Shown here: positions 1-64,000 of the stretch, piece by piece
Position numbering within the stretch: the stretch's first letter is position 1
Layout: every line of letters begins with the position of its first letter
Assembly: GCA_020426845.1 (NCBI GenBank)
Contig: JAGQPF010000411.1
Coordinates: 1 to 64,000, forward strand
DNA length: 64,000 nucleotides
Direction of reading: 5' to 3'
Source of the DNA: Planctomycetales bacterium
GTDB lineage: Bacteria > Planctomycetota > Planctomycetia > Pirellulales > Pirellulaceae
Translations under genes and position numbers: made by a program
The notes under the pieces: model-generated
Told to the model about the DNA's origin: nothing
The model's input: only the letters and a program-made list of their open reading frames with translations
The model's database searches: none

Positions 1-1023
1 ACCGGCAGCTTGCGGGATCGCGCAGCGCGCGAGGTGGCTGCGCGGCTGGCCGACTTGCATCACTCCCATTTGCCGCTGCCCGAGGGCCTGCGCGCCGCGG
101 CGGCTGAGGCGAAGCGGAGAGACGTGCGCACCGCATTGAGCCAAATCGCCGACGACCTCGAACACGGACGCACGCTTGCCGAGGCGGTCGAACGGATCGG
201 CCACCGCTCCACGCTGTTGCATGGCGCGTTCCTCGTCGCCGCCCATTCGCCGAACTTTCACGAAGCGCTGTTCGATGTGCTGGACCACCAAAACGCCAGT
301 TGGCGAGTGAGACAGCACCTGTTGGCGCTCGCTTACCCGGTAACCGTGTGCCTCTTCTCGATCTTGCTGTTCTGCGGCATTCAGCTAACCGTGGTCAAAG
401 GCTTTCATGAAGTTTTCGAGCAGTTCGGCCTGCGGCTGCCCCAATTCGCGACAATCAGTCTGTGGTGGGCTCGCATCGGCGCCTGGATGCTGCTCGCCTT
501 GCTGCTGTTCGTCGGCGTCACGATCGCGATCGGCAGCTTCTTCGTCGCTCGCGAACCATGGCATCGCCTTTTGGGCGCCACGCCGTTGGTCGGCGTCATC
601 TGGAGATACTCCGGCCACGGCGAGCTCGTGCGCGTGCTAGCGTTGCTCATTCGGCGATCCCTGCCATTGCCCACCGCCATCGAGCTTGCCAGCCAATGCA
701 GTCGCAATCGCGACGCGGCCGCCGTGTGGAAAGATGTCAGCGCCCGCATCACGGCGGGGGAGTCGCTGGCACAGGCAATTTGGAAGCAGCACCGCGTTCC
801 AGCCGATGTGCTGCCGTTTATGACCTGGGGCGAGACGACCCAATCGCTGCCCGACTCCCTGGAGGTGGCTGGCGATCTGCTTCAGCAGCAGGCCGATGAC
901 CGCGCGTTGCAATTGCGACTCATGCTGCCCCCGCTGCTCTTTGCGATGGCCGCAGTGACGATTGGCGCCACGCTGATCACGATGTTGTCAACGATGTTCG
1001 CTTTGTTGTCGGGGCTCGCATGA
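1..1023 (+). CDS. Type II secretion system F (GspF/PilC)-like inner-membrane protein, possibly 5'-partial
   Basis: The protein has two T2SSF-type cytoplasmic helical domains (about residues 15-100 and 205-300), each with the family pattern of a polar helix bundle followed by G-x-S/T-L-A-x-A (GRTLAEAV near 53; GESLAQAI near 250). Hydrophobic segments lie near residues 105-130, 155-180 and 305-335, the usual GspF layout. GspF forms the inner-membrane platform of type II secretion or type IV pilus machines. The frame is open to the first base; a TTG at position 10 could serve as start, but the true start may lie upstream of the window. It overlaps the next gene by 4 bases, indicating an operon with a second GspF-like gene and three pseudopilin-like genes. 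The family is confident; whether the machine secretes or builds pili cannot be told. Confidence 0.85.
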   Translation, partial: TGSLRDRAAREVAARLADLHHSHLPLPEGLRAAAAEAKRRDVRTALSQIADDLEHGRTLAEAVERIGHRSTLLHGAFLVAAHSPNFHEALFDVLDHQNASWRVRQHLLALAYPVTVCLFSILLFCGIQLTVVKGFHEVFEQFGLRLPQFATISLWWARIGAWMLLALLLFVGVTIAIGSFFVAREPWHRLLGATPLVGVIWRYSGHGELVRVLALLIRRSLPLPTAIELASQCSRNRDAAAVWKDVSARITAGESLAQAIWKQHRVPADVLPFMTWGETTQSLPDSLEVAGDLLQQQADDRALQLRLMLPPLLFAMAAVTIGATLITMLSTMFALLSGLA

Positions 1024-2330
1024 ATGTCGCCGACTGGTTCCAGGCCGGACTGCTGCTCGGTGGCTTTGGCGTTTGCCTGTTGACGGCCGTCCACATCGCC
1101 TATCAGGCTCGCCGGCGATCGGCCGATGAGTTGAGCCTTACCTTTCGATTTATCGCTTGGCTGGCGATCTTGGTTGGCTTCGGCGCGCCAACGGCCGTCG
1201 CCATTCCTCAACTCGTGTGGCAAATGCTGGAGTTGCCGTCGGGATTTGGGTTGGGGCGGCTGCCGATCGGCGAAGAAGGCCTGTTCGTGTTTGTCGTTCT
1301 GGGCACCCTGTTGGCGACCGGGGCGTTCCTGGCAACCGTTTGGTCACAAGCGCACCACAACCGCATGCGCGGGCTGCTGTGGAGCATCGCTGCGGCCGAC
1401 AAAAGCGGCTTGCCGTTGTCCACGGCGCCGCGCGCAATGGCTTGGAGTCGCAACGACCGATTCGGCGCTTATTGCGATCGAGTCGCCGATCGTCTCGAGC
1501 ACGGCGAGCCGCTCACGATCGCGCTGCGAATCGCCAATCCGGACGCTTTTTTGGCCCTGCGGTTGGGCACGCTTCACGGCAACCTCCACGACTCGATTCA
1601 GCGCTGGCTCCAGCGCGACGCGACGCGCCAACCACCGCCATGGCTGCGGTACGGATACTTCGCCGCATTCGTCACCTTTGCGTTGGGAATGACCCTGGTC
1701 CTGCTGGCCAATCTCGCCATGACGTTCGACTACATCCTTCGCGAGGCATCTCAAGCGAGCCTGTTGCTGCAATGGCTCACCGCGATGGAGAATGCAACCG
1801 GCAAATGGCTGTTGCTCCTGCCGTTGGCAACGATGCTGGCCATGGGCGTCATCCTTTTGCACCAGCTGGGACTGCTGCAGCATCGCAAGCCGTTTTCCAC
1901 ATTGTCCTACCCCGCGGATCGGGTCCGCGTGTTGCGGGCGCTGTCGCTTGCGACGGATGCGAATGCGCCGATCGGCCAGACACTCGGACTGCTGGCCAAC
2001 GAGTTCCCTCGCCGTCACATGCGAATCCGGATGGCGATGGTCGCCACCGATCATGAGGCGGGGTTGTCCTGGATCGACTCGCTCTGCCACCAGTTGGTGA
2101 TCACGGCAGCGGAAGCCGAGTTGCTCCGGTCGGCACAGCGGCTCGGCAACCTGCCGTGGGCGCTCGACGAATTAGCCGACCGCCGCATCCGTCGGCTAGA
2201 ATCGCGAGTGCGGTTGTTCGACACGTTTTTTGTTCCTCTCGCGACGCTGGCAATCGGCGCCGCCGTCGGGCTGTTGGGCTTCGCGATGTTCTCGGACTTC
2301 TCCAAGTTGATCCATGCCAGTATCCCCTGA
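1020..2330 (+). CDS. Second GspF-like inner-membrane protein
   Basis: This 436-residue protein starts with an ATG overlapping the previous stop by 4 bases. Membrane segments are seen near residues 10-30, 40-65, 85-110, 215-235, 260-280 and 400-425. Two weakly conserved T2SSF-like domains lie between them; the Arg-rich GLPLSTAPRAMAW stretch and HGEPLTIALRI (about 135-180) match the first, and APIGQTLGLLANEF (about 320) the second. It is more diverged than its upstream neighbour and has an extra N-terminal membrane region. Paired, unequal GspF-like genes suggest a heteromeric platform (inference). The next gene starts within its last codons (17-base overlap), so translation is likely coupled. 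Confidence 0.75.
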   Translation: MNVADWFQAGLLLGGFGVCLLTAVHIAYQARRRSADELSLTFRFIAWLAILVGFGAPTAVAIPQLVWQMLELPSGFGLGRLPIGEEGLFVFVVLGTLLATGAFLATVWSQAHHNRMRGLLWSIAAADKSGLPLSTAPRAMAWSRNDRFGAYCDRVADRLEHGEPLTIALRIANPDAFLALRLGTLHGNLHDSIQRWLQRDATRQPPPWLRYGYFAAFVTFALGMTLVLLANLAMTFDYILREASQASLLLQWLTAMENATGKWLLLLPLATMLAMGVILLHQLGLLQHRKPFSTLSYPADRVRVLRALSLATDANAPIGQTLGLLANEFPRRHMRIRMAMVATDHEAGLSWIDSLCHQLVITAAEAELLRSAQRLGNLPWALDELADRRIRRLESRVRLFDTFFVPLATLAIGAAVGLLGFAMFSDFSKLIHASIP

Positions 2331-2883
2331 CCATCCACCCCCCTTGGCATCGCGCGGGCGCCAGCGAAGTCGCCGCGGCATCAGCCATGCCGAGCTGCTG
2401 CTGGCGCTGTCACTGCTGGCGTTGGCCACCACCCTGATTATTCAGGGCGCGACACAGGCTCAGCGAGTGCTCCGCGAAACGCGCCGAGCCGACCAGGCGC
2501 TCGAGCTGGCCGAGGAAGCGCTGGAACGCGCCTCCGCGCTGCCATGGCTGCCCTCACCCGACACCGAGGCGTTGAACGCCATCGCCGCCATGCTGGAAGA
2601 CGAGCCGAGGCCCGAACGGACTCCGCACGGACCGCAGCGACCTGTCGGGGAGTCCGAACGGCCGAATACTTTCGACGTGGCGCTGGAGTGGCTGGCCGAG
2701 AGCGACATCGCAACTGACCACGCGGCGGACAGTGGCGTCGCGCAAGTGGGTAAGCTGCAGGCCACCGTCAGCTGGAAGAATCACACGGGCGACCGCCGCC
2801 AAGTGAAGCTCGAACTGCCTCGCTCGGCCACGCCGGCGATGACCACCGCCGAGCACGGCAACTCGACGGAGGCGCCGGAATGA
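2314..2883 (+). CDS. Type II pseudopilin-like protein (GspI/GspH type)
   Basis: This 189-residue protein begins with a basic leader and a prepilin peptidase site, RRG|ISHAELLLALSLL. Glu is at position +5 after the glycine and is followed by about 20 hydrophobic residues, the classical class III signal of pseudopilins. The rest is soluble, with a heptad-like helix (about residues 45-75) continuing the N-terminal alpha-helix and an acidic, Pro-rich middle. The length fits a minor pseudopilin (GspI or GspH). It sits in the operon between a GspF-like gene (17-base overlap) and another pseudopilin gene (4-base overlap). The exact subunit assignment is a guess from position. Confidence 0.7.
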   Translation: MPVSPDHPPPLASRGRQRSRRGISHAELLLALSLLALATTLIIQGATQAQRVLRETRRADQALELAEEALERASALPWLPSPDTEALNAIAAMLEDEPRPERTPHGPQRPVGESERPNTFDVALEWLAESDIATDHAADSGVAQVGKLQATVSWKNHTGDRRQVKLELPRSATPAMTTAEHGNSTEAPE

Positions 2884-3380
2884 AGACACGCCGACAACGT
2901 CGCGCCACGTCACTGGTCGAAGTGATGAGCGTCATGACCGTGATCAGCCTCGTGATCACCGGCCTGTCTGTCTGCATTGCCCGCATCGGCAAGCTCGACC
3001 GCGAGATCCGTGAAACGGCCGATGGCCAGCGAACACGACACCAGCAGCTGTCGCAGTTGCGCCGCGACGCTCACCAAGCCGTTGAGGCGACCATTGCCGG
3101 CGACCGCCTCACGCTCCGTTTTGACTTCGGCGACCCCGCGGTGTACTCGGCCACGACCGTTGCGGCGGCGTTGCGCAGCGCCGCCGACAGTTCGGGCAAG
3201 GAGACCGATTCAGGCGGAGCGGGCCCCCGCTGGCAACAAGCCCGCGACCGCATTGAACTACACGGCGACGACAGCGAAGTTCTCTCCGTGGCGCTCGGCA
3301 TCGGCACACTTCGCCACTGGCAGACGCGCGTCGCCCTGCCGACCATCGATCTCTTGCCGCCATTGGAGGAGGCGCCATGA
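2880..3380 (+). CDS. Type II pseudopilin-like protein (GspJ-like)
   Basis: This 166-residue protein has an Arg-rich leader, then A|TSLVEVMSVMTVISLVITG: a prepilin-like hydrophobic helix with Glu at +5. The residue before the cleavage site is Ala rather than the usual Gly, which is uncommon though tolerated by some prepilin peptidases. The remaining region is polar, with a beta-rich C-terminal half as in minor pseudopilins. It overlaps both neighbours by 4 bases (ATGA). The position after a GspI/H-like gene and before a GspK-like gene suggests GspJ, but the sequence alone cannot settle this. Confidence 0.65.
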   Translation: MKTRRQRRATSLVEVMSVMTVISLVITGLSVCIARIGKLDREIRETADGQRTRHQQLSQLRRDAHQAVEATIAGDRLTLRFDFGDPAVYSATTVAAALRSAADSSGKETDSGGAGPRWQQARDRIELHGDDSEVLSVALGIGTLRHWQTRVALPTIDLLPPLEEAP

Positions 3381-3829
3381 CGCGAGCCGGGAGCGCCCGA
3401 CCAATGAGGACAAGCCAGCGACGAAGCAAACGACGAGGCGCGCTGCTGCTGGCGACGATCATTTGCGTGATGCTGGCCTCTACGGTCGCCGCCAGCGCGA
3501 TCCAGCGATGTCTCCGGCATCGCCGCGAGTCGCAATTGCGACAATGGCAAGTGCAAGCCGCGTGGCTAGCTCATGCCGGGCTCGAACGCGCCGCAGCGAA
3601 CTTGCAACGCGACGACCAGTATCAAGGCGAGACGTGGACGATGGTCATCAACAACCAGCCCGCTCGAGTGACCATTTCGCGAGACGGCTCCGTTCTCGAA
3701 GTGACCGCCGACTATCCCGACGACCCGCATCACCGCGCTCGCGAGCGTCGCGAATGCAACCTCGGACGCAAAGAAAAACTGTCTCACGCAAAGACGCAGA
3801 GACGCAAAGAAAAGAACAAATTCCTATAG
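3377..3829 (+). CDS. GspK/PilX-like minor pilin-associated protein with a repeat-derived C-terminus
   Basis: This 150-residue protein has a basic N-terminus and one strong hydrophobic segment (about residues 22-40: [19 protein letters not shown]). An Ala/Gln/Glu-rich helix follows ([17 protein letters not shown]), resembling the start of PilX/GspK-type proteins, where a QA-x-x-AE-x-G motif follows the membrane helix. GspK is usually far longer (about 300 residues), so this is a short form or a different minor component. The last 25 or so residues are basic and are encoded by a dispersed DNA repeat (see 3766-3852), so the original stop was probably displaced. Last gene of the tightly overlapped block; 67 bases separate it from the DUF1559 gene. 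Confidence 0.6.
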
Positions 3830-3852
3830 CAAAGAAACTTCTCTCGCAAAGA
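3766..3852. repeat. Dispersed 'acgcaaagacgcagag'-type repeat
   Basis: The stretch is built from repeated variants of acgcaaag/acgcagag, separated by A-rich spacers (copies near 3766, 3786, 3802, 3829 and 3846). The first part is read through by the upstream gene and supplies its basic C-terminus and stop codon. A diverged relative appears as an inverted pair at 59972-60075. No coding role is apparent. Confidence 0.6.
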
Positions 3853-3896
3853 TTCACCATTCAACCGCCATCAAACACACGCACGAAAGCACGCTC

Positions 3897-4847
3897 ATGA
3901 CTGCGACTCGAGCTTCCCACTACCGCCGAGGATTCACGCTGGTGGAGCTGCTGGTGGTGATCGCCATTATCGGCGTCCTGATCGCCTTGCTGCTGCCGGC
4001 CGTGCAGGCCGCCCGCGAAGCGGCGCGGCGAATGAGCTGCTCCAACAACTTGGCGAACCTGATTTTGGCGGTCAACAACTACGAGCTGGCTCACGAGGTG
4101 TTTCCTTCCGGAACACTTGAGCCGACCGGACCGATTCAAAACGCCCCCAGGGGCTACCACCACAATTGGATCGAACAGTGCTTGCCCTATATGGAGGAGT
4201 CCACGACCTACGCGGCCATCGACTTCAGCAAGAGCGTCTATAGCCCGGCGAATCAACGCGTCATGGGCCTGAGCATTTCGATCCTTCAATGTCCTTCCAG
4301 CAGCAGCACCGGACACAGCTACGCCGCCTGCCATCATCACACCGAAGCTCCGATCGACATGACCAACACCGGCGTCTTCTATCTCAACAGCGCTGTGCAG
4401 CCAGCCGACATCCGCGACGGCCTGAGCCACACACTGTTCCTCAGCGAGGTCCAATCGCCGGCGCTAGGCTGGATGTCGGGAACCAATGCGACGCTGCGGA
4501 ACACGGGCACGGCGCCGAACAACACGCTCACGCCGGCGCTGCGAGCCACAGGGCCGAACGCCCTTCCCGCCGCGGCGCCGCTCACTCGGCGCGAAGCGCT
4601 GGAGGAAGTGCGGCGCGGCAAGCTGGCCCCCAGCGAAACGAGCGAGCCTGCCGCAGGTGGCGGCGCCAATTCCGCTGCTCCCGCCGCCGCGCTGCCGGTA
4701 GGAGGATTCAGCAGCTTTCATCCTGGCGGCGTGATGGCAGCGTTCGGCGACGGCCATGTGCAAATGATCTCCGAAAGCATCAGCATACAACCCTATCAGC
4801 AGATGGGGCATCGCGCCGATGGACTGCTGATCGAGGAGCGACGGTGA
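3897..4847 (+). CDS. DUF1559 domain-containing protein with prepilin-type N-terminus
   Basis: This 316-residue protein starts with the canonical signal [23 protein letters not shown], followed by [19 protein letters not shown], the hallmark of planctomycete DUF1559 (SBP_bac_10) proteins. A middle beta-rich region follows, with the C-terminal family motif F-x-S-x-H-P-G-G-V-x-x-A-F-x-D-G-H-V (about residues 275-292). Planctomycetes encode many such pilin-like, probably surface-located proteins of unknown function. An Ala/Pro/Gly-rich stretch (about 220-270) between the core and the C-terminal motif looks like a disordered insertion. It follows the pseudopilin genes in the same direction and may be a substrate of that machine (inference). 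Its stop overlaps the queE start by 4 bases. Confidence 0.92.
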
Positions 4848-5506
4848 GCTACTCGGTCAAGGAGATCTACTACACCCTGCAAGGCGAAGGAGCGCAGACG
4901 GGGCGCGCCGCTGTCTTCCTGCGATTCACCGGCTGCAACCTCTGGTCCGGCCTCGAGCGCGATCGAGCCGCGGCCATCTGCCAGTTTTGTGACACCGACT
5001 TCGTCGGCACGAACGGGCCGGCTGGCGGCAAGTACAACGCCACCGAGCTGGCCGATGTCGCGAAGAAAATTTGGAACAGCGGAGCGGGAGCGGAAACCGA
5101 CGCTGCGCCGGCGCAGCCGCTGGTCGTCTGCACAGGCGGCGAGCCGCTTTTGCAGCTGGACGAGGAAGCGATCGCGGCGCTGCACGACGCCGGATTCGAA
5201 GTTGCGATTGAGACCAACGGCACGCTCACGGTGCCGACCGGCGTTGATTGGGTCTGCGTCAGCCCCAAGGCCGGCGCCGAACTCATCGTGACTCGCGGTG
5301 ATGAATTGAAACTTGTGTACCCGCAAGCCGACCTGCCGCCGGCCAACTTCGAGGCGCTCGAATTCCAACACTTCTTTTTACAGCCGATGGACACGGCAGA
5401 CCCCGCCACGCGGCATGCCCATCTCCAGGCCACGATTCGGTTCTGCATGCGACATCCCCGCTGGCGTCTCAGCCTGCAGACGCACAAGCTGATCGGCATC
5501 GATTGA
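4844..5506 (+). CDS. queE: 7-carboxy-7-deazaguanine synthase QueE (radical SAM)
   Basis: This 220-residue protein would convert 6-carboxytetrahydropterin to 7-carboxy-7-deazaguanine in the queuosine/preQ0 pathway. It begins at a GTG overlapping the previous stop (GTGA): [20 protein letters not shown] is the typical QueE opening. The FeS-cluster cysteines appear as C-x14-C-x2-C (FTGCNLW...ICQFCDTDF), the longer-spaced variant seen in E. coli-type QueE rather than plain CxxxCxxC. TGGEPLLQ (SAM contact), ETNGT and VCVSPKAG follow, and the C-terminus [11 protein letters not shown] matches the family end. No other queuosine gene lies nearby; its neighbours are pilin-like genes. Length is normal. 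Confidence 0.95.
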
Positions 5507-5639
5507 GCGGGCACGACTGACAAAGTTCTGCCCCTCGCCACAACTTGGTTTATTGATTCCGCGCCTCGAACGCCGAATAATCGATCGGCAGGCGGGTGGA
5601 AGGCGGCACATCGATCCGGGAACAACGAGAAGGCAAAAC

Positions 5640-7199
5640 ATGACATCGGAATTCGACTATTGCATCGTGGGAGCTGGCCCTGCCGGATTGCAGCTCGGCT
5701 ACTTCCTCGAAAAAGCGGGCAAATCGTACGTGATCCTGGAGCGAGGCGAGGCGCCGGGGACGTTTTTCAAGCTGCATCCGCGTCACCGCAAACTCATCAG
5801 CATCAACAAGGTCTATACCGGACATTGTGATGCGGATATCAACTACCGCTGGGATTGGAATGCGCTGCTCTGCGACGACGAGCGATTTCTGTTTCGCAAT
5901 TACAGCCGCCGATACTTCCCCGCGGCCGACGATCTCGTTCGCTACCTAGGCGAATTCGCCGCCCACTACGGGTTGGACGTCCGCACCGGAGTCAACGTCG
6001 AGCACGTTCGCCGCGACGGGGAGCACTTTCTCGTGGTGGATGCCGATGGCAATCAAATCCGCAGTCGCTGCCTCGTTGTCGCCACCGGACTGGCGAAACC
6101 TTACATACCCGAGATCCCCGGCATCGAGTTGGTCGAGCAATACGAAGAAGTTTCCGTCGACCCCGACGATTTCACCGACCAGCGAGTCCTGATCATCGGG
6201 AAAGGGAATTCGGGGTTCGAGACCGCCGACAATCTGGTCGAAACCACCGCGCTGATTCATGTGGCGAGCCCGCGGCCGGTGAAGTTCGCTTGGCAGTCGC
6301 ATTTCGTCGGGCATCTTCGCGCAGCGAACAACAATCTTCTCGACACCTACCTCCTCAAGTGCCAAAACGCAACGCTGGAAGTTGAGATCGAGAAGATCGA
6401 ACGAGTCAACGAGCGGTTTCGAGTCACCGTCAGCTACCAGCGCGCCATGGGCAGCCGCGACGTGATTGAATACGATCGCATTATCTGCTGCACCGGCTTT
6501 CGCATGGATACCGACATCTTTGACGGCGACTGCCGGCCCAATACCGTGATCGACTCCCGCTTTCCGGAGCTGGACAGCTCGTGGCAATCGACCAATGTGC
6601 CGGGGCTGTATTTCGCGGGCGCGTTGACACAATCGAGGGACTTCAAGAAAACGGCCAGCGCGTTCATCCATGGCTTCCGCTACAACGTGCGAGCGCTCGC
6701 ATTCATCTTGCTGCAACGCTTCCACAACATGCCGCTGCCGCAGCGAGCGCTCGATTGCACCGCGGAGGCGCTAACGCATGCCATTATCGATCGCGTCAAT
6801 CGCAGCTCGGCGCTCTGGCAGCAATTCAGCTTTCTCTGCGACGTGATCGGCGTCTCGGCGGAAGGCGTCGAGCACTACGAGTCACTGCCGATCGACTATG
6901 TCCACGACGAGCTCGGCCAACGTTTCGACACGTACTTCACCATCAATCTCGAGTACGGGTTCAAACCCGAGGACGATCCGTTCCGCAGTCACCGCGTGGC
7001 TCATACGGATGTCGACGGAGCTCGCGACAGCACCTTCCTGCATCCCGTCGTGCGACGCTATCAAGGCGGCGAGCTGCAAGATGAGCATCACATCGTGGAG
7101 AATCTCGAGGCGAATTGGCGCGACGAGGCACTGCATGTCGCTCCGCTCCGCGCCTACCTCGATGACAAGCTGCCTCGCTGGATCGCTGAGCCGGCCTAG
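5640..7199 (+). CDS. FAD-dependent oxidoreductase resembling FOXRED2
   Basis: This 519-residue flavoprotein has an N-terminal FAD-binding Rossmann motif (YCIVGAGPAGLQLGYFLEKAG) and the stretch HPRHRKLISINKVYTG followed by NYRWDWNALL. From memory the latter closely resembles animal FOXRED2, an ER-lumen flavoprotein. A second dinucleotide motif (VLIIGKGNSGFETADNL, about residue 185) and CCTGFR (about 285) are typical of flavin monooxygenase-like enzymes, so NAD(P)H use is likely. The ATG at 5640 is preferred because GAGAAGG lies 6-8 bases upstream and the FAD motif starts within 15 residues; in-frame ATGs from 5553 on lack this support. No signal peptide is seen. Substrate unknown. It stands alone, with 133 bases from queE. 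Confidence 0.85.
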   Translation: MTSEFDYCIVGAGPAGLQLGYFLEKAGKSYVILERGEAPGTFFKLHPRHRKLISINKVYTGHCDADINYRWDWNALLCDDERFLFRNYSRRYFPAADDLVRYLGEFAAHYGLDVRTGVNVEHVRRDGEHFLVVDADGNQIRSRCLVVATGLAKPYIPEIPGIELVEQYEEVSVDPDDFTDQRVLIIGKGNSGFETADNLVETTALIHVASPRPVKFAWQSHFVGHLRAANNNLLDTYLLKCQNATLEVEIEKIERVNERFRVTVSYQRAMGSRDVIEYDRIICCTGFRMDTDIFDGDCRPNTVIDSRFPELDSSWQSTNVPGLYFAGALTQSRDFKKTASAFIHGFRYNVRALAFILLQRFHNMPLPQRALDCTAEALTHAIIDRVNRSSALWQQFSFLCDVIGVSAEGVEHYESLPIDYVHDELGQRFDTYFTINLEYGFKPEDDPFRSHRVAHTDVDGARDSTFLHPVVRRYQGGELQDEHHIVENLEANWRDEALHVAPLRAYLDDKLPRWIAEPA

Positions 7200-7222
7200 G
7201 AGGCGGCCCGGTTGAGCGGCGC

Positions 7223-7255
7223 GGATCCCTCGCTTACGCTTCGGGTTTCCTTGCG
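7223..7255. repeat. Single copy of the 55-base repeat core
   Basis: A core reading gatccctcgcttacgcttc followed by gggtttccttg lies between the flavoprotein gene and the convergent transferase gene. The same core occurs near 20240, 22200, 22255, 52167 and 52219, where it is arranged in 55-base tandem units at two sites. Confidence 0.75.
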
Positions 7256-8476
7256 TCACGCGGCGCGGCGGTTGCGTTTGCCGCGATCGAGGCGCCAGAC
7301 ATCGGGTGGCAGATCGGCGAGCTCCGGATCGCGAATGAGCTCTCGCGGGTTGCGGACCAATGTGCAGCCCGCGGGCAGCTCCTGCCCGCCGGCGACCTCG
7401 ATGTTCGGCCCGAGAAACACGTCGTCCCCAAACGCAACGCCAAGAATCTTCGCGCCCGAGCGGATCGTCTCGCCCTGATGCGAGACGGGCACGGTGCCGC
7501 GGAAGCTAAAGTCCAGCGCGCCGGAGTTCGGGCACAGAACCACCCGCTCGCCGGCAACGCTAAGCTGATTGAACGGCGTCGAGAGAGAGCACTCGGCGCC
7601 GAACACGCTCCCGCGCGCGACCACTCCGGGCGAAACCAGCGTGCGACGTCCGAGCGTGCAGCCGTCGAGCCGCGCGTTGGAGCCAATCACGCAATGGTCG
7701 TCGATCACGCAAAACCGCACGACGGCATGTGGCTCGATCTTCACACGCCGGCCGATCACGGCGCCCTCGACGACGGCGGTCGGGTGGATCCGCGCGCGAG
7801 GCCCCGCCCAGTAGGCCTTGCCGGCCATCTGCTGCGGGCGCACACTGCCGCTTCGCCAAGCGGCCAACAGCGGCAACATCATCGTGGCGCCCCAGCGGGC
7901 GCGAGCGGTGCGCAAGAAGACGGAAGACATGCCCAGCAGGTTGCAGGCGACCAGGTTGGCCCAGTGCTGCAACGGACTTAGGTAGACGTGTGAGAACGGC
8001 GTCACATGGCGGCCATTTTCCGCGAACTTGGGGTGCGCAGGCGCAGCGATCTTGCCAAACGGCGCCGCAATCGTCAGCGGCATGGTCCGCTCGATCTCGC
8101 AAGCCTCGCGCAAATAATACATCGAGTACAACCGCAGCGGTCCGTCGTCACTCTCGGCCAGCTCGCCCTGTAGCGCCGGCGCCACCGCCTCGGTCAGCAA
8201 TGAAACCGCCAGCGCCGCGCGGCGGTTGCCGGTTTGCCCACGCGCTGCTTTGAGAAATCGCCGCACGGCCGACGGCGTAAAATAGAGGTCGTCGTGCAAC
8301 AACAGACACGGAAACTGCGTCGCCTGATCCAAACGGTCGATGTGCTCGACGCGGCATCCGCACTGCCTCAACAGCTCGTCGCGCAGCGCGGGCCAAGGCC
8401 GATTGTGAATGCGAATTGCCTCGAGCGGTCCGAAGGGCGAAATCTCGCGGCCGGTCCGCAACACGTAGGTTTGCAT
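7256..8476 (-). CDS. Left-handed beta-helix (hexapeptide-repeat) transferase, GlmU-like architecture
   Basis: This 406-residue protein has an N-terminal alpha/beta region (about 1-190) with LLLHDDLYF near residue 60, reminiscent of a diverged nucleotidyltransferase. The C-terminal region (about 225-375) has repeated [LIV]-G-x-x-x-x units: RIHPTAVVEGAVIGRRVKIEPHA, VIDDHCVIGSNARLDGCTLG, VFLGPNIEVAGG. This is the signature of left-handed beta-helix acyl- or nucleotidyltransferases. The layout resembles sugar-nucleotide pyrophosphorylase/acetyltransferases, but no GlmU G-x-G-T-R-M loop is visible, so the N-terminal half may be non-catalytic or differently specialised. It is convergent with the flavoprotein gene and 37 bases downstream of the sulfotransferase gene on the same strand, which suggests a role in surface glycan or sulfated polymer synthesis (inference). 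Confidence 0.75.
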   Translation of the reverse strand: MQTYVLRTGREISPFGPLEAIRIHNRPWPALRDELLRQCGCRVEHIDRLDQATQFPCLLLHDDLYFTPSAVRRFLKAARGQTGNRRAALAVSLLTEAVAPALQGELAESDDGPLRLYSMYYLREACEIERTMPLTIAAPFGKIAAPAHPKFAENGRHVTPFSHVYLSPLQHWANLVACNLLGMSSVFLRTARARWGATMMLPLLAAWRSGSVRPQQMAGKAYWAGPRARIHPTAVVEGAVIGRRVKIEPHAVVRFCVIDDHCVIGSNARLDGCTLGRRTLVSPGVVARGSVFGAECSLSTPFNQLSVAGERVVLCPNSGALDFSFRGTVPVSHQGETIRSGAKILGVAFGDDVFLGPNIEVAGGQELPAGCTLVRNPRELIRDPELADLPPDVWRLDRGKRNRRAA

Positions 8477-8513
8477 CGTTGGCTCAATTCATTGCTTGTT
8501 CAAGGCCGGCGCG

Positions 8514-10511
8514 TCAGGCAGCTCGAGAGCGGGACGAGGCTGCGTCGTCCTCCGTCGACTCCAACGGCTCGTAGCCCCAGCGTGCCATCAACGGACCAAG
8601 CTTCTCGAGCACGATCGATCGCTGCTCGGGCGATAACGGCCGATGGCGGTTCTTGCGATAACCTTCCAAGGAGTCGAGGTACTGGCGCAGCCGTCGGTCG
8701 TACTCGTCGGTGTACTCCATGTTCAACTCGCGATAGATCGCCTGCACGACCTCGAGCGGGTTGGTCTCCAGATCCTCGAAACGCACTTCCGTGACCGACT
8801 GCGGCGGCATGCGCTTGGACGCCGCGACGAACGCGTCCTCCATGCCGAGATAGTTGTCCATGAAACGCGCGGCATAGGAGGTCTCGGGATCGGAATCCTG
8901 AATCTGGCACATCACATGCGCCTGCTCGCTCAAGTGCAGGTTGGACTGATAGACCACCTCGGGGTGCCGCCGAATGTGGACGAACTTCGCGCCGGGATAC
9001 ATCTCGGACAGGATCCCCATCCGGCTCGTGTTGTGCGGGTTCTTGGACAATAGCCGGCGGCCCGACCAATACGCGACCTTCTTCATGAAGAAGGCGTACG
9101 CCTTGCGCCACCGCTGCTGCTCCTCGTGCGACAACTGCTCCGGATAGATGTAGCGATCGTACTCGGGCCACTGCTTGGGAAACGTCATGCCCCAATAAAC
9201 CGACATTTCGCAACTGCTGGCCAGCGCGAACTCCTCTTCCTGCGGCGCGAACAGATGAAACCGCACGCCGTCCATCGGCCGCTTGCCAGGCAAGAAGATG
9301 CCCAACAGCGGCGTGGTCAGCCAGCCGGTGAACAAGCAGCCAACCGGGTTCAGAATGTGAAACGCGCGGGGTGTGCAGTATTGCGTGTCCAGCGACAACA
9401 GGTTGTGCAGCAACGTCGTGCCGCTGCGATGCGTGCCGAGAATGAATACGGGCGGCTTGACTTTGACATTTCTCATCAACAGCGGCACGAGCACGCGCTC
9501 GGGCAACGTGATGACGGTGTTAACGGCGGACATCACCAGCGCCGCGACAAGCCGCGGAATGTAGTCGGCGCCAACGCGGAAACGAGCCTGCCAAAGCCGT
9601 CCGAGCCAGATGTCCAACGGCGCCAGGGCCTGGCTGTTGGAAAGCGGAAAGACGCGTTTGAAGTCCGAGTCGATCGCGGGCCCGTCCAGCTCGATGCGCT
9701 TCTCGCCATGCTTGCGAAGCGACCACAAACTCCAGCCGATCGCGCCGATCAGCACGGTCCACAATACGGGCGACATTCGCGGGTCGCCGTTAGGAGCCAG
9801 CCAGGCCGCGGCCGCGCCGTCCTGAAACTCCAGCAAGCGGCCGTGGCGCACAAAGCGCCGGACAAACACCCAGCCCGCGAGCACACCGGTTGATGTCAGG
9901 ATGCTGCCCGTCTGCAGCCGCAGCAATCCCAACAGCGTCGCCACCAGGAATAAGCAGAAGACCATCTTCATCGTCTGCTCGTGGAAGAACAAATCGGGGT
10001 GGTTCAGCCGTCCCAACACGGCGAACAAACCCGCGCTGATGACCACCGCCACGCCCGCTCGGTACTTGTCGCGAAGCATCGTCAGCAAGTAGCCGGTGAA
10101 CAGAATCTGCTGAGTGGCGGCGAGCGGAAAGGCCGTCATGCCGTTGAACCAGGCTTTGGCGAGCCGGCTGCCGGACGGCATGCTGTCGCGGAATTCGAAG
10201 ACGCCCAGGCACCAGGCTGCCGCCAGCATCGCCAGATGGAGTCCCGCGCCGACCGCGGCGCCTCGCAGCAGCAACTTCTTCCAAACGGGACCGACGATAA
10301 AGCCGAATTCGCCAATTTCGCGCTGGTCGGCGGCGATCAAGGCAAACAACGAAGCCAGGGCCAGCGCCAGCACAATGCCGCTGTTTTCCAGCACATTGAA
10401 GTCGCTGAGGCCCACCATCCAGGCCGCCAACTGCAGGATGGAAGCGAACCCACAGGTCAGCCCCAGCCAGACGCCGAGTTTTGCCAACGGCGACAACGAC
10501 TTGATCCGCAT
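8514..10511 (-). CDS. Multi-pass membrane domain (CPBP-like, degenerate) fused to a sulfotransferase
   Basis: This 665-residue fusion has an N-terminal half (about 10-265) with six to eight hydrophobic segments. Its order resembles CPBP/Abi-type membrane proteins, but QQ (134-135) stands where catalytic EE is expected; NH (170-171) may match the His motif. The C-terminal half (about 350-640) is a sulfotransferase: LGTHRSGTTLLHN (359-370) is the 5'-phosphosulfate loop for PAPS and FVHIRRHPEVVYQSN the 3'-phosphate-binding strand-helix. It would transfer sulfate from PAPS to an unknown acceptor at the membrane. The ATG at 10511 is preferred because GGGAG lies 7 bases upstream and the first membrane helix starts within 12 residues; an upstream start at 10697 would add 62 unpromising residues. 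An acyltransferase-like gene follows 37 bases downstream. Confidence 0.82.
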   Translation of the reverse strand: MRIKSLSPLAKLGVWLGLTCGFASILQLAAWMVGLSDFNVLENSGIVLALALASLFALIAADQREIGEFGFIVGPVWKKLLLRGAAVGAGLHLAMLAAAWCLGVFEFRDSMPSGSRLAKAWFNGMTAFPLAATQQILFTGYLLTMLRDKYRAGVAVVISAGLFAVLGRLNHPDLFFHEQTMKMVFCLFLVATLLGLLRLQTGSILTSTGVLAGWVFVRRFVRHGRLLEFQDGAAAAWLAPNGDPRMSPVLWTVLIGAIGWSLWSLRKHGEKRIELDGPAIDSDFKRVFPLSNSQALAPLDIWLGRLWQARFRVGADYIPRLVAALVMSAVNTVITLPERVLVPLLMRNVKVKPPVFILGTHRSGTTLLHNLLSLDTQYCTPRAFHILNPVGCLFTGWLTTPLLGIFLPGKRPMDGVRFHLFAPQEEEFALASSCEMSVYWGMTFPKQWPEYDRYIYPEQLSHEEQQRWRKAYAFFMKKVAYWSGRRLLSKNPHNTSRMGILSEMYPGAKFVHIRRHPEVVYQSNLHLSEQAHVMCQIQDSDPETSYAARFMDNYLGMEDAFVAASKRMPPQSVTEVRFEDLETNPLEVVQAIYRELNMEYTDEYDRRLRQYLDSLEGYRKNRHRPLSPEQRSIVLEKLGPLMARWGYEPLESTEDDAASSRSRAA

Positions 10512-10690
10512 CCATCCACTCCCTTGTCTTCCGGACGACTCCGGCATCCTGCCAGTCCATGAAGGCGCCGTTTGCACGGAAACCGTGTGGGAGTGTATCG
10601 GTCCCCGCCGATCGCTGCCACCCCGATTGGCCTCCCCTACGAAGACGCGACCCCCCCGTTTGGTGCATGCGCTGCCGCGCTGATCGTTTC

Positions 10691-10884
10691 GTAGCATGGG
10701 CGCCCTCGCCCGTGCGCGGCGAGCAGCCGCAAAGCACCGCCCAGGCCCCTATGCAGGTGGCTCTCCTGGCGCAGTGCGGCTGCGCAGCTCTGCACGGGCG
10801 AGGGCGCCCATGCTACGCGAAACGTGCCTCGGCCGGCGCAGTGCGGCTGCGCAGTGCTGCACGGGCGAGGGCGCCCATGCTACG
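10691..10884. repeat. GC-rich inverted/direct repeat cluster in the 10512-10952 gap
   Basis: The motif gtagcatgggcgccctcgcc at 10691 recurs inverted at 10792-10816 and 10859-10883. The two inverted copies are parts of a 67-base direct repeat that also carries gcgcagtgcggctgcgcag. The palindromic character (gggcgccc core) and intergenic place resemble REP-type elements. The rest of the 441-base gap between the divergent sulfotransferase and cytochrome genes shows no gene; it must hold both promoters. Confidence 0.7.
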
Positions 10885-10952
10885 AATGTGGCTCCCCGGC
10901 GAGGCCGTGTTAGAATAAGGCGTTAACCCCTCGGTCCCGTTCGAGCATCACA

Positions 10953-12947
10953 ATGACAGAGCAGCAGCAACACTCGTTGAAGAAGCTGTTTGGCGTTTCC
11001 GCTGTCTTGGCAGTGGTGATTGTGGGGGTGGTCGTGATGCTCACCGGGCCCGGTGAATCCATAGCCCGAGCGCCACGACTGACTCAGCATGGTGGCGTCA
11101 TCGACTGGTGGGACGCGATTCCGCCGGAGCTCAAGCAGGCCTGCACGCCGGTGGGGCCGAACCTCGGCGTAGGGGCCACCAGCGAAGTCTCCACCGCCTC
11201 CGCCCAGTCCGCATTGGAGGGCGCCGAGGAAATCTCGGCCACCAGCAACATCTCGCTGGCCGATTACGCTGGACCGGATGCCTGCGCCAAATGTCACCCC
11301 AAACAACATGCTGGCTGGTCCAAGCATCCCCATCGTTGGATGAACTCGGAGGCGAACGAGTCGACGGTGCTCGGCGACTTTGGCAACCGCTCGCTGGAAT
11401 ACATGGGCGGGCAGGCGAGCTTCTTTCGCGAGGGCGATGGGTTTCGCATGAAGCTCGAGCGCGGCGAGGTCACACGAACTTATGCCATCACGCAGAACAT
11501 CGGCTCGCGTTTCTATCAGTATTATGTCGGGCTGTTGCTTTCCGGACCGGAGCCCGCGGGCGACCCCGCCTACACGATGGACCATGTGTTGCCGTTCGGC
11601 TACTGGCTGGATCGCGGCGAATGGGTGCCGACCGTGCACGTGCATTGGGCCGACCGTGACGGCAAGCGCGTGGACGAGGAAGACTTGCCCTCGGCAAAGC
11701 GACACGATCCGTTCGCGGCGCCGAACTCCAATTTCTCCTTCACGGCCTACTACCAGTGCAACGGCTGCCACACGACGTTTCCGCTCGGCGATCTGATGGT
11801 GAAGATCCCGGAAGTGATCGGCAAGCACGCGCCGTTGGCCATGCACTTTAACGCGCGCGAGTACATCGAGGCGGCGCACCCCGAGCTGCCGAAGCTGACT
11901 GAGCCGGCGATCGACGCCGACGGCAATCCGGTGCCGGGCAGCGACAATCTGGACTCCATCCGGCAGCAGATCCGCGAGTGGGATGCGCGGGACCACGCCG
12001 CGGCGTTGGGAGTGACTTGCGAGTCGTGCCACCTGGGCTCGAAGGAGCATGCCGAAGGCAAGCTGAAGCGGCCCCAGTTCTTCCCGCACAGCGAGCATCT
12101 GTTTGCCTACAGCGACGCTCCGCTGGAGGAAGTGGATGGCGGCCGCACGCACCGCAACCTCAGTTGGGCATGCGGTCGTTGTCACGCGGGCGGCCGGCGT
12201 CTGCTCGCGGGAGGCATGGCCACCTGGAATTCGACCGAATTCACCGACGCGATGCGTGGCAGCTGTTACTCACAAATGACCTGTGTCGATTGTCACAATC
12301 CCCATGAGGCAACCGGCAGCCAGTGGACGCGCACGGCCGCGGAGGACGACCAGTCCTGTCTCCGCTGCCACGAGAAGTTCCAAGCCCCCGAGGCGCTCGA
12401 GGCGCACACGCATCACGCGCCCACCAGCGCCGGCTCGCACTGCATGGACTGCCATATGCCGCGAATCAACGAGGGCCTGCAGGACATGGTCCGCACGCAT
12501 ATGATCTTCTCGCCCACACAGCCGCAGATGCTCGAGGCGAATCATCCCAACGCTTGCAACCAGTGCCACGTCGATCAATCGATCGACTGGACGCTCGACA
12601 AGCTCAAGCAGTGGTATGGGCGGGAGTATGATGAGGCGAAGATCGCCAAGGCCTATCCCGATCGCTCGCAATCGGCGGCGGTTGGCTGGACGCACAGCAA
12701 AGATCAATCCGTGCGGCTGATTGGCATCGACTCGCTCTCGCGAGCGGCCACGGCGAAAGAGTCGCTGGCGCATCTGATCGACGGACTCGACGACCCCTAT
12801 ATCATCAACCGGCAGTTCACTCGGGTCCGCATCGAGAAGCTGCTGGGGATCAAGCTCGAGACACTCGGTTATCGCTATTACATGACCGAGGACGAGCGCC
12901 GCGAGCCGCTCAAGGACGTTCGCGCCAAGTTGCTCGAAGGACCGTGA
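10953..12947 (+). CDS. Membrane-anchored octaheme cytochrome c
   Basis: This 664-residue protein has an uncleaved-looking N-terminal membrane anchor (about residues 12-30) followed by a periplasmic region with eight CxxCH haem-binding motifs at C111, C269, C356, C407, C444, C469, C497 and C535. The C-terminal 110 residues lack haem motifs; repeated helices (SVRLIGIDSLSRAA, SLAHLIDGLDDPYI) hint at HEAT-like repeats, as in some cytochrome c/TPR-HEAT proteins. The first motif sits in DACAKCHPKQHAGW, typical of multihaem c554-like domains. It probably carries electrons in periplasmic respiration; the partner is unknown. It stands alone with a large upstream repeat-containing gap. The CXXCK or extra His features of nitrite reductase or HAO are not seen, so a specific enzyme is not assigned. 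Confidence 0.88.
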   Translation: MTEQQQHSLKKLFGVSAVLAVVIVGVVVMLTGPGESIARAPRLTQHGGVIDWWDAIPPELKQACTPVGPNLGVGATSEVSTASAQSALEGAEEISATSNISLADYAGPDACAKCHPKQHAGWSKHPHRWMNSEANESTVLGDFGNRSLEYMGGQASFFREGDGFRMKLERGEVTRTYAITQNIGSRFYQYYVGLLLSGPEPAGDPAYTMDHVLPFGYWLDRGEWVPTVHVHWADRDGKRVDEEDLPSAKRHDPFAAPNSNFSFTAYYQCNGCHTTFPLGDLMVKIPEVIGKHAPLAMHFNAREYIEAAHPELPKLTEPAIDADGNPVPGSDNLDSIRQQIREWDARDHAAALGVTCESCHLGSKEHAEGKLKRPQFFPHSEHLFAYSDAPLEEVDGGRTHRNLSWACGRCHAGGRRLLAGGMATWNSTEFTDAMRGSCYSQMTCVDCHNPHEATGSQWTRTAAEDDQSCLRCHEKFQAPEALEAHTHHAPTSAGSHCMDCHMPRINEGLQDMVRTHMIFSPTQPQMLEANHPNACNQCHVDQSIDWTLDKLKQWYGREYDEAKIAKAYPDRSQSAAVGWTHSKDQSVRLIGIDSLSRAATAKESLAHLIDGLDDPYIINRQFTRVRIEKLLGIKLETLGYRYYMTEDERREPLKDVRAKLLEGP

Positions 12948-13120
12948 GCATCGCGAGTCGTTGATTGCTGGACCCTGGGTGTTGGGCGCCTTAGAATGGC
13001 GAGCTTCGGCGGCAACGCCAAGCAGTGGAAATTGATCCATGCTCGCGCGGCCTGTGCCTGCAGGTCGCTGTCGCCATCCCTCCCTCCCCTCCCTCCTCCG
13101 GCAGCTGCCGACGGTGGCCG

Positions 13121-13435
13121 ATGAGCAAAGACGCACCTCTCGCCAAAACGGGCGACCTCGAGTTCGACCCGGTTTTTCTAAACGCTCGTCGAGAGGCGAT
13201 CGTCATTTTCCTGATCTGGCTGGCGGGGCTGTTGTGGTGCGTGCCGTGCTGCTACCTCCTTGGCTTCAAGGAGAATTACAACCCCGAGACAATGAAAACG
13301 ATCTTGGGCGTTCCCTCCTGGCTCTTCTGGGGCATCGCCCTGCCCTGGGTTGTGGCTGATGTGCTGACGGTCTTCGTCGCCTTCTTTTACATGCGAGATG
13401 AGCACCTGGATGTAGTGGAGGGCGAGCAGGAGTGA
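13121..13435 (+). CDS. YhdT/DUF997-like small membrane protein, symporter partner
   Basis: This 104-residue protein has two hydrophobic segments (about 22-43 and 63-90). The stretches DPVFLNARREAIVIFLIW, WCVPCCYLLGF and SWLFWGIALPWVVADVLT match the pattern of small YhdT-type proteins encoded immediately before sodium/pantothenate-type symporters. The ATG at 13121 is chosen because the family-like region begins 15 residues later; earlier in-frame codons from 13025 encode a Pro/Ser-rich stretch of low plausibility. Its stop overlaps the GTG start of the symporter gene (GTGA), supporting co-translation and joint function, probably as a regulatory or assembly subunit. Confidence 0.8.
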   Translation: MSKDAPLAKTGDLEFDPVFLNARREAIVIFLIWLAGLLWCVPCCYLLGFKENYNPETMKTILGVPSWLFWGIALPWVVADVLTVFVAFFYMRDEHLDVVEGEQE

Positions 13436-15378
13436 ATGTTCCCATCCCACCGCTTGGCGCCTCCAGCAACGCGGCGCTGCTGACCTTTACTGTCTACACC
13501 TTGGCCGTGCTGGGGATCGCTTGGCTATCCAGTTATCTGCGACGCGGCAAGAAGTTTGTCAGCGAATACTTTCTCGGCAGCCGCAGCCTGGGTGTCTGGG
13601 CGTTCGCGTTAACGTTCGCCGCGACCAGCGCCTCGGGAGGGAGCTTCACCGGCTTCCCCTCCAAGATCTATAGCCACGGCTGGATTCTGGGGCTCTGGAT
13701 CGGCAGCTACATCGTGGTGCCAATCTGCGCGATGGGCTTGCTCGGCAAGCGACTCAACCATGTCGCTCGCAAGTCGGGAGCGATCACTGTGCCGGATGTG
13801 ATCCGCGACCGCTTCGAAAGCCCACAATTCGGACTGCTGGCGGTGTTGTTGATCGTGTTCTTCATGTCCTTCAATCTCGTGGCCCAGTTCAAGGCCGGCA
13901 GCTTGATCCTGCGCACCCTGCTCGAGGACTCGGTGCTGTTCGATCAGACTTCGGTTTGGTTCGGCAATGCGGTAGGCGCATTGGGTTTGGCCAACCTCAC
14001 TCAATTTCAGGGGCCCGAGTACCTGCTGTGTTTGATCGCCTTCGGCATCGCGGTGATCATTTACACAACCTATGGCGGCTTTCATGCGGTCGTCTGGACC
14101 GACGTCATGCAAGGGCTCGTCATGGTGGTCGGCGTGCTGATCATGCTGCCGCTGGCGATCAACCAATCGGGCGGCCTCGAGAACGCCACGCGAGAAATGG
14201 CCAAGATGACCCCGCCTGTTCCTGTGCGAGCGGCGATCGCGCCCGAAGAGGGTGCCGAGCTGACGCTGTCGGGCGGCACGTGGCTGGCGCTGCCGGAGAC
14301 GGGCGATGTGGAGCGCTTGTTTCGCGTCCACACCACAGCCACGATCGATGACAGCTCTCGCGAAGTCGAGCTGCTCGAGCTCACCGCCGCCGGCGACATT
14401 CAACGCGTGCTTGAGCACAATCCAGCGGACGCGGTGCGCCGCGATGTGTCGTTCACCATTGTGGAGTCCTCACCCTATGCGTACGGGGACGGGAAACAAG
14501 GCGTCTACGTCTCCGGCCCCGGCCCCAGTCTCAAGGAGGCTTCCGGCTTCCTGCCGCTCAGCCTCGCCGTATCGTTCTTCTTCATGTGGGCCATTTCCGG
14601 CGCCGGACAGCCCAGCAGCATGGTCCGGCTCATGGCGTTTCGCGACACTCCAACGCTGCGGCGCGCGATCTTCACGGTCGCCATCTACTATTCGCTGATC
14701 TACTTCCCGCTGGTGATTATCTTTTGTTGTGCCCGAGTCGTGCTGCCGGGAATGGATCTCGAATCCGACCGGATCATGCCGGCGATGGCCGTGCACTTGA
14801 CCGACACCATCAACGCAGGCTGGCTCGCGGGCATCCTGGTCGCCGCTCCGTTCGCCGCCGTGATGTCGACGGTCGACAGCTTCCTGTTGATGATCTCGTC
14901 GGCGATTGTTCGCGACGTCTATCAGCGGAACCTGAATCCCAAGGCAACCGAGGCCAGCATTAAAAAGTTGTCGTACCTGGTGACGCTGGTGGTTGGCTCC
15001 GCGGCCATGTGCGGCGCCATTAATCCGCCCCAATTTTTGCAGGACATCATTGTCTACACGGGCAGCGGACTCGCCGCCTGCTTCCTGGCGCCGATGATCT
15101 ATGCGTTGTATTGGCCGCGATCGACCCAGTTCGGCTGCATGGCGTCGATGCTGTTCGGCTTTGGCGCCCACCTGAGCATGTACGTGGCCGGCATCTTCCA
15201 AAACAACTCGTTCTTCAGCCCCTATCAGCTGCTGAATCTGGACCCGATCCTGATCGGACTGTTCGCCTCGTTCGTATTTGGCTGGATCGCCACCGTGCTG
15301 GGCCCGCAGCCTGACGAGCAGCTTGTGCAGAAGTACTTCTATCGCTCCAAAACCCAGGACGCTCCGGCCGCCAGCTGA
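13432..15378 (+). CDS. Sodium:solute symporter (SSS family, PanF-like) with a large loop insertion
   Basis: This 648-residue transporter has 13-14 predicted membrane helices. Typical SSS elements are YFLGSRSLGVWAFALTFAATSASGGSF (helices 2-3, sodium site), YTTYGGFHAVVWTDVMQG (the family signature) and APFAAVMSTVDSFLLMISSAIVRDVY (helix 9 region). It would import a carboxylate, vitamin or similar solute with Na+. About 110 hydrophilic residues (260-370) interrupt the protein right after helix 6-7; the segment is beta-rich in composition and not part of the usual family core. It starts at a GTG overlapping the YhdT-like gene. The substrate cannot be deduced; the downstream dipeptidase gene (81 bases later) could point to amino acid or peptide-derived substrates (weak inference). 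Confidence 0.88.
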   Translation: MNVPIPPLGASSNAALLTFTVYTLAVLGIAWLSSYLRRGKKFVSEYFLGSRSLGVWAFALTFAATSASGGSFTGFPSKIYSHGWILGLWIGSYIVVPICAMGLLGKRLNHVARKSGAITVPDVIRDRFESPQFGLLAVLLIVFFMSFNLVAQFKAGSLILRTLLEDSVLFDQTSVWFGNAVGALGLANLTQFQGPEYLLCLIAFGIAVIIYTTYGGFHAVVWTDVMQGLVMVVGVLIMLPLAINQSGGLENATREMAKMTPPVPVRAAIAPEEGAELTLSGGTWLALPETGDVERLFRVHTTATIDDSSREVELLELTAAGDIQRVLEHNPADAVRRDVSFTIVESSPYAYGDGKQGVYVSGPGPSLKEASGFLPLSLAVSFFFMWAISGAGQPSSMVRLMAFRDTPTLRRAIFTVAIYYSLIYFPLVIIFCCARVVLPGMDLESDRIMPAMAVHLTDTINAGWLAGILVAAPFAAVMSTVDSFLLMISSAIVRDVYQRNLNPKATEASIKKLSYLVTLVVGSAAMCGAINPPQFLQDIIVYTGSGLAACFLAPMIYALYWPRSTQFGCMASMLFGFGAHLSMYVAGIFQNNSFFSPYQLLNLDPILIGLFASFVFGWIATVLGPQPDEQLVQKYFYRSKTQDAPAAS

Positions 15379-15459
15379 GCATCGATCGAGTCGGAAATTG
15401 CTTCTCGCTGGCGGCGTTCCATTGGCTCCTGTTCTCTTGCATCAATAAGGTCACTTTCG

Positions 15460-16551
15460 ATGTGGATCTTCGACGCTCACTTGGACATTTCGATGAACGC
15501 GGTCGAGTGGAACCGCGATCTGACGCGTCCATTGGAGGAGGTCCGGCGCCGCGAGATCGGCATGTCCGACAAGCTCGATCGGGGCAAGGGCATCCTCACA
15601 CTCGAGGAGATGCGACGCGGCCGCATCGGTATCTGCATCGCGACGCAGATTGCGCGATTCGTGGCGCTCGACAATCCGCTGCCCGGCTGGCACAGTCCGG
15701 AGATCGCTTGGTCCATCACGCAAGCTCAACTGGCTTGGTACCGTTGTATGGAAGAGTGCGGGCAGATGACGCAGATTCGCGACCGTCGGCAGCTCGCCCG
15801 GCACGTCGAGCTCTGGGAGAACATCAGCGATGAGGAGGCGATGGCGGCCCCGATCGGCTACGTTCTCAGCCTCGAGGGCGCCGACTCGATCGTTCATCTC
15901 GACTATCTCGAGCGCGCCTACGAGTACGGCCTGCGGGCGATCGGACCCGCCCACTACGGAGCGGGACGCTACTCGCCGGGCACGGGCGTCGAGGGAGGAC
16001 TCACCGAGCTCGGCCCCGACCTGCTGCGCAAGATGGACGAGCTCGGAATCACGCTGGACTGCACGCACTTGACCGACGAGGCGTTCTGGCAGTCGCTGGA
16101 GATCTACGAGGGTCCGATCTGGGCCAGCCACAACAACTGCCGCGCACTGGTGCCGGATCAGCGGCAGTTCAGCGACGAGCAGCTCAAGGCGATCATCGAA
16201 CGCGACGGCGTCATCGGCGCCGCCTTCGACGCCTGGATGATGCACCCTGGCTGGGTCCGAGGCGTCACCGATCCCCGCGCTGCCGGCGTCAACATTGCCA
16301 GGATCATCGAGCAGATCGACCATGTCTGCCAGCTTGCCGGCAACGCCCGCCACAGCGGCATCGGCTCCGATCTCGATGGCGGGTTCGGGCGCGAACAGTG
16401 CCCCTACGACATGGAGTCGATCGCCGACCTGCAACAAGTCGCCGTGCTGCTCGCCGAACGCGGCTACAGCGACGACGACGTCCACGCCATCATGCACGGC
16501 AACTGGGTCCGGCGTCTCGAATCCAGCCTGCCCGAAGCCGAGACCTGCTAG
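15460..16551 (+). CDS. Membrane dipeptidase-like metallopeptidase (peptidase family M19)
   Basis: This 363-residue protein opens with FDAHLDIS, the H-x-D metal site of renal dipeptidase-like enzymes. SLEGADSI (bridging Glu, about residue 140), LDCTHLTDEAFW (His, about 205), ASHNNCRAL (His, about 226) and GIGSDLDGGFG (about 305) follow, all in the family order. It hydrolyses dipeptides, including possibly D-containing ones, with two zinc ions. No signal peptide is seen, so a cytoplasmic site is likely. The ATG at 15460 has AAGG about 9 bases upstream. It follows the symporter gene in the same direction; a shared function is possible but unproven. Confidence 0.9.
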   Translation: MWIFDAHLDISMNAVEWNRDLTRPLEEVRRREIGMSDKLDRGKGILTLEEMRRGRIGICIATQIARFVALDNPLPGWHSPEIAWSITQAQLAWYRCMEECGQMTQIRDRRQLARHVELWENISDEEAMAAPIGYVLSLEGADSIVHLDYLERAYEYGLRAIGPAHYGAGRYSPGTGVEGGLTELGPDLLRKMDELGITLDCTHLTDEAFWQSLEIYEGPIWASHNNCRALVPDQRQFSDEQLKAIIERDGVIGAAFDAWMMHPGWVRGVTDPRAAGVNIARIIEQIDHVCQLAGNARHSGIGSDLDGGFGREQCPYDMESIADLQQVAVLLAERGYSDDDVHAIMHGNWVRRLESSLPEAETC

Positions 16552-16729
16552 GACCGTCGCTAAGATTCTTCCGGCGATTTGCTGACTTTCTCATCTGTCA
16601 CGGAGCCACGCGGCCGCCCCGGTTCCTAGAACATCGATGACCGAAGGATGTCATCGTAGTCGGGCGCCATGTGAACGCAGTCTGGAGTTTTATCGGTAGC
16701 GGACGACCCTCAAAAAATGGGGTGCCAGG

Positions 16730-17686
16730 ATGTTTGGGATTGGAATCTACCTTGCGTTTTTCATATTCCTAGCATCACTTCCCGCTCCGGCGGATGGCCA
16801 GGACCAACTTAAGGTCGAGCCACCAATCGAAGACATCCGGAGAAAGTTCGAGGAGCTCTCTAAAGTCTCTTTTTCTGCATCTCTGGTTGTCAATCAAGAT
16901 CTGCGATACCAATTCCAGACTTATTCTCTTCCCGAACACAAGTGCCGCTTGGTCGAGAAGCGAGTTCATGGGTCGCCACCCACAATTGAAGTCTACGGCC
17001 GAACCCCCAATTACCAGTTCAACCTGCAAAAGCTGGATGAACCGAATGCAATGTGGGAAGTGAATGCGGCACATCTGTTAGGTGCGGAAGGCCCAGCCGC
17101 TTCGGGGGCGACTCTTATCAACAAGCATTTAAACCCCGGATCTGGAATGACGGGGCACCTTACCCATGTGGGCGAGGTTTCCATTTTGGACATACTTTCG
17201 AGCGAATCGTATGCTCGCAGCTGCTATCGTCGATCGGGTGACGGCTTTCGTGTTGACTTCAACCGACTTTCGCGACCGACCGACGTAAGAGATTATCCTG
17301 ATTCGGTTGTTTCGGGATACGTGGAGTTTTCCGACAACTGGCGAGTCATTCGGTCAAGCTGCAAGTTGGATTTTGGCCTTAAAAAGGGGGCAATGTACGT
17401 GGAAGTCGACTGGCGCGACGATGACGCTTTACTTCCAATTTCTACCTCTGGCGTCACCAAGATAGACACGTCTGGAAGTGACGAGACCTCAATTAACTCG
17501 AGAATTGTGTTTACGGAAATTCACAAAGCCCCCTCCAAATCGAGGTTCCGGCTTGATGCGTATGGCTTGCCTGAGCCTCGTGTCAGCGAGCCAGTTGGCT
17601 TTCCGAATGGCGTTTGGTTCTTGGTGTTGGGTACACTCTTAGTTTTGGCGTCCACTTTTCTGTGCCGAAAGAAGGAGGAAGGGTGA
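16730..17686 (+). CDS. Hypothetical secreted/anchored protein, AT-rich gene
   Basis: I do not recognise this 318-residue protein. It has a signal peptide (MFGIGIYLAFFIFLASLPAPADG), a long beta-rich exported region and a C-terminal hydrophobic segment (GVWFLVLGTLLVLASTFL) followed by RKKEEG. That end would act as a membrane anchor or resembles a sorting signal. The exported region resembles lipoprotein carrier-like folds in being a run of short beta-strands with few cysteines, but no motif confirms it. Codon use is clearly richer in A/T at third positions than in neighbouring genes, hinting at a different origin. It overlaps the next gene by one base (TGATG), so both are probably made and used together. 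Confidence 0.7.
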   Translation: MFGIGIYLAFFIFLASLPAPADGQDQLKVEPPIEDIRRKFEELSKVSFSASLVVNQDLRYQFQTYSLPEHKCRLVEKRVHGSPPTIEVYGRTPNYQFNLQKLDEPNAMWEVNAAHLLGAEGPAASGATLINKHLNPGSGMTGHLTHVGEVSILDILSSESYARSCYRRSGDGFRVDFNRLSRPTDVRDYPDSVVSGYVEFSDNWRVIRSSCKLDFGLKKGAMYVEVDWRDDDALLPISTSGVTKIDTSGSDETSINSRIVFTEIHKAPSKSRFRLDAYGLPEPRVSEPVGFPNGVWFLVLGTLLVLASTFLCRKKEEG

Positions 17687-18219
17687 TGAATCGGCTTGGC
17701 TGGTGCGTCTTCACCGTCGGTGTGATGTTAGGCACTACAGGAGTGGTGAAAATCATTGCAGCCCGACATGTTTCTGATCTGCGCGATGTTGTGGTAAGAG
17801 GCAACGTTCTTGGCGCGGGCGAGTCGGGAACATCTAAGAGAATCACCATTGAAGTCGCCAATCCATTTCAAGAGCCTGTTCAACTGATCGCCGTAACCAC
17901 CCCTTGCTCAACTTGTGGCCTAAAGTGCGTGAATTACCCTGCCACGATCGAACCATATAGCGAGGCAACGTTTGAATTCGAAATCGTGTTCCCCGACGAA
18001 GTTGGGCCGTTTTCGAAGTCCGCCGTCTTGTTGGCAGATTGGCCAGGCCTGTCCTTGCCAATAGAGATTTCCGGCAGTTCCTTGGCTCTCACCGGGCGAT
18101 TGAAACCGGTCCACCGGTCCTCACAAGGGTCGCCTGCGATGGAGGTCCGACCGGTCCACCGGGCCTCACAAGGGTCGCCTGCGATGGAGGTCCGACCGGT
18201 TCTTCCGCACTCTTGGTGA
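17686..18219 (+). CDS. DUF1573-like exported protein with repeat-derived tail
   Basis: This 177-residue protein has an N-terminal hydrophobic segment (LGWCVFTVGVMLGTTGVVKII) and one Ig-like/ASH-type domain. The pattern ITIEVANPFQEPVQLIAVTTPCSTCGL...PATIEPYSEATFEFEIVFP is typical of DUF1573 proteins, where a Cys-rich TPCS/TxC-GC motif lies between beta-strands. The ATG at 17686 shares its A with the upstream stop, giving translational coupling. The last 40 or so residues are two exact-length 15-residue repeats (PVHRSSQGSPAMEVR, PVHRASQGSPAMEVR) produced by a 45-base DNA repeat, so they are unlikely to belong to the ancestral domain. Function unknown; such genes commonly occur in planctomycetes beside other small exported proteins. 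Confidence 0.7.
   Translation: MNRLGWCVFTVGVMLGTTGVVKIIAARHVSDLRDVVVRGNVLGAGESGTSKRITIEVANPFQEPVQLIAVTTPCSTCGLKCVNYPATIEPYSEATFEFEIVFPDEVGPFSKSAVLLADWPGLSLPIEISGSSLALTGRLKPVHRSSQGSPAMEVRPVHRASQGSPAMEVRPVLPHSW
18106..18210. repeat. 45-base in-frame tandem repeat with related dispersed copies
   Basis: A unit beginning ccggtccacc and containing cacaagggtcgcctgcgatg occurs at 18106 and 18151, with a third partial start at 18196 (period 45). Related single copies appear at 18314-18347 and 30794-30828 (gcctcaccagggtcg). The period is a multiple of three, so the array is translated without a frameshift. Confidence 0.85.
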
Positions 18220-18357
18220 ATCTGGACTCGCTTGCTATGCCGGTCGTGAGGACTTCTCACAGGTTTTCACCAGCGGATCGCCGCGAAGGGGGACGTCGTC
18301 CGAGACGCCCATCAGGCCTCGCCAGGGTCGCCTGCGATCGAGGCCCGCTCCGTTGAT

Positions 18358-19125
18358 TCAACATTGACGGGACTCGAGCCGCAGGTCGACGAGCAGCTGG
18401 TGGACGGCGGTTGTGTCGCGATCCTCGGGCAGCGGGGAATGGGCAAAGCTCTCGTCCAACTGCGACTCCAGCTGCTGCAGTTGGTCGGCGTGCTGCTCCC
18501 AGTCCATCTCGGGCGCAATTTTCTCTTCCGTCTTGCTGGCAATCAGCTCGTCGATGCCGGGCACGCGATACTGCTGGTTCAACACGCGCAGATTCGCCTC
18601 CACGTCGCCCGTTTCGAGCAAATGGATGCCGGTCAAAAGAACGCGGTAGGCGTAGAGCACCTGTTTGGCGCCTTTGCGAGGCTGCTTGTCCAACAGCTTG
18701 CGCTGCGATGCGTAAAACCCGCGATAGTGATGGTAGTGAAACTTGGTGATGCAGCGACGGGCAATCGGACGCAGCTCGTCCAAAAACGCCTGACCTCGCA
18801 CGACCAGAGGCGAGAAGATCTGCTCGAGAATGTACCCGTTGTTCTTCACCAACAGCGCGAAGTACTTGCCGATCTCGTGGCTCACCAAGTCCACCTCGAC
18901 CTGCCGATGGACGCCGGTCCATTGAAAGGTTTGCTCGGGAGGGATCAGGCCCACCACCTCGCGCAACGGCAGCTGGTGACAGCCGCGCAGATCGACATCG
19001 CTGTCGGGCGAGGGAAAGCCGTACAAATGCGCGCCGCTGACCGTGACAAACAGCGGACACACGGGTCGGGCCGCCAGTTCATCGACAAAACGGTCCCATA
19101 GCGCAATGTCAATTTGCATCGTCAT
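18358..19125 (-). CDS. RlaP-like predicted nucleotidyltransferase (polymerase beta superfamily), copy 1
   Basis: This 255-residue protein has the minimal nucleotidyltransferase signature SGAHLYGFPSPDSDVDLRG (about residues 29-47). It matches the GS-x-x-YG-x-x-x-x-x-SD-x-D-x-RG pattern of the RlaP/PF10127 group, linked elsewhere to RNA 3'-end repair operons. A helical half follows, with HYHHYRGFYASQ and KQVLYAYRVLLTGIHLLETG motifs shared with that group. The first S replaces the usual G of the GS pair (V-S-G order). It is 18 bases downstream of a second gene of the same family on the same strand. No RtcA, RtcB or Hen1 gene is nearby, so the substrate is open. Confidence 0.8.
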   Translation of the reverse strand: MTMQIDIALWDRFVDELAARPVCPLFVTVSGAHLYGFPSPDSDVDLRGCHQLPLREVVGLIPPEQTFQWTGVHRQVEVDLVSHEIGKYFALLVKNNGYILEQIFSPLVVRGQAFLDELRPIARRCITKFHYHHYRGFYASQRKLLDKQPRKGAKQVLYAYRVLLTGIHLLETGDVEANLRVLNQQYRVPGIDELIASKTEEKIAPEMDWEQHADQLQQLESQLDESFAHSPLPEDRDTTAVHQLLVDLRLESRQC

Positions 19126-19143
19126 GAACTTAACTGCCTCTTC

Positions 19144-20130
19144 TCAATCAGGCTCCCAGCCGTCGACGGCCCGCCGCCGAGCCTCGATGAGGAACCGATC
19201 GATCGTCTCGAAGTCCGGTTGGTCGGGCAGGCGCGTGCGCTCGAACTCGCGCTGAAACGCCTGGTCGATCTCCAGCGCCCGCCGCTGGATCTCCACCAAG
19301 GACACCTCGCCGTTGCGAATGTTCAGCAGCTCCTCGCGATGACCACCGACGTCCACCAGAATGTCGCCCTCGCGCAGCGCGTGCAGCCCGGAAAGCAACA
19401 ACCGGATCAGATGCATGGCGTGTTTGCGCTTGAACGAGCCCGTCCGCTCCTGGCTCCGTTGCATCCGTCGAAATTGGCTGAGCACATACCCCGAGTAGGT
19501 CTTGTAGAGATGCTTGGAGAGAAACCGGTCGCGAATCGCTCGCAACTGCTGCGCCGTATCGTCCGCCTCGTGCACCATCGGCGTCCAAAGCGTCTCCAGC
19601 ACATTGGGGTTCGCCTTCAGGGCCAACCGCAGGAACTTTTCGAGCTCCCAATACACTTCGTCGTGACCGTCAACGATCGACTCGATCTGCTCCGGCAGGG
19701 TGTAGAGAGACCAGTGCAGCCGCGCGGGCGGAAGAAAGATCCCGCGAATATCGTCATCCGACGCATCGTGGGCGAGTCCGTAGGCCTTGGAGCCAACCTG
19801 GCAACGATAGATGATGTAGGGCCGCAGATCGTGCGACTGAGCGGCCAGCTCACTATCGACCTCCTCCCGCCGCAAGGAAAGCTCCGAGGACGTCGCCGCG
19901 ACCAAGTCGCCGTTGGTGAACTCGATCAAATACGGTCCATCCACACGAGCCGGGCACTCGCGCACCATGCCCACCGAACCGGGCTTACGAATTGCCCGGT
20001 GGGTTTCATCCAAGTCAATTGGGCCGCTGGAAGCGGACGCAAGCGTTGGCTTGGCGACCCGCAGCACAACTTGGCTGCCAACCGGAATCATCCGGCCGGG
20101 CATGTGACTACGCAGAGAGTGTTCGGACAT
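19144..20130 (-). CDS. RlaP-like predicted nucleotidyltransferase, copy 2
   Basis: This 328-residue protein has the core CQVGSKAYGLAHDASDDDIRGIF (about residues 110-132), the RlaP-type GS...SDxD signature. ESIVDGHDEVYWELEKFLRLALKANPN follows, including the third-carboxylate region, and then a helical C-terminal domain (KRKHAMHLIRLLLSGLHALREG). About 100 residues precede the core: a small beta-rich region (GSQVVLRVAK...PYLIEFTNGDLVAATSSEL) that the first copy lacks. Both genes lie on the minus strand 18 bases apart and probably form an operon with this one first. The two proteins are clearly diverged, which suggests different substrates or a heterodimer rather than a recent duplication. Confidence 0.8.
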   Translation of the reverse strand: MSEHSLRSHMPGRMIPVGSQVVLRVAKPTLASASSGPIDLDETHRAIRKPGSVGMVRECPARVDGPYLIEFTNGDLVAATSSELSLRREEVDSELAAQSHDLRPYIIYRCQVGSKAYGLAHDASDDDIRGIFLPPARLHWSLYTLPEQIESIVDGHDEVYWELEKFLRLALKANPNVLETLWTPMVHEADDTAQQLRAIRDRFLSKHLYKTYSGYVLSQFRRMQRSQERTGSFKRKHAMHLIRLLLSGLHALREGDILVDVGGHREELLNIRNGEVSLVEIQRRALEIDQAFQREFERTRLPDQPDFETIDRFLIEARRRAVDGWEPD

Positions 20131-20235
20131 GGGCTCGGACTTGATGAATCTCCGTGCCTTGGCGCCACCGTGAGAGATCCATGAAGCGCGGCGCCGTCTG
20201 ATTCATTCACGGCGACGTGTGACCGCATTCGCAAT

Positions 20236-20271
20236 TCCGATCCCTCGCTTACGCTCCGGGTTTCCTTGGGA
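20236..20271. repeat. Single copy of the 55-base repeat core
   Basis: The core ccgatccctcgcttacgctc followed by cgggtttccttgg sits between the RlaP-like gene and the TPR gene. The adjoining gatgtgccgg...atc continues the unit found at 52141-52250 and runs into the stop codon of the TPR gene. Confidence 0.7.
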
Positions 20272-20283
20272 GATGTGCCGGAA

Positions 20284-21966
20284 TCAGGTTTCAAGCAATC
20301 CGCTGGGCGGTGTTGTCACCTTCTCCTTCTGCTCCTGCAATTCTCGCCACGGCTTGCCCTTCTCGTAGTTCTCCAACTCCTGCTTGAGCTGCTCCTTCAT
20401 CTCGCCTTCGCCGAGCTCGACGGCCTTGGTCGACCACTTCTTGGCATTCTCGAAATCGCCCGACTCGGCATAGCCCGACGCGAGCGTGCTCAGAATGTGA
20501 GCCTCTTTGTACTCGGTCAGATCGCAAGCCTTCGTGGCGAGCTCGATCGATCGCTTGGCATTTCGCAACTCGTCGGTCGGCGAGGTGGCGAGCACCCAGG
20601 CGAGGTTGTTGAGCAACCCGCTGTCGTCGCCCTTGATCTTCAGCGCAGCCTCGTAGTCGGCAATCGCCTCTTTATGGCTGCCGATCGCGAGGTACGTGTC
20701 GCCGCGGGTCCGCAAGGCGCGCCAGTTTTCCGCCTCTTGCGTCACCACTTCCGAGATGATCTTGATGGCTCGGCGGGGCTGCTTGTCCAGCGAATAATAC
20801 GCCGCCAACTGCAGCTTCCAATCCGAGGGTGGATTGCGCGAATTGGTGATCACCAACTCGATGTCCTCGATCGCGCCAGCCACATCGTTGTCTGCGGCGC
20901 GAATCCGCGCTCGGGTCAGGTAGCCGGCCACGAGCCCGGGGCTCTGCTCCAGCAGCTTGTCGCAATCTTCACGAGCGCCCTTCAAATCATCGCTGACAAG
21001 CCGCAGCTCGGCGCGGAACAGGTAAGAGCGGAAGTTCTTCGGGTCGAGCTTGATCGCTTGGCTGATCGCATCGATCGCCTCTTTGTACTTCTCCTGGCTG
21101 CTGAGCAACTGCCCCCGCATCAGGTAGGCCTCAGCCGCATCCGGCTGCTCCTTGATGATGCGGTCGACCAGCTCCTTCGCCTCATCCTCGCGATCCATCG
21201 ACGAGAGCGCCTCGGCGAGCGCCAGCTTGGCGGTGACGTTCTCGGGATCGATCTCCACGACCTTGCGGAAGGCCTGCAACGCCTCGTCCGACTTTCCCTC
21301 GGCAAAGTAGTGACCGGCCAGCGTGCGCCAAGCCTCCACGTTGCCGCCATCGAGATCAATCACCCGTTGGATGTCAGCCAGTCGCTTCTCGGCATCCTCT
21401 TGCATCTTGGCCCGCATCAACAACGCCTCGGCGAGCTTGCGCTTGTCTTGCTCGAACGCCGCCACTGCGCCATCGGCCGCCTTCATGGCGCGTTTCTCGT
21501 CGCCCAACGGCAGAGTCTGCAACTTCGCCACCAACAAGTGGGCCTCGCCCAGCTCGGGACTATACTCCAACGCACGCTCCAGGCTCTGCATCGCAGCCTG
21601 GCGAAGCAGCTGCCAGCGAGGATTGCGCGGCTCGGCCAACGCGCCGGCGGCCACTCGCTCGCCGTACTGCAGCATGGCCGAAGAGAGCAGCTGTTTGGCA
21701 AAACCCTGATCGGCCTCCGAGAGCCCTGCCTTCAGAGCACTTTCGCAAAGCCGAGCCACCTCTTCCAGATCGCGAAGACTCCGCGCCGTGATCTGCAGCT
21801 CCGTCGCCTTGTCCAGGTCGGCACTGCCATCCTCGGCGCGGACCATCGACGGCGCCGCCGACAACGCCAGACAAAAAACCAACAACGCGATCAGTCCACC
21901 CCAACCGCCGCGCAGGGGTCGAGCTGCGAGTGGGCGACGAGGATGGGTCAGTGGCAACGGCGACAT
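20284..21966 (-). CDS. Exported TPR-repeat protein
   Basis: This 560-residue protein has an Arg-rich N-terminus and a hydrophobic stretch ending in APSMVRA|ED, a likely signal peptide. About ten or more 34-residue TPR units then cover most of the chain (e.g. AWRTLAGHYFAEGKSDEALQ, AYLMRGQLLSSQEKYKEAID, ALRTRGDTYLAIGSHKEAIA). TPR arrays mediate protein-protein contacts; the partner is unknown. The ATG at 21966 is chosen because AAGGA lies 8 bases upstream; an in-frame start at 22002 lacks this. The final segment is Lys/Glu-rich. The next gene on the same strand, copy 2 of the RlaP-like pair, is separated by 153 bases with a repeat. Confidence 0.85.
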   Translation of the reverse strand: MSPLPLTHPRRPLAARPLRGGWGGLIALLVFCLALSAAPSMVRAEDGSADLDKATELQITARSLRDLEEVARLCESALKAGLSEADQGFAKQLLSSAMLQYGERVAAGALAEPRNPRWQLLRQAAMQSLERALEYSPELGEAHLLVAKLQTLPLGDEKRAMKAADGAVAAFEQDKRKLAEALLMRAKMQEDAEKRLADIQRVIDLDGGNVEAWRTLAGHYFAEGKSDEALQAFRKVVEIDPENVTAKLALAEALSSMDREDEAKELVDRIIKEQPDAAEAYLMRGQLLSSQEKYKEAIDAISQAIKLDPKNFRSYLFRAELRLVSDDLKGAREDCDKLLEQSPGLVAGYLTRARIRAADNDVAGAIEDIELVITNSRNPPSDWKLQLAAYYSLDKQPRRAIKIISEVVTQEAENWRALRTRGDTYLAIGSHKEAIADYEAALKIKGDDSGLLNNLAWVLATSPTDELRNAKRSIELATKACDLTEYKEAHILSTLASGYAESGDFENAKKWSTKAVELGEGEMKEQLKQELENYEKGKPWRELQEQKEKVTTPPSGLLET

Positions 21967-22175
21967 TCCAACGTTCCTTGCAAGGATGAGCGACAACCGC
22001 AAACGGCGTTCAGCGCGGGCTACGCGTATTATTGCCGAGATAACGTAGCGAATCTACGGCGATTTCCGACCTGCAACGACGCACTGGACCTGTGGATCGA
22101 GGTCCGCGGCTCCGCGCCGGTGGCCGCACCCAATGGGTCACTCGCTGACGCTCTGACGCGTCGGGGGTCCTCGCT

Positions 22176-22309
22176 GAAGTATCGCGGATGCCCGATTCGA
22201 TCCCTCGCTGACGCTTCGGGTTTCCTTGCTGAGGTATCGCGGATGCCCGATTCGATCCCTCGCTGACGCTTCGGGTTTCCTTGCTGAGGTATCGCGGATG
22301 CCCGATTCG
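22176..22309. repeat. 55-base tandem repeat, about 2.4 copies
   Basis: Units begin at 22176, 22231 and 22286 (exact period 55), each opening ga[ag]gtatcgcggatgcccga and continuing into gatccctcgctgacgcttc. The core matches the copies at 7223, 20236 and 52141-52250. It lies in the 404-base gap upstream of the TPR gene, which otherwise holds no visible gene. Confidence 0.9.
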
Positions 22310-22326
22310 GTGCGTCGACCGTGCTC

Positions 22327-22357
22327 ACTTCGTGGTCTTCGTGAACTTCGTGGTTAA
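22327..22357. repeat. Short 'cttcgtggtcttcgtg' repeat
   Basis: Three near-repeats of cttcgtgg/cttcgtga follow one another, just before the 3' end of the DUF1552 gene. This resembles a widely dispersed bacterial repeat type; only this copy was seen in the window. Confidence 0.4.
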
Positions 22358-22370
22358 CACCCAATGCACG

Positions 22371-23732
22371 TTAGCCATCGATTTGAGTCAACCGACCGGA
22401 GCTGTCCCCGAGCTTGTCCACACCGGCCCCAACTCGGTCGAGCATCGAGAGGAACAGGTTGTTGAGTGGCGTTTCGGAACCGAGGTCGATGTGCCGGCCG
22501 GTCTTGAGAGTGTTGCCGCCTCGTCCCGCCAGCACAATTGGCAGATCGGCGTGGTCGTGGCGGTTGCCGTCACTCAGGCCGCTGCCGTAGCAGATCATGC
22601 AATTGTCCAGCAGCGTCCCCTCGCCCTCGGCGATCGAGCCTAGTTTGCCCAGGAAATAGGCGAACTGATCCGCCAGGAAACGATCAATCCGCTGGATCTT
22701 GGCCATCTTCTCCTCCTCGTTGCCGTGGTGCGACAACTGGTGATGGCCCTCGGTCACGTCGACCATCGGGTAGCTGCGATTGCTGCCCGCATTGCCCAGC
22801 ATGAACGTGGCGACTCGAGTGACATCGGATTGGAAGGCAAGTGCCAGCACGTCGTACATCAAGCGAATATGCTGCTGCACATCCTTCGGAGTGCCTTGAG
22901 GCAGATCCAGATGGGGACGGCCAATGACAATGTCCCCCGATTCGTCGGACTCGATCCGCCGCTCGAGCTCCCGCACGCTGGTGAAGTACTCGTCGAGTTT
23001 CCGTCGGTCGGTGGCACCCAGCTTGCGCGTCAGATCGGCGGCGTCATCCGCCACCATGTCCAGAATGCTTTGCCGGTAGAGCTGCCGATGGGCCAGGCTA
23101 TCCTGCCGATGCTCCTGGCTGCCCCCGCCGAACAGCCGCTCGAACGCCAGGCGTGGATTGACCTCCTTCGCCATCGGAGTCGACTCGCTCTTCCAAGAGA
23201 CGTTGGCCGAGTAAGCGCAGCTGTAGCCGGAATCGCAATTGCCCGCGTTCCGTCCAGCCTCAATGCCCAGTTCGATCGAGGGCAGTTTCGTCAAACGGCC
23301 GATGCGATCGGCGGCGACCTGATCGACCGAGACGCCGACGCGAATGTCGGCGCCGGTCGTCTTATAGGGATGGGCGCCGGTGAGGTAGGTCGAGGCACAG
23401 CGGGCGTGATCGCCGGGTCCGTCGCCCTTGGCGCGGCCATTGTCCTGAGCCAACCCGGTGATGACGGAGAAGTTGGCGCGATGCTCGGCCAGCGCGTCGA
23501 GTGTCGCCGGCAGCGTGTACTTTTCACCCGCATCCGCCGGCTTCCAATCTCGCATGATGGCGCCATTCGGGAAGAACACGAACGCCATCCGCACGGGCGC
23601 GCGTTTGCCGGCGGCCCGGGCCTCCCGCGGCAGAAGCGACTCGAGCCAGGGCAAGCCCATGGCCAGCCCCATGCCGCGAAGAAAAGTTCGCCGCGGCAGT
23701 TGCTGCAGTGGCCGTTCGTTGGGGGTCGTCAT
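22371..23732 (-). CDS. DUF1552 domain-containing exported protein
   Basis: This 453-residue protein has a twin-arginine signal (LPRRTFLRGMGLAMGLPWLESLLP) and the DUF1552 hallmark GHHQLSHHG (HxxSHH, about residue 335). RMAFVFFPNGAIMRDW near the start and DNCMICYGSGLSDGNRHDHADLPIVLAG near the end are both typical of the family. It is presumed periplasmic; no reaction is established, though the DUF1501-like fold resembles the alkaline phosphatase/sulfatase superfamily. Its start overlaps the stop of the DUF1592 gene by 4 bases. The two are commonly paired in planctomycetes and presumably act together, one as electron carrier. Confidence 0.93.
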   Translation of the reverse strand: MTTPNERPLQQLPRRTFLRGMGLAMGLPWLESLLPREARAAGKRAPVRMAFVFFPNGAIMRDWKPADAGEKYTLPATLDALAEHRANFSVITGLAQDNGRAKGDGPGDHARCASTYLTGAHPYKTTGADIRVGVSVDQVAADRIGRLTKLPSIELGIEAGRNAGNCDSGYSCAYSANVSWKSESTPMAKEVNPRLAFERLFGGGSQEHRQDSLAHRQLYRQSILDMVADDAADLTRKLGATDRRKLDEYFTSVRELERRIESDESGDIVIGRPHLDLPQGTPKDVQQHIRLMYDVLALAFQSDVTRVATFMLGNAGSNRSYPMVDVTEGHHQLSHHGNEEEKMAKIQRIDRFLADQFAYFLGKLGSIAEGEGTLLDNCMICYGSGLSDGNRHDHADLPIVLAGRGGNTLKTGRHIDLGSETPLNNLFLSMLDRVGAGVDKLGDSSGRLTQIDG

Positions 23733-26026
23733 GGCGCCTCTCCTCTTCGCATTCGAAATGGATCGCTGAGCACGATCCCGATGACGAGATCGTAGAACCG
23801 GTGTTCATGGGATTCGAGCCGCTCCAGGACCTGGTCCACGGCGCAGCGGTCAAAGTATTGCAAGCCTCGGCCGAGGGCAAAGGTCATCATCTTCTCGGCG
23901 ACGCAGCGGCTGATTTCGTCGCGCCGCGCGGCGAGCACGGCGCCCAATTCCGCAGGACCGGAAAACTTCACGTCACCGGGCAACTCGCCCGCGGTGTCGA
24001 TCGGCTTGCCGCCCTCCGTGTCACGCCATCGGCCGACCGCGTCAAAATTCTCCAGGCCAAATCCCAGCGCATCCATCTGGCGATGGCAAACAGCGCAGGA
24101 ATCCACTTGGCGATGCAGCTCCAGTTGCTCCCGCAGCGTGGCGCCCGGCGCCGCCTTGGCCGTCGCCTCCAACTCGGGAACATTGGCGGGCGGGGCAGGC
24201 GGCGGCGTGCCCAGCAGATTCTCCATAATCCACTTGCCGCGTTTGACGGGCGAGGTGCGGGTCGGATTGGAGGTCAAGGTCAGGACGCTGGCGTGTGACA
24301 AAACTCCGACACTTCGGTCGGCGGCCAGCTTGACCCGGCGAAACTGCTCCCCCGAGACATTCGGCAAGCCGTAATGCTTGGCGAGACGTTCGTTGAGAAA
24401 CGTGAAGTCGCCGCGAACGACATCCAGAATGCTGCGGTTGTCGCGCATGATGGCGTTGAAGAACAGCATCGTCTCCTGCTTCATGTCCTCGCGAAGCTGC
24501 GCATCAAATCCGGGATATTTGCCCGGATCGGGCGTCACTTCGTCGAGGATCCGCAAGTTGAGCCACTGTCCGGCGAAGTTCTGACCCAGCTGGTCGGCCT
24601 TCGGATCCTGCAGCATCCGACGCACTTGTTGCTCGAGCACCGCGTCGTTGTTCAGCACGCCCTGCGACGCGAGCGAGAACAGCTGGTCGTCGGGCATTGA
24701 GCTCCAAAGGAAGTATGACAGCCGCGACGCGAGCTCGAACTGGTTCAGTGAGTGTGACTGCTTTGCGTCATTTGGATCCGGATCCCGCTCGACCCGAAAC
24801 AGGAACTGCGGAGAGACGAGCACGGCGGTCACCGCCACCTGCAGACCGCGCTCAAACGATTCGTCACGCGACGTGGCCAGCTCGACCAGCTTCACGTACG
24901 GCGCCACTTCGGCGTCGCTGACTTGGCGTCGGAAAGCGCGTTGCACCAGCGGGCGCAGGCATTGCAGCGCCGCGTCGCGCAGCTGGGCCCGCTCCGTCGG
25001 CCTGGCCACGACGAGTCGCTGGTGCGACTTCGGCAGCTCCTCCGGCGCCACGTCGGTGGGACCGGCGAGCTCGACCCAGTGAATATAGAGATTGCGGTCG
25101 CCCCGCAACTTCGGATCCTGCTCGTCGGGGCGGTAGTAGTCGTTGATGAACGCCACGTCGAACCGCGACTCGCCCGGCGACAGCCGCACCTTCAGCTCAT
25201 AGGTCTGCGGCTGCTCCCGATCGGCGACGACGTCGATCACTGACAGCTTCTTGCCATCGAGCTGGACCTCGGCTCGCGCCGGATCCGGGCCCGCTTGGTC
25301 GCCGCCGGCATGCAGCCGGACCACGTACTCGCCCGCAAGTTTGACGGGAAAGCGAGCGACCACGCCGCCCGAGGAGGCCATCTGCACCACGCCCGCGGCC
25401 TGCGCCGATCCCGTGAGCTGCAATTGCTGGGGATCTCGGCGAGTGGCCGGAAGCCGGCGCGTCTCCGGCGCGGCAATTGCCGCCTCCGCCAGACGCTCCG
25501 CCGCCGCCAGATACTTTTCCATCAGCAACGGCGGCAAGCTCAACACGTCGCCGATGTTGTCGAAGCCCTCGCCCACATCGTCCGCCGGAAACTCGTCCGC
25601 AGGCCGCAGGCCCTCGACGCCGAGCAAATCGCGGATCGTGTTGTTGTACTCATTGCGGTTCAGCCGCCGAATCGTGACGCGGCCCGGGTCTCGCTCCAGC
25701 CGGCAATCCACATGGAACAGCAACGCCTCCAAGGAAGCCGCCAGGCGGCGCCGCTCCGCTTCGGTTGGCTGCGGCTTGCCAAGCGGAGGCATTACTTTGC
25801 CCCGCACCATGTCGATGGCGCCTTCCCACATGTCGCTCTTCGCCTTGACCGACTCCAGCGTCGAAAAGCCGGTCAGGGACAGCTCGCCCTTGGGGTCCTT
25901 TTCCCCGTGGCAGCCCGTGCAGTATTTTTGAACGAGCGGTTTGACATCGCGCTCATAGGTCACCTCTTGCCCCGACGCCGCAAGGGCGGGAAGGCAGAGA
26001 GCCGAGCGCAGCAGGAAATTGCGCAT
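23729..26026 (-). CDS. DUF1592-family protein with planctomycete cytochrome c domain (DUF1587/1595/1592/1588/1585)
   Basis: This 765-residue protein has a short signal peptide (MRNFLLRSALCLPALAASG), then a single-haem cytochrome motif CTGCH at residues 36-40. The usual DUF1587 (IRRLNRNEYNNTIRDLLG, about 125), DUF1595, DUF1592 (LASRLSYFLWSSMPDD, about 435), DUF1588 and DUF1585 (CAVCHRQMDALGFGLENFDAVGRWR, about 640) modules follow in order. The last contains a second CxxCH motif. These large planctomycete proteins are of unknown function but are thought to be periplasmic redox or polymer-degrading enzymes. It overlaps the downstream DUF1552 gene by 4 bases. Full length, no breaks. Confidence 0.95.
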   Translation of the reverse strand: MRNFLLRSALCLPALAASGQEVTYERDVKPLVQKYCTGCHGEKDPKGELSLTGFSTLESVKAKSDMWEGAIDMVRGKVMPPLGKPQPTEAERRRLAASLEALLFHVDCRLERDPGRVTIRRLNRNEYNNTIRDLLGVEGLRPADEFPADDVGEGFDNIGDVLSLPPLLMEKYLAAAERLAEAAIAAPETRRLPATRRDPQQLQLTGSAQAAGVVQMASSGGVVARFPVKLAGEYVVRLHAGGDQAGPDPARAEVQLDGKKLSVIDVVADREQPQTYELKVRLSPGESRFDVAFINDYYRPDEQDPKLRGDRNLYIHWVELAGPTDVAPEELPKSHQRLVVARPTERAQLRDAALQCLRPLVQRAFRRQVSDAEVAPYVKLVELATSRDESFERGLQVAVTAVLVSPQFLFRVERDPDPNDAKQSHSLNQFELASRLSYFLWSSMPDDQLFSLASQGVLNNDAVLEQQVRRMLQDPKADQLGQNFAGQWLNLRILDEVTPDPGKYPGFDAQLREDMKQETMLFFNAIMRDNRSILDVVRGDFTFLNERLAKHYGLPNVSGEQFRRVKLAADRSVGVLSHASVLTLTSNPTRTSPVKRGKWIMENLLGTPPPAPPANVPELEATAKAAPGATLREQLELHRQVDSCAVCHRQMDALGFGLENFDAVGRWRDTEGGKPIDTAGELPGDVKFSGPAELGAVLAARRDEISRCVAEKMMTFALGRGLQYFDRCAVDQVLERLESHEHRFYDLVIGIVLSDPFRMRRGEAP

Positions 26027-26227
26027 AACAAGCTAATCGGGCGGGAAGTCTGTTGGGCGGGTCGCCGAGAAACGAGGCGGAAGTTCTCGTGACCGCGCGT
26101 GGGTGGGACCTTCATTATACCAACGGCCCCGGCCACAATCCCAGTTCAGTCCGGCGACCAACCGAGGCAAACCGCCGCAGTAGCCCTTGAAAACAGCTCC
26201 TAACCCCCCAAATCGCTGGATTTCGAT

Positions 26228-27022
26228 ATGACCACATCCATGGACCTCCGCGAACGCGTCGCGGTGGTGACGGGCGCAGCGAGCGGGATTGGGCGGGCCA
26301 TCGCCCGTCGGCTGGCTTCCGCCGGCGCCAAGGTGGTGGGCTGCGACTTCGACCGAGTCGCCACGACCGAGGCCGAAGACGCCGAGCTGGGCATCGAGAT
26401 GCACAGTTGCGATGTTCGCCAAGAGTCCGACATTTGCCGGGTGGTGGATGCCGCCGCACAGCATGGCTCGGTCACGATTCTCGTGAACAACGCCGGCATC
26501 GGCATGGTGAAGCAGATCGACGAGGTCACCCAAGACGACTGGGACCGCTGCTTGGATACGAACCTTCGCGGCGCATTCTTCGGCTGCAAACACGTGATCC
26601 CCCGCATGCGAGCGGCGGGAGGCGGTTCGATCGTCAACATCGCCAGCAATGCCGGCTTGCTGCCGCGAGCTCACGACCCGGTCTACTCGATCAGCAAGGG
26701 CGCCTTGGTCGCACTGACTCGCAGCTTGGCGCTGTGCCATAGCGTCGATCGCATCCGCGTCAATTCGATCTGCCCCGGACCGGTCGGCGACACTCGGATG
26801 ATGAACGCCGACCTCGACAAGGCCGAAGATCGCGAGGCCTCCATCAAGCAATTTATCGCCGCCAGCCCCTTGGCTCGCGCGCTGGAGCGAATGATCTCGC
26901 CAGCGGAGGTCGCCGAAGCAGCGCTGTACCTCGTCTCGGACGCGGCGGCCATGGTCACCGGCACTCACATTGCCATCGACGGAGGCAAATCACTGGGGGT
27001 GCCCCCGTCACCGGGCTCATAA
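26228..27022 (+). CDS. SDR-family oxidoreductase
   Basis: This 264-residue short-chain dehydrogenase has the NAD(P) motif VVTGAASGIGRAIA (TGxxxGIG, about residue 14), NNAG (about 90) and the catalytic Ser...Tyr-x3-Lys (IVNIASNAG then YSISKGALVAL, about 157). It ends with AAAMVTGTHIAIDGG. Asp in GCDFDR after beta-2 suggests NAD+ rather than NADP+ preference. The substrate is not evident. It is divergent from the DUF1592 gene, with about 200 bases between that hold no other gene. Confidence 0.9.
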   Translation: MTTSMDLRERVAVVTGAASGIGRAIARRLASAGAKVVGCDFDRVATTEAEDAELGIEMHSCDVRQESDICRVVDAAAQHGSVTILVNNAGIGMVKQIDEVTQDDWDRCLDTNLRGAFFGCKHVIPRMRAAGGGSIVNIASNAGLLPRAHDPVYSISKGALVALTRSLALCHSVDRIRVNSICPGPVGDTRMMNADLDKAEDREASIKQFIAASPLARALERMISPAEVAEAALYLVSDAAAMVTGTHIAIDGGKSLGVPPSPGS

Positions 27023-27124
27023 CAGCCGCTGAATCCTCGCCTCGCAGCTTTGAGTTGCGTAGACCATCGGGGGGTGCGACAATTTCGTTTCCCGGCGATC
27101 ACTCGGGCAGGCGGACCACTCATC

Positions 27125-28234
27125 ATGAACAGCTCCGAATCGGGTACCAACGAGCTTCGCACACATCCCCTCAGTCTTGCTCCCGAAACCCAACCGGAAA
27201 TGGTGCATCCGCTCACGGCGGTGTTGTTCAGCTGCTTCGAACTCGAAGAGGGCAGCTTGCGACTGGGCGGCTGCATGCTGGAAGACCGCCCGCTGATGCG
27301 CGTCTCGTTGTGGAACGACCAGGGCGAGCTGGAACAACGGTTCTTCGATCGCGACGGCCAGCCGCTCGACCCTTCGTTGATCGATGAGCTGGGACTCGAC
27401 GATCTGCACCCGACGACAACCAAGTTGCGGATTGACCCGGAGCTGTGGCAACAATGGCTGGCGAAAGTGGCCACGCACTTGCCGGGCGCGACGAACGCGA
27501 CCGAGGCAACCGGCGACATGGTGGACAATGCGTCGGCGAAAGCGAGTTGGGTGCCGGCGGTTGTGTGGTGCAAATATGCCTCCGGCGAGCTCTCGGCCAC
27601 CGGCGATGACGATCGGCTGCGGCTGCCCTTCGCGGGATGGGCGGGGCAACTCTTGCGGGGCAGCGTCAAGCCGCCGCCCTATCGCGAGCTGGCAACCGGC
27701 GACGAATCCTATCATCTGGTCCGGCTCGATGACGGCAGCCTCACCGCCGCGAACGCGGTCGGCGTCTGCTCCGTATCGCACAAGCGCGTGCTGCGCACCG
27801 AGCTGCGTGAGTGTCCCGTCAGTCACGAGGTGGCGTTGCCCGAATTCTTCGTGAGCTGTCCGATCAGCGGGCAATTGGTGCTCCCCGGCGCGCTGCGCGA
27901 ATGTGTGCATTGCCGGCAACGGGTGGGGATGGACTGCGTGAGCGAACGAGGCTTTTGCGGGGCTTGTCAGAACATGCAGCCCGCTGGGCCGTCGGATCCC
28001 CGTTTGGCGAGAGTACTGGGCGAGCATCCCGGACTCGGCGTCTGGGGCCGCTGGCGCTTAGCGGAGACCCGTGCGGTCTACATTCTCGCCGGCTCCGCGT
28101 TGCTCCGGCGACTCGTCGTGGTGCTGGACAAGGACAACCTTACGCCGCGCCACTTGGCCGTGCGGTCTCGCTTTTCGCGAGTCTGGACGACGCCGAGCGA
28201 ATTGGAGCAGCAAGAACTGCTGGCGGGGCGCTAG
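27125..28234 (+). CDS. Hypothetical protein with Cys-rich (zinc-binding-like) centre
   Basis: I do not recognise this 369-residue protein. The N-terminal half is soluble and acidic. The middle (about 225-300) has repeated two-residue-spaced patterns: VCSVSHKRVL, ECPVSHEVAL, SCPISGQLVL and ECVHCRQRVG, then CGACQ. These look like serial treble-clef or zinc-ribbon-like units, with CP-x-S-G/H resembling the LIM/U-box-like 'CPISG' turn. No membrane segment is evident. The ATG at 27125 is preferred over an in-frame start at 27050, whose extra residues are of low complexity and unlike the rest. Same strand as the SDR gene, 102 bases later. Confidence 0.65.
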   Translation: MNSSESGTNELRTHPLSLAPETQPEMVHPLTAVLFSCFELEEGSLRLGGCMLEDRPLMRVSLWNDQGELEQRFFDRDGQPLDPSLIDELGLDDLHPTTTKLRIDPELWQQWLAKVATHLPGATNATEATGDMVDNASAKASWVPAVVWCKYASGELSATGDDDRLRLPFAGWAGQLLRGSVKPPPYRELATGDESYHLVRLDDGSLTAANAVGVCSVSHKRVLRTELRECPVSHEVALPEFFVSCPISGQLVLPGALRECVHCRQRVGMDCVSERGFCGACQNMQPAGPSDPRLARVLGEHPGLGVWGRWRLAETRAVYILAGSALLRRLVVVLDKDNLTPRHLAVRSRFSRVWTTPSELEQQELLAGR

Positions 28235-28240
28235 TGCCGC

Positions 28241-28309
28241 AGTAGTGCGGGCTGCCAGACTGCGTGCAACCAAAACGACAATCATCACAGGCTGGCAGCC
28301 TGTGCTACG
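28241..28309. repeat. Palindromic dispersed element of about 70 bases
   Basis: The arms agtgcgggctgccag and ctggcagcctgtgctac face each other across a short spacer ending in caatcatcacagg. The right half is nearly identical to that of the element at 39469-39536. The element supplies the TAG stop codon (28305-28307) of the minus-strand gene that follows. Confidence 0.8.
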
Positions 28310-28838
28310 ACGAGGTCGGCTTCGCGGCTCGACTGCCGACGACCATCATGCCGAATCCGGTGGCGGCAGCCACGGCGGCCAATCCCATCAATGCGTAGAG
28401 CACCGTGACGCGACGCTCCTCGATCTGCGGCAGCGAGACGCCGTCGCGGTCCCCAAGACCGTATTCTTCAATGTCCTGCCAGAGCTTGAGCGACTCGGCC
28501 GGCAACAGATGCTCAATCCGGTGTGTCTTGTAGTCGATCGTTTTCTCGGTCGTCGCACCCGTGACGGAATTGAAGCGGAGGTAGATCAGGGCGACAAATG
28601 CCATCAGGCTGAGCACCAACAAAACCCCGCCCAGATTGTTGGTGAAGTTCGTCTCTTTGGCGCCAACCAGCTTTTGCTCGGCGTCGGATGCCTCGGCCCG
28701 AGGAAACGATTTCAGCTCCCGGAAAGCGGGAATGTCAACCGTTTCCCGACATGCGCCACACGTCGTCGAGCCACCCGCCAGGGTACTGTCCACCTTGAGC
28801 TGGTGGCCACACTTGCAATCGACGAGATAGACAGCCAT
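28305..28838 (-). CDS. Zinc-ribbon membrane protein of unknown function
   Basis: This 177-residue protein starts with MAVYLVDCKCGHQLKVDSTLAG...CGACRETVDIP: a CxC...CxxC zinc-ribbon-like N-terminus common in planctomycete membrane proteins. Two hydrophobic segments lie near 72-90 and 145-167, with a soluble loop between. The ATG at 28838 is chosen because the Cys motif begins eight residues in; upstream in-frame codons to 28970 look non-coding. The stop codon lies in a dispersed palindromic repeat, so the C-terminus may have been shortened or changed. A role in membrane sensing or assembly is a guess only. Confidence 0.7.
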   Translation of the reverse strand: MAVYLVDCKCGHQLKVDSTLAGGSTTCGACRETVDIPAFRELKSFPRAEASDAEQKLVGAKETNFTNNLGGVLLVLSLMAFVALIYLRFNSVTGATTEKTIDYKTHRIEHLLPAESLKLWQDIEEYGLGDRDGVSLPQIEERRVTVLYALMGLAAVAAATGFGMMVVGSRAAKPTSS

Positions 28839-29003
28839 GGTTGCGAATTCGCGGAAAGAGTGAGTCTGGAAGGGAGGAGATGAGGGCGCGGGAGCGGCTG
28901 TATGAGCAATGCCTCCCAAGAGCGCGTTTTGTTTTACGCAGTGGGCGTCGCAAATGTTTGCGGCACCCACCTCCAGGCCGGAGGGCTCGTCCGGGTTTGA
29001 ACG

Positions 29004-29801
29004 TTAGTCACCGGGAGCGGCGGAGCCTCGATTGGCCCACCACGGCAGGCTGATTCCGCCATCAATCAGCAGCGAGGCGCCGGTCATGTACTCATTGCGG
29101 GGATCGCAAAGGAACAACACGCCGTCCGCCATCTCCTCGGGCGTGCCGAGCCGTCCGAGCGGGATCTTGGCGCCGGCGCGCTGCAGTGTGTCCTCGCTGG
29201 CGAACTTTCGTTCTCCGGGCGTGTCGGTCCAGCCGGGCTGAATCATGTTCACGCGAATGCGGTGTTCCGCCAGCTCGATGGCAGCGGTCTTTCCCATGTG
29301 ATCCAAGGCCGCCTTCGACATGTTGTAGGCCATGGATCGCGGCGCGGGGATGAACGCGTGGGGCGAGCTGACCAGCACGACGACACCGGGGGTGCCCTGC
29401 TCGATCATCTGCCGCGAGGCGCTGCGAAGCAGGTGGAATGCTCCCCACATCGTGACGTCGACCGTGCGGCGAAAGCCCTCCATATCGGCTTCGTAGAACG
29501 GCTCCCGGTCGCTAAAGGCGGCGTTGCTGATCGCAATGTCGACCTTGCCGAACTCGTCGACCGCCTGCTGAATCATCTGCTCGACAGCGACCAAGTCGGC
29601 GACATCGGCCTGGACCGCGATGGCGCGGGCACCGGCGTCGCGAATTGCTTGCACGACTTCTTCGGCCGCTTCGGCGTGGCTACGGTAGTTGACCACGACA
29701 TGTGCGCCGGCGCGACCCAGCGCAACGGCTGCGGCCCTGCCAATGCCCAAGCTAGCGCCAGTGACCACTGCCACTCGGCCCTTGAGGTTCACACCCGACA
29801 T
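29004..29801 (-). CDS. SDR-family oxidoreductase (FabG-like)
   Basis: This 265-residue protein has VVTGASLGIGRAAAVALGRAGAHVVVNYRS: a TGxxxGIG loop and an Asn-Tyr-Arg after beta-2, which favours NADP(H). SNAAF stands in place of NNAG (about 90), catalytic Ser lies in LVSSPHAF, Tyr-Lys in MAYNMSKAALDHMG, and the family end is YMTGASLLIDGG. The S for N change in the NNAG motif is a minor deviation. The enzyme probably acts on a small alcohol, ketone or acyl substrate, not further definable. It is not close to the other SDR gene and the two are clearly different. Confidence 0.9.
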   Translation of the reverse strand: MSGVNLKGRVAVVTGASLGIGRAAAVALGRAGAHVVVNYRSHAEAAEEVVQAIRDAGARAIAVQADVADLVAVEQMIQQAVDEFGKVDIAISNAAFSDREPFYEADMEGFRRTVDVTMWGAFHLLRSASRQMIEQGTPGVVVLVSSPHAFIPAPRSMAYNMSKAALDHMGKTAAIELAEHRIRVNMIQPGWTDTPGERKFASEDTLQRAGAKIPLGRLGTPEEMADGVLFLCDPRNEYMTGASLLIDGGISLPWWANRGSAAPGD

Positions 29802-29879
29802 GTTCGCTGCATCTCCTGAATTTCAAAACAGTTGGATCAAATATGCTACCCGCCGCTTCGGCTCGGAACAACGGCGGGG

Positions 29880-30025
29880 CCAGACTTGTCGTGCTGCGGG
29901 CTGCCAGACTTGTCGTGCCGCGGGTCGTAGTGCGGGCTGCCAGACTTGTGTTGTAGGCTGCCAGACTTGTCGTGGTGCAGGCTGCCAGACTTGTCGTGGT
30001 GCAGGCTGCCAGCCTGCAACCTGCG
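29880..30025. repeat. Degenerate tandem array of 'ctgccagacttgtcgtg' units
   Basis: ccagacttgt-type units start at 29880, 29904, 29940, 29961 and 29985, with a final variant at 30009; spacing is 24 bases with two exceptions (36 and 21). Each unit contains gcaggctgccag, the arm of the palindromic elements at 28241, 39469 and 63453, so the array looks like local expansion of one arm. Confidence 0.8.
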
Positions 30026-31327
30026 GCCAAAACAACGATGTTCACCTTCTTGCCGGGATGGTCTGAACCCAAGCGGCCTTGGGGAGCCCCGGGGAGCCTT
30101 TGGCCGGCAGCTCTGCCGAGCACCGGCGAGGGCGGAGGTCGTTACGACCGCGATTCCTCGCAGAATCTTCACAATCACTCTGGACCCGGAAATACGCGTG
30201 GCTAGAATAAATTGACTCGCCGATTGAGGGGGCCACAAGAAAGCATGCCTTGGCGCCTCAACGCTGCGTAGGTTTCGTGAAGCGATGGGATGAGAAAGCA
30301 CCCCCGCTCGGGAATCCATTCGAAGTCGAGATGCGGCCGATCAAAGAGTCGTGATGATGTGGAGGTTGCCGCTGCTGGCAATGAGTTGTCCAGCGCGATG
30401 TCGCCCGTCATTACTCTCGGTGGTGTCTCTTGGTGGTGTCTGTCGGGAAGCAGACAGATGATTCACCAACGATCGACGCGACATCAACAAAGCGCTCGAA
30501 ACGAACCCTCGAATGTCGACTCCTCGGCTGCGGTGTCATGTCCACGCGGGCTTCCTTCGTGAAAGCTTGCGGGTCGGGCAATCTTTCCTCCCCCGTGACG
30601 TACTGCCTAATTGCAAATTCTTACCAATTGTTGAGGCAAAGAAGCGGAGGAAAATCTGAGTGGTAGACTTTCCTGTCACTCAACCAGAGTTGGCCGCGTG
30701 ATTGTTCGCCAACTTGCTGGACCGTTTCTCCCCTTTTGCTGCCGCGATCGCAAGCGGCGCGGTGAAATGTGGATCGTTGCCGTTTATTGTATTGGGCCTC
30801 ACCAGGGTCGTCTGCGAGGGCGGCCCGAAGGGTCAAACAGGCTTGGGAACAGTCAAGAGGTTGGAGATAGGCATTCGGTAATCATTGAAGGTGGCAAGTG
30901 ATTGAGGTGGTTTGAAACAGTCGGAATCTACAAGGCCAAGCACGGCATCCTTTTGACTCCGGTGACGTCCCTTTCTAACGTTGATTGGAAGCCCATTCAT
31001 TTGGGCTTCGGCAATCCGTTGAACCGTTTGGGTAACTGAGACGTTAAGCGTGTAAGTCACTGCCGGCAAAACGGACTTTTCGGCCGCCTCCCAACCAAGA
31101 TGGATAACGCTTCCTTCGATCTTCGCCATCGAAAGGCCATATTCCTTACGAAAGTGCATTCCCTCCCTACGCCGAAGCAGCCGGTTGGCGGACGTTTCGG
31201 GAAGGTTGGAACCGCACTGTGACAACGTGGGTGAGCCGGTGGTCTGCCGGCCAAAGACACTATCGCCCTGGCGGCCGGAAATGAACTCCGCCGCCAACGG
31301 CTTCGCAAGAGTTGCAGGAGTTCGATT
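30026..31327. other. About 1.3 kb without a convincing gene, upstream of rpoD
   Basis: Codon patterns are irregular on both strands. Short open frames overlap each other without good starts. A repeat copy lies at 30794-30828. The most protein-like stretch is a minus-strand frame from 31399 to 30833 (188 codons), which would overlap the rpoD start by 72 bases; I do not call it. The region is likely to contain the rpoD promoter(s) and perhaps decayed sequence or an unrecognised RNA. Confidence 0.5.
30794..30828. repeat. Dispersed 'gcctcaccagggtcg' repeat copy
   Basis: This is a single copy related to the 45-base units at 18106-18210 and to 18314-18347: gggcctcaccagggtcgtct followed by gcgagggcggcccg. 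Confidence 0.6.
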
Positions 31328-32860
31328 TTGTACGACGCACTGCTTGATGAGTTTGAAGAAGACACCACACGCACCCGTGTCGAGGAGGATGCGTTTCAAA
31401 AAATTCCGGTGTCAGACGACGATGACGACTCCGGCCCGCGTTCGGCAGACGACGAGACCAAGCAGGAGATGCTGGCCGAAGAAGGCGAGTCCTGGTCTGA
31501 CGACCCCGTCCGCATGTACCTCACCCAAATGGGCGAAATTCCGCTGCTCACGCGGAAGGAAGAGATTCGCCTGGCCAAGCGAATCGAAGTTACTCGGCGC
31601 CGTTTCCGCACCAAGTTGCTCGAATGCCACTACGTGATCGAGCACGCCTTCAAGATCCTCAAGCGGGTCCACAACGGCGAGCTCCCCTTCGACCGCACGG
31701 TGCAGGTCTCGGTGACCGACCGCTTGGAGAAGGAGCAGATCCTCGGGCGGCTGCCGCACAACCTCGAGACGCTCGATGTGCTGCTAAAGCGCAATCGCCG
31801 CGACTACCACACCGCGCTCAGCAAGTCGCAGCCCAAGACGGCCCGCCGCCAAGCGTGGACTCGCCTCGCTCGACGACGACGACGCGCCGTGCGGCTGGTC
31901 GAGGAGCTCGGCCTGAGAACCCAGCGGATCGAGTCGATGATCGGCACGCTGGAGGATTTTTGCAATCGCGTCCAGATGCTGGAGGACAAGATCGCGGCTC
32001 ACAAGCAAGAGCGTGGCTTGCCCGCCGAGCGACAGCCGTGGATCAACGAGCGACGCGCCATTTTGATCGCGCTGCACGAGACCCCCACCAGCCTTCGCCA
32101 ACGCGTCGACTTCCTGAAAGCCGTCTACTCCGAATATCAGCAAGCCAAACGGGAGCTGTCGGAAGGCAACTTGCGGTTGGTCGTCTCGATCGCCAAGAAG
32201 TACCGCAACCGCGGACTCAGCTTCCTGGACCTGATCCAAGAGGGCAACGCCGGCCTGATGCGGGCTGTCGACAAGTTCGAATACCGCCGCGGCTTCAAGT
32301 TCTGCACCTACGCGACCTGGTGGATTCGCCAAGCCATCACTCGCGCCGTCGCGGACCAAAGCCGCACAATCCGGATCCCGGTGCACATGGTCGAGACGAT
32401 GTCGCGCGTGCGAAACGTCTCGCGGCAGCTGCTACAAGAGCTGGGACGCGAGCCCACCCTCGAGGAGACCGCTCGCCGCGCCGAGACCACCGTCGATGAG
32501 GCTCGCCGCGTGCTCGCCATGAGCCGCTACCCGATTAGTCTCGACCGACCCGTCGGCAACAGCGAGGACAGCCATTTCGGCGATCTGCTGCCCGACGGCA
32601 CGGCCGAGAATCCCGCCACCGGCGCCACGCAAGAGATGCTTCGCGGCCGCATCAACAAGGTCCTGAAGACCCTCAGCTACCGCGAGCGCGAGATCATCAA
32701 ATTGCGCTACGGCCTCGGCGATGGCTACAGCTACACGCTCGAGGAAGTGGGACATATCTTCAAGGTGACCCGCGAGCGAATTCGACAGATCGAGGCCAAG
32801 GCCGTTCGCAAACTGCAACAGCCTAGCCGCAGTCAAGAGCTCGTCGGCTTCCTCGACTAA
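31328..32860 (+). CDS. rpoD: Primary RNA polymerase sigma factor (sigma-70, RpoD/SigA)
   Basis: This 510-residue protein has sigma region 1.2 ([30 protein letters not shown], about 57-86) and a basic helical non-conserved region (about 95-275). Region 2 follows ([30 protein letters not shown]...[15 protein letters not shown]), with YATWWIRQ for -10 recognition, then region 3 and region 4 ([17 protein letters not shown]...[16 protein letters not shown]) for -35 recognition. These are the features of the housekeeping sigma factor. A classical region 1.1 is reduced to an acidic stretch with a run of five Asp. Translation probably starts at TTG 31328, with AGGAG about 8 bases upstream; no good ATG exists before region 1.2. 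A strong terminator follows. Confidence 0.95.
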
Positions 32861-32893
32861 CCAAGACGCAAGCAAGCTAGTTGAACGACCCGG

Positions 32894-32928
32894 ACGCCAT
32901 GCACTTTCCCAGTGCATGGCGTTTTTTT
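32894..32928 (+). terminator. Intrinsic terminator after rpoD
   Basis: A perfect 11-base-pair stem (acgccatgcac / gtgcatggcgt) with a 7-base loop is followed by an uninterrupted T run (32922-32928). It lies 34 bases after the rpoD stop. Confidence 0.95.
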
Positions 32929-33003
32929 GTTGGCCGGCGCCGACCAAACCGCCACCCAGCGACGGGCATGTGAACCGACGCCGCTCCAACGTGTCTCTCG
33001 GGT

Positions 33004-33942
33004 ATGGAAATACTGGAACTCAGCGATGACTTGTTGGCGGAAATTCGCTTTCTCAATGCCGGACGCTCGCCTGGCGCCTACACCGAGGAGCCATTGCCCG
33101 TACATTGGGGCCGCGTGTCCGAGCTTCCCGATGAACTTGATGCCCTGCTCGTCACCGCAGATCTGCAAGGGCGAGCCACCTTCCGGGACGCCGCCAGCAT
33201 CCGCCAGCAGCCTGTCAAACAACTTCTCTACCAAGTCACGGCGCTTCCATTGCTCGGCGAGGCGCTGCCATGGCTGTTGGACGATGTCTTCCGGCAACTC
33301 GGCGCCTGCGGCGTGGAACTGAACGACCGAAAACGTGTCGGCGTGATTCTGGCCGGTGACTTCTATACGGTGCCCGACCTCTCGAAGCGCGGGGGCACCG
33401 GCGATGTGACGGGCGTTTGGACCGCTCTGGCCGACGAATTCCGCTGGGTTGCCGGCGTCGCGGGCAACCACGATCTATTCCGTTCTTCCTCCGCCAGCAG
33501 CTCGTCCAGTGCCGGTCGCTCGGCACGCAATGAATTCGGCCGCCGTGGGAACATGGACCGCCCAGCCGCCAACGCCCTGCCTGCCAACGCCCACTACCTC
33601 GATGGCGACCACGTGCTGCTCGATTCGCTGACGATCGCCGGGCTGAGCGGAATCATCGGCAAACCATCTCGAGTCCACCGCCGTGAACACGATCACTATC
33701 TCGAGGACCTCTCCCGTCTCCTCGACGAACCTTGTGACCTGCTGGTGATGCACGAGGGCCCCAACCATCAATCTGCCACGGGCTCATTGCAGGGCATCGA
33801 GGAAATCCGCGAGCTGCTCGAACTGGCCGCACCCTGCTTGATCGTGCGCGGGCATTGCCACTGGCCTACACCGCTCATCACGCTCGACAACGCCAGCCAA
33901 GTGCTGAATGTCGATGGCCGCGTCGTGTTGCTGACGCGATGA
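33004..33942 (+). CDS. Calcineurin-like metallophosphoesterase
   Basis: This 312-residue protein carries the five metallophosphoesterase motifs in order: LVTADLQGR (about residue 50), LAGDFY (about 118), VAGNHDLF (GNHD, about 155), LLVMHEGPN (about 245) and VRGHCHWP (GHxH, about 284). The first motif has DLQ where D-x-H is usual, so one metal ligand may be altered. A Ser-rich insertion (RSSSASSSSSAG) follows GNHD. It would hydrolyse a phosphoester; substrate unknown. Independent transcription is likely because the rpoD terminator precedes it. Confidence 0.85.
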   Translation: MEILELSDDLLAEIRFLNAGRSPGAYTEEPLPVHWGRVSELPDELDALLVTADLQGRATFRDAASIRQQPVKQLLYQVTALPLLGEALPWLLDDVFRQLGACGVELNDRKRVGVILAGDFYTVPDLSKRGGTGDVTGVWTALADEFRWVAGVAGNHDLFRSSSASSSSSAGRSARNEFGRRGNMDRPAANALPANAHYLDGDHVLLDSLTIAGLSGIIGKPSRVHRREHDHYLEDLSRLLDEPCDLLVMHEGPNHQSATGSLQGIEEIRELLELAAPCLIVRGHCHWPTPLITLDNASQVLNVDGRVVLLTR

Positions 33943-33969
33943 ACCGACGAGTCGATGGCGATCCCGAGC

Positions 33970-34860
33970 TCAATCCGCGTCGTCGAAGTAGCGTTGCGCG
34001 GCCTGGGACAGCAGGATGAACAACATGATGCCTTGCACCACAAACGAGTAGATGACTTCGTTCGGCACAATGGCCGTATCCAACGCTAACGAGACGACAA
34101 TGATGGACAACAGCGACGACACGAAGCCTCCCAAGACAGTGGCAACCGCCATCGACCGACCCAGGGGATTGCGCACCAACAGCAGCGGCACGGATAGCAA
34201 ACCCAACAGACTTGCGATCGCCGTCGCGAGCAATATGACCAGTTGCAGCGAACAAACGAGCAGCCGGCTCGATGTCCGAAGGCCGTCCATAATCATTGGC
34301 AGCAAGATCGGGATTCCCAACACAACGATCACGCGAATCCCATAGATAGACGCGACCAAGATGGCCAACGTGGTGAGCCACATCAGCAGCGACGCGCCCA
34401 GCGATTTGGCCTTTTTGGCGCGGCGAGCCAAGCGCCGGCGCTGATCCTTCCTCGCCCGATTCCGCTCGTCGCGCAGTTCTTCGGCTGACTTGAGCGCGGG
34501 CTCGAGCGCCACGGGGGTCAACTCTTCGAACAGGTCGTCGGCTGGCGCGGATCCGACTCCCACGGGGCGATTCGCTCCAATTATAATGGGCGATCCACAC
34601 TGTGGACAGGAAGCCGCCTGCCCCGCCATGTGACCTGGCGCAGCGAATTGGGAGTAGCAGCGCGGGCACTGCACCGCCACCGAGGTCGGTGCCGTAGTCG
34701 GCGCCGCCGGACTGGGTTGCGACACGGGCGCGGGAGGGGGCGCGGGAGGGGCCCCAATCCGCAGCGACCGACCGCAGACCGGACACGGTGTGGCTTGCCC
34801 GGCCAGGTGATCGGGGGCGGCAAACTGCTGGCCACATTGACAAGCGACGCGAATTGGCAT
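33970..34860 (-). CDS. Double zinc-ribbon multi-pass membrane protein
   Basis: This 296-residue protein starts with two similar zinc ribbons: MPIRVACQCGQQFAAPDHLAGQ...CPVCG and VQCPRCYSQFAAPGHMAGQ...CPQCG. They are separated by a Pro/Ala linker. A charged helix (RDERNRARKDQRRRLARRAKKAK) and four hydrophobic segments (about 150-290) follow. The 'F-A-A-P-x-H-L/M-A-G-Q' pattern is frequent in planctomycete membrane proteins of unknown function. It is convergent with the phosphoesterase gene (27-base gap). Confidence 0.75.
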   Translation of the reverse strand: MPIRVACQCGQQFAAPDHLAGQATPCPVCGRSLRIGAPPAPPPAPVSQPSPAAPTTAPTSVAVQCPRCYSQFAAPGHMAGQAASCPQCGSPIIIGANRPVGVGSAPADDLFEELTPVALEPALKSAEELRDERNRARKDQRRRLARRAKKAKSLGASLLMWLTTLAILVASIYGIRVIVVLGIPILLPMIMDGLRTSSRLLVCSLQLVILLATAIASLLGLLSVPLLLVRNPLGRSMAVATVLGGFVSSLLSIIVVSLALDTAIVPNEVIYSFVVQGIMLFILLSQAAQRYFDDAD

Positions 34861-34915
34861 CAGTTCGATCAGCTCGGAATTTCGTTAAACTCACCGGTGC
34901 GGAGCGCTCCCTTTT

Positions 34916-35022
34916 CCTTCCCTCTTCGCTCCCTCTTCGCTCCCTCGTCGCTCCCTCTTCGCTCCCTCTTCGCTTCCTCGTCGCTCCCTCTTCGCTTCCT
35001 CGTCGCTCCCTCTTCGCTTCCT
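34916..35022. repeat. 11-base tandem repeat (about nine to ten copies)
   Basis: Units tcgct[ct]cctc[tg]t follow each other at exactly 11-base steps, with only C/T and T/G variation. One strand is pyrimidine-only apart from the G. The array lies in the 301-base gap between the zinc-ribbon gene and the divergent ketosynthase gene, close to both start regions. Confidence 0.9.
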
Positions 35023-35161
35023 ATTATTACCCACCCGTTGCCCCAAGGCACGGTGAGTACGCGCCCATTGTAGTACGGATGGCGCATACTGAACGTTTCT
35101 GAACGTTTGCGCCGTCTCGGCAACGTCGATCGATATCAGCCCGATTTTCAGAGAGTTTCCG

Positions 35162-36139
35162 ATGGGGATCCGAATCGTCGATGCGGAACATGGGGCGCCG
35201 CAACGTGTCGAAACGGCCGCGGAGATCGCGGTTCGAATCGGACGCGACGAGCAGTGGATCATTGAACGCACCGGCGTCGCATTTCGCCATGTGGCCGAAC
35301 CGGACTGCCACCCCGCCGAGCTTGCCGCCGAGGTAGCGGGACGGCTGTTGCAACGACAGCCCGGCGCCGCTTCACAGGTTGACTGGCTGCTGCACGCCTC
35401 GGCAACTCGCTGGCAATCCATTCCCGATACGTCCGTCTTCGTGCAGCGCGCACTGGAACTCCACGGTGTGCCGTCGCTGAGCGTGCAGGCGACCTGCCTC
35501 TCCTTTCTCCCGGCGCTGCAATTGGCCGAAGGGCTGTTGGCCGCCGGTCGCGCGAGCCGAGTGCTGATCACCACGGCCGAACTGCCCTGCCGCGTGCGCG
35601 ACTTTGCCCAACCGGAGTCGGCGGCGCTGCTGGGCGACGGCGCCGCTGCCGTGTTGCTGGAATGGACGCCAAACGATCCGGGCGGAATCGTGCACTACGC
35701 CATGGAGACGTGGTCGGACGGAGCAGAGTTTGCGGAGATTCGCGGCGGCGGACACAGGTGTCTGCCCGGCCTGCCGGAGACATCGCTACAAGACAGCCTG
35801 TTTCATATGGATGGCGAGCGACTGTTGCGGGCCGGCGTGCCGAGAATGAGAAAGTTCATGAATCGTTTCTGGAAAGCCAGCGATCTGTCTCCCGACGACA
35901 TCGATCTCGTCGTGCCACATCAACCCTCGGCCGCCAGCCTCAAGGTGTTGTCTCGACTCGGTTTCTCCTCCGAGCAAGTCGTCGACATCCTCTCCAAGTA
36001 CGGCAATTGTGTCGCCGCCTCCATGCCGATGGCTCTCTCCATCGCCCATCGAGACGGCCGACTGCAGCGCGGGGATCGCGTGCTGTTGCTCGGAACTGCG
36101 GCAGGAATCTCCCTGGGCGCCATGGTGCTGACATGGTGA
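35162..36139 (+). CDS. 3-oxoacyl-ACP synthase III-like ketosynthase (FabH/OleA type)
   Basis: This 325-residue thiolase-fold enzyme has the complete Cys-His-Asn triad: C112 (QATCLSF), H253 (VPHQPS) and N282 (YGNCVAASMP). The substrate-loop WIIERTGV at residues 32-39 is a FabH/OleA hallmark. It would condense acyl thioesters, either as an initiation ketosynthase or as a head-to-head condensing enzyme like OleA. Several features are trimmed: the chain is slightly shorter than FabH and the usual RR residues of FabH's CoA site are not obvious. The next genes encode an epimerase/MBL fusion and an ATP-grasp enzyme, so a dedicated lipid or small-molecule pathway is more likely than housekeeping fatty-acid synthesis (inference). 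Confidence 0.85.
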   Translation: MGIRIVDAEHGAPQRVETAAEIAVRIGRDEQWIIERTGVAFRHVAEPDCHPAELAAEVAGRLLQRQPGAASQVDWLLHASATRWQSIPDTSVFVQRALELHGVPSLSVQATCLSFLPALQLAEGLLAAGRASRVLITTAELPCRVRDFAQPESAALLGDGAAAVLLEWTPNDPGGIVHYAMETWSDGAEFAEIRGGGHRCLPGLPETSLQDSLFHMDGERLLRAGVPRMRKFMNRFWKASDLSPDDIDLVVPHQPSAASLKVLSRLGFSSEQVVDILSKYGNCVAASMPMALSIAHRDGRLQRGDRVLLLGTAAGISLGAMVLTW

Positions 36140-36146
36140 TGTCATC

Positions 36147-38153
36147 ATGATGGAGCGGCAGGCGCCCGAGTTGATTCAGGCCATTCGCGCCGAGCTGCCG
36201 GCGCCGCGGCGGATTCTTGTCACTGGCGCCAGCGGATTTGTCGGCGCTCGATTGGCCAATGCGCTCGCGGCCGCGGGGCACGCTGTCACCGGAGCTGGCC
36301 GCAACCCGTATCGTGTCGCCCGCGACTCGCGCGTGGAGTTTCGCGTCGTCGATTTCCGCAATTCCGCTGCCGTTGACCAGCTTGTCGACGGCCACGAGCT
36401 GGTCGTCCATGCAGCCGCGGACTGCTCCCCTTGGAAGCGCGCCGAGGAACTGCGTGAAATCAACGTGGGCGCCGTCGAGAACCTGCTTGAGGCATGTCGG
36501 CGCCATGCAATCGGGAGGATGGTGCACGTTTCCTCGACCGCTATTTTCTTCTCGCATCAAGACCGCTTCGGCGTCGAGGACGATGCCCCGCTGGCGCCGC
36601 GCTTCACGTGCGGCTACGCCGCGACCAAAGCCGAGGCCGAACAGACGGTCGTGGCCACAGCCGACAAACAAGACGTCTTCATCGTCCGTGCGCGGGCCGT
36701 CTACGGGCCGGGAGACAACGGTCTGCTGCCCCGGATCGCAGACGCGATGGAACGCGGCCGGCTGCGAGTCATCGGCGACGGCAAGAACGTCATCGACCTC
36801 ACCTACGTCGACAACCTGCTCTACGGGCTTGTCTTGGCGCTGACTCGCGGACCTAGCGGCGGCGTCTGCACGATCACCAACCACGAGCCCGTGCCGCTCT
36901 GGCCCACGATTCATCAGCTGCTCGAGTCGTTGGGAATGCTGGGCGGCGAGGGCCAACCCAACCAGCTGCGCAAGGCGCCGCGGTGGCTCGCGATGGCCGT
37001 CGCGGGCGCGCTCGAATGGCGCCACCGCTTGCTGCGTTTGCCGGGCGAGCCGGCCGTGACGCGATACGGCCTGGGACTGCTCTCGCGGAGCCAGACCTTC
37101 CGTCCAACCGCCGCTCGCGAGCTGCTTGGATACGAGCCGCTGGTCGACATGACCTCGGGCCTGCGCCGCACCGTGGACGATTGGCGGGCCAAGGTCGACG
37201 GGGATGGCGGCGCCGAGCAGCGAATTCACCTACGCGTCTTCAGCACGGGGTTCACCACGGCGCGGCCCTGGCAAATCGAGTCCTCGCGCCGAGCTCGCCG
37301 AGCTCGATCAGACTCCTCGCCTGAAGCTACTGCCATCGCCTCTGGCACTGCCAACAACGGCAAGCTGCGGATGCACGCCGCCATCTACCTGCTCCGCCAC
37401 CCGCGGCACGGCTTGATCTTGTTTGACACTGGATACGCGCCGCGCTTCTTCGACGCGACTCGCCGATTTCCGTATCGGCTGCAACGCTGGATGACGCCGG
37501 TGAGCACGAGCGAACGCGTCTCCGCCTCCGGCATGCTCCAGGCCCACGGCGTGGACCCTCAAGATGTGCGAACCATCGTGATCTCTCATTTCCATGGCGA
37601 CCATGTGGCAGGATTGGCCGACTTTCCGAAAGCCGAGGTGATCGCCACCACAGCGGCCTGGCGGACGACTTGCTATCGCGGCTGGAGCGCCATGCGGCGA
37701 TTCGTGCTGCCGGACCTGATTCCCGCGCGGCTGTCCGAACGCCTGCACACGTTGGATGCGTTTCACGATCCCGGCTGGGGTCCGTTCCCTGCGAGCCGCG
37801 ATCTGTTCGGCGACGGGTCGCTGCGGCTGCTGCCCTTGCCCGGCCACGCGGAAGGCCAGATCGGAGCGCTGGTGCAAACAGACCGAGGCGCCGTGTTGCT
37901 GGCAGCCGACGCTGCGTGGACGATAGGCACAGTGCGAGCAGCGTTGCCGTTCACTTTCCCCTTCCGACTCGCTGCTGCCTCGCGACGCGATGCCGACCGA
38001 ACTATGGAACGTTTGCACGAAGTCGCCGTCACCAAGCCCGATGTCGCCATCTTGCTGACGCACTGCCCATCGGCGGCCCGCGAGTTTGGACTCAATGGCC
38101 AACTGGCACGAGTCGATGCGGAACAGTTCGGCGCCGGAATCTCGGGGAGTTAA
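36147..38153 (+). CDS. NAD-dependent epimerase/dehydrogenase fused to a metallo-beta-lactamase-fold hydrolase
   Basis: This 668-residue protein has two enzymes in one chain. Residues 22-345 form an extended SDR/3-beta-HSD-like dehydrogenase: TGASGFVG (26-33), S129/S130 and Y157-x3-K161 as catalytic residues, plus ARAVYGPGD. This resembles OleD, which reduces 2-alkyl-3-keto acids. Residues 360-660 are an MBL-fold hydrolase: ILFDTGY (425-430), HFHGDH (481-486, HxHxDH zinc site), PGHAEG (565-570), D588 and H639, like N-acyl-homoserine lactonase-type enzymes. An Arg/Ser-rich insertion (about 375-405) interrupts the start of the MBL domain. It starts 7 bases after the ketosynthase stop; the ATP-grasp gene follows 4 bases after its stop. 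No frame break is visible. Confidence 0.85.
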   Translation: MMERQAPELIQAIRAELPAPRRILVTGASGFVGARLANALAAAGHAVTGAGRNPYRVARDSRVEFRVVDFRNSAAVDQLVDGHELVVHAAADCSPWKRAEELREINVGAVENLLEACRRHAIGRMVHVSSTAIFFSHQDRFGVEDDAPLAPRFTCGYAATKAEAEQTVVATADKQDVFIVRARAVYGPGDNGLLPRIADAMERGRLRVIGDGKNVIDLTYVDNLLYGLVLALTRGPSGGVCTITNHEPVPLWPTIHQLLESLGMLGGEGQPNQLRKAPRWLAMAVAGALEWRHRLLRLPGEPAVTRYGLGLLSRSQTFRPTAARELLGYEPLVDMTSGLRRTVDDWRAKVDGDGGAEQRIHLRVFSTGFTTARPWQIESSRRARRARSDSSPEATAIASGTANNGKLRMHAAIYLLRHPRHGLILFDTGYAPRFFDATRRFPYRLQRWMTPVSTSERVSASGMLQAHGVDPQDVRTIVISHFHGDHVAGLADFPKAEVIATTAAWRTTCYRGWSAMRRFVLPDLIPARLSERLHTLDAFHDPGWGPFPASRDLFGDGSLRLLPLPGHAEGQIGALVQTDRGAVLLAADAAWTIGTVRAALPFTFPFRLAAASRRDADRTMERLHEVAVTKPDVAILLTHCPSAAREFGLNGQLARVDAEQFGAGISGS

Positions 38154-38157
38154 TGCC

Positions 38158-39357
38158 GTGCGCGTGCTAGTTACCGGAATGCGAGCGCCCGTGGCGCTCG
38201 ACTGGGCGCGACGGCTGCGAGATGCCGGCCATTCCGTCGTCGGCGCCGACTGCCTGGCGTGGCCGCTTGGTCGCTTTAGCAACGCGTTGGAAGCCTACAT
38301 TCGATTGCCGAGCCCCGCCGCCACCCCTCGGCCGTTCGCGATCGCGCTGGCCGATCTGATCCAAGACCGGCAGATTGACGTGGTCATGCCGACGTGCGAG
38401 GAGGTCTTCTACCTGGCAACCTGCAAGCAGTCGCTGCCCTGCGCCGTTTTGGCCGATTCGCTCACGCAACTGGAGGACTTTCACAGCAAATGGCGGCTGT
38501 CCCAATGGTCGGGTCAGACGCCGCCAACCCATCTCTTGCGCGAGCCCGAAGACCTGCAGCCGTTGCTCGAAAATTCGGTGGATTGGGTTTTCAAACCCGT
38601 CTACAGCCGCTTCGCAACCGAAACGTTGATCGGTCCGTCGCGCTGGCGGGTCGAACAACTCAGCGTCACGCACCAACGACCTTGGGTCGCTCAACGACGT
38701 GTCGTCGGCGACGAGTTCTGCACCTTTAGCCTTGTGGAACAAGGACAAATCACGGCGCATGCGGCCTATGAATCGACCTATCGTGCGGGCCGAGGCGCCG
38801 GCATCTACTTCAACCCAATCCGCTGCCCCGAGGCAACTCGCGTGGTCGCCGAACTGGCAAAGCGACGTGCGTTCACCGGACAACTTGGCTGCGACTTCAT
38901 TCGCGAGCACAGCACAGGGCGCCTCTGGTTGCTGGAGGCGAATCCTCGCGCCACCAGCGGCTTGCATCTGCTGCCTCACGTAAACGGAGTCGTGGATGCC
39001 GCGCTGTCAGCGGCCGTGGCTGCGTCGCGTGACAACGCGAACACCACCGACGCAACACTCAAGCCGCTCGAACCGCCGCTGGAGCCGATCGACGACACAC
39101 CCTGGACGGTAGGACCGGCGATGCCGTTTTGGGGGCTCATCAGCGCCGCCCAACAGCAGCGATTGCGGCAGTTTCTCGCCGACTGGCGAAAAAGTCGAGA
39201 TGTCATTGGTCGCCGCAACGATCTAAGGCCACTGCTCGCGCTGCCGCTTGCCTTTGCCGAGCTGACGGGACTCAGTTGGCGCAAGGGCGTGTCGCCCGCG
39301 GTCGCTTCCACAATTGACATCCAGTGGGACGGAGAGCCGATGGAGTTGCTGGACTGA
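38158..39357 (+). CDS. ATP-grasp domain protein
   Basis: This 399-residue protein begins at GTG 38158 (VRVLVTGMRAPVALDWARRLRDAGH), with the pre-ATP-grasp Rossmann-like domain directly at the N-terminus. The ATP-grasp core includes FKPVYSR (ATP lysine, about 147), WVAQRRVVGDEFCTFSLV and the metal-binding end RLWLLEANPRATSGLHLL (E-x-N-P-R, about 258). Such enzymes join a carboxylate to an amine, thiol or other nucleophile via acyl-phosphate. Only 4 bases separate it from the fusion gene, so all three genes at 35162-39357 form one unit. An in-frame ATG at 38086 exists, but it would overlap the fusion gene by 68 bases, so the GTG is preferred. Confidence 0.8.
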   Translation: MRVLVTGMRAPVALDWARRLRDAGHSVVGADCLAWPLGRFSNALEAYIRLPSPAATPRPFAIALADLIQDRQIDVVMPTCEEVFYLATCKQSLPCAVLADSLTQLEDFHSKWRLSQWSGQTPPTHLLREPEDLQPLLENSVDWVFKPVYSRFATETLIGPSRWRVEQLSVTHQRPWVAQRRVVGDEFCTFSLVEQGQITAHAAYESTYRAGRGAGIYFNPIRCPEATRVVAELAKRRAFTGQLGCDFIREHSTGRLWLLEANPRATSGLHLLPHVNGVVDAALSAAVAASRDNANTTDATLKPLEPPLEPIDDTPWTVGPAMPFWGLISAAQQQRLRQFLADWRKSRDVIGRRNDLRPLLALPLAFAELTGLSWRKGVSPAVASTIDIQWDGEPMELLD

Positions 39358-39468
39358 GTTGCCGCCCGAGTTGCCTGCCGCCCTGCCCTACTTGCCGATT
39401 TTTGGGGGCCGACCCACAATCAACCTACGCAAATCCTGCAGAATTGGCGAAGTTCGAACGGTGTACTC

Positions 39469-39536
39469 GTAGTGCAGGCTGACAGCCTACGGCCCGCGAC
39501 AAGCACAATCATCACAGGCTGGCAGCCTGTGCTACG
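39469..39536. repeat. Palindromic dispersed element of about 68 bases
   Basis: The arms gtagtgcaggctgacagcct and aggctggcagcctgtgctac face each other across gcccgcgacaagcacaatc. The right half matches the element at 28241-28309. It lies between the ATP-grasp gene and argS. Confidence 0.85.
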
Positions 39537-39635
39537 TGTCAACAACGACCGAACTTTTTACCGAGCGGGAGTCTCCTCCCCGACGGACCACTTCCAAGCC
39601 AGCCTTCCCGGACGTTGTCGAAAGCACTGCGAACC

Positions 39636-41588
39636 ATGAATTATCTCGCCGAAATCAAACAACGATTCGCACCTGTGCTGGCCAAATTGTCGGCGGACCC
39701 AGCGCCGTTCCTGGAGATGATTCGCCCCGCTCAGGATGCTCGACACGGCGACTACCAAGCCAATTTTGCGATGCCGCTTTCCAAGCAGTTGGGAAAGCCC
39801 GGTCCGCAAATCGCCGCCGACATTTGCGCGGAAGTCGACTTAGCGGGCATCTGCGACGCTCCCGAAGTGGCCGGCCCCGGCTTTATCAACCTGCGAATCG
39901 CCGAGGACCGACTCGCCGCGGACATCAATGCGGTGCAGGCAGACCCGCGGCTCGGCGTGCCACAAACAACGGCGCCGAAGACCGTGGTCGTCGACTTCTC
40001 GTCGCCCAACATTGCCAAACCGATGCACGTCGGCCACATTCGCTCGACCGTTATCGGCGACTCGATCAGCCGCACGCTGAAATTCGCCGGGCACAAAGTC
40101 ATCACCGACAACCACATCGGCGATTGGGGCACGCAGTTCGGCATGATCTTGTACGGCTACAAAAATTTCCTGGATGCCGACGCCTACCAAGAGGCGCCGG
40201 TCCAGGAGCTGAGCCGGCTGTATCGGCTCGTCAATCAGCTGATCGGCTATCACAAAGCCAAAGCGGCGGAGCCCACGCTGGGCGAGAAGTTGGAACAAGC
40301 TCAACAGCGGCTGGAGCAGCAACGGGCCGCAGCCGGCGAAGACAAACAAGCGAAGAAGGCGCTGAAGCAACTAGAAAAATCCGTCACTTCCGCCTCCGAA
40401 GACCTGAAAGAGTGTCGAAAGAAGGTTGTAGCTGTGGAGTCTGACGCCGACCTCCAATCCGCTGCCACCGCTCATCCCGCCATCGGCGAGTCGGTGCTGC
40501 AGGAGACGGCCAAACTACACGACGGAGACGTCGAAAATCGGCAACTCTGGGAGAAGTTTCTGCCGGACTGCCGAGACGAGATGCAGAAGATCTACCAGCG
40601 CTTGGACATTCAGTTCGACCACGAATTGGGTGAGAGCTTTTATCACGATCAACTCGCCGGAGTTGTGCAGGAGTTTCGCGACGCCGGGCTCGCGGTAGAA
40701 AGCGATGGCGCCATCTGCGTGTTTCTCGAGGGCTTCGATGCCCCGATGATCATTCAGAAGCAGGACGGGGCCTATCTCTACGCGACCACGGATGTCGCCA
40801 CCATTGACTACCGAGTCGAGCACTGGCGCCCCGATGAGATTCTCTACGTTGTGGATTTCCGGCAGGGCGAACATTTCGACAAGTTGTTTCAGGCCGTCAA
40901 GGCGCTCGGTCGAGACGTCAAGTGCATGCACATCAAGTTCGGCACCGTGACCGACAAGGAAGGCCGACCCTTTAAGACTCGAGACGGCGCTGCTGGCTTG
41001 GAGTGGCTGTTGGATCTTGCCGTAGCGGGCGCCGGTCAGATCATTGCGGCCAACGATGACGCCAAAGCGGACGGCCCCGAACTGGATGCTGACGAGCGCC
41101 GACACATTGCAAATGTCATCGGGCATGCTGCGGTCAAATACTCGGATCTCTCACACAATCGAGAGAGCGACTATAAATTTGACGAAGTCAAGATGGTCGC
41201 CAACGAGGGCAACACGGCCACCTACATGCAGTATTCGTACGCGCGATCGGCCGCGATTCTCCGACGCAGCGAAGCCAATGTCGACCAACTGCGAGCGAGC
41301 GGTGAAATCCGGCTGATCGAGCCCGAGGAACGCGCCTTAGGGTTGGAGATCCTGCGCTTGCAGGAAGCCATCGAAGATTCGCTCGTCGACTATCGACCCA
41401 ACCTGCTAACCTCCTACGTGTACAGCGTCGCGACAAAGTTCAGCGCGTTCTTTGAGAGTGACAACTGCCATGTGATCAAATCCGAGGGTTCGATTCGCAG
41501 CTCACGGCAATTGCTGGTGGATCTCACGGGGCGTGTGCTCAAGCAAGTCCTCCAACTGCTCGGCATTCAGGTCGTCGAGCGGATGTAG
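39636..41588 (+). CDS. argS: Arginyl-tRNA synthetase
   Basis: This 650-residue class I synthetase has the N-terminal Add-1 domain typical of ArgS (tRNA elbow contact), then SSPNIAKPMHVGHIRST (HIGH motif as HVGH) and DNHIGDWGTQFG. The ArgRS-type degenerate KMSKS region is FGTVTDKEGRPFKTRDG, and the C-terminal anticodon-binding domain includes DLSHNRESDYKFDE and YMQYSYARSAAI. An Ala/Gln/Lys-rich coiled-coil insertion (about residues 210-285) lies in the catalytic domain and makes the protein longer than E. coli ArgS (577). The ATG at 39636 is chosen because MNYLAEIKQRF is the typical ArgS beginning. It charges tRNA-Arg in the cytoplasm. Confidence 0.95.
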   Translation: MNYLAEIKQRFAPVLAKLSADPAPFLEMIRPAQDARHGDYQANFAMPLSKQLGKPGPQIAADICAEVDLAGICDAPEVAGPGFINLRIAEDRLAADINAVQADPRLGVPQTTAPKTVVVDFSSPNIAKPMHVGHIRSTVIGDSISRTLKFAGHKVITDNHIGDWGTQFGMILYGYKNFLDADAYQEAPVQELSRLYRLVNQLIGYHKAKAAEPTLGEKLEQAQQRLEQQRAAAGEDKQAKKALKQLEKSVTSASEDLKECRKKVVAVESDADLQSAATAHPAIGESVLQETAKLHDGDVENRQLWEKFLPDCRDEMQKIYQRLDIQFDHELGESFYHDQLAGVVQEFRDAGLAVESDGAICVFLEGFDAPMIIQKQDGAYLYATTDVATIDYRVEHWRPDEILYVVDFRQGEHFDKLFQAVKALGRDVKCMHIKFGTVTDKEGRPFKTRDGAAGLEWLLDLAVAGAGQIIAANDDAKADGPELDADERRHIANVIGHAAVKYSDLSHNRESDYKFDEVKMVANEGNTATYMQYSYARSAAILRRSEANVDQLRASGEIRLIEPEERALGLEILRLQEAIEDSLVDYRPNLLTSYVYSVATKFSAFFESDNCHVIKSEGSIRSSRQLLVDLTGRVLKQVLQLLGIQVVERM

Positions 41589-41625
41589 TCGGAGGACCAG
41601 GGAGGACCACAGGTCCACGAACCGC

Positions 41626-42090
41626 CTATTTGCGAATGTACTCCAGGCACATCGTGGCGAGCAGAATCGAGAGGTCGTCCTCGTCCGCCGTTTCGATGCT
41701 GATCATGTCAGCATGTGTCCAGCGATGCTGACCGACCGTGGCCAGCACCTCGTCGCCACGCGTGAATCGGTACTCGAGCTGCCAGAAATCGCCCGAGGCG
41801 ACATAGTTAGGCTCGCCAGTCAGTTTCACTTCGGAAACCCGTCGTTCAAAGATCGATCCGGCGATCTCGATCCAGGGCTGCTCGTCTCGACAAATTCGGT
41901 ACGTCACTCGATGAAGCGACATGTCCGACTCGACGTAGGCCAGTTTGCGGCCATCGAGATCCTCGATGGTCCATTGTGGGTCCCAGGAGAATGAGCCCTC
42001 GGTGACCGACAGCTGCGGCCGTCGATCCTCGTCGAAAATGTCGAATCGGGCGCCAAGATCCCAGAATTTCCGGGGAATCATGTACCGCAT
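41626..42090 (-). CDS. LURP-one-related (LOR/tubby-like fold) protein
   Basis: This 154-residue protein matches the LURP-one-related pattern: [33 protein letters not shown], then [23 protein letters not shown] and a repeated beta-strand/long-helix end ([20 protein letters not shown]). The family has a tubby/scramblase-like beta-barrel around one helix; in bacteria its role is not known. No signal peptide. ATG 42090 or the ATG three codons later could start it. It is convergent with argS (37 bases). Confidence 0.85.
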
Positions 42091-42304
42091 GGGACTTCAC
42101 GGAGCACGGGAAGGAGCAAAGAATATCGGTATTGCCTCGGCGCCGGTGCGATATGGTTTAATAGCGGCGACGCCGAAGGGCGCCATGAATTCTACCGACG
42201 ATCGAGAAGCTCCTGCGACCGAAGATGCCGCCGAGCCAACTCCGACTTGGCTCGCGTTGATGCGAGTCGCGACTGCCAGCCCTGGACCGAGAGCGATCAA
42301 AGCC

Positions 42305-42940
42305 ATGAGCCGCATACATTCCGCCCTCCTCTGTGCCTTGGCCAGCGTGGCCTTGTTGATTTCCGGTTGTTCGGCGCCTGCCGAAGGACCGAACACGACG
42401 GCAGCGGATAATCCCGACAGGCCGCCGATGGAAGCGACGGGACCGACCGATGTGACCGAGCCCGGAATTGACCGCAGCGACAACACTGCTGCCAAAAAAC
42501 AGGAGACGCAGGTGCCGCCTCGCGAATACAACAAGCTGACTCCGCAAGAAGAGTACGTGATCCTGCACAAGGGCACCGAACGCCCGGGGATCGGCGAGTA
42601 TACCGACTTGATGGATCCCGGCACGTATATTTGCCGCCGCTGCAACGCTCCGCTGTACCAAGCGGAGCATAAATTCAAGAGCCACTGCGGCTGGCCCGCC
42701 TTCGACGATGAAATCCCCGGCGCGGTCGAACGGCACACGGACGCGGACGGATTTCGCACCGAAATCGTCTGCAAACATTGTCAGGGCCATCTTGGGCACG
42801 TGTTCATCGGCGAAGGGTTCACTGACAAGAACGTTCGCCACTGCGTGAACTCGATCTCGATGATCTTTGTCGCCAAAGGCGAGGAACTGCCGCCGGTCGC
42901 GCAGCCCGTCGCGGATGGCGAAACAAAGGACCGCGAGTAG
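42305..42940 (+). CDS. msrB: Lipoprotein peptide-methionine (R)-S-oxide reductase MsrB
   Basis: This 211-residue protein has a lipoprotein signal ([17 protein letters not shown], lipobox LISGC, about residues 6-22) and a Pro/Thr-rich linker. A full MsrB domain follows: two CxxC zinc sites (CRRCNAPLY and [12 protein letters not shown]), [12 protein letters not shown] and the catalytic C in [11 protein letters not shown]. It reduces methionine-R-sulfoxide in exported proteins. The resolving Cys position in the middle (CGWPAF) is present. The ATG at 42305 is chosen because the lipoprotein signal begins there; an in-frame ATG at 42185 with a better ribosome-binding site (GAAGGG) would bury the signal 40 residues inside. 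It is convergent with the hemY-type gene (7 bases). Confidence 0.92.
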
Positions 42941-42947
42941 CACGCGA

Positions 42948-44351
42948 TCAGGTCAGCAAGCGATCCACTACTGCGCGGCCACTGCGAATGCAGAACGGTA
43001 TCCCGACGCCCTTGTAGGCGGCGCCCGCGATTGCGAAGTTGGCATGTCGATCGCTGAGACTCTTGATTCGCTCGACGCGATCGACGTGGCCAACGTGGTA
43101 CTGGGGCATGTGGTTGCCCCAACGCACGATCTCCGTCCAGATCGGCTCGCCGGACATGCCCAACAGGTCCTGCATCTCCTCGCAGGCAATCTGTTTGAGC
43201 TCGTCGTCTCCAAGCGCGTTGAACTCCGGCTGCACCGCGCCACCGACGAAGACGCGCAGCAGCACCTCACCGTCCGGCGCCCGCCCCGCAAACTTCATGC
43301 TCGAGAAACTGATCGCCAAAATGCGCCGCTTCTCGACCAGCGGAGCGACGATGCCAAACCCATCCAACGGATGGCGAAATTGATCCCGCCGGCAACCAAC
43401 GACAATCACCGTTGATCCGGCGTACGGTATCCCGGCCAGTTCGTCCGCTAGCTCTCCGTCCAATGGGCGAACCAGTTCGGCCGTCGCATGAGCCGGCGTG
43501 GTCAGCAACAGCCTGCGAGCATGAATTGCCTCGCCGCCCTCCAACTCGATCCGCCAGTTGGCTTCGCCGTCATCGCCGGCGTTGTCCTCTCGGGCGATGG
43601 CGGCCACTTTAGCGCCGGTGCGAATCGTCCCCGCTGGCAGCTTGGAGACAAGGTGGTCGATGAAGTGCCGAAAGCCTTGCCGCGGAGTTACGAAGTGGTC
43701 GTATCGAGCGCCGCTGGCGAGTTTTTCGCTCTCATCCGAGTCCTTCATTGCGGCGCGAATCAGGCTGCCGTACTGCCGCTCCATGGCCGGAAACTGCGGC
43801 AGTGTGGCGAGCATGCTGAGCTTGGTGGGGTCGGCGGTATAGATGCCGCCAATCAAGGGCTGCACGAGCCGCTCGTAGACTTCTCGCCCCAGGCGACGCT
43901 GAGCGAACGAGGCGAGACTCTCATCCGACTCATCCATGCGAGCTGGGACAAAGCGTTCGTATAGCAGTCGGCACTTGCCCGCGACGCTCAGCAAGGGGGC
44001 AAACAGCATCTTGCCAAGTTTGACCGGCTTGAGCAGCGAGAAGCCCTCGGGCACCGGAGTCAGTTTCCCGTTGCGAATCAAGAACGCCCGCCGGTGCTCG
44101 GGATTCACGGTGATCAAGTCGTCATAGCCGGTTTCCTCGCAGAGCTGCTTGGCCCAAGGCAGCTTGGTGGTGAACATGTCGGCGGCACGCTCAATGAGGT
44201 ACCCGTCTCGATAGATCGTATCGAGCACTCCGCCGCAGCGGTCCGAGGACTCCAAGACCAATTGTGTTTGGCCAGGCGCTTCACTTTGCATTCGCAGCGC
44301 AGCGGACAAACCGGTGATGCCGCCGCCTACCGTCACCAAATCAAACGTCAT
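42948..44351 (-). CDS. hemG: HemY-type protoporphyrinogen/coproporphyrinogen oxidase
   Basis: This 467-residue flavoprotein has an N-terminal FAD motif (LVTVGGGITGLSAALRM), CGGVLDTIYRDGYLIERAADMF, LVQPLIGGIYTADPTKLSM and AGAAYKGVGIPFCIRSGRAVVD. These are characteristic of the oxygen-dependent HemY-type oxidases (also named hemG or cgoX). It oxidises protoporphyrinogen IX or coproporphyrinogen III in haem synthesis. No membrane segment is needed for this group. Which of the two substrates is used cannot be read from the sequence alone. No other haem gene is adjacent; the next gene upstream on the strand is an unrelated oxidoreductase. Confidence 0.92.
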   Translation of the reverse strand: MTFDLVTVGGGITGLSAALRMQSEAPGQTQLVLESSDRCGGVLDTIYRDGYLIERAADMFTTKLPWAKQLCEETGYDDLITVNPEHRRAFLIRNGKLTPVPEGFSLLKPVKLGKMLFAPLLSVAGKCRLLYERFVPARMDESDESLASFAQRRLGREVYERLVQPLIGGIYTADPTKLSMLATLPQFPAMERQYGSLIRAAMKDSDESEKLASGARYDHFVTPRQGFRHFIDHLVSKLPAGTIRTGAKVAAIAREDNAGDDGEANWRIELEGGEAIHARRLLLTTPAHATAELVRPLDGELADELAGIPYAGSTVIVVGCRRDQFRHPLDGFGIVAPLVEKRRILAISFSSMKFAGRAPDGEVLLRVFVGGAVQPEFNALGDDELKQIACEEMQDLLGMSGEPIWTEIVRWGNHMPQYHVGHVDRVERIKSLSDRHANFAIAGAAYKGVGIPFCIRSGRAVVDRLLT

Positions 44352-44397
44352 GAGAGAATCGCAAATTCAAGTTGCCTCAAACCACCTCAAAGATGCC

Positions 44398-45492
44398 TTA
44401 GAGTTGCCTCAAGGGGTTGTCACGGTTTTTCAACGGCAGAGTGACTGGCGCCGATAGTCGCTGTGATTCGAACACGGCGGCGATCATCTCAACCGTGACT
44501 CGCCCTTCGTACATGCTGCATTCGGGTTGGCGGTCCTCGCGAATCGCGGCCAGCAGATCGAGGCAGGCGAGCACATTGCCGGCCGAGTGGCTCTCGTCCT
44601 TCATCGGCTCGGGCTTGCCGACTCCCGCCGAACTCACGGGAACCCAAGACTTGCCGCTGCGTCCGGGTGACCAAGACGGATCCGGAAGAAACTGCACGGA
44701 CGGCAGAAACCCGGTCAGGATTTCCACTTTGCCTTTGGAGCCATGCAACGTCAGGCCAAACCGCCCGCCCGCCGCGTCTCGCCGCGTTGCAAAATAGCCA
44801 AAGGCGCCGTCGTCCATGCCGTACATCGCCGCGAGATTGTCGCCCGCCAAAGGCCCAATGCCTTCATTTCCTTCGGCGACGTCTTGTTTGGCAATGGGCG
44901 CATCGCCTTTCAACACAGAGGCAAAGCACCAAGAGGGCTCGCCGCCAAAAAAATGCATCAGGTTCATGACGTGGCTGCCGAGCACCCAGAGGTCCTCGCC
45001 ACCGCCGCGGCGATCTTCCTTGCCCCGGCCACGCAGCTCGAGAATCTCGCCCAACAGCCCGTCTTCGATCATGTCGCGGACGACCTGCAGCTTCGGGCTA
45101 TAACGAGTTTGATGCGCCAAAGCGAATTTCGTCCCGTGCTGCTCGCAGGCCGCGATGATCTCATCCGCCTCCGCCAAGGTGCGGCACATCGGTTTCTCGC
45201 AATAGACGTGAATGCCACGCCTCGCGAGTTGCAAGGCGATATCGCGATGCCGGTCGAGCCAGCGCATGCCGATCGCCACAACTTCGGGGCGAGTCTTATC
45301 GAGCATCTGCCGATAGTCGGCGAACGCTTGGGGAGCCGAGAGCCGCTTGGCTGCGGCAGCGCGGCCTGCCTCATCGGGATCGGCGACACCAACGATTTCA
45401 CATTCCGGCACCTGCAGCCAACAGGTGTCCAGCCCGTGTCCATAGCGGCCGCGCTGGGTGTCGCCAATCACTGCGACTCTCACCTTTGCCAT
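44398..45492 (-). CDS. Gfo/Idh/MocA-family oxidoreductase
   Basis: This 364-residue protein begins with a Rossmann fold (VRVAVIGDTQRGRYGHG). EKP lies at GIHVYCEKPMCRTLAEAD (about residue 97), and the C-terminal alpha/beta domain has HVMNLMHFFGG (about 175), the site equivalent to the family's catalytic His. The nucleotide loop is G-D-T-Q-R-G rather than G-x-G-x-x-G, as in some members. Family members oxidise sugars or related polyols with NAD(P). No signal peptide is seen. The NHL gene upstream is a possible but unproven partner; the gap is 52 bases. Confidence 0.88.
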   Translation of the reverse strand: MAKVRVAVIGDTQRGRYGHGLDTCWLQVPECEIVGVADPDEAGRAAAAKRLSAPQAFADYRQMLDKTRPEVVAIGMRWLDRHRDIALQLARRGIHVYCEKPMCRTLAEADEIIAACEQHGTKFALAHQTRYSPKLQVVRDMIEDGLLGEILELRGRGKEDRRGGGEDLWVLGSHVMNLMHFFGGEPSWCFASVLKGDAPIAKQDVAEGNEGIGPLAGDNLAAMYGMDDGAFGYFATRRDAAGGRFGLTLHGSKGKVEILTGFLPSVQFLPDPSWSPGRSGKSWVPVSSAGVGKPEPMKDESHSAGNVLACLDLLAAIREDRQPECSMYEGRVTVEMIAAVFESQRLSAPVTLPLKNRDNPLRQL

Positions 45493-45544
45493 CGTCGTGC
45501 TCCCCGATCACAAGATTTAGTACTGTGGAATCACTCGGCCAAAG

Positions 45545-46654
45545 TCACTTGGCCGGTAGTACCAGTTGACGGACGCGATGGTTGTTCGTGTCGCCGATAT
45601 AGACCTGCCCTTTGTCGTCCAGGCAGATGCCGTGCGGTCGGTCCATCCAGGCGGAGGTTGCCTCGCCTCCATCGCCCTTGAAACCTCTCGCCTTCGGGCC
45701 TGCGCCGGCGATCGTCTCCACTATGCCACGAGTCGGATCGATGCGGCGGATGACTTGGTTCTCCGTATCGACAACATAGACGCGACCCGACGCGTCGCAA
45801 TCGATGCCTTTGGGGCCGTTGAATTGAGCTGTCAACGGATTGGAGTCAGCGTTCTGATAGCCCTGTTTGCCGCTGCCTGCCACATGCGTGACCACACCGG
45901 AATCTAGCGGCAGTTTCCAGACGCTGTGACCTTCGCGAAGCGCGATCCAAAGCACGTTGTCGCGAATCGTCAACGCGCGTGGACCGATCATCGGCTTTCC
46001 CCGAGCTGTTTGCCCATTGACAGGAAGCTTGCGTTCACCGTTGCCAGCAATCGATTCGACGCGGCCCGTGCTCAGGTCGACACGTCGAATGCGATGGTTG
46101 CCGATGTCGGCGATGTACAAGGCGCCTTGGTCGTCGAGAGCAATGCTGTGAGGCCGATTGAACTGGGCCTTTGTCGCGAGTCCATCATCGCCGCCATAGC
46201 CCAGCTCGCCGGTGCCCGCGACGGTCGTAATCACCTTGGTCTTCGCGTCGACCCGTCGCACGATGTGGTTCATCATTTCAACGACAAACATGTTGCCGTC
46301 CCGATCAAAGCGGACTTCGTACGGCTCGTTCATCGACGCCTCCGTCGCCGGGCCTCCGTCGCCGCTGTAGCCCTTCTTTCCGTTGCCGGCGACGGTGGAG
46401 ATTTGCCCGGTCGCCAGATCGACGCGGCGAACCCGATGGTTCTGCACCTCCGTCACGTAGAGCGCGCCGTCAGGGCCAATCTCGACGCCGAATGTCTGGC
46501 CGACGGCCGTCTTCAATGCGTCCCCCGAATCTCCGTTGTTCTGCGGCTCGCCGTTGCCGGCGACGGTTCCAATCACGTACTCGGATCGCGCCGTCGGCGC
46601 CCATCCCGGCGCCAGCACAAATACCGACAACAACAAAATGCGAAGCGGACTCAT
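45545..46654 (-). CDS. Secreted NHL-repeat beta-propeller protein
   Basis: This 369-residue protein has a signal peptide (MSPLRILLLSVFVLAPGWAPTARS) and six NHL-type blades. Each pairs a GxG-rich turn (TVAGNGKKGYSGDGGPATEA, TVAGTGELGYGGDDGLATKA) with a strand such as GALYVTEVQNHRVRRVD. NHL propellers bind proteins, peptides or carbohydrates; an enzymatic role is not implied. It is followed by the Gfo/Idh/MocA gene in the same direction. A 110-base repeat lies just upstream of its start. Confidence 0.9.
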   Translation of the reverse strand: MSPLRILLLSVFVLAPGWAPTARSEYVIGTVAGNGEPQNNGDSGDALKTAVGQTFGVEIGPDGALYVTEVQNHRVRRVDLATGQISTVAGNGKKGYSGDGGPATEASMNEPYEVRFDRDGNMFVVEMMNHIVRRVDAKTKVITTVAGTGELGYGGDDGLATKAQFNRPHSIALDDQGALYIADIGNHRIRRVDLSTGRVESIAGNGERKLPVNGQTARGKPMIGPRALTIRDNVLWIALREGHSVWKLPLDSGVVTHVAGSGKQGYQNADSNPLTAQFNGPKGIDCDASGRVYVVDTENQVIRRIDPTRGIVETIAGAGPKARGFKGDGGEATSAWMDRPHGICLDDKGQVYIGDTNNHRVRQLVLPAK

Positions 46655-46726
46655 AGGTGGATCCCGTTGGACTGCGGACGCGCTGGAAGACGCTAAATAG
46701 CGCTAAAGAGCACTGAAGGAAGCTAA

Positions 46727-46836
46727 GGAAAACGGAAAAAACAAATTCCCCCGGCGGATTGGCTTTCGGACCAATCGCAGCTGAATACGTCCAAGTGCCA
46801 ATCCGCAATTCGGGAAGTTGTTTTTCCCTCGATCCT
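46727..46836. repeat. 110-base duplicated hairpin element, copy 1
   Basis: About 90% identical by eye to 49512-49621. Inner arms gcggattggc (46754-46763) and gccaatccgc (46797-46806) are perfect inverted repeats, with outer arms ggaaaaaac/gtttttcc. It occupies part of the 410-base gap between the NHL gene and the EamA-like gene; the rest shows no gene. One strand encodes an open GPKANPPG stretch, which I regard as incidental. Confidence 0.85.
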
Positions 46837-47064
46837 AAAGGTCACTGAACGGCGCTGATCCATTCTTGCGAACCAACGACCATTATATTGACCCGCTCGC
46901 GGGCAATCTCCGTTCGACTGTCAGCAATTCACGAAAATCACTCGCCCTGCGGGCTCCTCTTGGCGCTTCGTTCCATTGTCGCAGCGCATGGCTGCTTCCG
47001 GCGGACGCTTGGCTGCGGCAGGTTGCCACAGGCGAAGGAGAGCATGGGCGGAAACCTGGCCCGG

Positions 47065-47964
47065 CTATTTGCCGGCGGTGATCGCAAGCACCACGGACAC
47101 TCCGATCAACACGGCTCCGGTCAGCCGCATCCGCATCACGCGATGGCTCGGCCCGACATACGGAATCTCTGCGCGTTTGGCACGGCGGCTAAGCAGCAGC
47201 CAAGTGATCGCCACGCCCCAAATGCCCCGCAGCGAGTACACAATGTTGACTCGCGTCGCGTCGCCGAATTGTGCGAGCGTGAACGTCATGCCAATCGCTT
47301 GCAACGCCATCAGCGCCGATCCCAACAACAATGGCACATGCCAGTGGCGGTTGCCGAGAATTGCTTTGGGGCTGTCCATCCAAGGGCACAGCAGAACGGT
47401 GGCGAGCAACGCGGCAAAGGCGAAGGATAGGGGCAGAAAGTAGCCCGCCTGCCACGCCGGCGCCCAACTCTGAATCAACAAGTCGAAGATCGTCATCGAA
47501 ACAGAGCCCAAGAACGCCAACAACACCGACGTGAGCACCTTGCCGCGATGCACCGTCGCGTCACTGGTTTGCACGCATGCGATGCCGAACATCGCGATCA
47601 CCGCCGCAATCCAGACGGCGCCCGAAGGCATCACGCCGAGCACCAGGATCATGGCGACCGGCACGAGCAGCACTTTCACGCCTTGCACCGGCGCGGCGAT
47701 CGAGACGTCGCCGTACTTGACCGCCAACAGCGTGAACAGCTGGCCCGCGACAAACAGTCCGCCAATCACTGCGGGTTGCCAGAGCATCGACAGCGGCTGC
47801 ATCGTGCCGCCCATCAGAACCAAAAGCGGAAAGATCACCGCGGAGGCCCAGCACATGGCAATAGTGGCCGTCCACGCTGATGCGCCTCGCTCCTGAGCTT
47901 CCTTGAGAAACGTCAGACCGAAAACCACCAGAACACTGGAGCACAGCGGCAAAAGCAAATACAT
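47065..47964 (-). CDS. EamA/DMT-family transporter
   Basis: This 299-residue protein has about ten hydrophobic helices in two similar halves, the drug/metabolite transporter arrangement. Typical elements are VFGLTFLKEAQ, GGLFVAGQLFTLLAVKYGDVSIAAPVQGVKVLLVPVAMILVLG and a second half with NIVYSLRGIWGVAITWLL. The start at ATG 47964 begins directly with the first helix (MYLLLPLCSSVLVVF); an in-frame start at 48021 would overlap the ceramidase-like gene by 52 bases. Here the gap to that gene is 5 bases, so the two form an operon. Substrate unknown; export of a small metabolite is typical. Confidence 0.8.
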   Translation of the reverse strand: MYLLLPLCSSVLVVFGLTFLKEAQERGASAWTATIAMCWASAVIFPLLVLMGGTMQPLSMLWQPAVIGGLFVAGQLFTLLAVKYGDVSIAAPVQGVKVLLVPVAMILVLGVMPSGAVWIAAVIAMFGIACVQTSDATVHRGKVLTSVLLAFLGSVSMTIFDLLIQSWAPAWQAGYFLPLSFAFAALLATVLLCPWMDSPKAILGNRHWHVPLLLGSALMALQAIGMTFTLAQFGDATRVNIVYSLRGIWGVAITWLLLSRRAKRAEIPYVGPSHRVMRMRLTGAVLIGVSVVLAITAGK

Positions 47965-47969
47965 CGCCG

Positions 47970-49490
47970 CTACAGCCGCTCGAGCACGTCGGCAACCTTC
48001 GCCTCGAACTGGCTCTGCCACTCCGGGGCGAGCACGCAGTCGCTATCTTCTTGAGCGTTGCCGACGTTCTTCAACTGCTCCGCTGTCGGCGCGTAGTAGA
48101 TGTAACCGTTCGTGTAGCCCGCTACGAACGTATTGGGGTGAGGCGACCGTTGCTTGATGCCAAGGCCGATGCGAACCGTCAACTCGCCGGGAAACGTGAC
48201 CAGCACAAAGTCACCGACTCGCAACCCGACTACTTCCGTGTCAATCGTTCGCTTCCCGCCGTCGACCAACTCGGCCTGATGTTTGCGAAGCAAGCGCAGG
48301 TTTGTCTGCAGCCGCGTAAGTTGCTCCATCGTATGGATGTTCTGGATGTAGCGTTTCAGGTTTTGCCGGTTCTCGGCGTCCAAGTGCTGCATATCCTGCC
48401 GCCCGAGTTGCTCTTCATGCAGGTAGCGGTGCGAATAGTACGATGGAAAATCCTCCGCCAGGTTGTACTTCACCACCAACGGCAGGAACGTCTTCAAATT
48501 CAGGCTCGTTCCCGACAGCGACGTCAACAGCCGCTCTCGTTCGGACTCCAGCGCGACAATCCGCTCGGCGAGGTTCGCTCGCGGCAACGCTATCGTCTCG
48601 TTGATCAACTTCAATCGATCGTCGGCTTTGGTGCCAACCTTGCGAACCGCCTTGAGCGCGCTGAGCCCCAGCATGTTGCCCAACGGCACGGCGCTGCGAG
48701 GGTGGTCGACGGCCTTGTAAGAAATGGGATTGATGTCGCCGGCGCAGCCCTGCACGAACAAGGCCACGGCGCCATCATCCAGGTTGTCCTCGATCACGGT
48801 GGACGCGATTCCCGAGACGTCCGCCGTGTTCAGGTTCCCCGGCACGCTTTGAATCGGGTGCATGGCGAAGTTGTAGAGCACGGCCACGGTGTGGCCATTG
48901 TCGCGCCGGTCGAGCCGCAGAATGCCGATCTGGGGATCGATCGGACCGACGCTCTCAATCTCCTCGTCGGGCGGCAACGCGTAGGCATGCCGCACATCGG
49001 CCTCCTTGCCGCTCTTCAACTTGAGCCGACGGTTCTCCATAATCCGATCCTCGTGGCCCGCGCCTGACCCCATCTTGACCGGAGTCAGCCGCTTCGCGGC
49101 CATGCGAATCGCCTTGATCGTTCTCGCTTCGACATCGGGACAGACGATGCCGTGGCAGTGACTGGCGTTGATCATCACGTTCAGCGACGGGATGCCTAGC
49201 TCCGACTCCACGGCCGCTCGCACGTTCGGCAAAAAGTCGTTGCGAATCGAGCCGATCTCACCGATGGCCACGGCGTCCACCGTCACAATCGCCACCGTCG
49301 TCTCGCCTTGATGCAGCACCAAAGCCTTGGCGAACAACGGGTCGTGCTGCTCTTTCTCGGGATGCGAGATGTCAACCTTGGCTGCGCCCGCCAGCAAGTC
49401 ATCCCCGCGAACAGCCGCTTGCGGAGCAAGCAGCAGAACGAGCCCAGCGACGAGCAGTGGGAGCCGAATCAGTGGGTGTTGCCGTGTCAT
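47970..49490 (-). CDS. Neutral/alkaline ceramidase-like exported protein
   Basis: This 506-residue protein has a signal peptide (LLVAGLVLLLAPQAAVRG|DD), then LLAGAAKVDISHP, the entry motif of neutral/alkaline non-lysosomal ceramidase N-terminal domains. INASHCHGI (zinc His pair), NFAMHPIQS and VQGCAGDINPIS (nucleophile region) follow, all in family order. The C-terminal domain of full ceramidases appears reduced, as in many planctomycete members. It may hydrolyse an amide-linked lipid or another amide; true ceramidase activity is unproven. It has a 5-base gap to the EamA-type transporter gene downstream. A 110-base repeat sits 21 bases upstream of the start. Confidence 0.88.
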   Translation of the reverse strand: MTRQHPLIRLPLLVAGLVLLLAPQAAVRGDDLLAGAAKVDISHPEKEQHDPLFAKALVLHQGETTVAIVTVDAVAIGEIGSIRNDFLPNVRAAVESELGIPSLNVMINASHCHGIVCPDVEARTIKAIRMAAKRLTPVKMGSGAGHEDRIMENRRLKLKSGKEADVRHAYALPPDEEIESVGPIDPQIGILRLDRRDNGHTVAVLYNFAMHPIQSVPGNLNTADVSGIASTVIEDNLDDGAVALFVQGCAGDINPISYKAVDHPRSAVPLGNMLGLSALKAVRKVGTKADDRLKLINETIALPRANLAERIVALESERERLLTSLSGTSLNLKTFLPLVVKYNLAEDFPSYYSHRYLHEEQLGRQDMQHLDAENRQNLKRYIQNIHTMEQLTRLQTNLRLLRKHQAELVDGGKRTIDTEVVGLRVGDFVLVTFPGELTVRIGLGIKQRSPHPNTFVAGYTNGYIYYAPTAEQLKNVGNAQEDSDCVLAPEWQSQFEAKVADVLERL

Positions 49491-49511
49491 TGCGTTACCT
49501 TCGAATCCTCA

Positions 49512-49621
49512 GGAGAACAGGAAAAACAAATTTCCCCGGCGGATTGGCTTTCGGACCAAGTCGCAGCTGAAAACATCCAAGTGCCAATCCGCAATTCAGG
49601 AAGTTATTTTTCCCTCGATCC
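49512..49621. repeat. 110-base duplicated hairpin element, copy 2
   Basis: It has the same arms as copy 1: gcggattggc (49539-49548) and gccaatccgc (49583-49592). It fills the gap between the gyrB stop codon and the ceramidase-like gene almost exactly. Confidence 0.85.
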
Positions 49622-52250
<2,629 letters not shown>

Positions 52251-52251
52251 G

Positions 52252-52650
52252 TCAATCAATGGCGCCCACTTGAAACCGCAATGACTTCAGCTTCATGTCG
52301 GGGTTGGCCGCCGAAAGCTTTCGCAGCAGCTCGGCCTGCATAAACGCCAGCTCCTGATGGATCGCCGAGTTGCGAACCATCACAATCAGCACTCCTCGGC
52401 TCAACTTGACCGCCCGGCTGTGCGAGGCGAGTGGCTCGCCGACCGCCTCCTTCCAAAGTCGCTCGCGGTCCTGACCCGCGCGTCGCTGCGTGTACCCGCG
52501 TCGGGCCAACAACTGATTCAGCACCTCGCGAGCTCGCACCGGGCCCCGCGGACGGATCTGTCGCCGCTCCAAATCCTGCTGGAGGTTTTCCAGATCTTTT
52601 TGTTCATACCGGTCCACGCGACAAACTCTCGAGAAGTGATGCGTTGTCAT
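52252..52650 (-). CDS. DUF721 (DciA-like) protein
   Basis: This 132-residue protein has the DUF721 core (about residues 35-130): VLNQLLARRGYTQRRAGQDRERLWKEAVGEPLASHSRAVKLSRGVLIVMVRNSAIHQEL. The KH-like fold pattern 'W-x-x-x-V-G' followed by 'L-x-V-x-x-x-N-S-x-W-x-x-E-L' is typical of DciA, the helicase loader/operator used by many bacteria lacking DnaC. It overlaps dnaN by 4 bases, consistent with a replication role. Tandem repeats separate it from gyrB. Confidence 0.88.
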   Translation of the reverse strand: MTTHHFSRVCRVDRYEQKDLENLQQDLERRQIRPRGPVRAREVLNQLLARRGYTQRRAGQDRERLWKEAVGEPLASHSRAVKLSRGVLIVMVRNSAIHQELAFMQAELLRKLSAANPDMKLKSLRFQVGAID

Positions 52651-53765
52651 CGCGGCTTGGACAACGGCATCACGACATACGCATAGCCATCATCCGTCGT
52701 GAACAGCGCCGCGGATTCGGAATCCGCGACGTCCAAGGTGGCGTTCTTCTCAAGTTCCAACGCCTTGAGGAACTCCGCGACGTAGCGAAAGTCGAGCGTC
52801 GCCGTGACCTCGTCGCCATCGTAGGCGATCGGCAGTTCGATTCGCGATTCGCCAGCGCTGTCGCTGGCTCCCTGAATCACCAACGTGCCTTTGCCGAACG
52901 CGAAGTCGACGCCGCGGCTCTCACTGTCGGCCACGATCGCGGCCTGTCGCACCGATGCGTGCAGCGGCCCCGCCTGAATGGCGACTCTCATCGAGTGATC
53001 GCGATGGGGAATGACATCCCGCCAGCGAGGAAATTTACCCTCCACCAAACGGCTATAAACTTCGAACCGCGGCGAGCGAACGAGCAGATCGTTTTGCCGG
53101 GCCGCGATGTCGATCATCTCCTCGCCATCGGTGAGGGCCCGCTCAATCAATTGCATGGCGCGTGCCGGCACGATCGTCGGCGAGTCTGGGCTGGTGGCGT
53201 GCCCCTCGATCGACTCAGCCGGACCCTCCATCTTCGCCAGCCGTCGACCGTCACTGCCCACGGCAATCATCTGCTTGTCACTCATTTCCAGCAGCACGCC
53301 CGACAAGGCGAACCGCCCGCTCTCGGTGTCGACCGCGAACAACGTCCGCCGAATCAACTCCTTGAGCAGCCTTGCCTGCACCCTATGAAACTTGGTCTCG
53401 CCAAACCCGGCCACCGAAGGAAACTCCTCCGGGTTCATCGCCGTCAGCTGAAACTTGCTGCGATCGCCACGGACGATCGTGCCGTTCTCCAACGCCTCGA
53501 TCTGCAGCGTCTCATCCGAGCTCTCGCGAAGGATCGAGCCAAAGCGGTCGACAGGCAACACCACCGAGCCCGGAGTGCGGACCTCGATCCCGTCGACATT
53601 GACGCGAATGCCGACTTCCATATCGGTCGCCATCATCACGGCGCCACGGTCCGTCACGTCGAGCTTGACGTTCTGCAAAATCGGCTTCGGGCTCCGTGAC
53701 GGCGCCACGGACGCGGCAATCTGAAAAGCTGCTAACAGCTTTTCGCGATTACAGGAGATTTTCAT
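52647..53765 (-). CDS. dnaN: DNA polymerase III beta sliding clamp
   Basis: This 372-residue protein has three clamp domains. It begins MKISCNREKLLAAFQIAASVAPSRSPKPILQNVKLDV, the usual DnaN opening. VDRFGSILRES, RFALSGVLLEMSDKQMIAVGSDGRRLA and EMIDIAARQNDLLVRSPRFEVYSRLVEGKFPRW are strong family motifs. The C-terminus ends in YVVMPLSKPR, matching the conserved VMPMR-type ending. It forms the ring that tethers the replicase. It is positioned 488 bases downstream of dnaA and overlaps the DciA-like gene by 4 bases. Confidence 0.97.
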   Translation of the reverse strand: MKISCNREKLLAAFQIAASVAPSRSPKPILQNVKLDVTDRGAVMMATDMEVGIRVNVDGIEVRTPGSVVLPVDRFGSILRESSDETLQIEALENGTIVRGDRSKFQLTAMNPEEFPSVAGFGETKFHRVQARLLKELIRRTLFAVDTESGRFALSGVLLEMSDKQMIAVGSDGRRLAKMEGPAESIEGHATSPDSPTIVPARAMQLIERALTDGEEMIDIAARQNDLLVRSPRFEVYSRLVEGKFPRWRDVIPHRDHSMRVAIQAGPLHASVRQAAIVADSESRGVDFAFGKGTLVIQGASDSAGESRIELPIAYDGDEVTATLDFRYVAEFLKALELEKNATLDVADSESAALFTTDDGYAYVVMPLSKPR

Positions 53766-54253
53766 GGTTGCTCCAACAGAGAGATCGCTTACTCATCTCG
53801 CTCGGTGTTCTTCAAGCTGTGTCTTGTGATCTAAAGCGGCTGGCGCCGAGTGATGCGCTTGAAGGCGAGAGTTCGAGTGATCTCCATTCCTTTAACTAAA
53901 TTGTTTTTCAGTAATAACAGTAATCTGGACGCGTCGATCGTCGATAACCGCGTTTGGCTTAAGCGAAATCAAGCACTGGAGGGCACTTGCGATTTTGCCT
54001 GACGAGTGGAAAAGCTGTTGCTTCACCGTGCATGAGCATGTTGACGGAATGTGCCTCGTTTTGCGGCTTGGCGGCAGTCTCGGCAATCGTGTCGAAAAGT
54101 CGCTTTTTAGTCACAAGTTGTCTTCCGTGAATCACGACTTGTCCACATCTGTCTCGATCGTTCGCCGGAGCCAGGTCAAGCAAAGCGATGAACGGTTTTG
54201 GCCAACGAGCCGCACTGGGAATTCCAAACGACGCATGGCCGGCATTGGTTGGC
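53766..54253. other. Candidate chromosomal replication origin (oriC)
   Basis: This 488-base non-coding gap between dnaA and dnaN is the usual oriC position. A clearly AT-rich block (about 53885-53935, containing tttaactaaattgtttttca and gtaataacagtaatc) could be the unwinding element in an otherwise GC-rich chromosome. DnaA-box-like 9-mers are ttgtccaca (54139-54147, one mismatch to TTATCCACA) and agtggaaaa (54005-54013, reverse strand TTTTCCACT). No box cluster as dense as in E. coli is seen. The assignment rests mainly on context. Confidence 0.6.
54139..54147 (+). promoter_or_regulatory. DnaA box-like site
   Basis: ttgtccaca differs from the consensus TTATCCACA by one base. It lies inside the dnaA-dnaN gap, 107 bases from the dnaA stop. 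Confidence 0.5.
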
Positions 54254-55309
54254 TCAACCAGCGCCGGTTAACTTCTTCAATAACAACGTGCAGTCGGCAT
54301 CCACTGCGACATCTTTTGCGCGGCGGCGGACTGCCTGTCGGCAGGCATGCATCACGGTCGTGTGGTCACGCTTGCCGAAAAACTTGCCAATCTGCTCGAA
54401 GCTTGAGTCCGTCAGCTCGCGGCAGAGGTACATGGCCACGCTACGAGCATGAGCGATGCTTTGCCGTCGCGAACTGCCTCGGAGATCGGCTGACTTGACT
54501 TGAAAGTGCTTGGCGGTGATTTGGCAGATCGTTCGCAAGCTCGGCTGCTCTGGCGGAGTCGACTCCAACATCGTTCGAACCAGGGCGGGAGTGATCGGTT
54601 GATGCCGTTGCTCCGACAACAACATCAATTGCGACAGCGCATGTTGCAGCTCGGGCGCCGTCGCAAACGGCGAAGGATCACCGTCCACCAACAGGTCGAT
54701 CGAGTCCTCGCTCATGTCGAGGTCGTAGAGCCTGGCCAACTCCCCGGCGATATGGCGTCGAGCATCCCGTCCCGGCGGCGCCACCGGCACGGTCAGGCCG
54801 CCCGAGAGCCGACTGACCAAGGATGTCGCTAGCCCGTCTGCTTCGGAGGGAAGCGTGGACATGGTGGCCAGCACAACCACGTTGCGTTCCGACAGTTCGT
54901 CGATCAGTTGTGCGAGCTCATGCTGCGCCGCGGACTTCGTCGCAAGCGTCTGGACGTCATCAATGAAGAATCGTCGAGAGTGCCGCCACCGTTCGCGCAG
55001 GTCGTCGAGCGAGTCGGTTTGCACTGCGTGTGAGTAGGCGCGAGCGAAGTCGGCTCCGGTGATCGCGGTGACCTGGGCCTCGTCGCCCTGGCGACGGCTG
55101 GACCACGTTCGCAACAGTCCTTCCGCCAGCAGCGATTTGCCGGTTCCCGGCGGCCCAAAGAAAACCAAGGGAGAAAATCGTGGCGATTCGCTCAGCGAAT
55201 CGTGGCAGGCCGTTTGGACCAACAGATTTTCCTCGCCGCCAATGAATTGTCGCAACGGCGTCGCCGCGTCGACAGCATCGAATGCGATGGAAAACACGCC
55301 AGAGACCAC
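54254..55309 (-). CDS. dnaA: Chromosomal replication initiator DnaA, short form lacking domains I and II
   Basis: This 351-residue protein has only domain III (AAA+ ATPase) and domain IV (DNA binding). Walker A is FGPPGTGKS (51-59), Walker B FFIDDVQTLA, and the domain IV signature AMYLCRELTDSSFEQIGKFFGKRDHTTVMHACRQ matches the DnaA family box-recognition helix well. Typical DnaA is about 450 residues, with an N-terminal domain I that binds helicase and DiaA. Here the chain starts at GTG 55309, just 17 residues before the AAA+ module, with GGAG upstream; no upstream in-frame extension encodes a domain I. Walker A lacks the usual G-x-x-G-x-G-K-T-H (GTGKS instead), giving a Hda-like look, but domain IV argues for DnaA. 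Confidence 0.9.
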   Translation of the reverse strand: MVSGVFSIAFDAVDAATPLRQFIGGEENLLVQTACHDSLSESPRFSPLVFFGPPGTGKSLLAEGLLRTWSSRRQGDEAQVTAITGADFARAYSHAVQTDSLDDLRERWRHSRRFFIDDVQTLATKSAAQHELAQLIDELSERNVVVLATMSTLPSEADGLATSLVSRLSGGLTVPVAPPGRDARRHIAGELARLYDLDMSEDSIDLLVDGDPSPFATAPELQHALSQLMLLSEQRHQPITPALVRTMLESTPPEQPSLRTICQITAKHFQVKSADLRGSSRRQSIAHARSVAMYLCRELTDSSFEQIGKFFGKRDHTTVMHACRQAVRRRAKDVAVDADCTLLLKKLTGAG

Positions 55310-55465
55310 CTATGACTCCGTCCGAAACCGACCGTCAAAACAACACCGAATTGTATCGTTTTCGGGTCCTCTTCGCGACCCCTGACGGTCAAAAAAGACG
55401 GATTCTAACCCCTTATTTTGAAAGCACTTAAGATCGGTGCGACAAACGCCTGTCAGACTCGGTCC

Positions 55466-58009
55466 TCAAAGTCCTCGGGTCAGCGTTTTGACTCGGCATA
55501 AGTACATGTCGGCGGTGATGTAGAGCACGCTTTTGTCGGGCCCGCCGAAGCAACAGTTGGCCGTCCGTTGGCCAGTTCCCAAACGCCCCAGCAGCTTGCC
55601 ATCGGGACGGAAGATCAGCACTCCGCCGGGACCGGTCGCCCACAAATTGCCATGCACATCAATCGCCATGCCATCGCAGCCACCGATGCGAGTGCCGGCC
55701 CAGGGACGCGCGTCAAAGAACACCTCGCCCTCGCCGAGCGAGCCGTCGTCGCGGACGGGGAACTTCCACCACAAGTACGCGGATCGGTCCGATTGCGCGA
55801 CGTACAGCGTCTTCTGATCGGGGCTGAGTCCGATGCCGTTGGGCCGTGTGACCTGTTTGGTGAGCAGTTGCAACTCGCCGTTGGGTCGGAGCCGATAAAC
55901 GCCGCAGTAGTCGAGTTCGCGAGCGGGATCTTCGAATCGTTTGGGCAACCCGTACGGCGGATCGGTGAAATACAGGTCGCCGTTGCGATGGAAGACCAAG
56001 TCGTTGGGACTGTTCAGTCGTTTGCCTTCGAAGTGCGAGGCCAATACGGTTAGCTTGCCGTCCTTTTCACGTCGCTTGATGGCGCGGTCGCCATGACAGC
56101 ACAGGATCAAGCGGCCCTCGGAATCCAGCGCGAGCCCGTTGGAGCCGGGCTCGGGGCCCGTGAACGGCTCGGATCCCGTATACCCCGACTTTTCGAGATA
56201 CACGGTCGCCGGGGCTTGAGCGGCCCCGTTGGCCGGCGGCTGCCACTGCAAAATGTGATTGCGGGGAATGTCGCAAAACAGCAGCCGCTGCATGTCCGGC
56301 ACCCAGACGGGACCTTCCGACCACTCGAACCCGCCCGCCAACACTTCGATCTCGACGTCCTTAGGCAACAACTCATCAATGGCCGGATCGTCTCGGAAGA
56401 CCTTGCCGATCGTCTTCGGCAGGCCTTTGGGTTCAAAGTCCGTCTCGGACACCCATCCCGCCCGCAGCGGCTCGCCCGCCAAATAGCGATCATAGAAGTT
56501 GCGGGACTTGGCCTCCGCGTAGGGGTAGCGATCGAAAATCGCGCCGTCGCCCACAATCCGAGGATCCTGCTGAGCGGTCAATGCTGCCAGCAACTCCTTC
56601 CGCATCGACTCTTGTCGCGCAGCGATGGCGGGATCGGTTGTCGTTGCGAGGTTGTTGAAGCACTCGGGGTCGTCGTCGATCTTGTACAACTCGACGTCGG
56701 GACGCTTGCCAAAACACAACCGCCAATAGAGCTCGTTGGTGCTGGATCGTCGCAAGTCGAGGATCTGCGACTTGGTGGGGCTGGCGTCGCAATTCAAGTA
56801 ACCAGTGACCGGGTCGCCCGCGGGCCAGCGGTTGGTGGCGTAGTTCAAAAGCAGCAGGTAGTTGTCTTTGACGATGCCGCGGATCGGATAGCCGTTGTCG
56901 TTGGGGCGTCCGATGTCGTGCCGCTCTTTGCCGATCAACACGTGATCTCGAGCAGCATCGACTTGGCCCTCGCGGTCGGAGGCAAAGATATTGGTCAGGC
57001 TACGGCCCGTGATCGGCGCCATGCCGGCAGCGGCGGCCTTGATGCCGGCCAGTTCCAGAAACGTGGGCGCAAAGTCGATGAAGCTGACCAGGTCGTCGAT
57101 GCGGCGGCCCGGCTTATGGATGCCCTTGCCCCAACGAATTGCCAGCGGGAGGTGATTCGACAGTTCGTACTCTTGCCCTTTGATGCGCGGGAACGGCATG
57201 CCGTTGTCGGCGGTGACGACAACGAGCGTGTTGTCCAACTGTCCGGACTTTTCCAACGCGTTCAGCATTCGGCCGAGATGCCGGTCAAAGTGCTCGATCT
57301 CGAACGCATAGTCCAACAGATCCGTGCGAGTCTGCTCGCTGTCGGGCCAGAACTTGTAGACTTGCTCGATCGCCTCGAGCTTCTTGCCGCCCTTGTTGAC
57401 TCCGGCGCCGTACTCGTATGCCCGATGCGGCTCGAATCCTCCGTACCAGAAACACCAGGGCTGCCCATCCGGCGCCTCCTCGAGGAACGCTTCAAAGTTG
57501 CCCGCATAGTCCAAGTTGGAGATTGCTTGAGCGGGCGGCTGTTGCTTGCGTTGATCGAACGGCTTGCCGGTCAGCTGTCGTCGTTTCCCGGCAGCATCTT
57601 CCGCAATGCCCGGGGCCCAGCCCTTGCCGGTCTTGCCGACCGTGTAACCGTGCGCTTCCAGCGCCTCGACATACGACTTGAACTCGGGCGGGAAGAAGCA
57701 CCAGTGGTTGCAGGCCTCTTTTAACTGCCAGGAGTTGCGGCCCGTGAGAATGCAAGCTCGCGAAGGGGCGCACTTGGCGTTGGGCGTATAGGCGCGCTGG
57801 AACAGCAGGCCTTCGCGGGCGACGCGATCAAAGGCGGGCGTCTCGACCCACGAGCAGCCATAGGCGCCCATGTGCGGGAAGGAGGCGTCATCGGCGATGC
57901 AGAACAGAATGTTCGGTCGCGCATCGTCGGCTCGGGAACCGGAACCAACCACGAGCACCGCCGCCAGTGCCGCCAAGACAACTTGCGCGCGAAACGGGCA
58001 TAAAGCCAT
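55466..58009 (-). CDS. Sulfatase fused to an SMP-30/gluconolactonase-like propeller
   Basis: This 847-residue exported protein has a signal peptide (about 1-28), then a type I sulfatase domain (about 30-480). It includes [11 protein letters not shown] (metal Asp), the formylglycine motif C80-A-P-S-R and [11 protein letters not shown] (metal Asp-Asn). From about residue 550 an SMP-30/gluconolactonase-like six-bladed propeller follows ([77 protein letters not shown]). A sulfated sugar may be desulfated and then opened or bound by the second domain. The ATG at 58009 has AAAGG seven bases upstream and directly precedes the signal peptide. It lies 26 bases downstream of ilvB on the same strand. 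Confidence 0.9.
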
Positions 58010-58035
58010 GGGAGACCTTTCAGACCAAGAGGCGA

Positions 58036-59799
58036 TCACTCCATGATCATATCGTCGACGGTGTGCCCCGAGGGGATCATCGGCAACACGTGCTCTTGGT
58101 AAGGCACTTCCACGTCCAAGACGAACGGGCCGTCGTAGTGGATCATTTCTTCCAGGGCGCCCACGAGATCCGACTTTTTGCTGACCGAAGCGGCGCCGCA
58201 GCCGTAGCCCTGGGCAATTTTGACAAAGTCTGGATAGCGTTGCTCGGCGTAGCGGCTTTGCCCTTGCCCCGTCGCTTCGGCATGCTCGATCGGACCGAGA
58301 TATGTGTGAGCGCGGTTGCCAGCCATAAAGCGGTCCTCCCACTGGACGACCATGCCGAGGTGCTGGTTGTTCAACAGCAGCACCTTCACGGGCAGCTTCT
58401 CGCAAAAGCACGCTGCCAGCTCTTGGATGTTCATCTGGAAACTGCCGTCACCGTCGATGTCGATCACCAACGCGTCCGGATGCGCGGCCTGCACGCCCAT
58501 GGCGGCCGGCAGTCCGAAGCCCATCGTGCCCAATCCGGAGCTGGACATCCAGGTGCGAGGTCGGCGGAACTTGAAGAACTGAGCAGCCCACATCTGGTGC
58601 TGGCCGACGCCCACCGTGACATAGGTGTTCATGTCCTTCGTGAGATCCGACAACGTGGCGATGGCATGCTGCTGCAGAATTCCGTCGAACTCCGCGTCGT
58701 AGCGGAAGGGATGCTGCCGCTTCCAAGTCTGCACCTGGCTCACCCAATCGCCGATGTCTTCCTTCTTGTCGACCACCTTGTTCAGCTCACTGAGCGCGAA
58801 TTTGACGTCGCTGCAGATCGGAATATGGGCTTCCTTGTTCTTGTTCAACTCGGACGCGTCGATGTCGATGTGGACGATCTTGGCGTGCTTGGCGAACTCT
58901 TCGAACTTGCCGGTCACGCGATCGTCGAACCGCACGCCGAGCGCCAGCAACAAGTCGCAATCGCGGATCGCCCAATTGGCGTAGACGGCGCCGTGCATGC
59001 CCAGCATATCCAGACACAGGGGATGGTCCGACGGGAACGCGCCCAGACCCATCACCGTCATGGTCACCGGCATTCCCGTACGTTCGACGAATGTCCTCAG
59101 ATCCTGTGAGGCCTCGCCCGCAATCACGCCACCACCGCAATAGATCAGCGGACGCTTGGCGCGCTTGATTGCGGCCGCAACCTGCTTGATCTGCTCCGTG
59201 GCCGCCAGCGGCGGGTTGGAGTCGTAGCCGGGCAGCTGCATCGGTGGATCGTGGTCGATGTTCAGGCTGCTAACCTGGACGTCCTTCGGCAAGTCGACCA
59301 ACACCGGTCCCGGTCGGCCGGAGGTGGCAATGTGGAACGCCTCCTTCATGATCCGGGGCAGATCATGAATGTCCGTCACCAAATAGTGATGCTTGGTAAT
59401 GCCTCGGCAGACCTCGACAATCGGCGTCTCCTGAAACGCGTCCGAGCCGATCATGGCGGTGGGGACCTGACCCGTGATGCAAATCAACGGGATGCTGTCG
59501 AGCTTCGCGTCCGCAATGCCCGTCACCAGGTTCGTCGCGCCCGGACCGCTGGTCGCCATGCAGACGCCGGGCCTGCCCGTGGAGCGTGCGTATCCCTGAG
59601 CGGCGAAGGTGCCGCCCTGTTCGTGTCGCGGCAGAATCGTGCGCAGGCGGTCTTTGTACCGAGTCAATGCCTGATGCAGGGGCATGCTGCATCCCCCCGG
59701 GTAGGCAAACAGCACCTCCACCCCGTGGTCTACCAACGACTTGACCAGAATGTCAGCTCCAGTCAGTAGTTGTGTGTCGAGGGGTTGGGAGGTGGACAT
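58036..59799 (-). CDS. ilvB: Acetolactate synthase large subunit
   Basis: This 587-residue ThDP enzyme has the N-terminal domain with [13 protein letters not shown] (glutamate-region equivalent), [20 protein letters not shown] and [15 protein letters not shown]. The central FAD-type domain follows, then the C-terminal ThDP motif [13 protein letters not shown]...[16 protein letters not shown]. It makes acetolactate or acetohydroxybutyrate for branched-chain amino acids. The ATG at 59799 is preferred over a TTG 18 bases upstream. The usual regulatory subunit gene ilvN/ilvH is not adjacent: the next gene downstream is the sulfatase fusion. Confidence 0.95.
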
Positions 59800-59970
59800 G
59801 GCGAACTCACGATTCAAAGAGGAAAATGGACAGAATTACCATTCTAGGAATGGATGCCAGAATGGACTAGTCCTCAGTTCATGGGACGCCCCAGCTAGAT
59901 CGTGGCTTGGCGGTTTCGCCAATGCTGTCGTCTGAACCTCGAGATTCACCGCAAATTGACCAGTTCACAC

Positions 59971-60075
59971 TCTTGGCGACTTCGCGTCTTTGTGTGAGCC
60001 TTTTTCGCGGCCCGAAACCCGTGGAATGCAAGGAGCTTTCTCACGCCAAGTCGCCAAGACGCGAAGAAATCGCTG
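59971..60075. repeat. Inverted pair of 'cttggcgacttcgcgtc'-type repeats
   Basis: Left arm cttggcgacttcgcgtcttt (59972 on) and right arm tcacgccaagtcgccaagac (60040 on) are facing copies of the same dispersed repeat family, separated by about 40 bases. It resembles the family at 3766-3852. It occupies much of the 370-base gap upstream of ilvB; a 13-base direct repeat gcgatatggccag/gcgatatggccaa follows near 60123-60150. No gene seen there. Confidence 0.6.
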
Positions 60076-60169
60076 AGCCAGCAATTATCAACAAGTTTTC
60101 CACTGCAAGGTGCACGCTGCCGCGATATGGCCAGCGATATGGCCAACGATTCTCCGTCCGCCAATTTCC

Positions 60170-60466
60170 TCAGCGGCGGACAAGACGGCTCAGCCAGTCG
60201 CTCATGAGATCGAACAGCCACCACTGAATGACCAGCAGCAAGAGCGGACCGGTGAACATCAGAATTTGAACGACTTTGGCCTCCCTGAGCAGGCTCGGGC
60301 CATCGGGAGCAAATTTGGCGTGGATCATTCCGATCACAACACCGTTGACGAAAAACAGCACCGCGGCCGTGCTCAGGATCAACGTCCAGGTGAAACACCC
60401 GCGCCAAACGGTTGGTTCCCGAGTCTGATGGGACAATCCGCTTGGCGATGGAGGTGAGTTTGCCAT
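60170..60466 (-). CDS. Small two-helix membrane protein of unknown function
   Basis: This 98-residue protein has two hydrophobic segments (about 26-48 and 66-85) and a basic C-terminal end (SRLVRR). I do not recognise a family. The ATG at 60466 lies 8 bases after the permease stop; longer in-frame extensions to 60640 would run into the permease gene and are rejected. The tight spacing suggests it is an accessory subunit of the GntP-type permease, as small membrane partners accompany some transporters (inference). Confidence 0.6.
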   Translation of the reverse strand: MANSPPSPSGLSHQTREPTVWRGCFTWTLILSTAAVLFFVNGVVIGMIHAKFAPDGPSLLREAKVVQILMFTGPLLLLVIQWWLFDLMSDWLSRLVRR

Positions 60467-60474
60467 GACTCGGC

Positions 60475-62448
60475 TCAACTGACCGCAGGCATAAGCGGCA
60501 AGAATTTGGCGAGCAACAAGGTGACTCCGAAACTGATCACGCCGAGAAAGGCGAGCATCAGCGTCCAACTTTTCAGCGCCTCGGCCTCGGTGAGTCCGCC
60601 CATCTTGGCGAAGATCCAGAAGCCGCTGTCGTTCATCCAAGAGCCCATCAGCGAGCCCGCGCCAATGGCAGTGGCCAGATAGACCATGTTGCAGCCCAGT
60701 TGCGTCGGGTCGACGATCGCCGCCATCATGCTGGCGCCGACAATCATCGACACAGTGCCGGAGCCCTGAGCGATCTTGAGCACGGCGGCGATGGCGAATC
60801 CCAGTGACAGGTAGAAGACCGTTCCCTTGCCACTGACATCTCCGGAATCCGTCTCAAAGAGTGTCTGAATTGCGTCACCGATCTTGGCCTCTTGCAGCAT
60901 GCCCCCGAATGCGCCGCCGCCGGCGGTGATCAGAATAATCACACCGCCGCTCATCAAAGCGGTCTCCACGACCCCCGCGAGTTCGGCGCGGCCCATGCCG
61001 CGTTGTTTGGCCAGCGTCCACATGGCGATCAACGTGGAAAGCAGCAAGGCAAGATTGGGATTTCCAAACAGGTCCGACCAGTTCGCTGCCTTGCGTTGGG
61101 AGGTCAGCCAATCTTGCGGCGCGACGACGTCAGCTCCGACAGCGTCGACAATCAGCTGGCGGTTCATCCGTTCGCGGACCGCCTGTCGCATCCTCGTTTG
61201 GTCGGCGCCTAGCAAATCTTTCGCGGTTGCCGACAAAGGCGTGCCCAGGAATGCGGCATCGTCATAGACTTTGCCCCGCCCCGTGATCAGCCGGTTGAGG
61301 TCGTCGAGCACCGCGGTCTGTTGCGGCTCGTCCAACGTGCCGCCCAGCAGCGCGGCCTGCTGCTCGGTCGCGAGTTTGCTTCGCAAGTGGGCGCCGACTC
61401 CCTCGCTTGACGCCAGCGCTGTTTGCAATCGACTCCAATCCTGCACGTCTGCGGCGACGATCGGCGCCTTGGAATTGAGGTCCGCAATGGTGGTGAGCAC
61501 CGTGTTGACGGAGATCATCAGCACGGGCAGCAGCACCGGCGTCAGCGAGATCACCAGCGAGGGCAGCTCTTCGTCCTTGAGCGGCTCGGGCTCGGGATCG
61601 CCGCTCAGCGGCCGCATCGGAGTCTTCATGATGCGATCGGCGACGCTGGCGAATAGCACGCCGGCGAAGGCGGCTGGCAAAGCGACCAGCGCGCCGATCA
61701 TGATCATTAGTCCGAGGTCGACGTTCAGCGTGGACGCCATCAACAGCGGCCCCGGTGTCGGCGGCACCAGCGAATGCGTCAGCGCGCCGCCGGCGCCGAT
61801 CGCGAGAATGTACATCAGATATTGTTTGCCGGTGCGGCGGTGCAGCGACCGGGCCAGCGGCACGAGCAGATAGAAGACCGTGTCGAAGAACACCGGCACG
61901 GCCAGCACGTAACCACTGCCCATCAACGCCAGCGGCGCTCGCTTCTCTCCCATCAAATTCACAAAGGCGCGGACAATGCGATCCGCGGCGCCACTGTCCA
62001 GCATGCATTTGCCAATCACGGCGGCCAAGGCGATCACGATGCCAATGCCCCCCGCCGTCGACCCGAACGCCTTGGCCACTTGCGAGATCTTCGACTCCCA
62101 CGGAGTCGGCGCCAGCAAGCTGACGGCAATTGCGGCAGTGATCAACGCGATGAAGGCGTTGACCTTGAGCACGATGATTGCGCCCAAGACGATGCCGATG
62201 CCCACCGCCAAGGTGACCAGCGGCAAGACAACGTCGGACTTGGAGTCCCCCGCCTCGGCAGCTGCCTCAGTGTCTCCCGGCACGTCGCCCGCAGCGTCGC
62301 CCGCAGGTGTGTCCACCTCGGCTGCGCTGCTTGTCGTCGTCGGGTCAGCCGCTGCGGGTGACGTGGGTGGTTGTGCGGCCAGCGAGCCCACGAGTACAGC
62401 GCCGATGACAAACGTTCCAATCAGCGCAAAGCAACGCCCGAGATGCAT
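60475..62448 (-). CDS. GntP-family permease with signal peptide, linker and large insertion
   Basis: This 657-residue protein has a GntP/gluconate:H+ symporter core: VNAFIALITAAIAVSLL, AFGSTAGGIGIVIALAAVIGKCMLDSGAADRI, GSGYVLAVPVFFDTVFYLLVPLARSL, THSLVPPTPGPLLMAS and GGAFGGMLQEAKIGDAI. Family members are about 440-450 residues. Here an N-terminal signal peptide-like segment (about 1-25) is followed by an acidic Ala/Thr/Asp-rich linker (26-72), and about 135 soluble residues (323-457) interrupt the core between helices. It probably transports a sugar acid; the substrate is unproven. The ATG at 62448 is preferred because the signal begins there; a start at 62550 lacks support. A small membrane gene follows 8 bases later. 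Confidence 0.85.
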   Translation of the reverse strand: MHLGRCFALIGTFVIGAVLVGSLAAQPPTSPAAADPTTTSSAAEVDTPAGDAAGDVPGDTEAAAEAGDSKSDVVLPLVTLAVGIGIVLGAIIVLKVNAFIALITAAIAVSLLAPTPWESKISQVAKAFGSTAGGIGIVIALAAVIGKCMLDSGAADRIVRAFVNLMGEKRAPLALMGSGYVLAVPVFFDTVFYLLVPLARSLHRRTGKQYLMYILAIGAGGALTHSLVPPTPGPLLMASTLNVDLGLMIMIGALVALPAAFAGVLFASVADRIMKTPMRPLSGDPEPEPLKDEELPSLVISLTPVLLPVLMISVNTVLTTIADLNSKAPIVAADVQDWSRLQTALASSEGVGAHLRSKLATEQQAALLGGTLDEPQQTAVLDDLNRLITGRGKVYDDAAFLGTPLSATAKDLLGADQTRMRQAVRERMNRQLIVDAVGADVVAPQDWLTSQRKAANWSDLFGNPNLALLLSTLIAMWTLAKQRGMGRAELAGVVETALMSGGVIILITAGGGAFGGMLQEAKIGDAIQTLFETDSGDVSGKGTVFYLSLGFAIAAVLKIAQGSGTVSMIVGASMMAAIVDPTQLGCNMVYLATAIGAGSLMGSWMNDSGFWIFAKMGGLTEAEALKSWTLMLAFLGVISFGVTLLLAKFLPLMPAVS

Positions 62449-62576
62449 GATGTGGTGGCCCGTGGAAAACTGGTCGAAGAGGGCGGAGAAAGACTCCGAG
62501 TTTACTCGGGAGCGCGCCCTCAAACAAACGTACAAACGATCAGCCGCCACGGATTCCGAGTAGGCAGGCGTTCGGC

Positions 62577-63326
62577 CTACTGAGTGTTAAATCCACGCGT
62601 GCGCGATTGCTGTTGCCCGGGCTGCGTGCCGAAGGTCCCCTTGGGTGACACAGGGGCGGGGCGAACGACGGGCGGAGTCGGTCGGCCAAACCCGGCGTTG
62701 TTGATGGTGTCTCGTCGAGACTGGCTAAACCCGGCGTTGTTAATGGTGTCCCGCCGAGCCTGGCTGAAACCCTGCTCTTGGATCAGTTGCTGGCGAGCGG
62801 GGTTGAATCCTCCTTGCTCGATGATCTGTTGTCGACGAGGATCAAACCCACCATCCAGAATGGGATTCCGGCGTCCGGGAATCACGGCCGGTGCCACGGG
62901 AACAACGGCCTGTGCCACGGGAACAACGACTCCATCCACGAGTCCGCGGGCGACGAATTCGTTTTGCAACAATTGCGTGCGAGTCGAACCCAGCAGTAGC
63001 TCAAGTCGCCCGCGACCTTGGGCAGCCAACTGGTTTTGAGTCGCCAACTGAGCGGCAGACAAATGAGCCGGCACGATTCGCGACCCCAAACCGTGGTTGC
63101 GCAGGATCAAAGCAGCGAGATCCGCCGAACTGCGCAGGTCATAAATCGCCAGCGGCAACGGCTCGCGACTCGCCGGATGGATCGCCAGCAGGCCCCAAAC
63201 GTATTGCGACCGATGGGCCGATTCGCCCTGCTGTCGATCGATCGCATCGCGAGATTGGCTCCAGCCCGTCGCGGCGGTGGCAATCAACAACACCATGGCT
63301 GTGGTAGCTACGAAACGCGCCTGCAT
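62577..63326 (-). CDS. Secreted protein with 13-residue C-terminal repeats
   Basis: I do not recognise this 249-residue protein. It has a signal peptide (FVATTAMVLLIATAATGWSQ), a soluble N-terminal domain (about 25-130) and a hydrophobic V/P/A-rich linker. Then come near-identical 13-residue repeats (about 159-213) such as GGFDPRRQQIIEQ, GGFNPARQQLIQEQ, GFSQARRDTINNA and GFSQSRRDTINNA. The tail is Pro/Gln-rich. The ATG at 63326 is placed directly before the signal peptide. The repeats are Arg/Gln-rich and could bind an acidic partner or polymer (guess). Confidence 0.65.
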   Translation of the reverse strand: MQARFVATTAMVLLIATAATGWSQSRDAIDRQQGESAHRSQYVWGLLAIHPASREPLPLAIYDLRSSADLAALILRNHGLGSRIVPAHLSAAQLATQNQLAAQGRGRLELLLGSTRTQLLQNEFVARGLVDGVVVPVAQAVVPVAPAVIPGRRNPILDGGFDPRRQQIIEQGGFNPARQQLIQEQGFSQARRDTINNAGFSQSRRDTINNAGFGRPTPPVVRPAPVSPKGTFGTQPGQQQSRTRGFNTQ

Positions 63327-63452
63327 GTGGTGGCTCCTTTGCCCCGGACGAGTCCGGCGGAGATTTGATCGATCATCCATATGGACACCCCATCGGTGTG
63401 GGATGGTATTGTGGCGCGCATCGATCGCCAATGCAAACATCCATCCGTACAC

Positions 63453-63517
63453 CGGCTGCCAGCCTGTGTGAGTTTATGATTCTGGACGCAGGTTGCGGGC
63501 TGGCAGCCTGCACTACG
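63453..63517. repeat. Palindromic dispersed element of about 65 bases
   Basis: The arms cggctgccagcctgtg and cgggctggcagcctgcacta face each other across tttatgattctggacg. It is related to the elements at 28241 and 39469, and sits beside the stop codon of the DUF4105 gene. Confidence 0.8.
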
Positions 63518-63518
63518 A

Positions 63519-64000
63519 TCAGCGGCGGATGACGTCCGAGAATTCCGGCAGATTGGCCGCTCGTTTGGCGGCCTCGTTGATGTGAGCCGCCTGCTTGAGC
63601 TCGTCAAACGGCTTGCTGGTGTCGAGCAGTCCCAGATCATACGCCAGCCGGTCGCTCAAGCCGGGCAACAGGGTGCGCGGGTCCCAAGGGACCCGACCGG
63701 GGTGCAGCTTATTGATATGGCGGACGATGTTGTTGGTGCAATTGTTGGAGATCGTGTCGTAAAACTCCGGGTTCTCCGCGATGTGGTTGGCCCGCTGCAT
63801 GACATCCACAAACAGGTTGCGGACCCGCTCGGGCGACGTGCGAATGCGGTAGACATAGACATCCACGTCGCGGTGCTCCGTCCTCAGACGCAGCACATCT
63901 CGCTCGTCGGCGACCACATACATCAGCTCGAACTGCTTCGACTTGCCTTTGATCGGCGAGTAACTTTCGTTGTTCTCCAGCCGCGCCTCGACCGAGACAG
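63519..64000 (-). CDS. DUF4105 (Lnb-like N-terminal periplasmic) protein, 5' end outside window
   Basis: The frame stays open from the stop at 63519 to the right edge (about 159 codons visible), so the start lies beyond the window. Visible motifs are SVEARLENNESYSP...KQFELMYVVADERDVL and YDTISNNCTNNIVRHIN, the Cys-containing centre of DUF4105 proteins (papain-like fold with a conserved N-C-T). Such proteins are usually membrane-anchored with an exported catalytic domain. An in-frame ATG at 63923 should not be taken as the start. Its stop is 1-2 bases from a palindromic repeat. Confidence 0.85.
   Translation of the reverse strand, partial: VSVEARLENNESYSPIKGKSKQFELMYVVADERDVLRLRTEHRDVDVYVYRIRTSPERVRNLFVDVMQRANHIAENPEFYDTISNNCTNNIVRHINKLHPGRVPWDPRTLLPGLSDRLAYDLGLLDTSKPFDELKQAAHINEAAKRAANLPEFSDVIRR

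Follow-up and report, generated by a model that had tools for sequence, protein, structure and literature searches.

Genes of the locus

What do three closely packed planctomycete genes, encoding a ketosynthase, a fusion of two enzymes, and a ligase, make together, and do they form a variant of the Ole pathway, as an earlier note on this DNA had proposed? The genes lie in the window, the stretch of 64,000 nucleotides that was analyzed, on a contig of 76 kb whose end does not cut the trio. The first gene (35162..36139, plus strand; ATG start at 35162 and stop at 36139) encodes a KAS III-type ketosynthase (KS) of 325 amino acids that is MxnB/CorB/PRK07204-like. The second (36147..38153, plus strand) encodes a fusion protein of 668 amino acids, joining an OleD-like extended SDR to an AHL-lactonase-like MBL hydrolase. 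The third (38158..39357, plus strand; GTG start at 38158 and stop at 39357) encodes an ATP-grasp ligase of 399 amino acids that is similar to NCBIfam PRK06849. The coordinates confirm the spacing described earlier, with 7 bases between the KS and fusion genes and 4 bases between the fusion and ATP-grasp genes; all three are codirectional, their reading frames are open, and their catalytic residues are intact. The gene starting at about 39615, downstream of the trio, is by eye presumably arginyl-tRNA synthetase-like. An 11-bp tandem repeat of about 10.7 copies (CGCTCCCTCTT) is located at 34905 to 35022, directly upstream of the KS gene, and a 24-bp tandem repeat array at 29879 to 30012 adjoins an SDR gene. 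A role in antiphage defense was dropped because the locus has no PADLOC match.

Pfam and NCBIfam searches confirmed the KS, SDR, and MBL families, while the ATP-grasp protein matched strongly only the NCBIfam model PRK06849 (NF005315), at full length with 314.6 bits, which is below the cut-off of 406; the planctomycete cluster member L056 likewise falls below this cut-off (336.9 bits). The active-site features listed in the earlier note are all present. The KS keeps its catalytic triad (Cys112, His253, and Asn282), and these positions are conserved in 72, 71, and 71 of 72 relatives, respectively. In the fusion protein, the SDR domain (residues ~20 to 350) has the motifs TGASGFVG and Y157-x3-K161, and the MBL domain (residues ~400 to 645) has the HxHxDH~H~D~H metal site of AHL lactonases, composed of HFHGDH (residues 481 to 486), His567, Asp588, and His639. 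Among relatives, the SDR Tyr and Lys are conserved in 69/69 sequences and the seven MBL metal ligands in 74/74. The SDR scores 196.1 bits on the OleD model NF042422 (cut-off, 580), and the MBL domain scores 84 bits on the AttM lactonase model (cut-off, 390). The ATP-grasp protein has Lys146 and the motif E260-A-N-P-R264, with K146, E260, N262, P263, and R264 being invariant in 42 sequences.

A gene cluster shared by distant bacteria

The trio is a member of a gene cluster with a core of KS, OleD-like SDR, MBL, and ATP-grasp that is found across at least eight bacterial phyla, namely, Planctomycetota, Chloroflexota, Pseudomonadota, Bacillota, Verrucomicrobiota, Cyanobacteriota, Acidobacteriota, and Bdellovibrionota. 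A FemX/LPG-synthase-like GNAT is the usual additional gene, and a Rieske oxygenase and an AMP-forming ligase are often present. A four-row alignment of ATP-grasp sequences was scanned against 84,980 species genomes, and the best 80 of the 438 relatives were retained. The linkage census covered 60 loci that had been fetched via the ATP-grasp gene alone and whose flanks measured no less than 5.5 kb on the upstream and 3 kb on the downstream side; KS and MBL genes were found in 54 of them and an SDR gene in 53, and as the loci were retrieved in this way, the counts show the companions of the ATP-grasp gene and not the frequency of the other genes without it. The linkage of the four genes is far above chance, and they constitute a coinherited enzymatic unit. 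Among loci with enough flanking sequence, KS, SDR, MBL, F390 ligase, and Rieske genes are present in 21/22 Pseudomonas loci, with a GNAT gene in 22/22; KS, SDR, MBL, GNAT, and F390 ligase genes are present in 10/11 loci of other Pseudomonadota; and all 11 Chloroflexota loci have KS, MBL, and GNAT genes, 8 of them together with an OleC-like ligase (PRK09274). In addition, genes for KS, SDR, MBL, an F390-synthetase-related/CoF ligase, ATP-grasp, and GNAT are found on annotated plasmids from Paraburkholderia, Shinella, Paenibacillus, and Rhizobium, two of which have an annotated Rieske protein as well.

Most full clusters outside Planctomycetota thus contain ATP-grasp and AMP ligase genes together, with the AMP ligase being F390-synthetase-related in Pseudomonadota, Bacillota, and Cyanobacteriota and OleC-like in Chloroflexota; neither an F390 nor an OleC-like ligase was found adjoining the planctomycete copies. 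In the Chloroflexota locus L129 (positions 3931 to 11143), as in other loci of this phylum, genes for the OleC-like ligase (608.9 bits on PRK09274; cut-off, 478), OleD-like SDR, MBL, GNAT, KS, and ATP-grasp lie together, and this variant is a candidate beta-lactone-type pathway. ATP-grasp and GNAT genes alone occur at some loci (Deinococcus, Rhodothermaceae, and genome G130), and two Verrucomicrobiota loci (L073 and L080) have divergent KS, SDR, and MBL genes beside Pseudomonas-like ATP-grasp, GNAT, and Rieske genes, an arrangement that suggests module exchange. The cluster therefore looks modular.

The cluster was not described in the literature searched, the coverage of which is thin for subscription journals, so that "undescribed" is provisional; within this limit, the earlier view of an undescribed pathway is upheld, and the linkage marks a genuine coinherited enzymatic unit. 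Its novelty would provisionally consist of an uncharacterized combination of familiar enzyme classes.

Reduced planctomycete form

The window contains a reduced, SDR-MBL-fused planctomycete version of this widespread cluster. Its KS, SDR, MBL, and ATP-grasp are homologous to those of the Pseudomonas, Paraburkholderia, Rhizobium, Shinella, and Paenibacillus clusters and are linked in the same way, but the SDR and MBL are fused, and an adjoining F390-related ligase, GNAT, and Rieske protein are missing. The four core activities are linked and codirectional, without the adjacent FemX-like GNAT. Searches in which the positive controls worked found neither a GNAT nor an F390 ligase in the window, even as a remnant, or in the rest of the genome, and a search of the window found no Rieske oxygenase. 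The earlier note had proposed looking for the trio in other planctomycetes, and the fused form does recur there, at eight loci (L052, L053, L054, L055, L056, L063, L105, and L131); it was not seen in the other phyla sampled. In the uncultured Pirellula locus L055, on a contig of only 5.2 kb, the trio is directly followed by an unrelated reverse-strand gene, with no GNAT directly after the ATP-grasp gene, so that the short form is a recurring one. In genome G064, on the other hand, the KS, GNAT-like, ATP-grasp, SDR, and MBL genes adjoin but are separate.

Phylogenetic analyses placed the window KS in a clade with seven planctomycete KSs (support, 99/97; IQ-TREE, 48 sequences) and the window ATP-grasp protein among planctomycetes (support, 100/97), which argues against contamination (bin estimate, 6.5%). 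Both window branches are long (0.71 for KS and 1.13 for ATP-grasp). The branch lengths count in favor of the idea that the three genes are what decay or scavenging has left of a larger cluster, once acquired, whose original product is no longer made. The lack of a GNAT and an F390 ligase in the genome points in the same direction, as does a patchy occurrence, since a strong full-length ATP-grasp match was found in only 1 of 60 relative genomes (G025) and 2 of 392 genomes of the phylum (G064 and G130). However, the three open frames with their catalytic residues, the tight gene spacing, and the recurrence of the short form in L055 speak against decay, and we regard the remnant explanation as doubtful, although it is the most probable of the alternatives.

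Ketosynthase

By sequence, the KS is of the MxnB/CorB type, these being its closest characterized relatives. In the PDB, it matches MxnB (4v2p; E value, 5.9e-56) and CorB (4yuc; 3.7e-51) best, with OleA (3fk5; 3.6e-11) far behind, and it scores 99.7 bits on the OleA model PRK09258 (cut-off, 285). The KS tree separates the cluster KSs from FabH and OleA and groups them with MxnB and CorB (support, 96/92), with the branching order inside this group being partly unsettled. In OleA, Glu117 followed by Pro is taken as characteristic, and Glu117 is the general base (PMC7064751). The alignment places Ile87, followed by Pro, at this position in the window KS and Val in MxnB and CorB, and a hydrophobic residue (I, M, L, or V) is found in all 72 cluster KSs. 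MxnB and CorB also share with the window KS the Cys-His-Asn triad and the CLSF motif around the active Cys. The "OleA-like" assignment of the earlier note was accordingly given up. MxnB joins two beta-ketoacyl chains in vitro, being about 12 times faster with carrier-bound substrates, and MxnB and CorB work within large PKS assembly lines (PMC5724707); the window KS, in contrast, stands beside SDR, MBL, and ATP-grasp, with no PKS seen adjoining.

ATP-grasp ligase and GNAT

A sequence search found no PDB relatives of the ATP-grasp protein. Among PDB structures, its AlphaFold2 model (pLDDT, 94.3) most resembles those of PylC, a CPS-like protein, and RizA, which is an L-amino acid ligase. The predicted ATP-grasp fold and ligase architecture are common to the window protein, PylC, and the L-amino acid ligases RizA and BL00235, but identities are only about 15%, with TM-scores of about 0.5. 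This likeness suggests a carboxylate-amine ligation by the modeled protein, with the fold being common to many ATP-grasp enzymes. The model of the GNAT from relatives (pLDDT, 89.4) matches lysyl-PG synthases, aminoacyl-tRNA-dependent transferases, and FemX, with TM-scores near 0.4.

Proposed pathway and alternatives

The enzymes could act in a scheme of condensation, keto reduction, hydrolysis, and amide ligation, to which we assign a probability of roughly 45%. With an acyl group on Cys112 and no Glu base of the OleA type, the MxnB/CorB-type KS would condense a pair of acyl or beta-ketoacyl thioesters, and the beta-keto group so formed would be reduced by the OleD-like SDR, which would draw on NAD(P)H. 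A thioester or lactone would then be hydrolyzed to the free acid by the zinc-dependent MBL domain of the fusion, after which the ATP-grasp enzyme would activate the carboxylate as an acyl phosphate and couple it with an amine or amino acid to yield a product resembling an acyl amide. The enzyme classes have good support, and the genes, their catalytic residues, their linkage and phylogeny, and the missing GNAT and F390 ligase are observed; the substrates, step order, and product are inferred from family knowledge and linkage. The scheme is supported by the PDB matches of the KS and its tree position, the in vitro condensation by MxnB, the OleD- and AttM-type matches, the predicted ATP-grasp fold, the linkage in relatives, the congruent planctomycete placement in both trees, and the planctomycete-limited fusion. 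Against it stand the facts that no enzyme of the cluster has been characterized and that the SDR, MBL, and ATP-grasp proteins all score below the curated cut-offs of their families. It also counts against the scheme that FabH-type KSs can extend with malonyl as well and that no carrier protein was recognized near the trio, when MxnB is faster with a carrier. The GNAT of nearly all full relatives is missing in the window, so the product may differ there or the unit may be incomplete.

A more specific statement is more tentative still: the cluster could be an uncharacterized, patchy, and probably horizontally spread pathway of at least eight phyla, in which a two-chain KS of the MxnB type, acting without a PKS, and an amide ligase of the ATP-grasp class make a condensed lipid that is an acyl amide or is linked to an amino acid and that possibly serves as a signal, with the planctomycete version streamlined by SDR-MBL fusion. 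If true, the pathway is a compact one, conserved in Pseudomonas and rhizobia as well as in Chloroflexota, Paenibacillus, and Planctomycetota, and the planctomycete trio is possibly its minimal core. Cultured Pseudomonas and Rhizobium strains have the full set, which opens the search for the product to organisms that are easy to work with.

The KS, SDR, MBL, and ATP-grasp might instead produce or modulate a signaling lactone or pyrone of the photopyrone or pseudopyronine kind, which the MBL would open or degrade. MxnB and CorB make alpha-pyrones, and the MBL is AHL-lactonase-like; however, the photopyrone synthase PpyS needs an OleA-type Glu where MxnB and CorB have Val (PMC4578411), this Glu is absent from the window KS, and simple pyrone formation has no role for an SDR or ATP-grasp enzyme, which makes a pyrone signal unlikely.

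A modified Ole pathway, with ATP-grasp in place of OleC and MBL in place of OleB and with a beta-lactone, olefin-related compound, or hydroxy-acid lipid as the product, is more improbable still. Like OleABCD, the trio combines a KAS III-type condensing enzyme with an SDR that matches OleD models, and the relatives in Chloroflexota have in addition an OleC-like ligase that passes its cut-off, so that their variant may include a beta-lactone branch. The trio KS, however, lacks Glu117-Pro and falls outside OleA in the tree, the trio has no OleB-type alpha/beta hydrolase, and the ATP-grasp, MBL, and GNAT of the cluster have no counterpart in the Ole pathway. The substitution of ATP-grasp for OleC loses its ground because relatives carry ATP-grasp and AMP ligases, OleC-like in Chloroflexota, side by side. 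An Ole pathway was rejected on the Ile at the Glu117 position, the KS tree, and this linkage with AMP ligases. Of the Ole-like pathway first proposed, there remain the coinherited unit, the OleD-type SDR, and the recurring trio, and an OleA-type KS and an OleC substitute do not. If the proposed scheme is right, a KS and OleD-like SDR pair alone is no sign of olefin or beta-lactone biosynthesis.

The idea that the KS is an ordinary FabH or FabH paralogue with unrelated metabolic neighbors is already contradicted (a KS grouping with housekeeping FabH was among the refuting outcomes named in the earlier note), because despite a KAS III fold and 185 to 209 bits on FabH models the KS is below both cut-offs (TIGR00747, 185.0 versus 292.1; PRK09352, 209.3 versus 249) and in a separate clade, a housekeeping FabH lies at G000:C116 (PRK09352, 403.7 bits; cut-off, 249), and the linkage with SDR, MBL, and ATP-grasp is conserved.

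Ole homologues elsewhere in the genome

The earlier note had held that a complete ole cluster elsewhere in the genome would undo its reading. Homologues do occur, all (like the FabH) on contigs other than that of the trio: an OleA-family KS with the Glu present at G000:C164 (PRK09258, 429.8 bits; cut-off, 285), an OleC-like ligase at G000:C113 (PRK09274, 692.1 bits; cut-off, 478), and, at C92, the top-scoring OleD match, which with 376.8 bits stays under the cut-off of 580. This comes close to such a cluster, but the homologues are unlinked, and no complete ole operon was found in the genome searches, which covered OleA, OleC, and OleD; Ole chemistry, if present, thus has its own genes, which also speaks against a modified Ole pathway in the trio. 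C113 was considered as a complete ole cluster, having both KS and OleC matches, and was rejected, as its KS belongs to a fusion with E1-beta and its OleC homologue lies beside a DUF3419-like gene. The OleC-like ligase there (L144:7716-10774; PRK09274, above the cut-off) adjoins a 400-amino-acid protein, with no other ole genes, and we take this neighbor to resemble the DUF3419/BtaA type. On the same contig (L144:17252-19999), a dehydrogenase E1-beta-like part and a C-terminal KAS III domain are encoded in one open frame.
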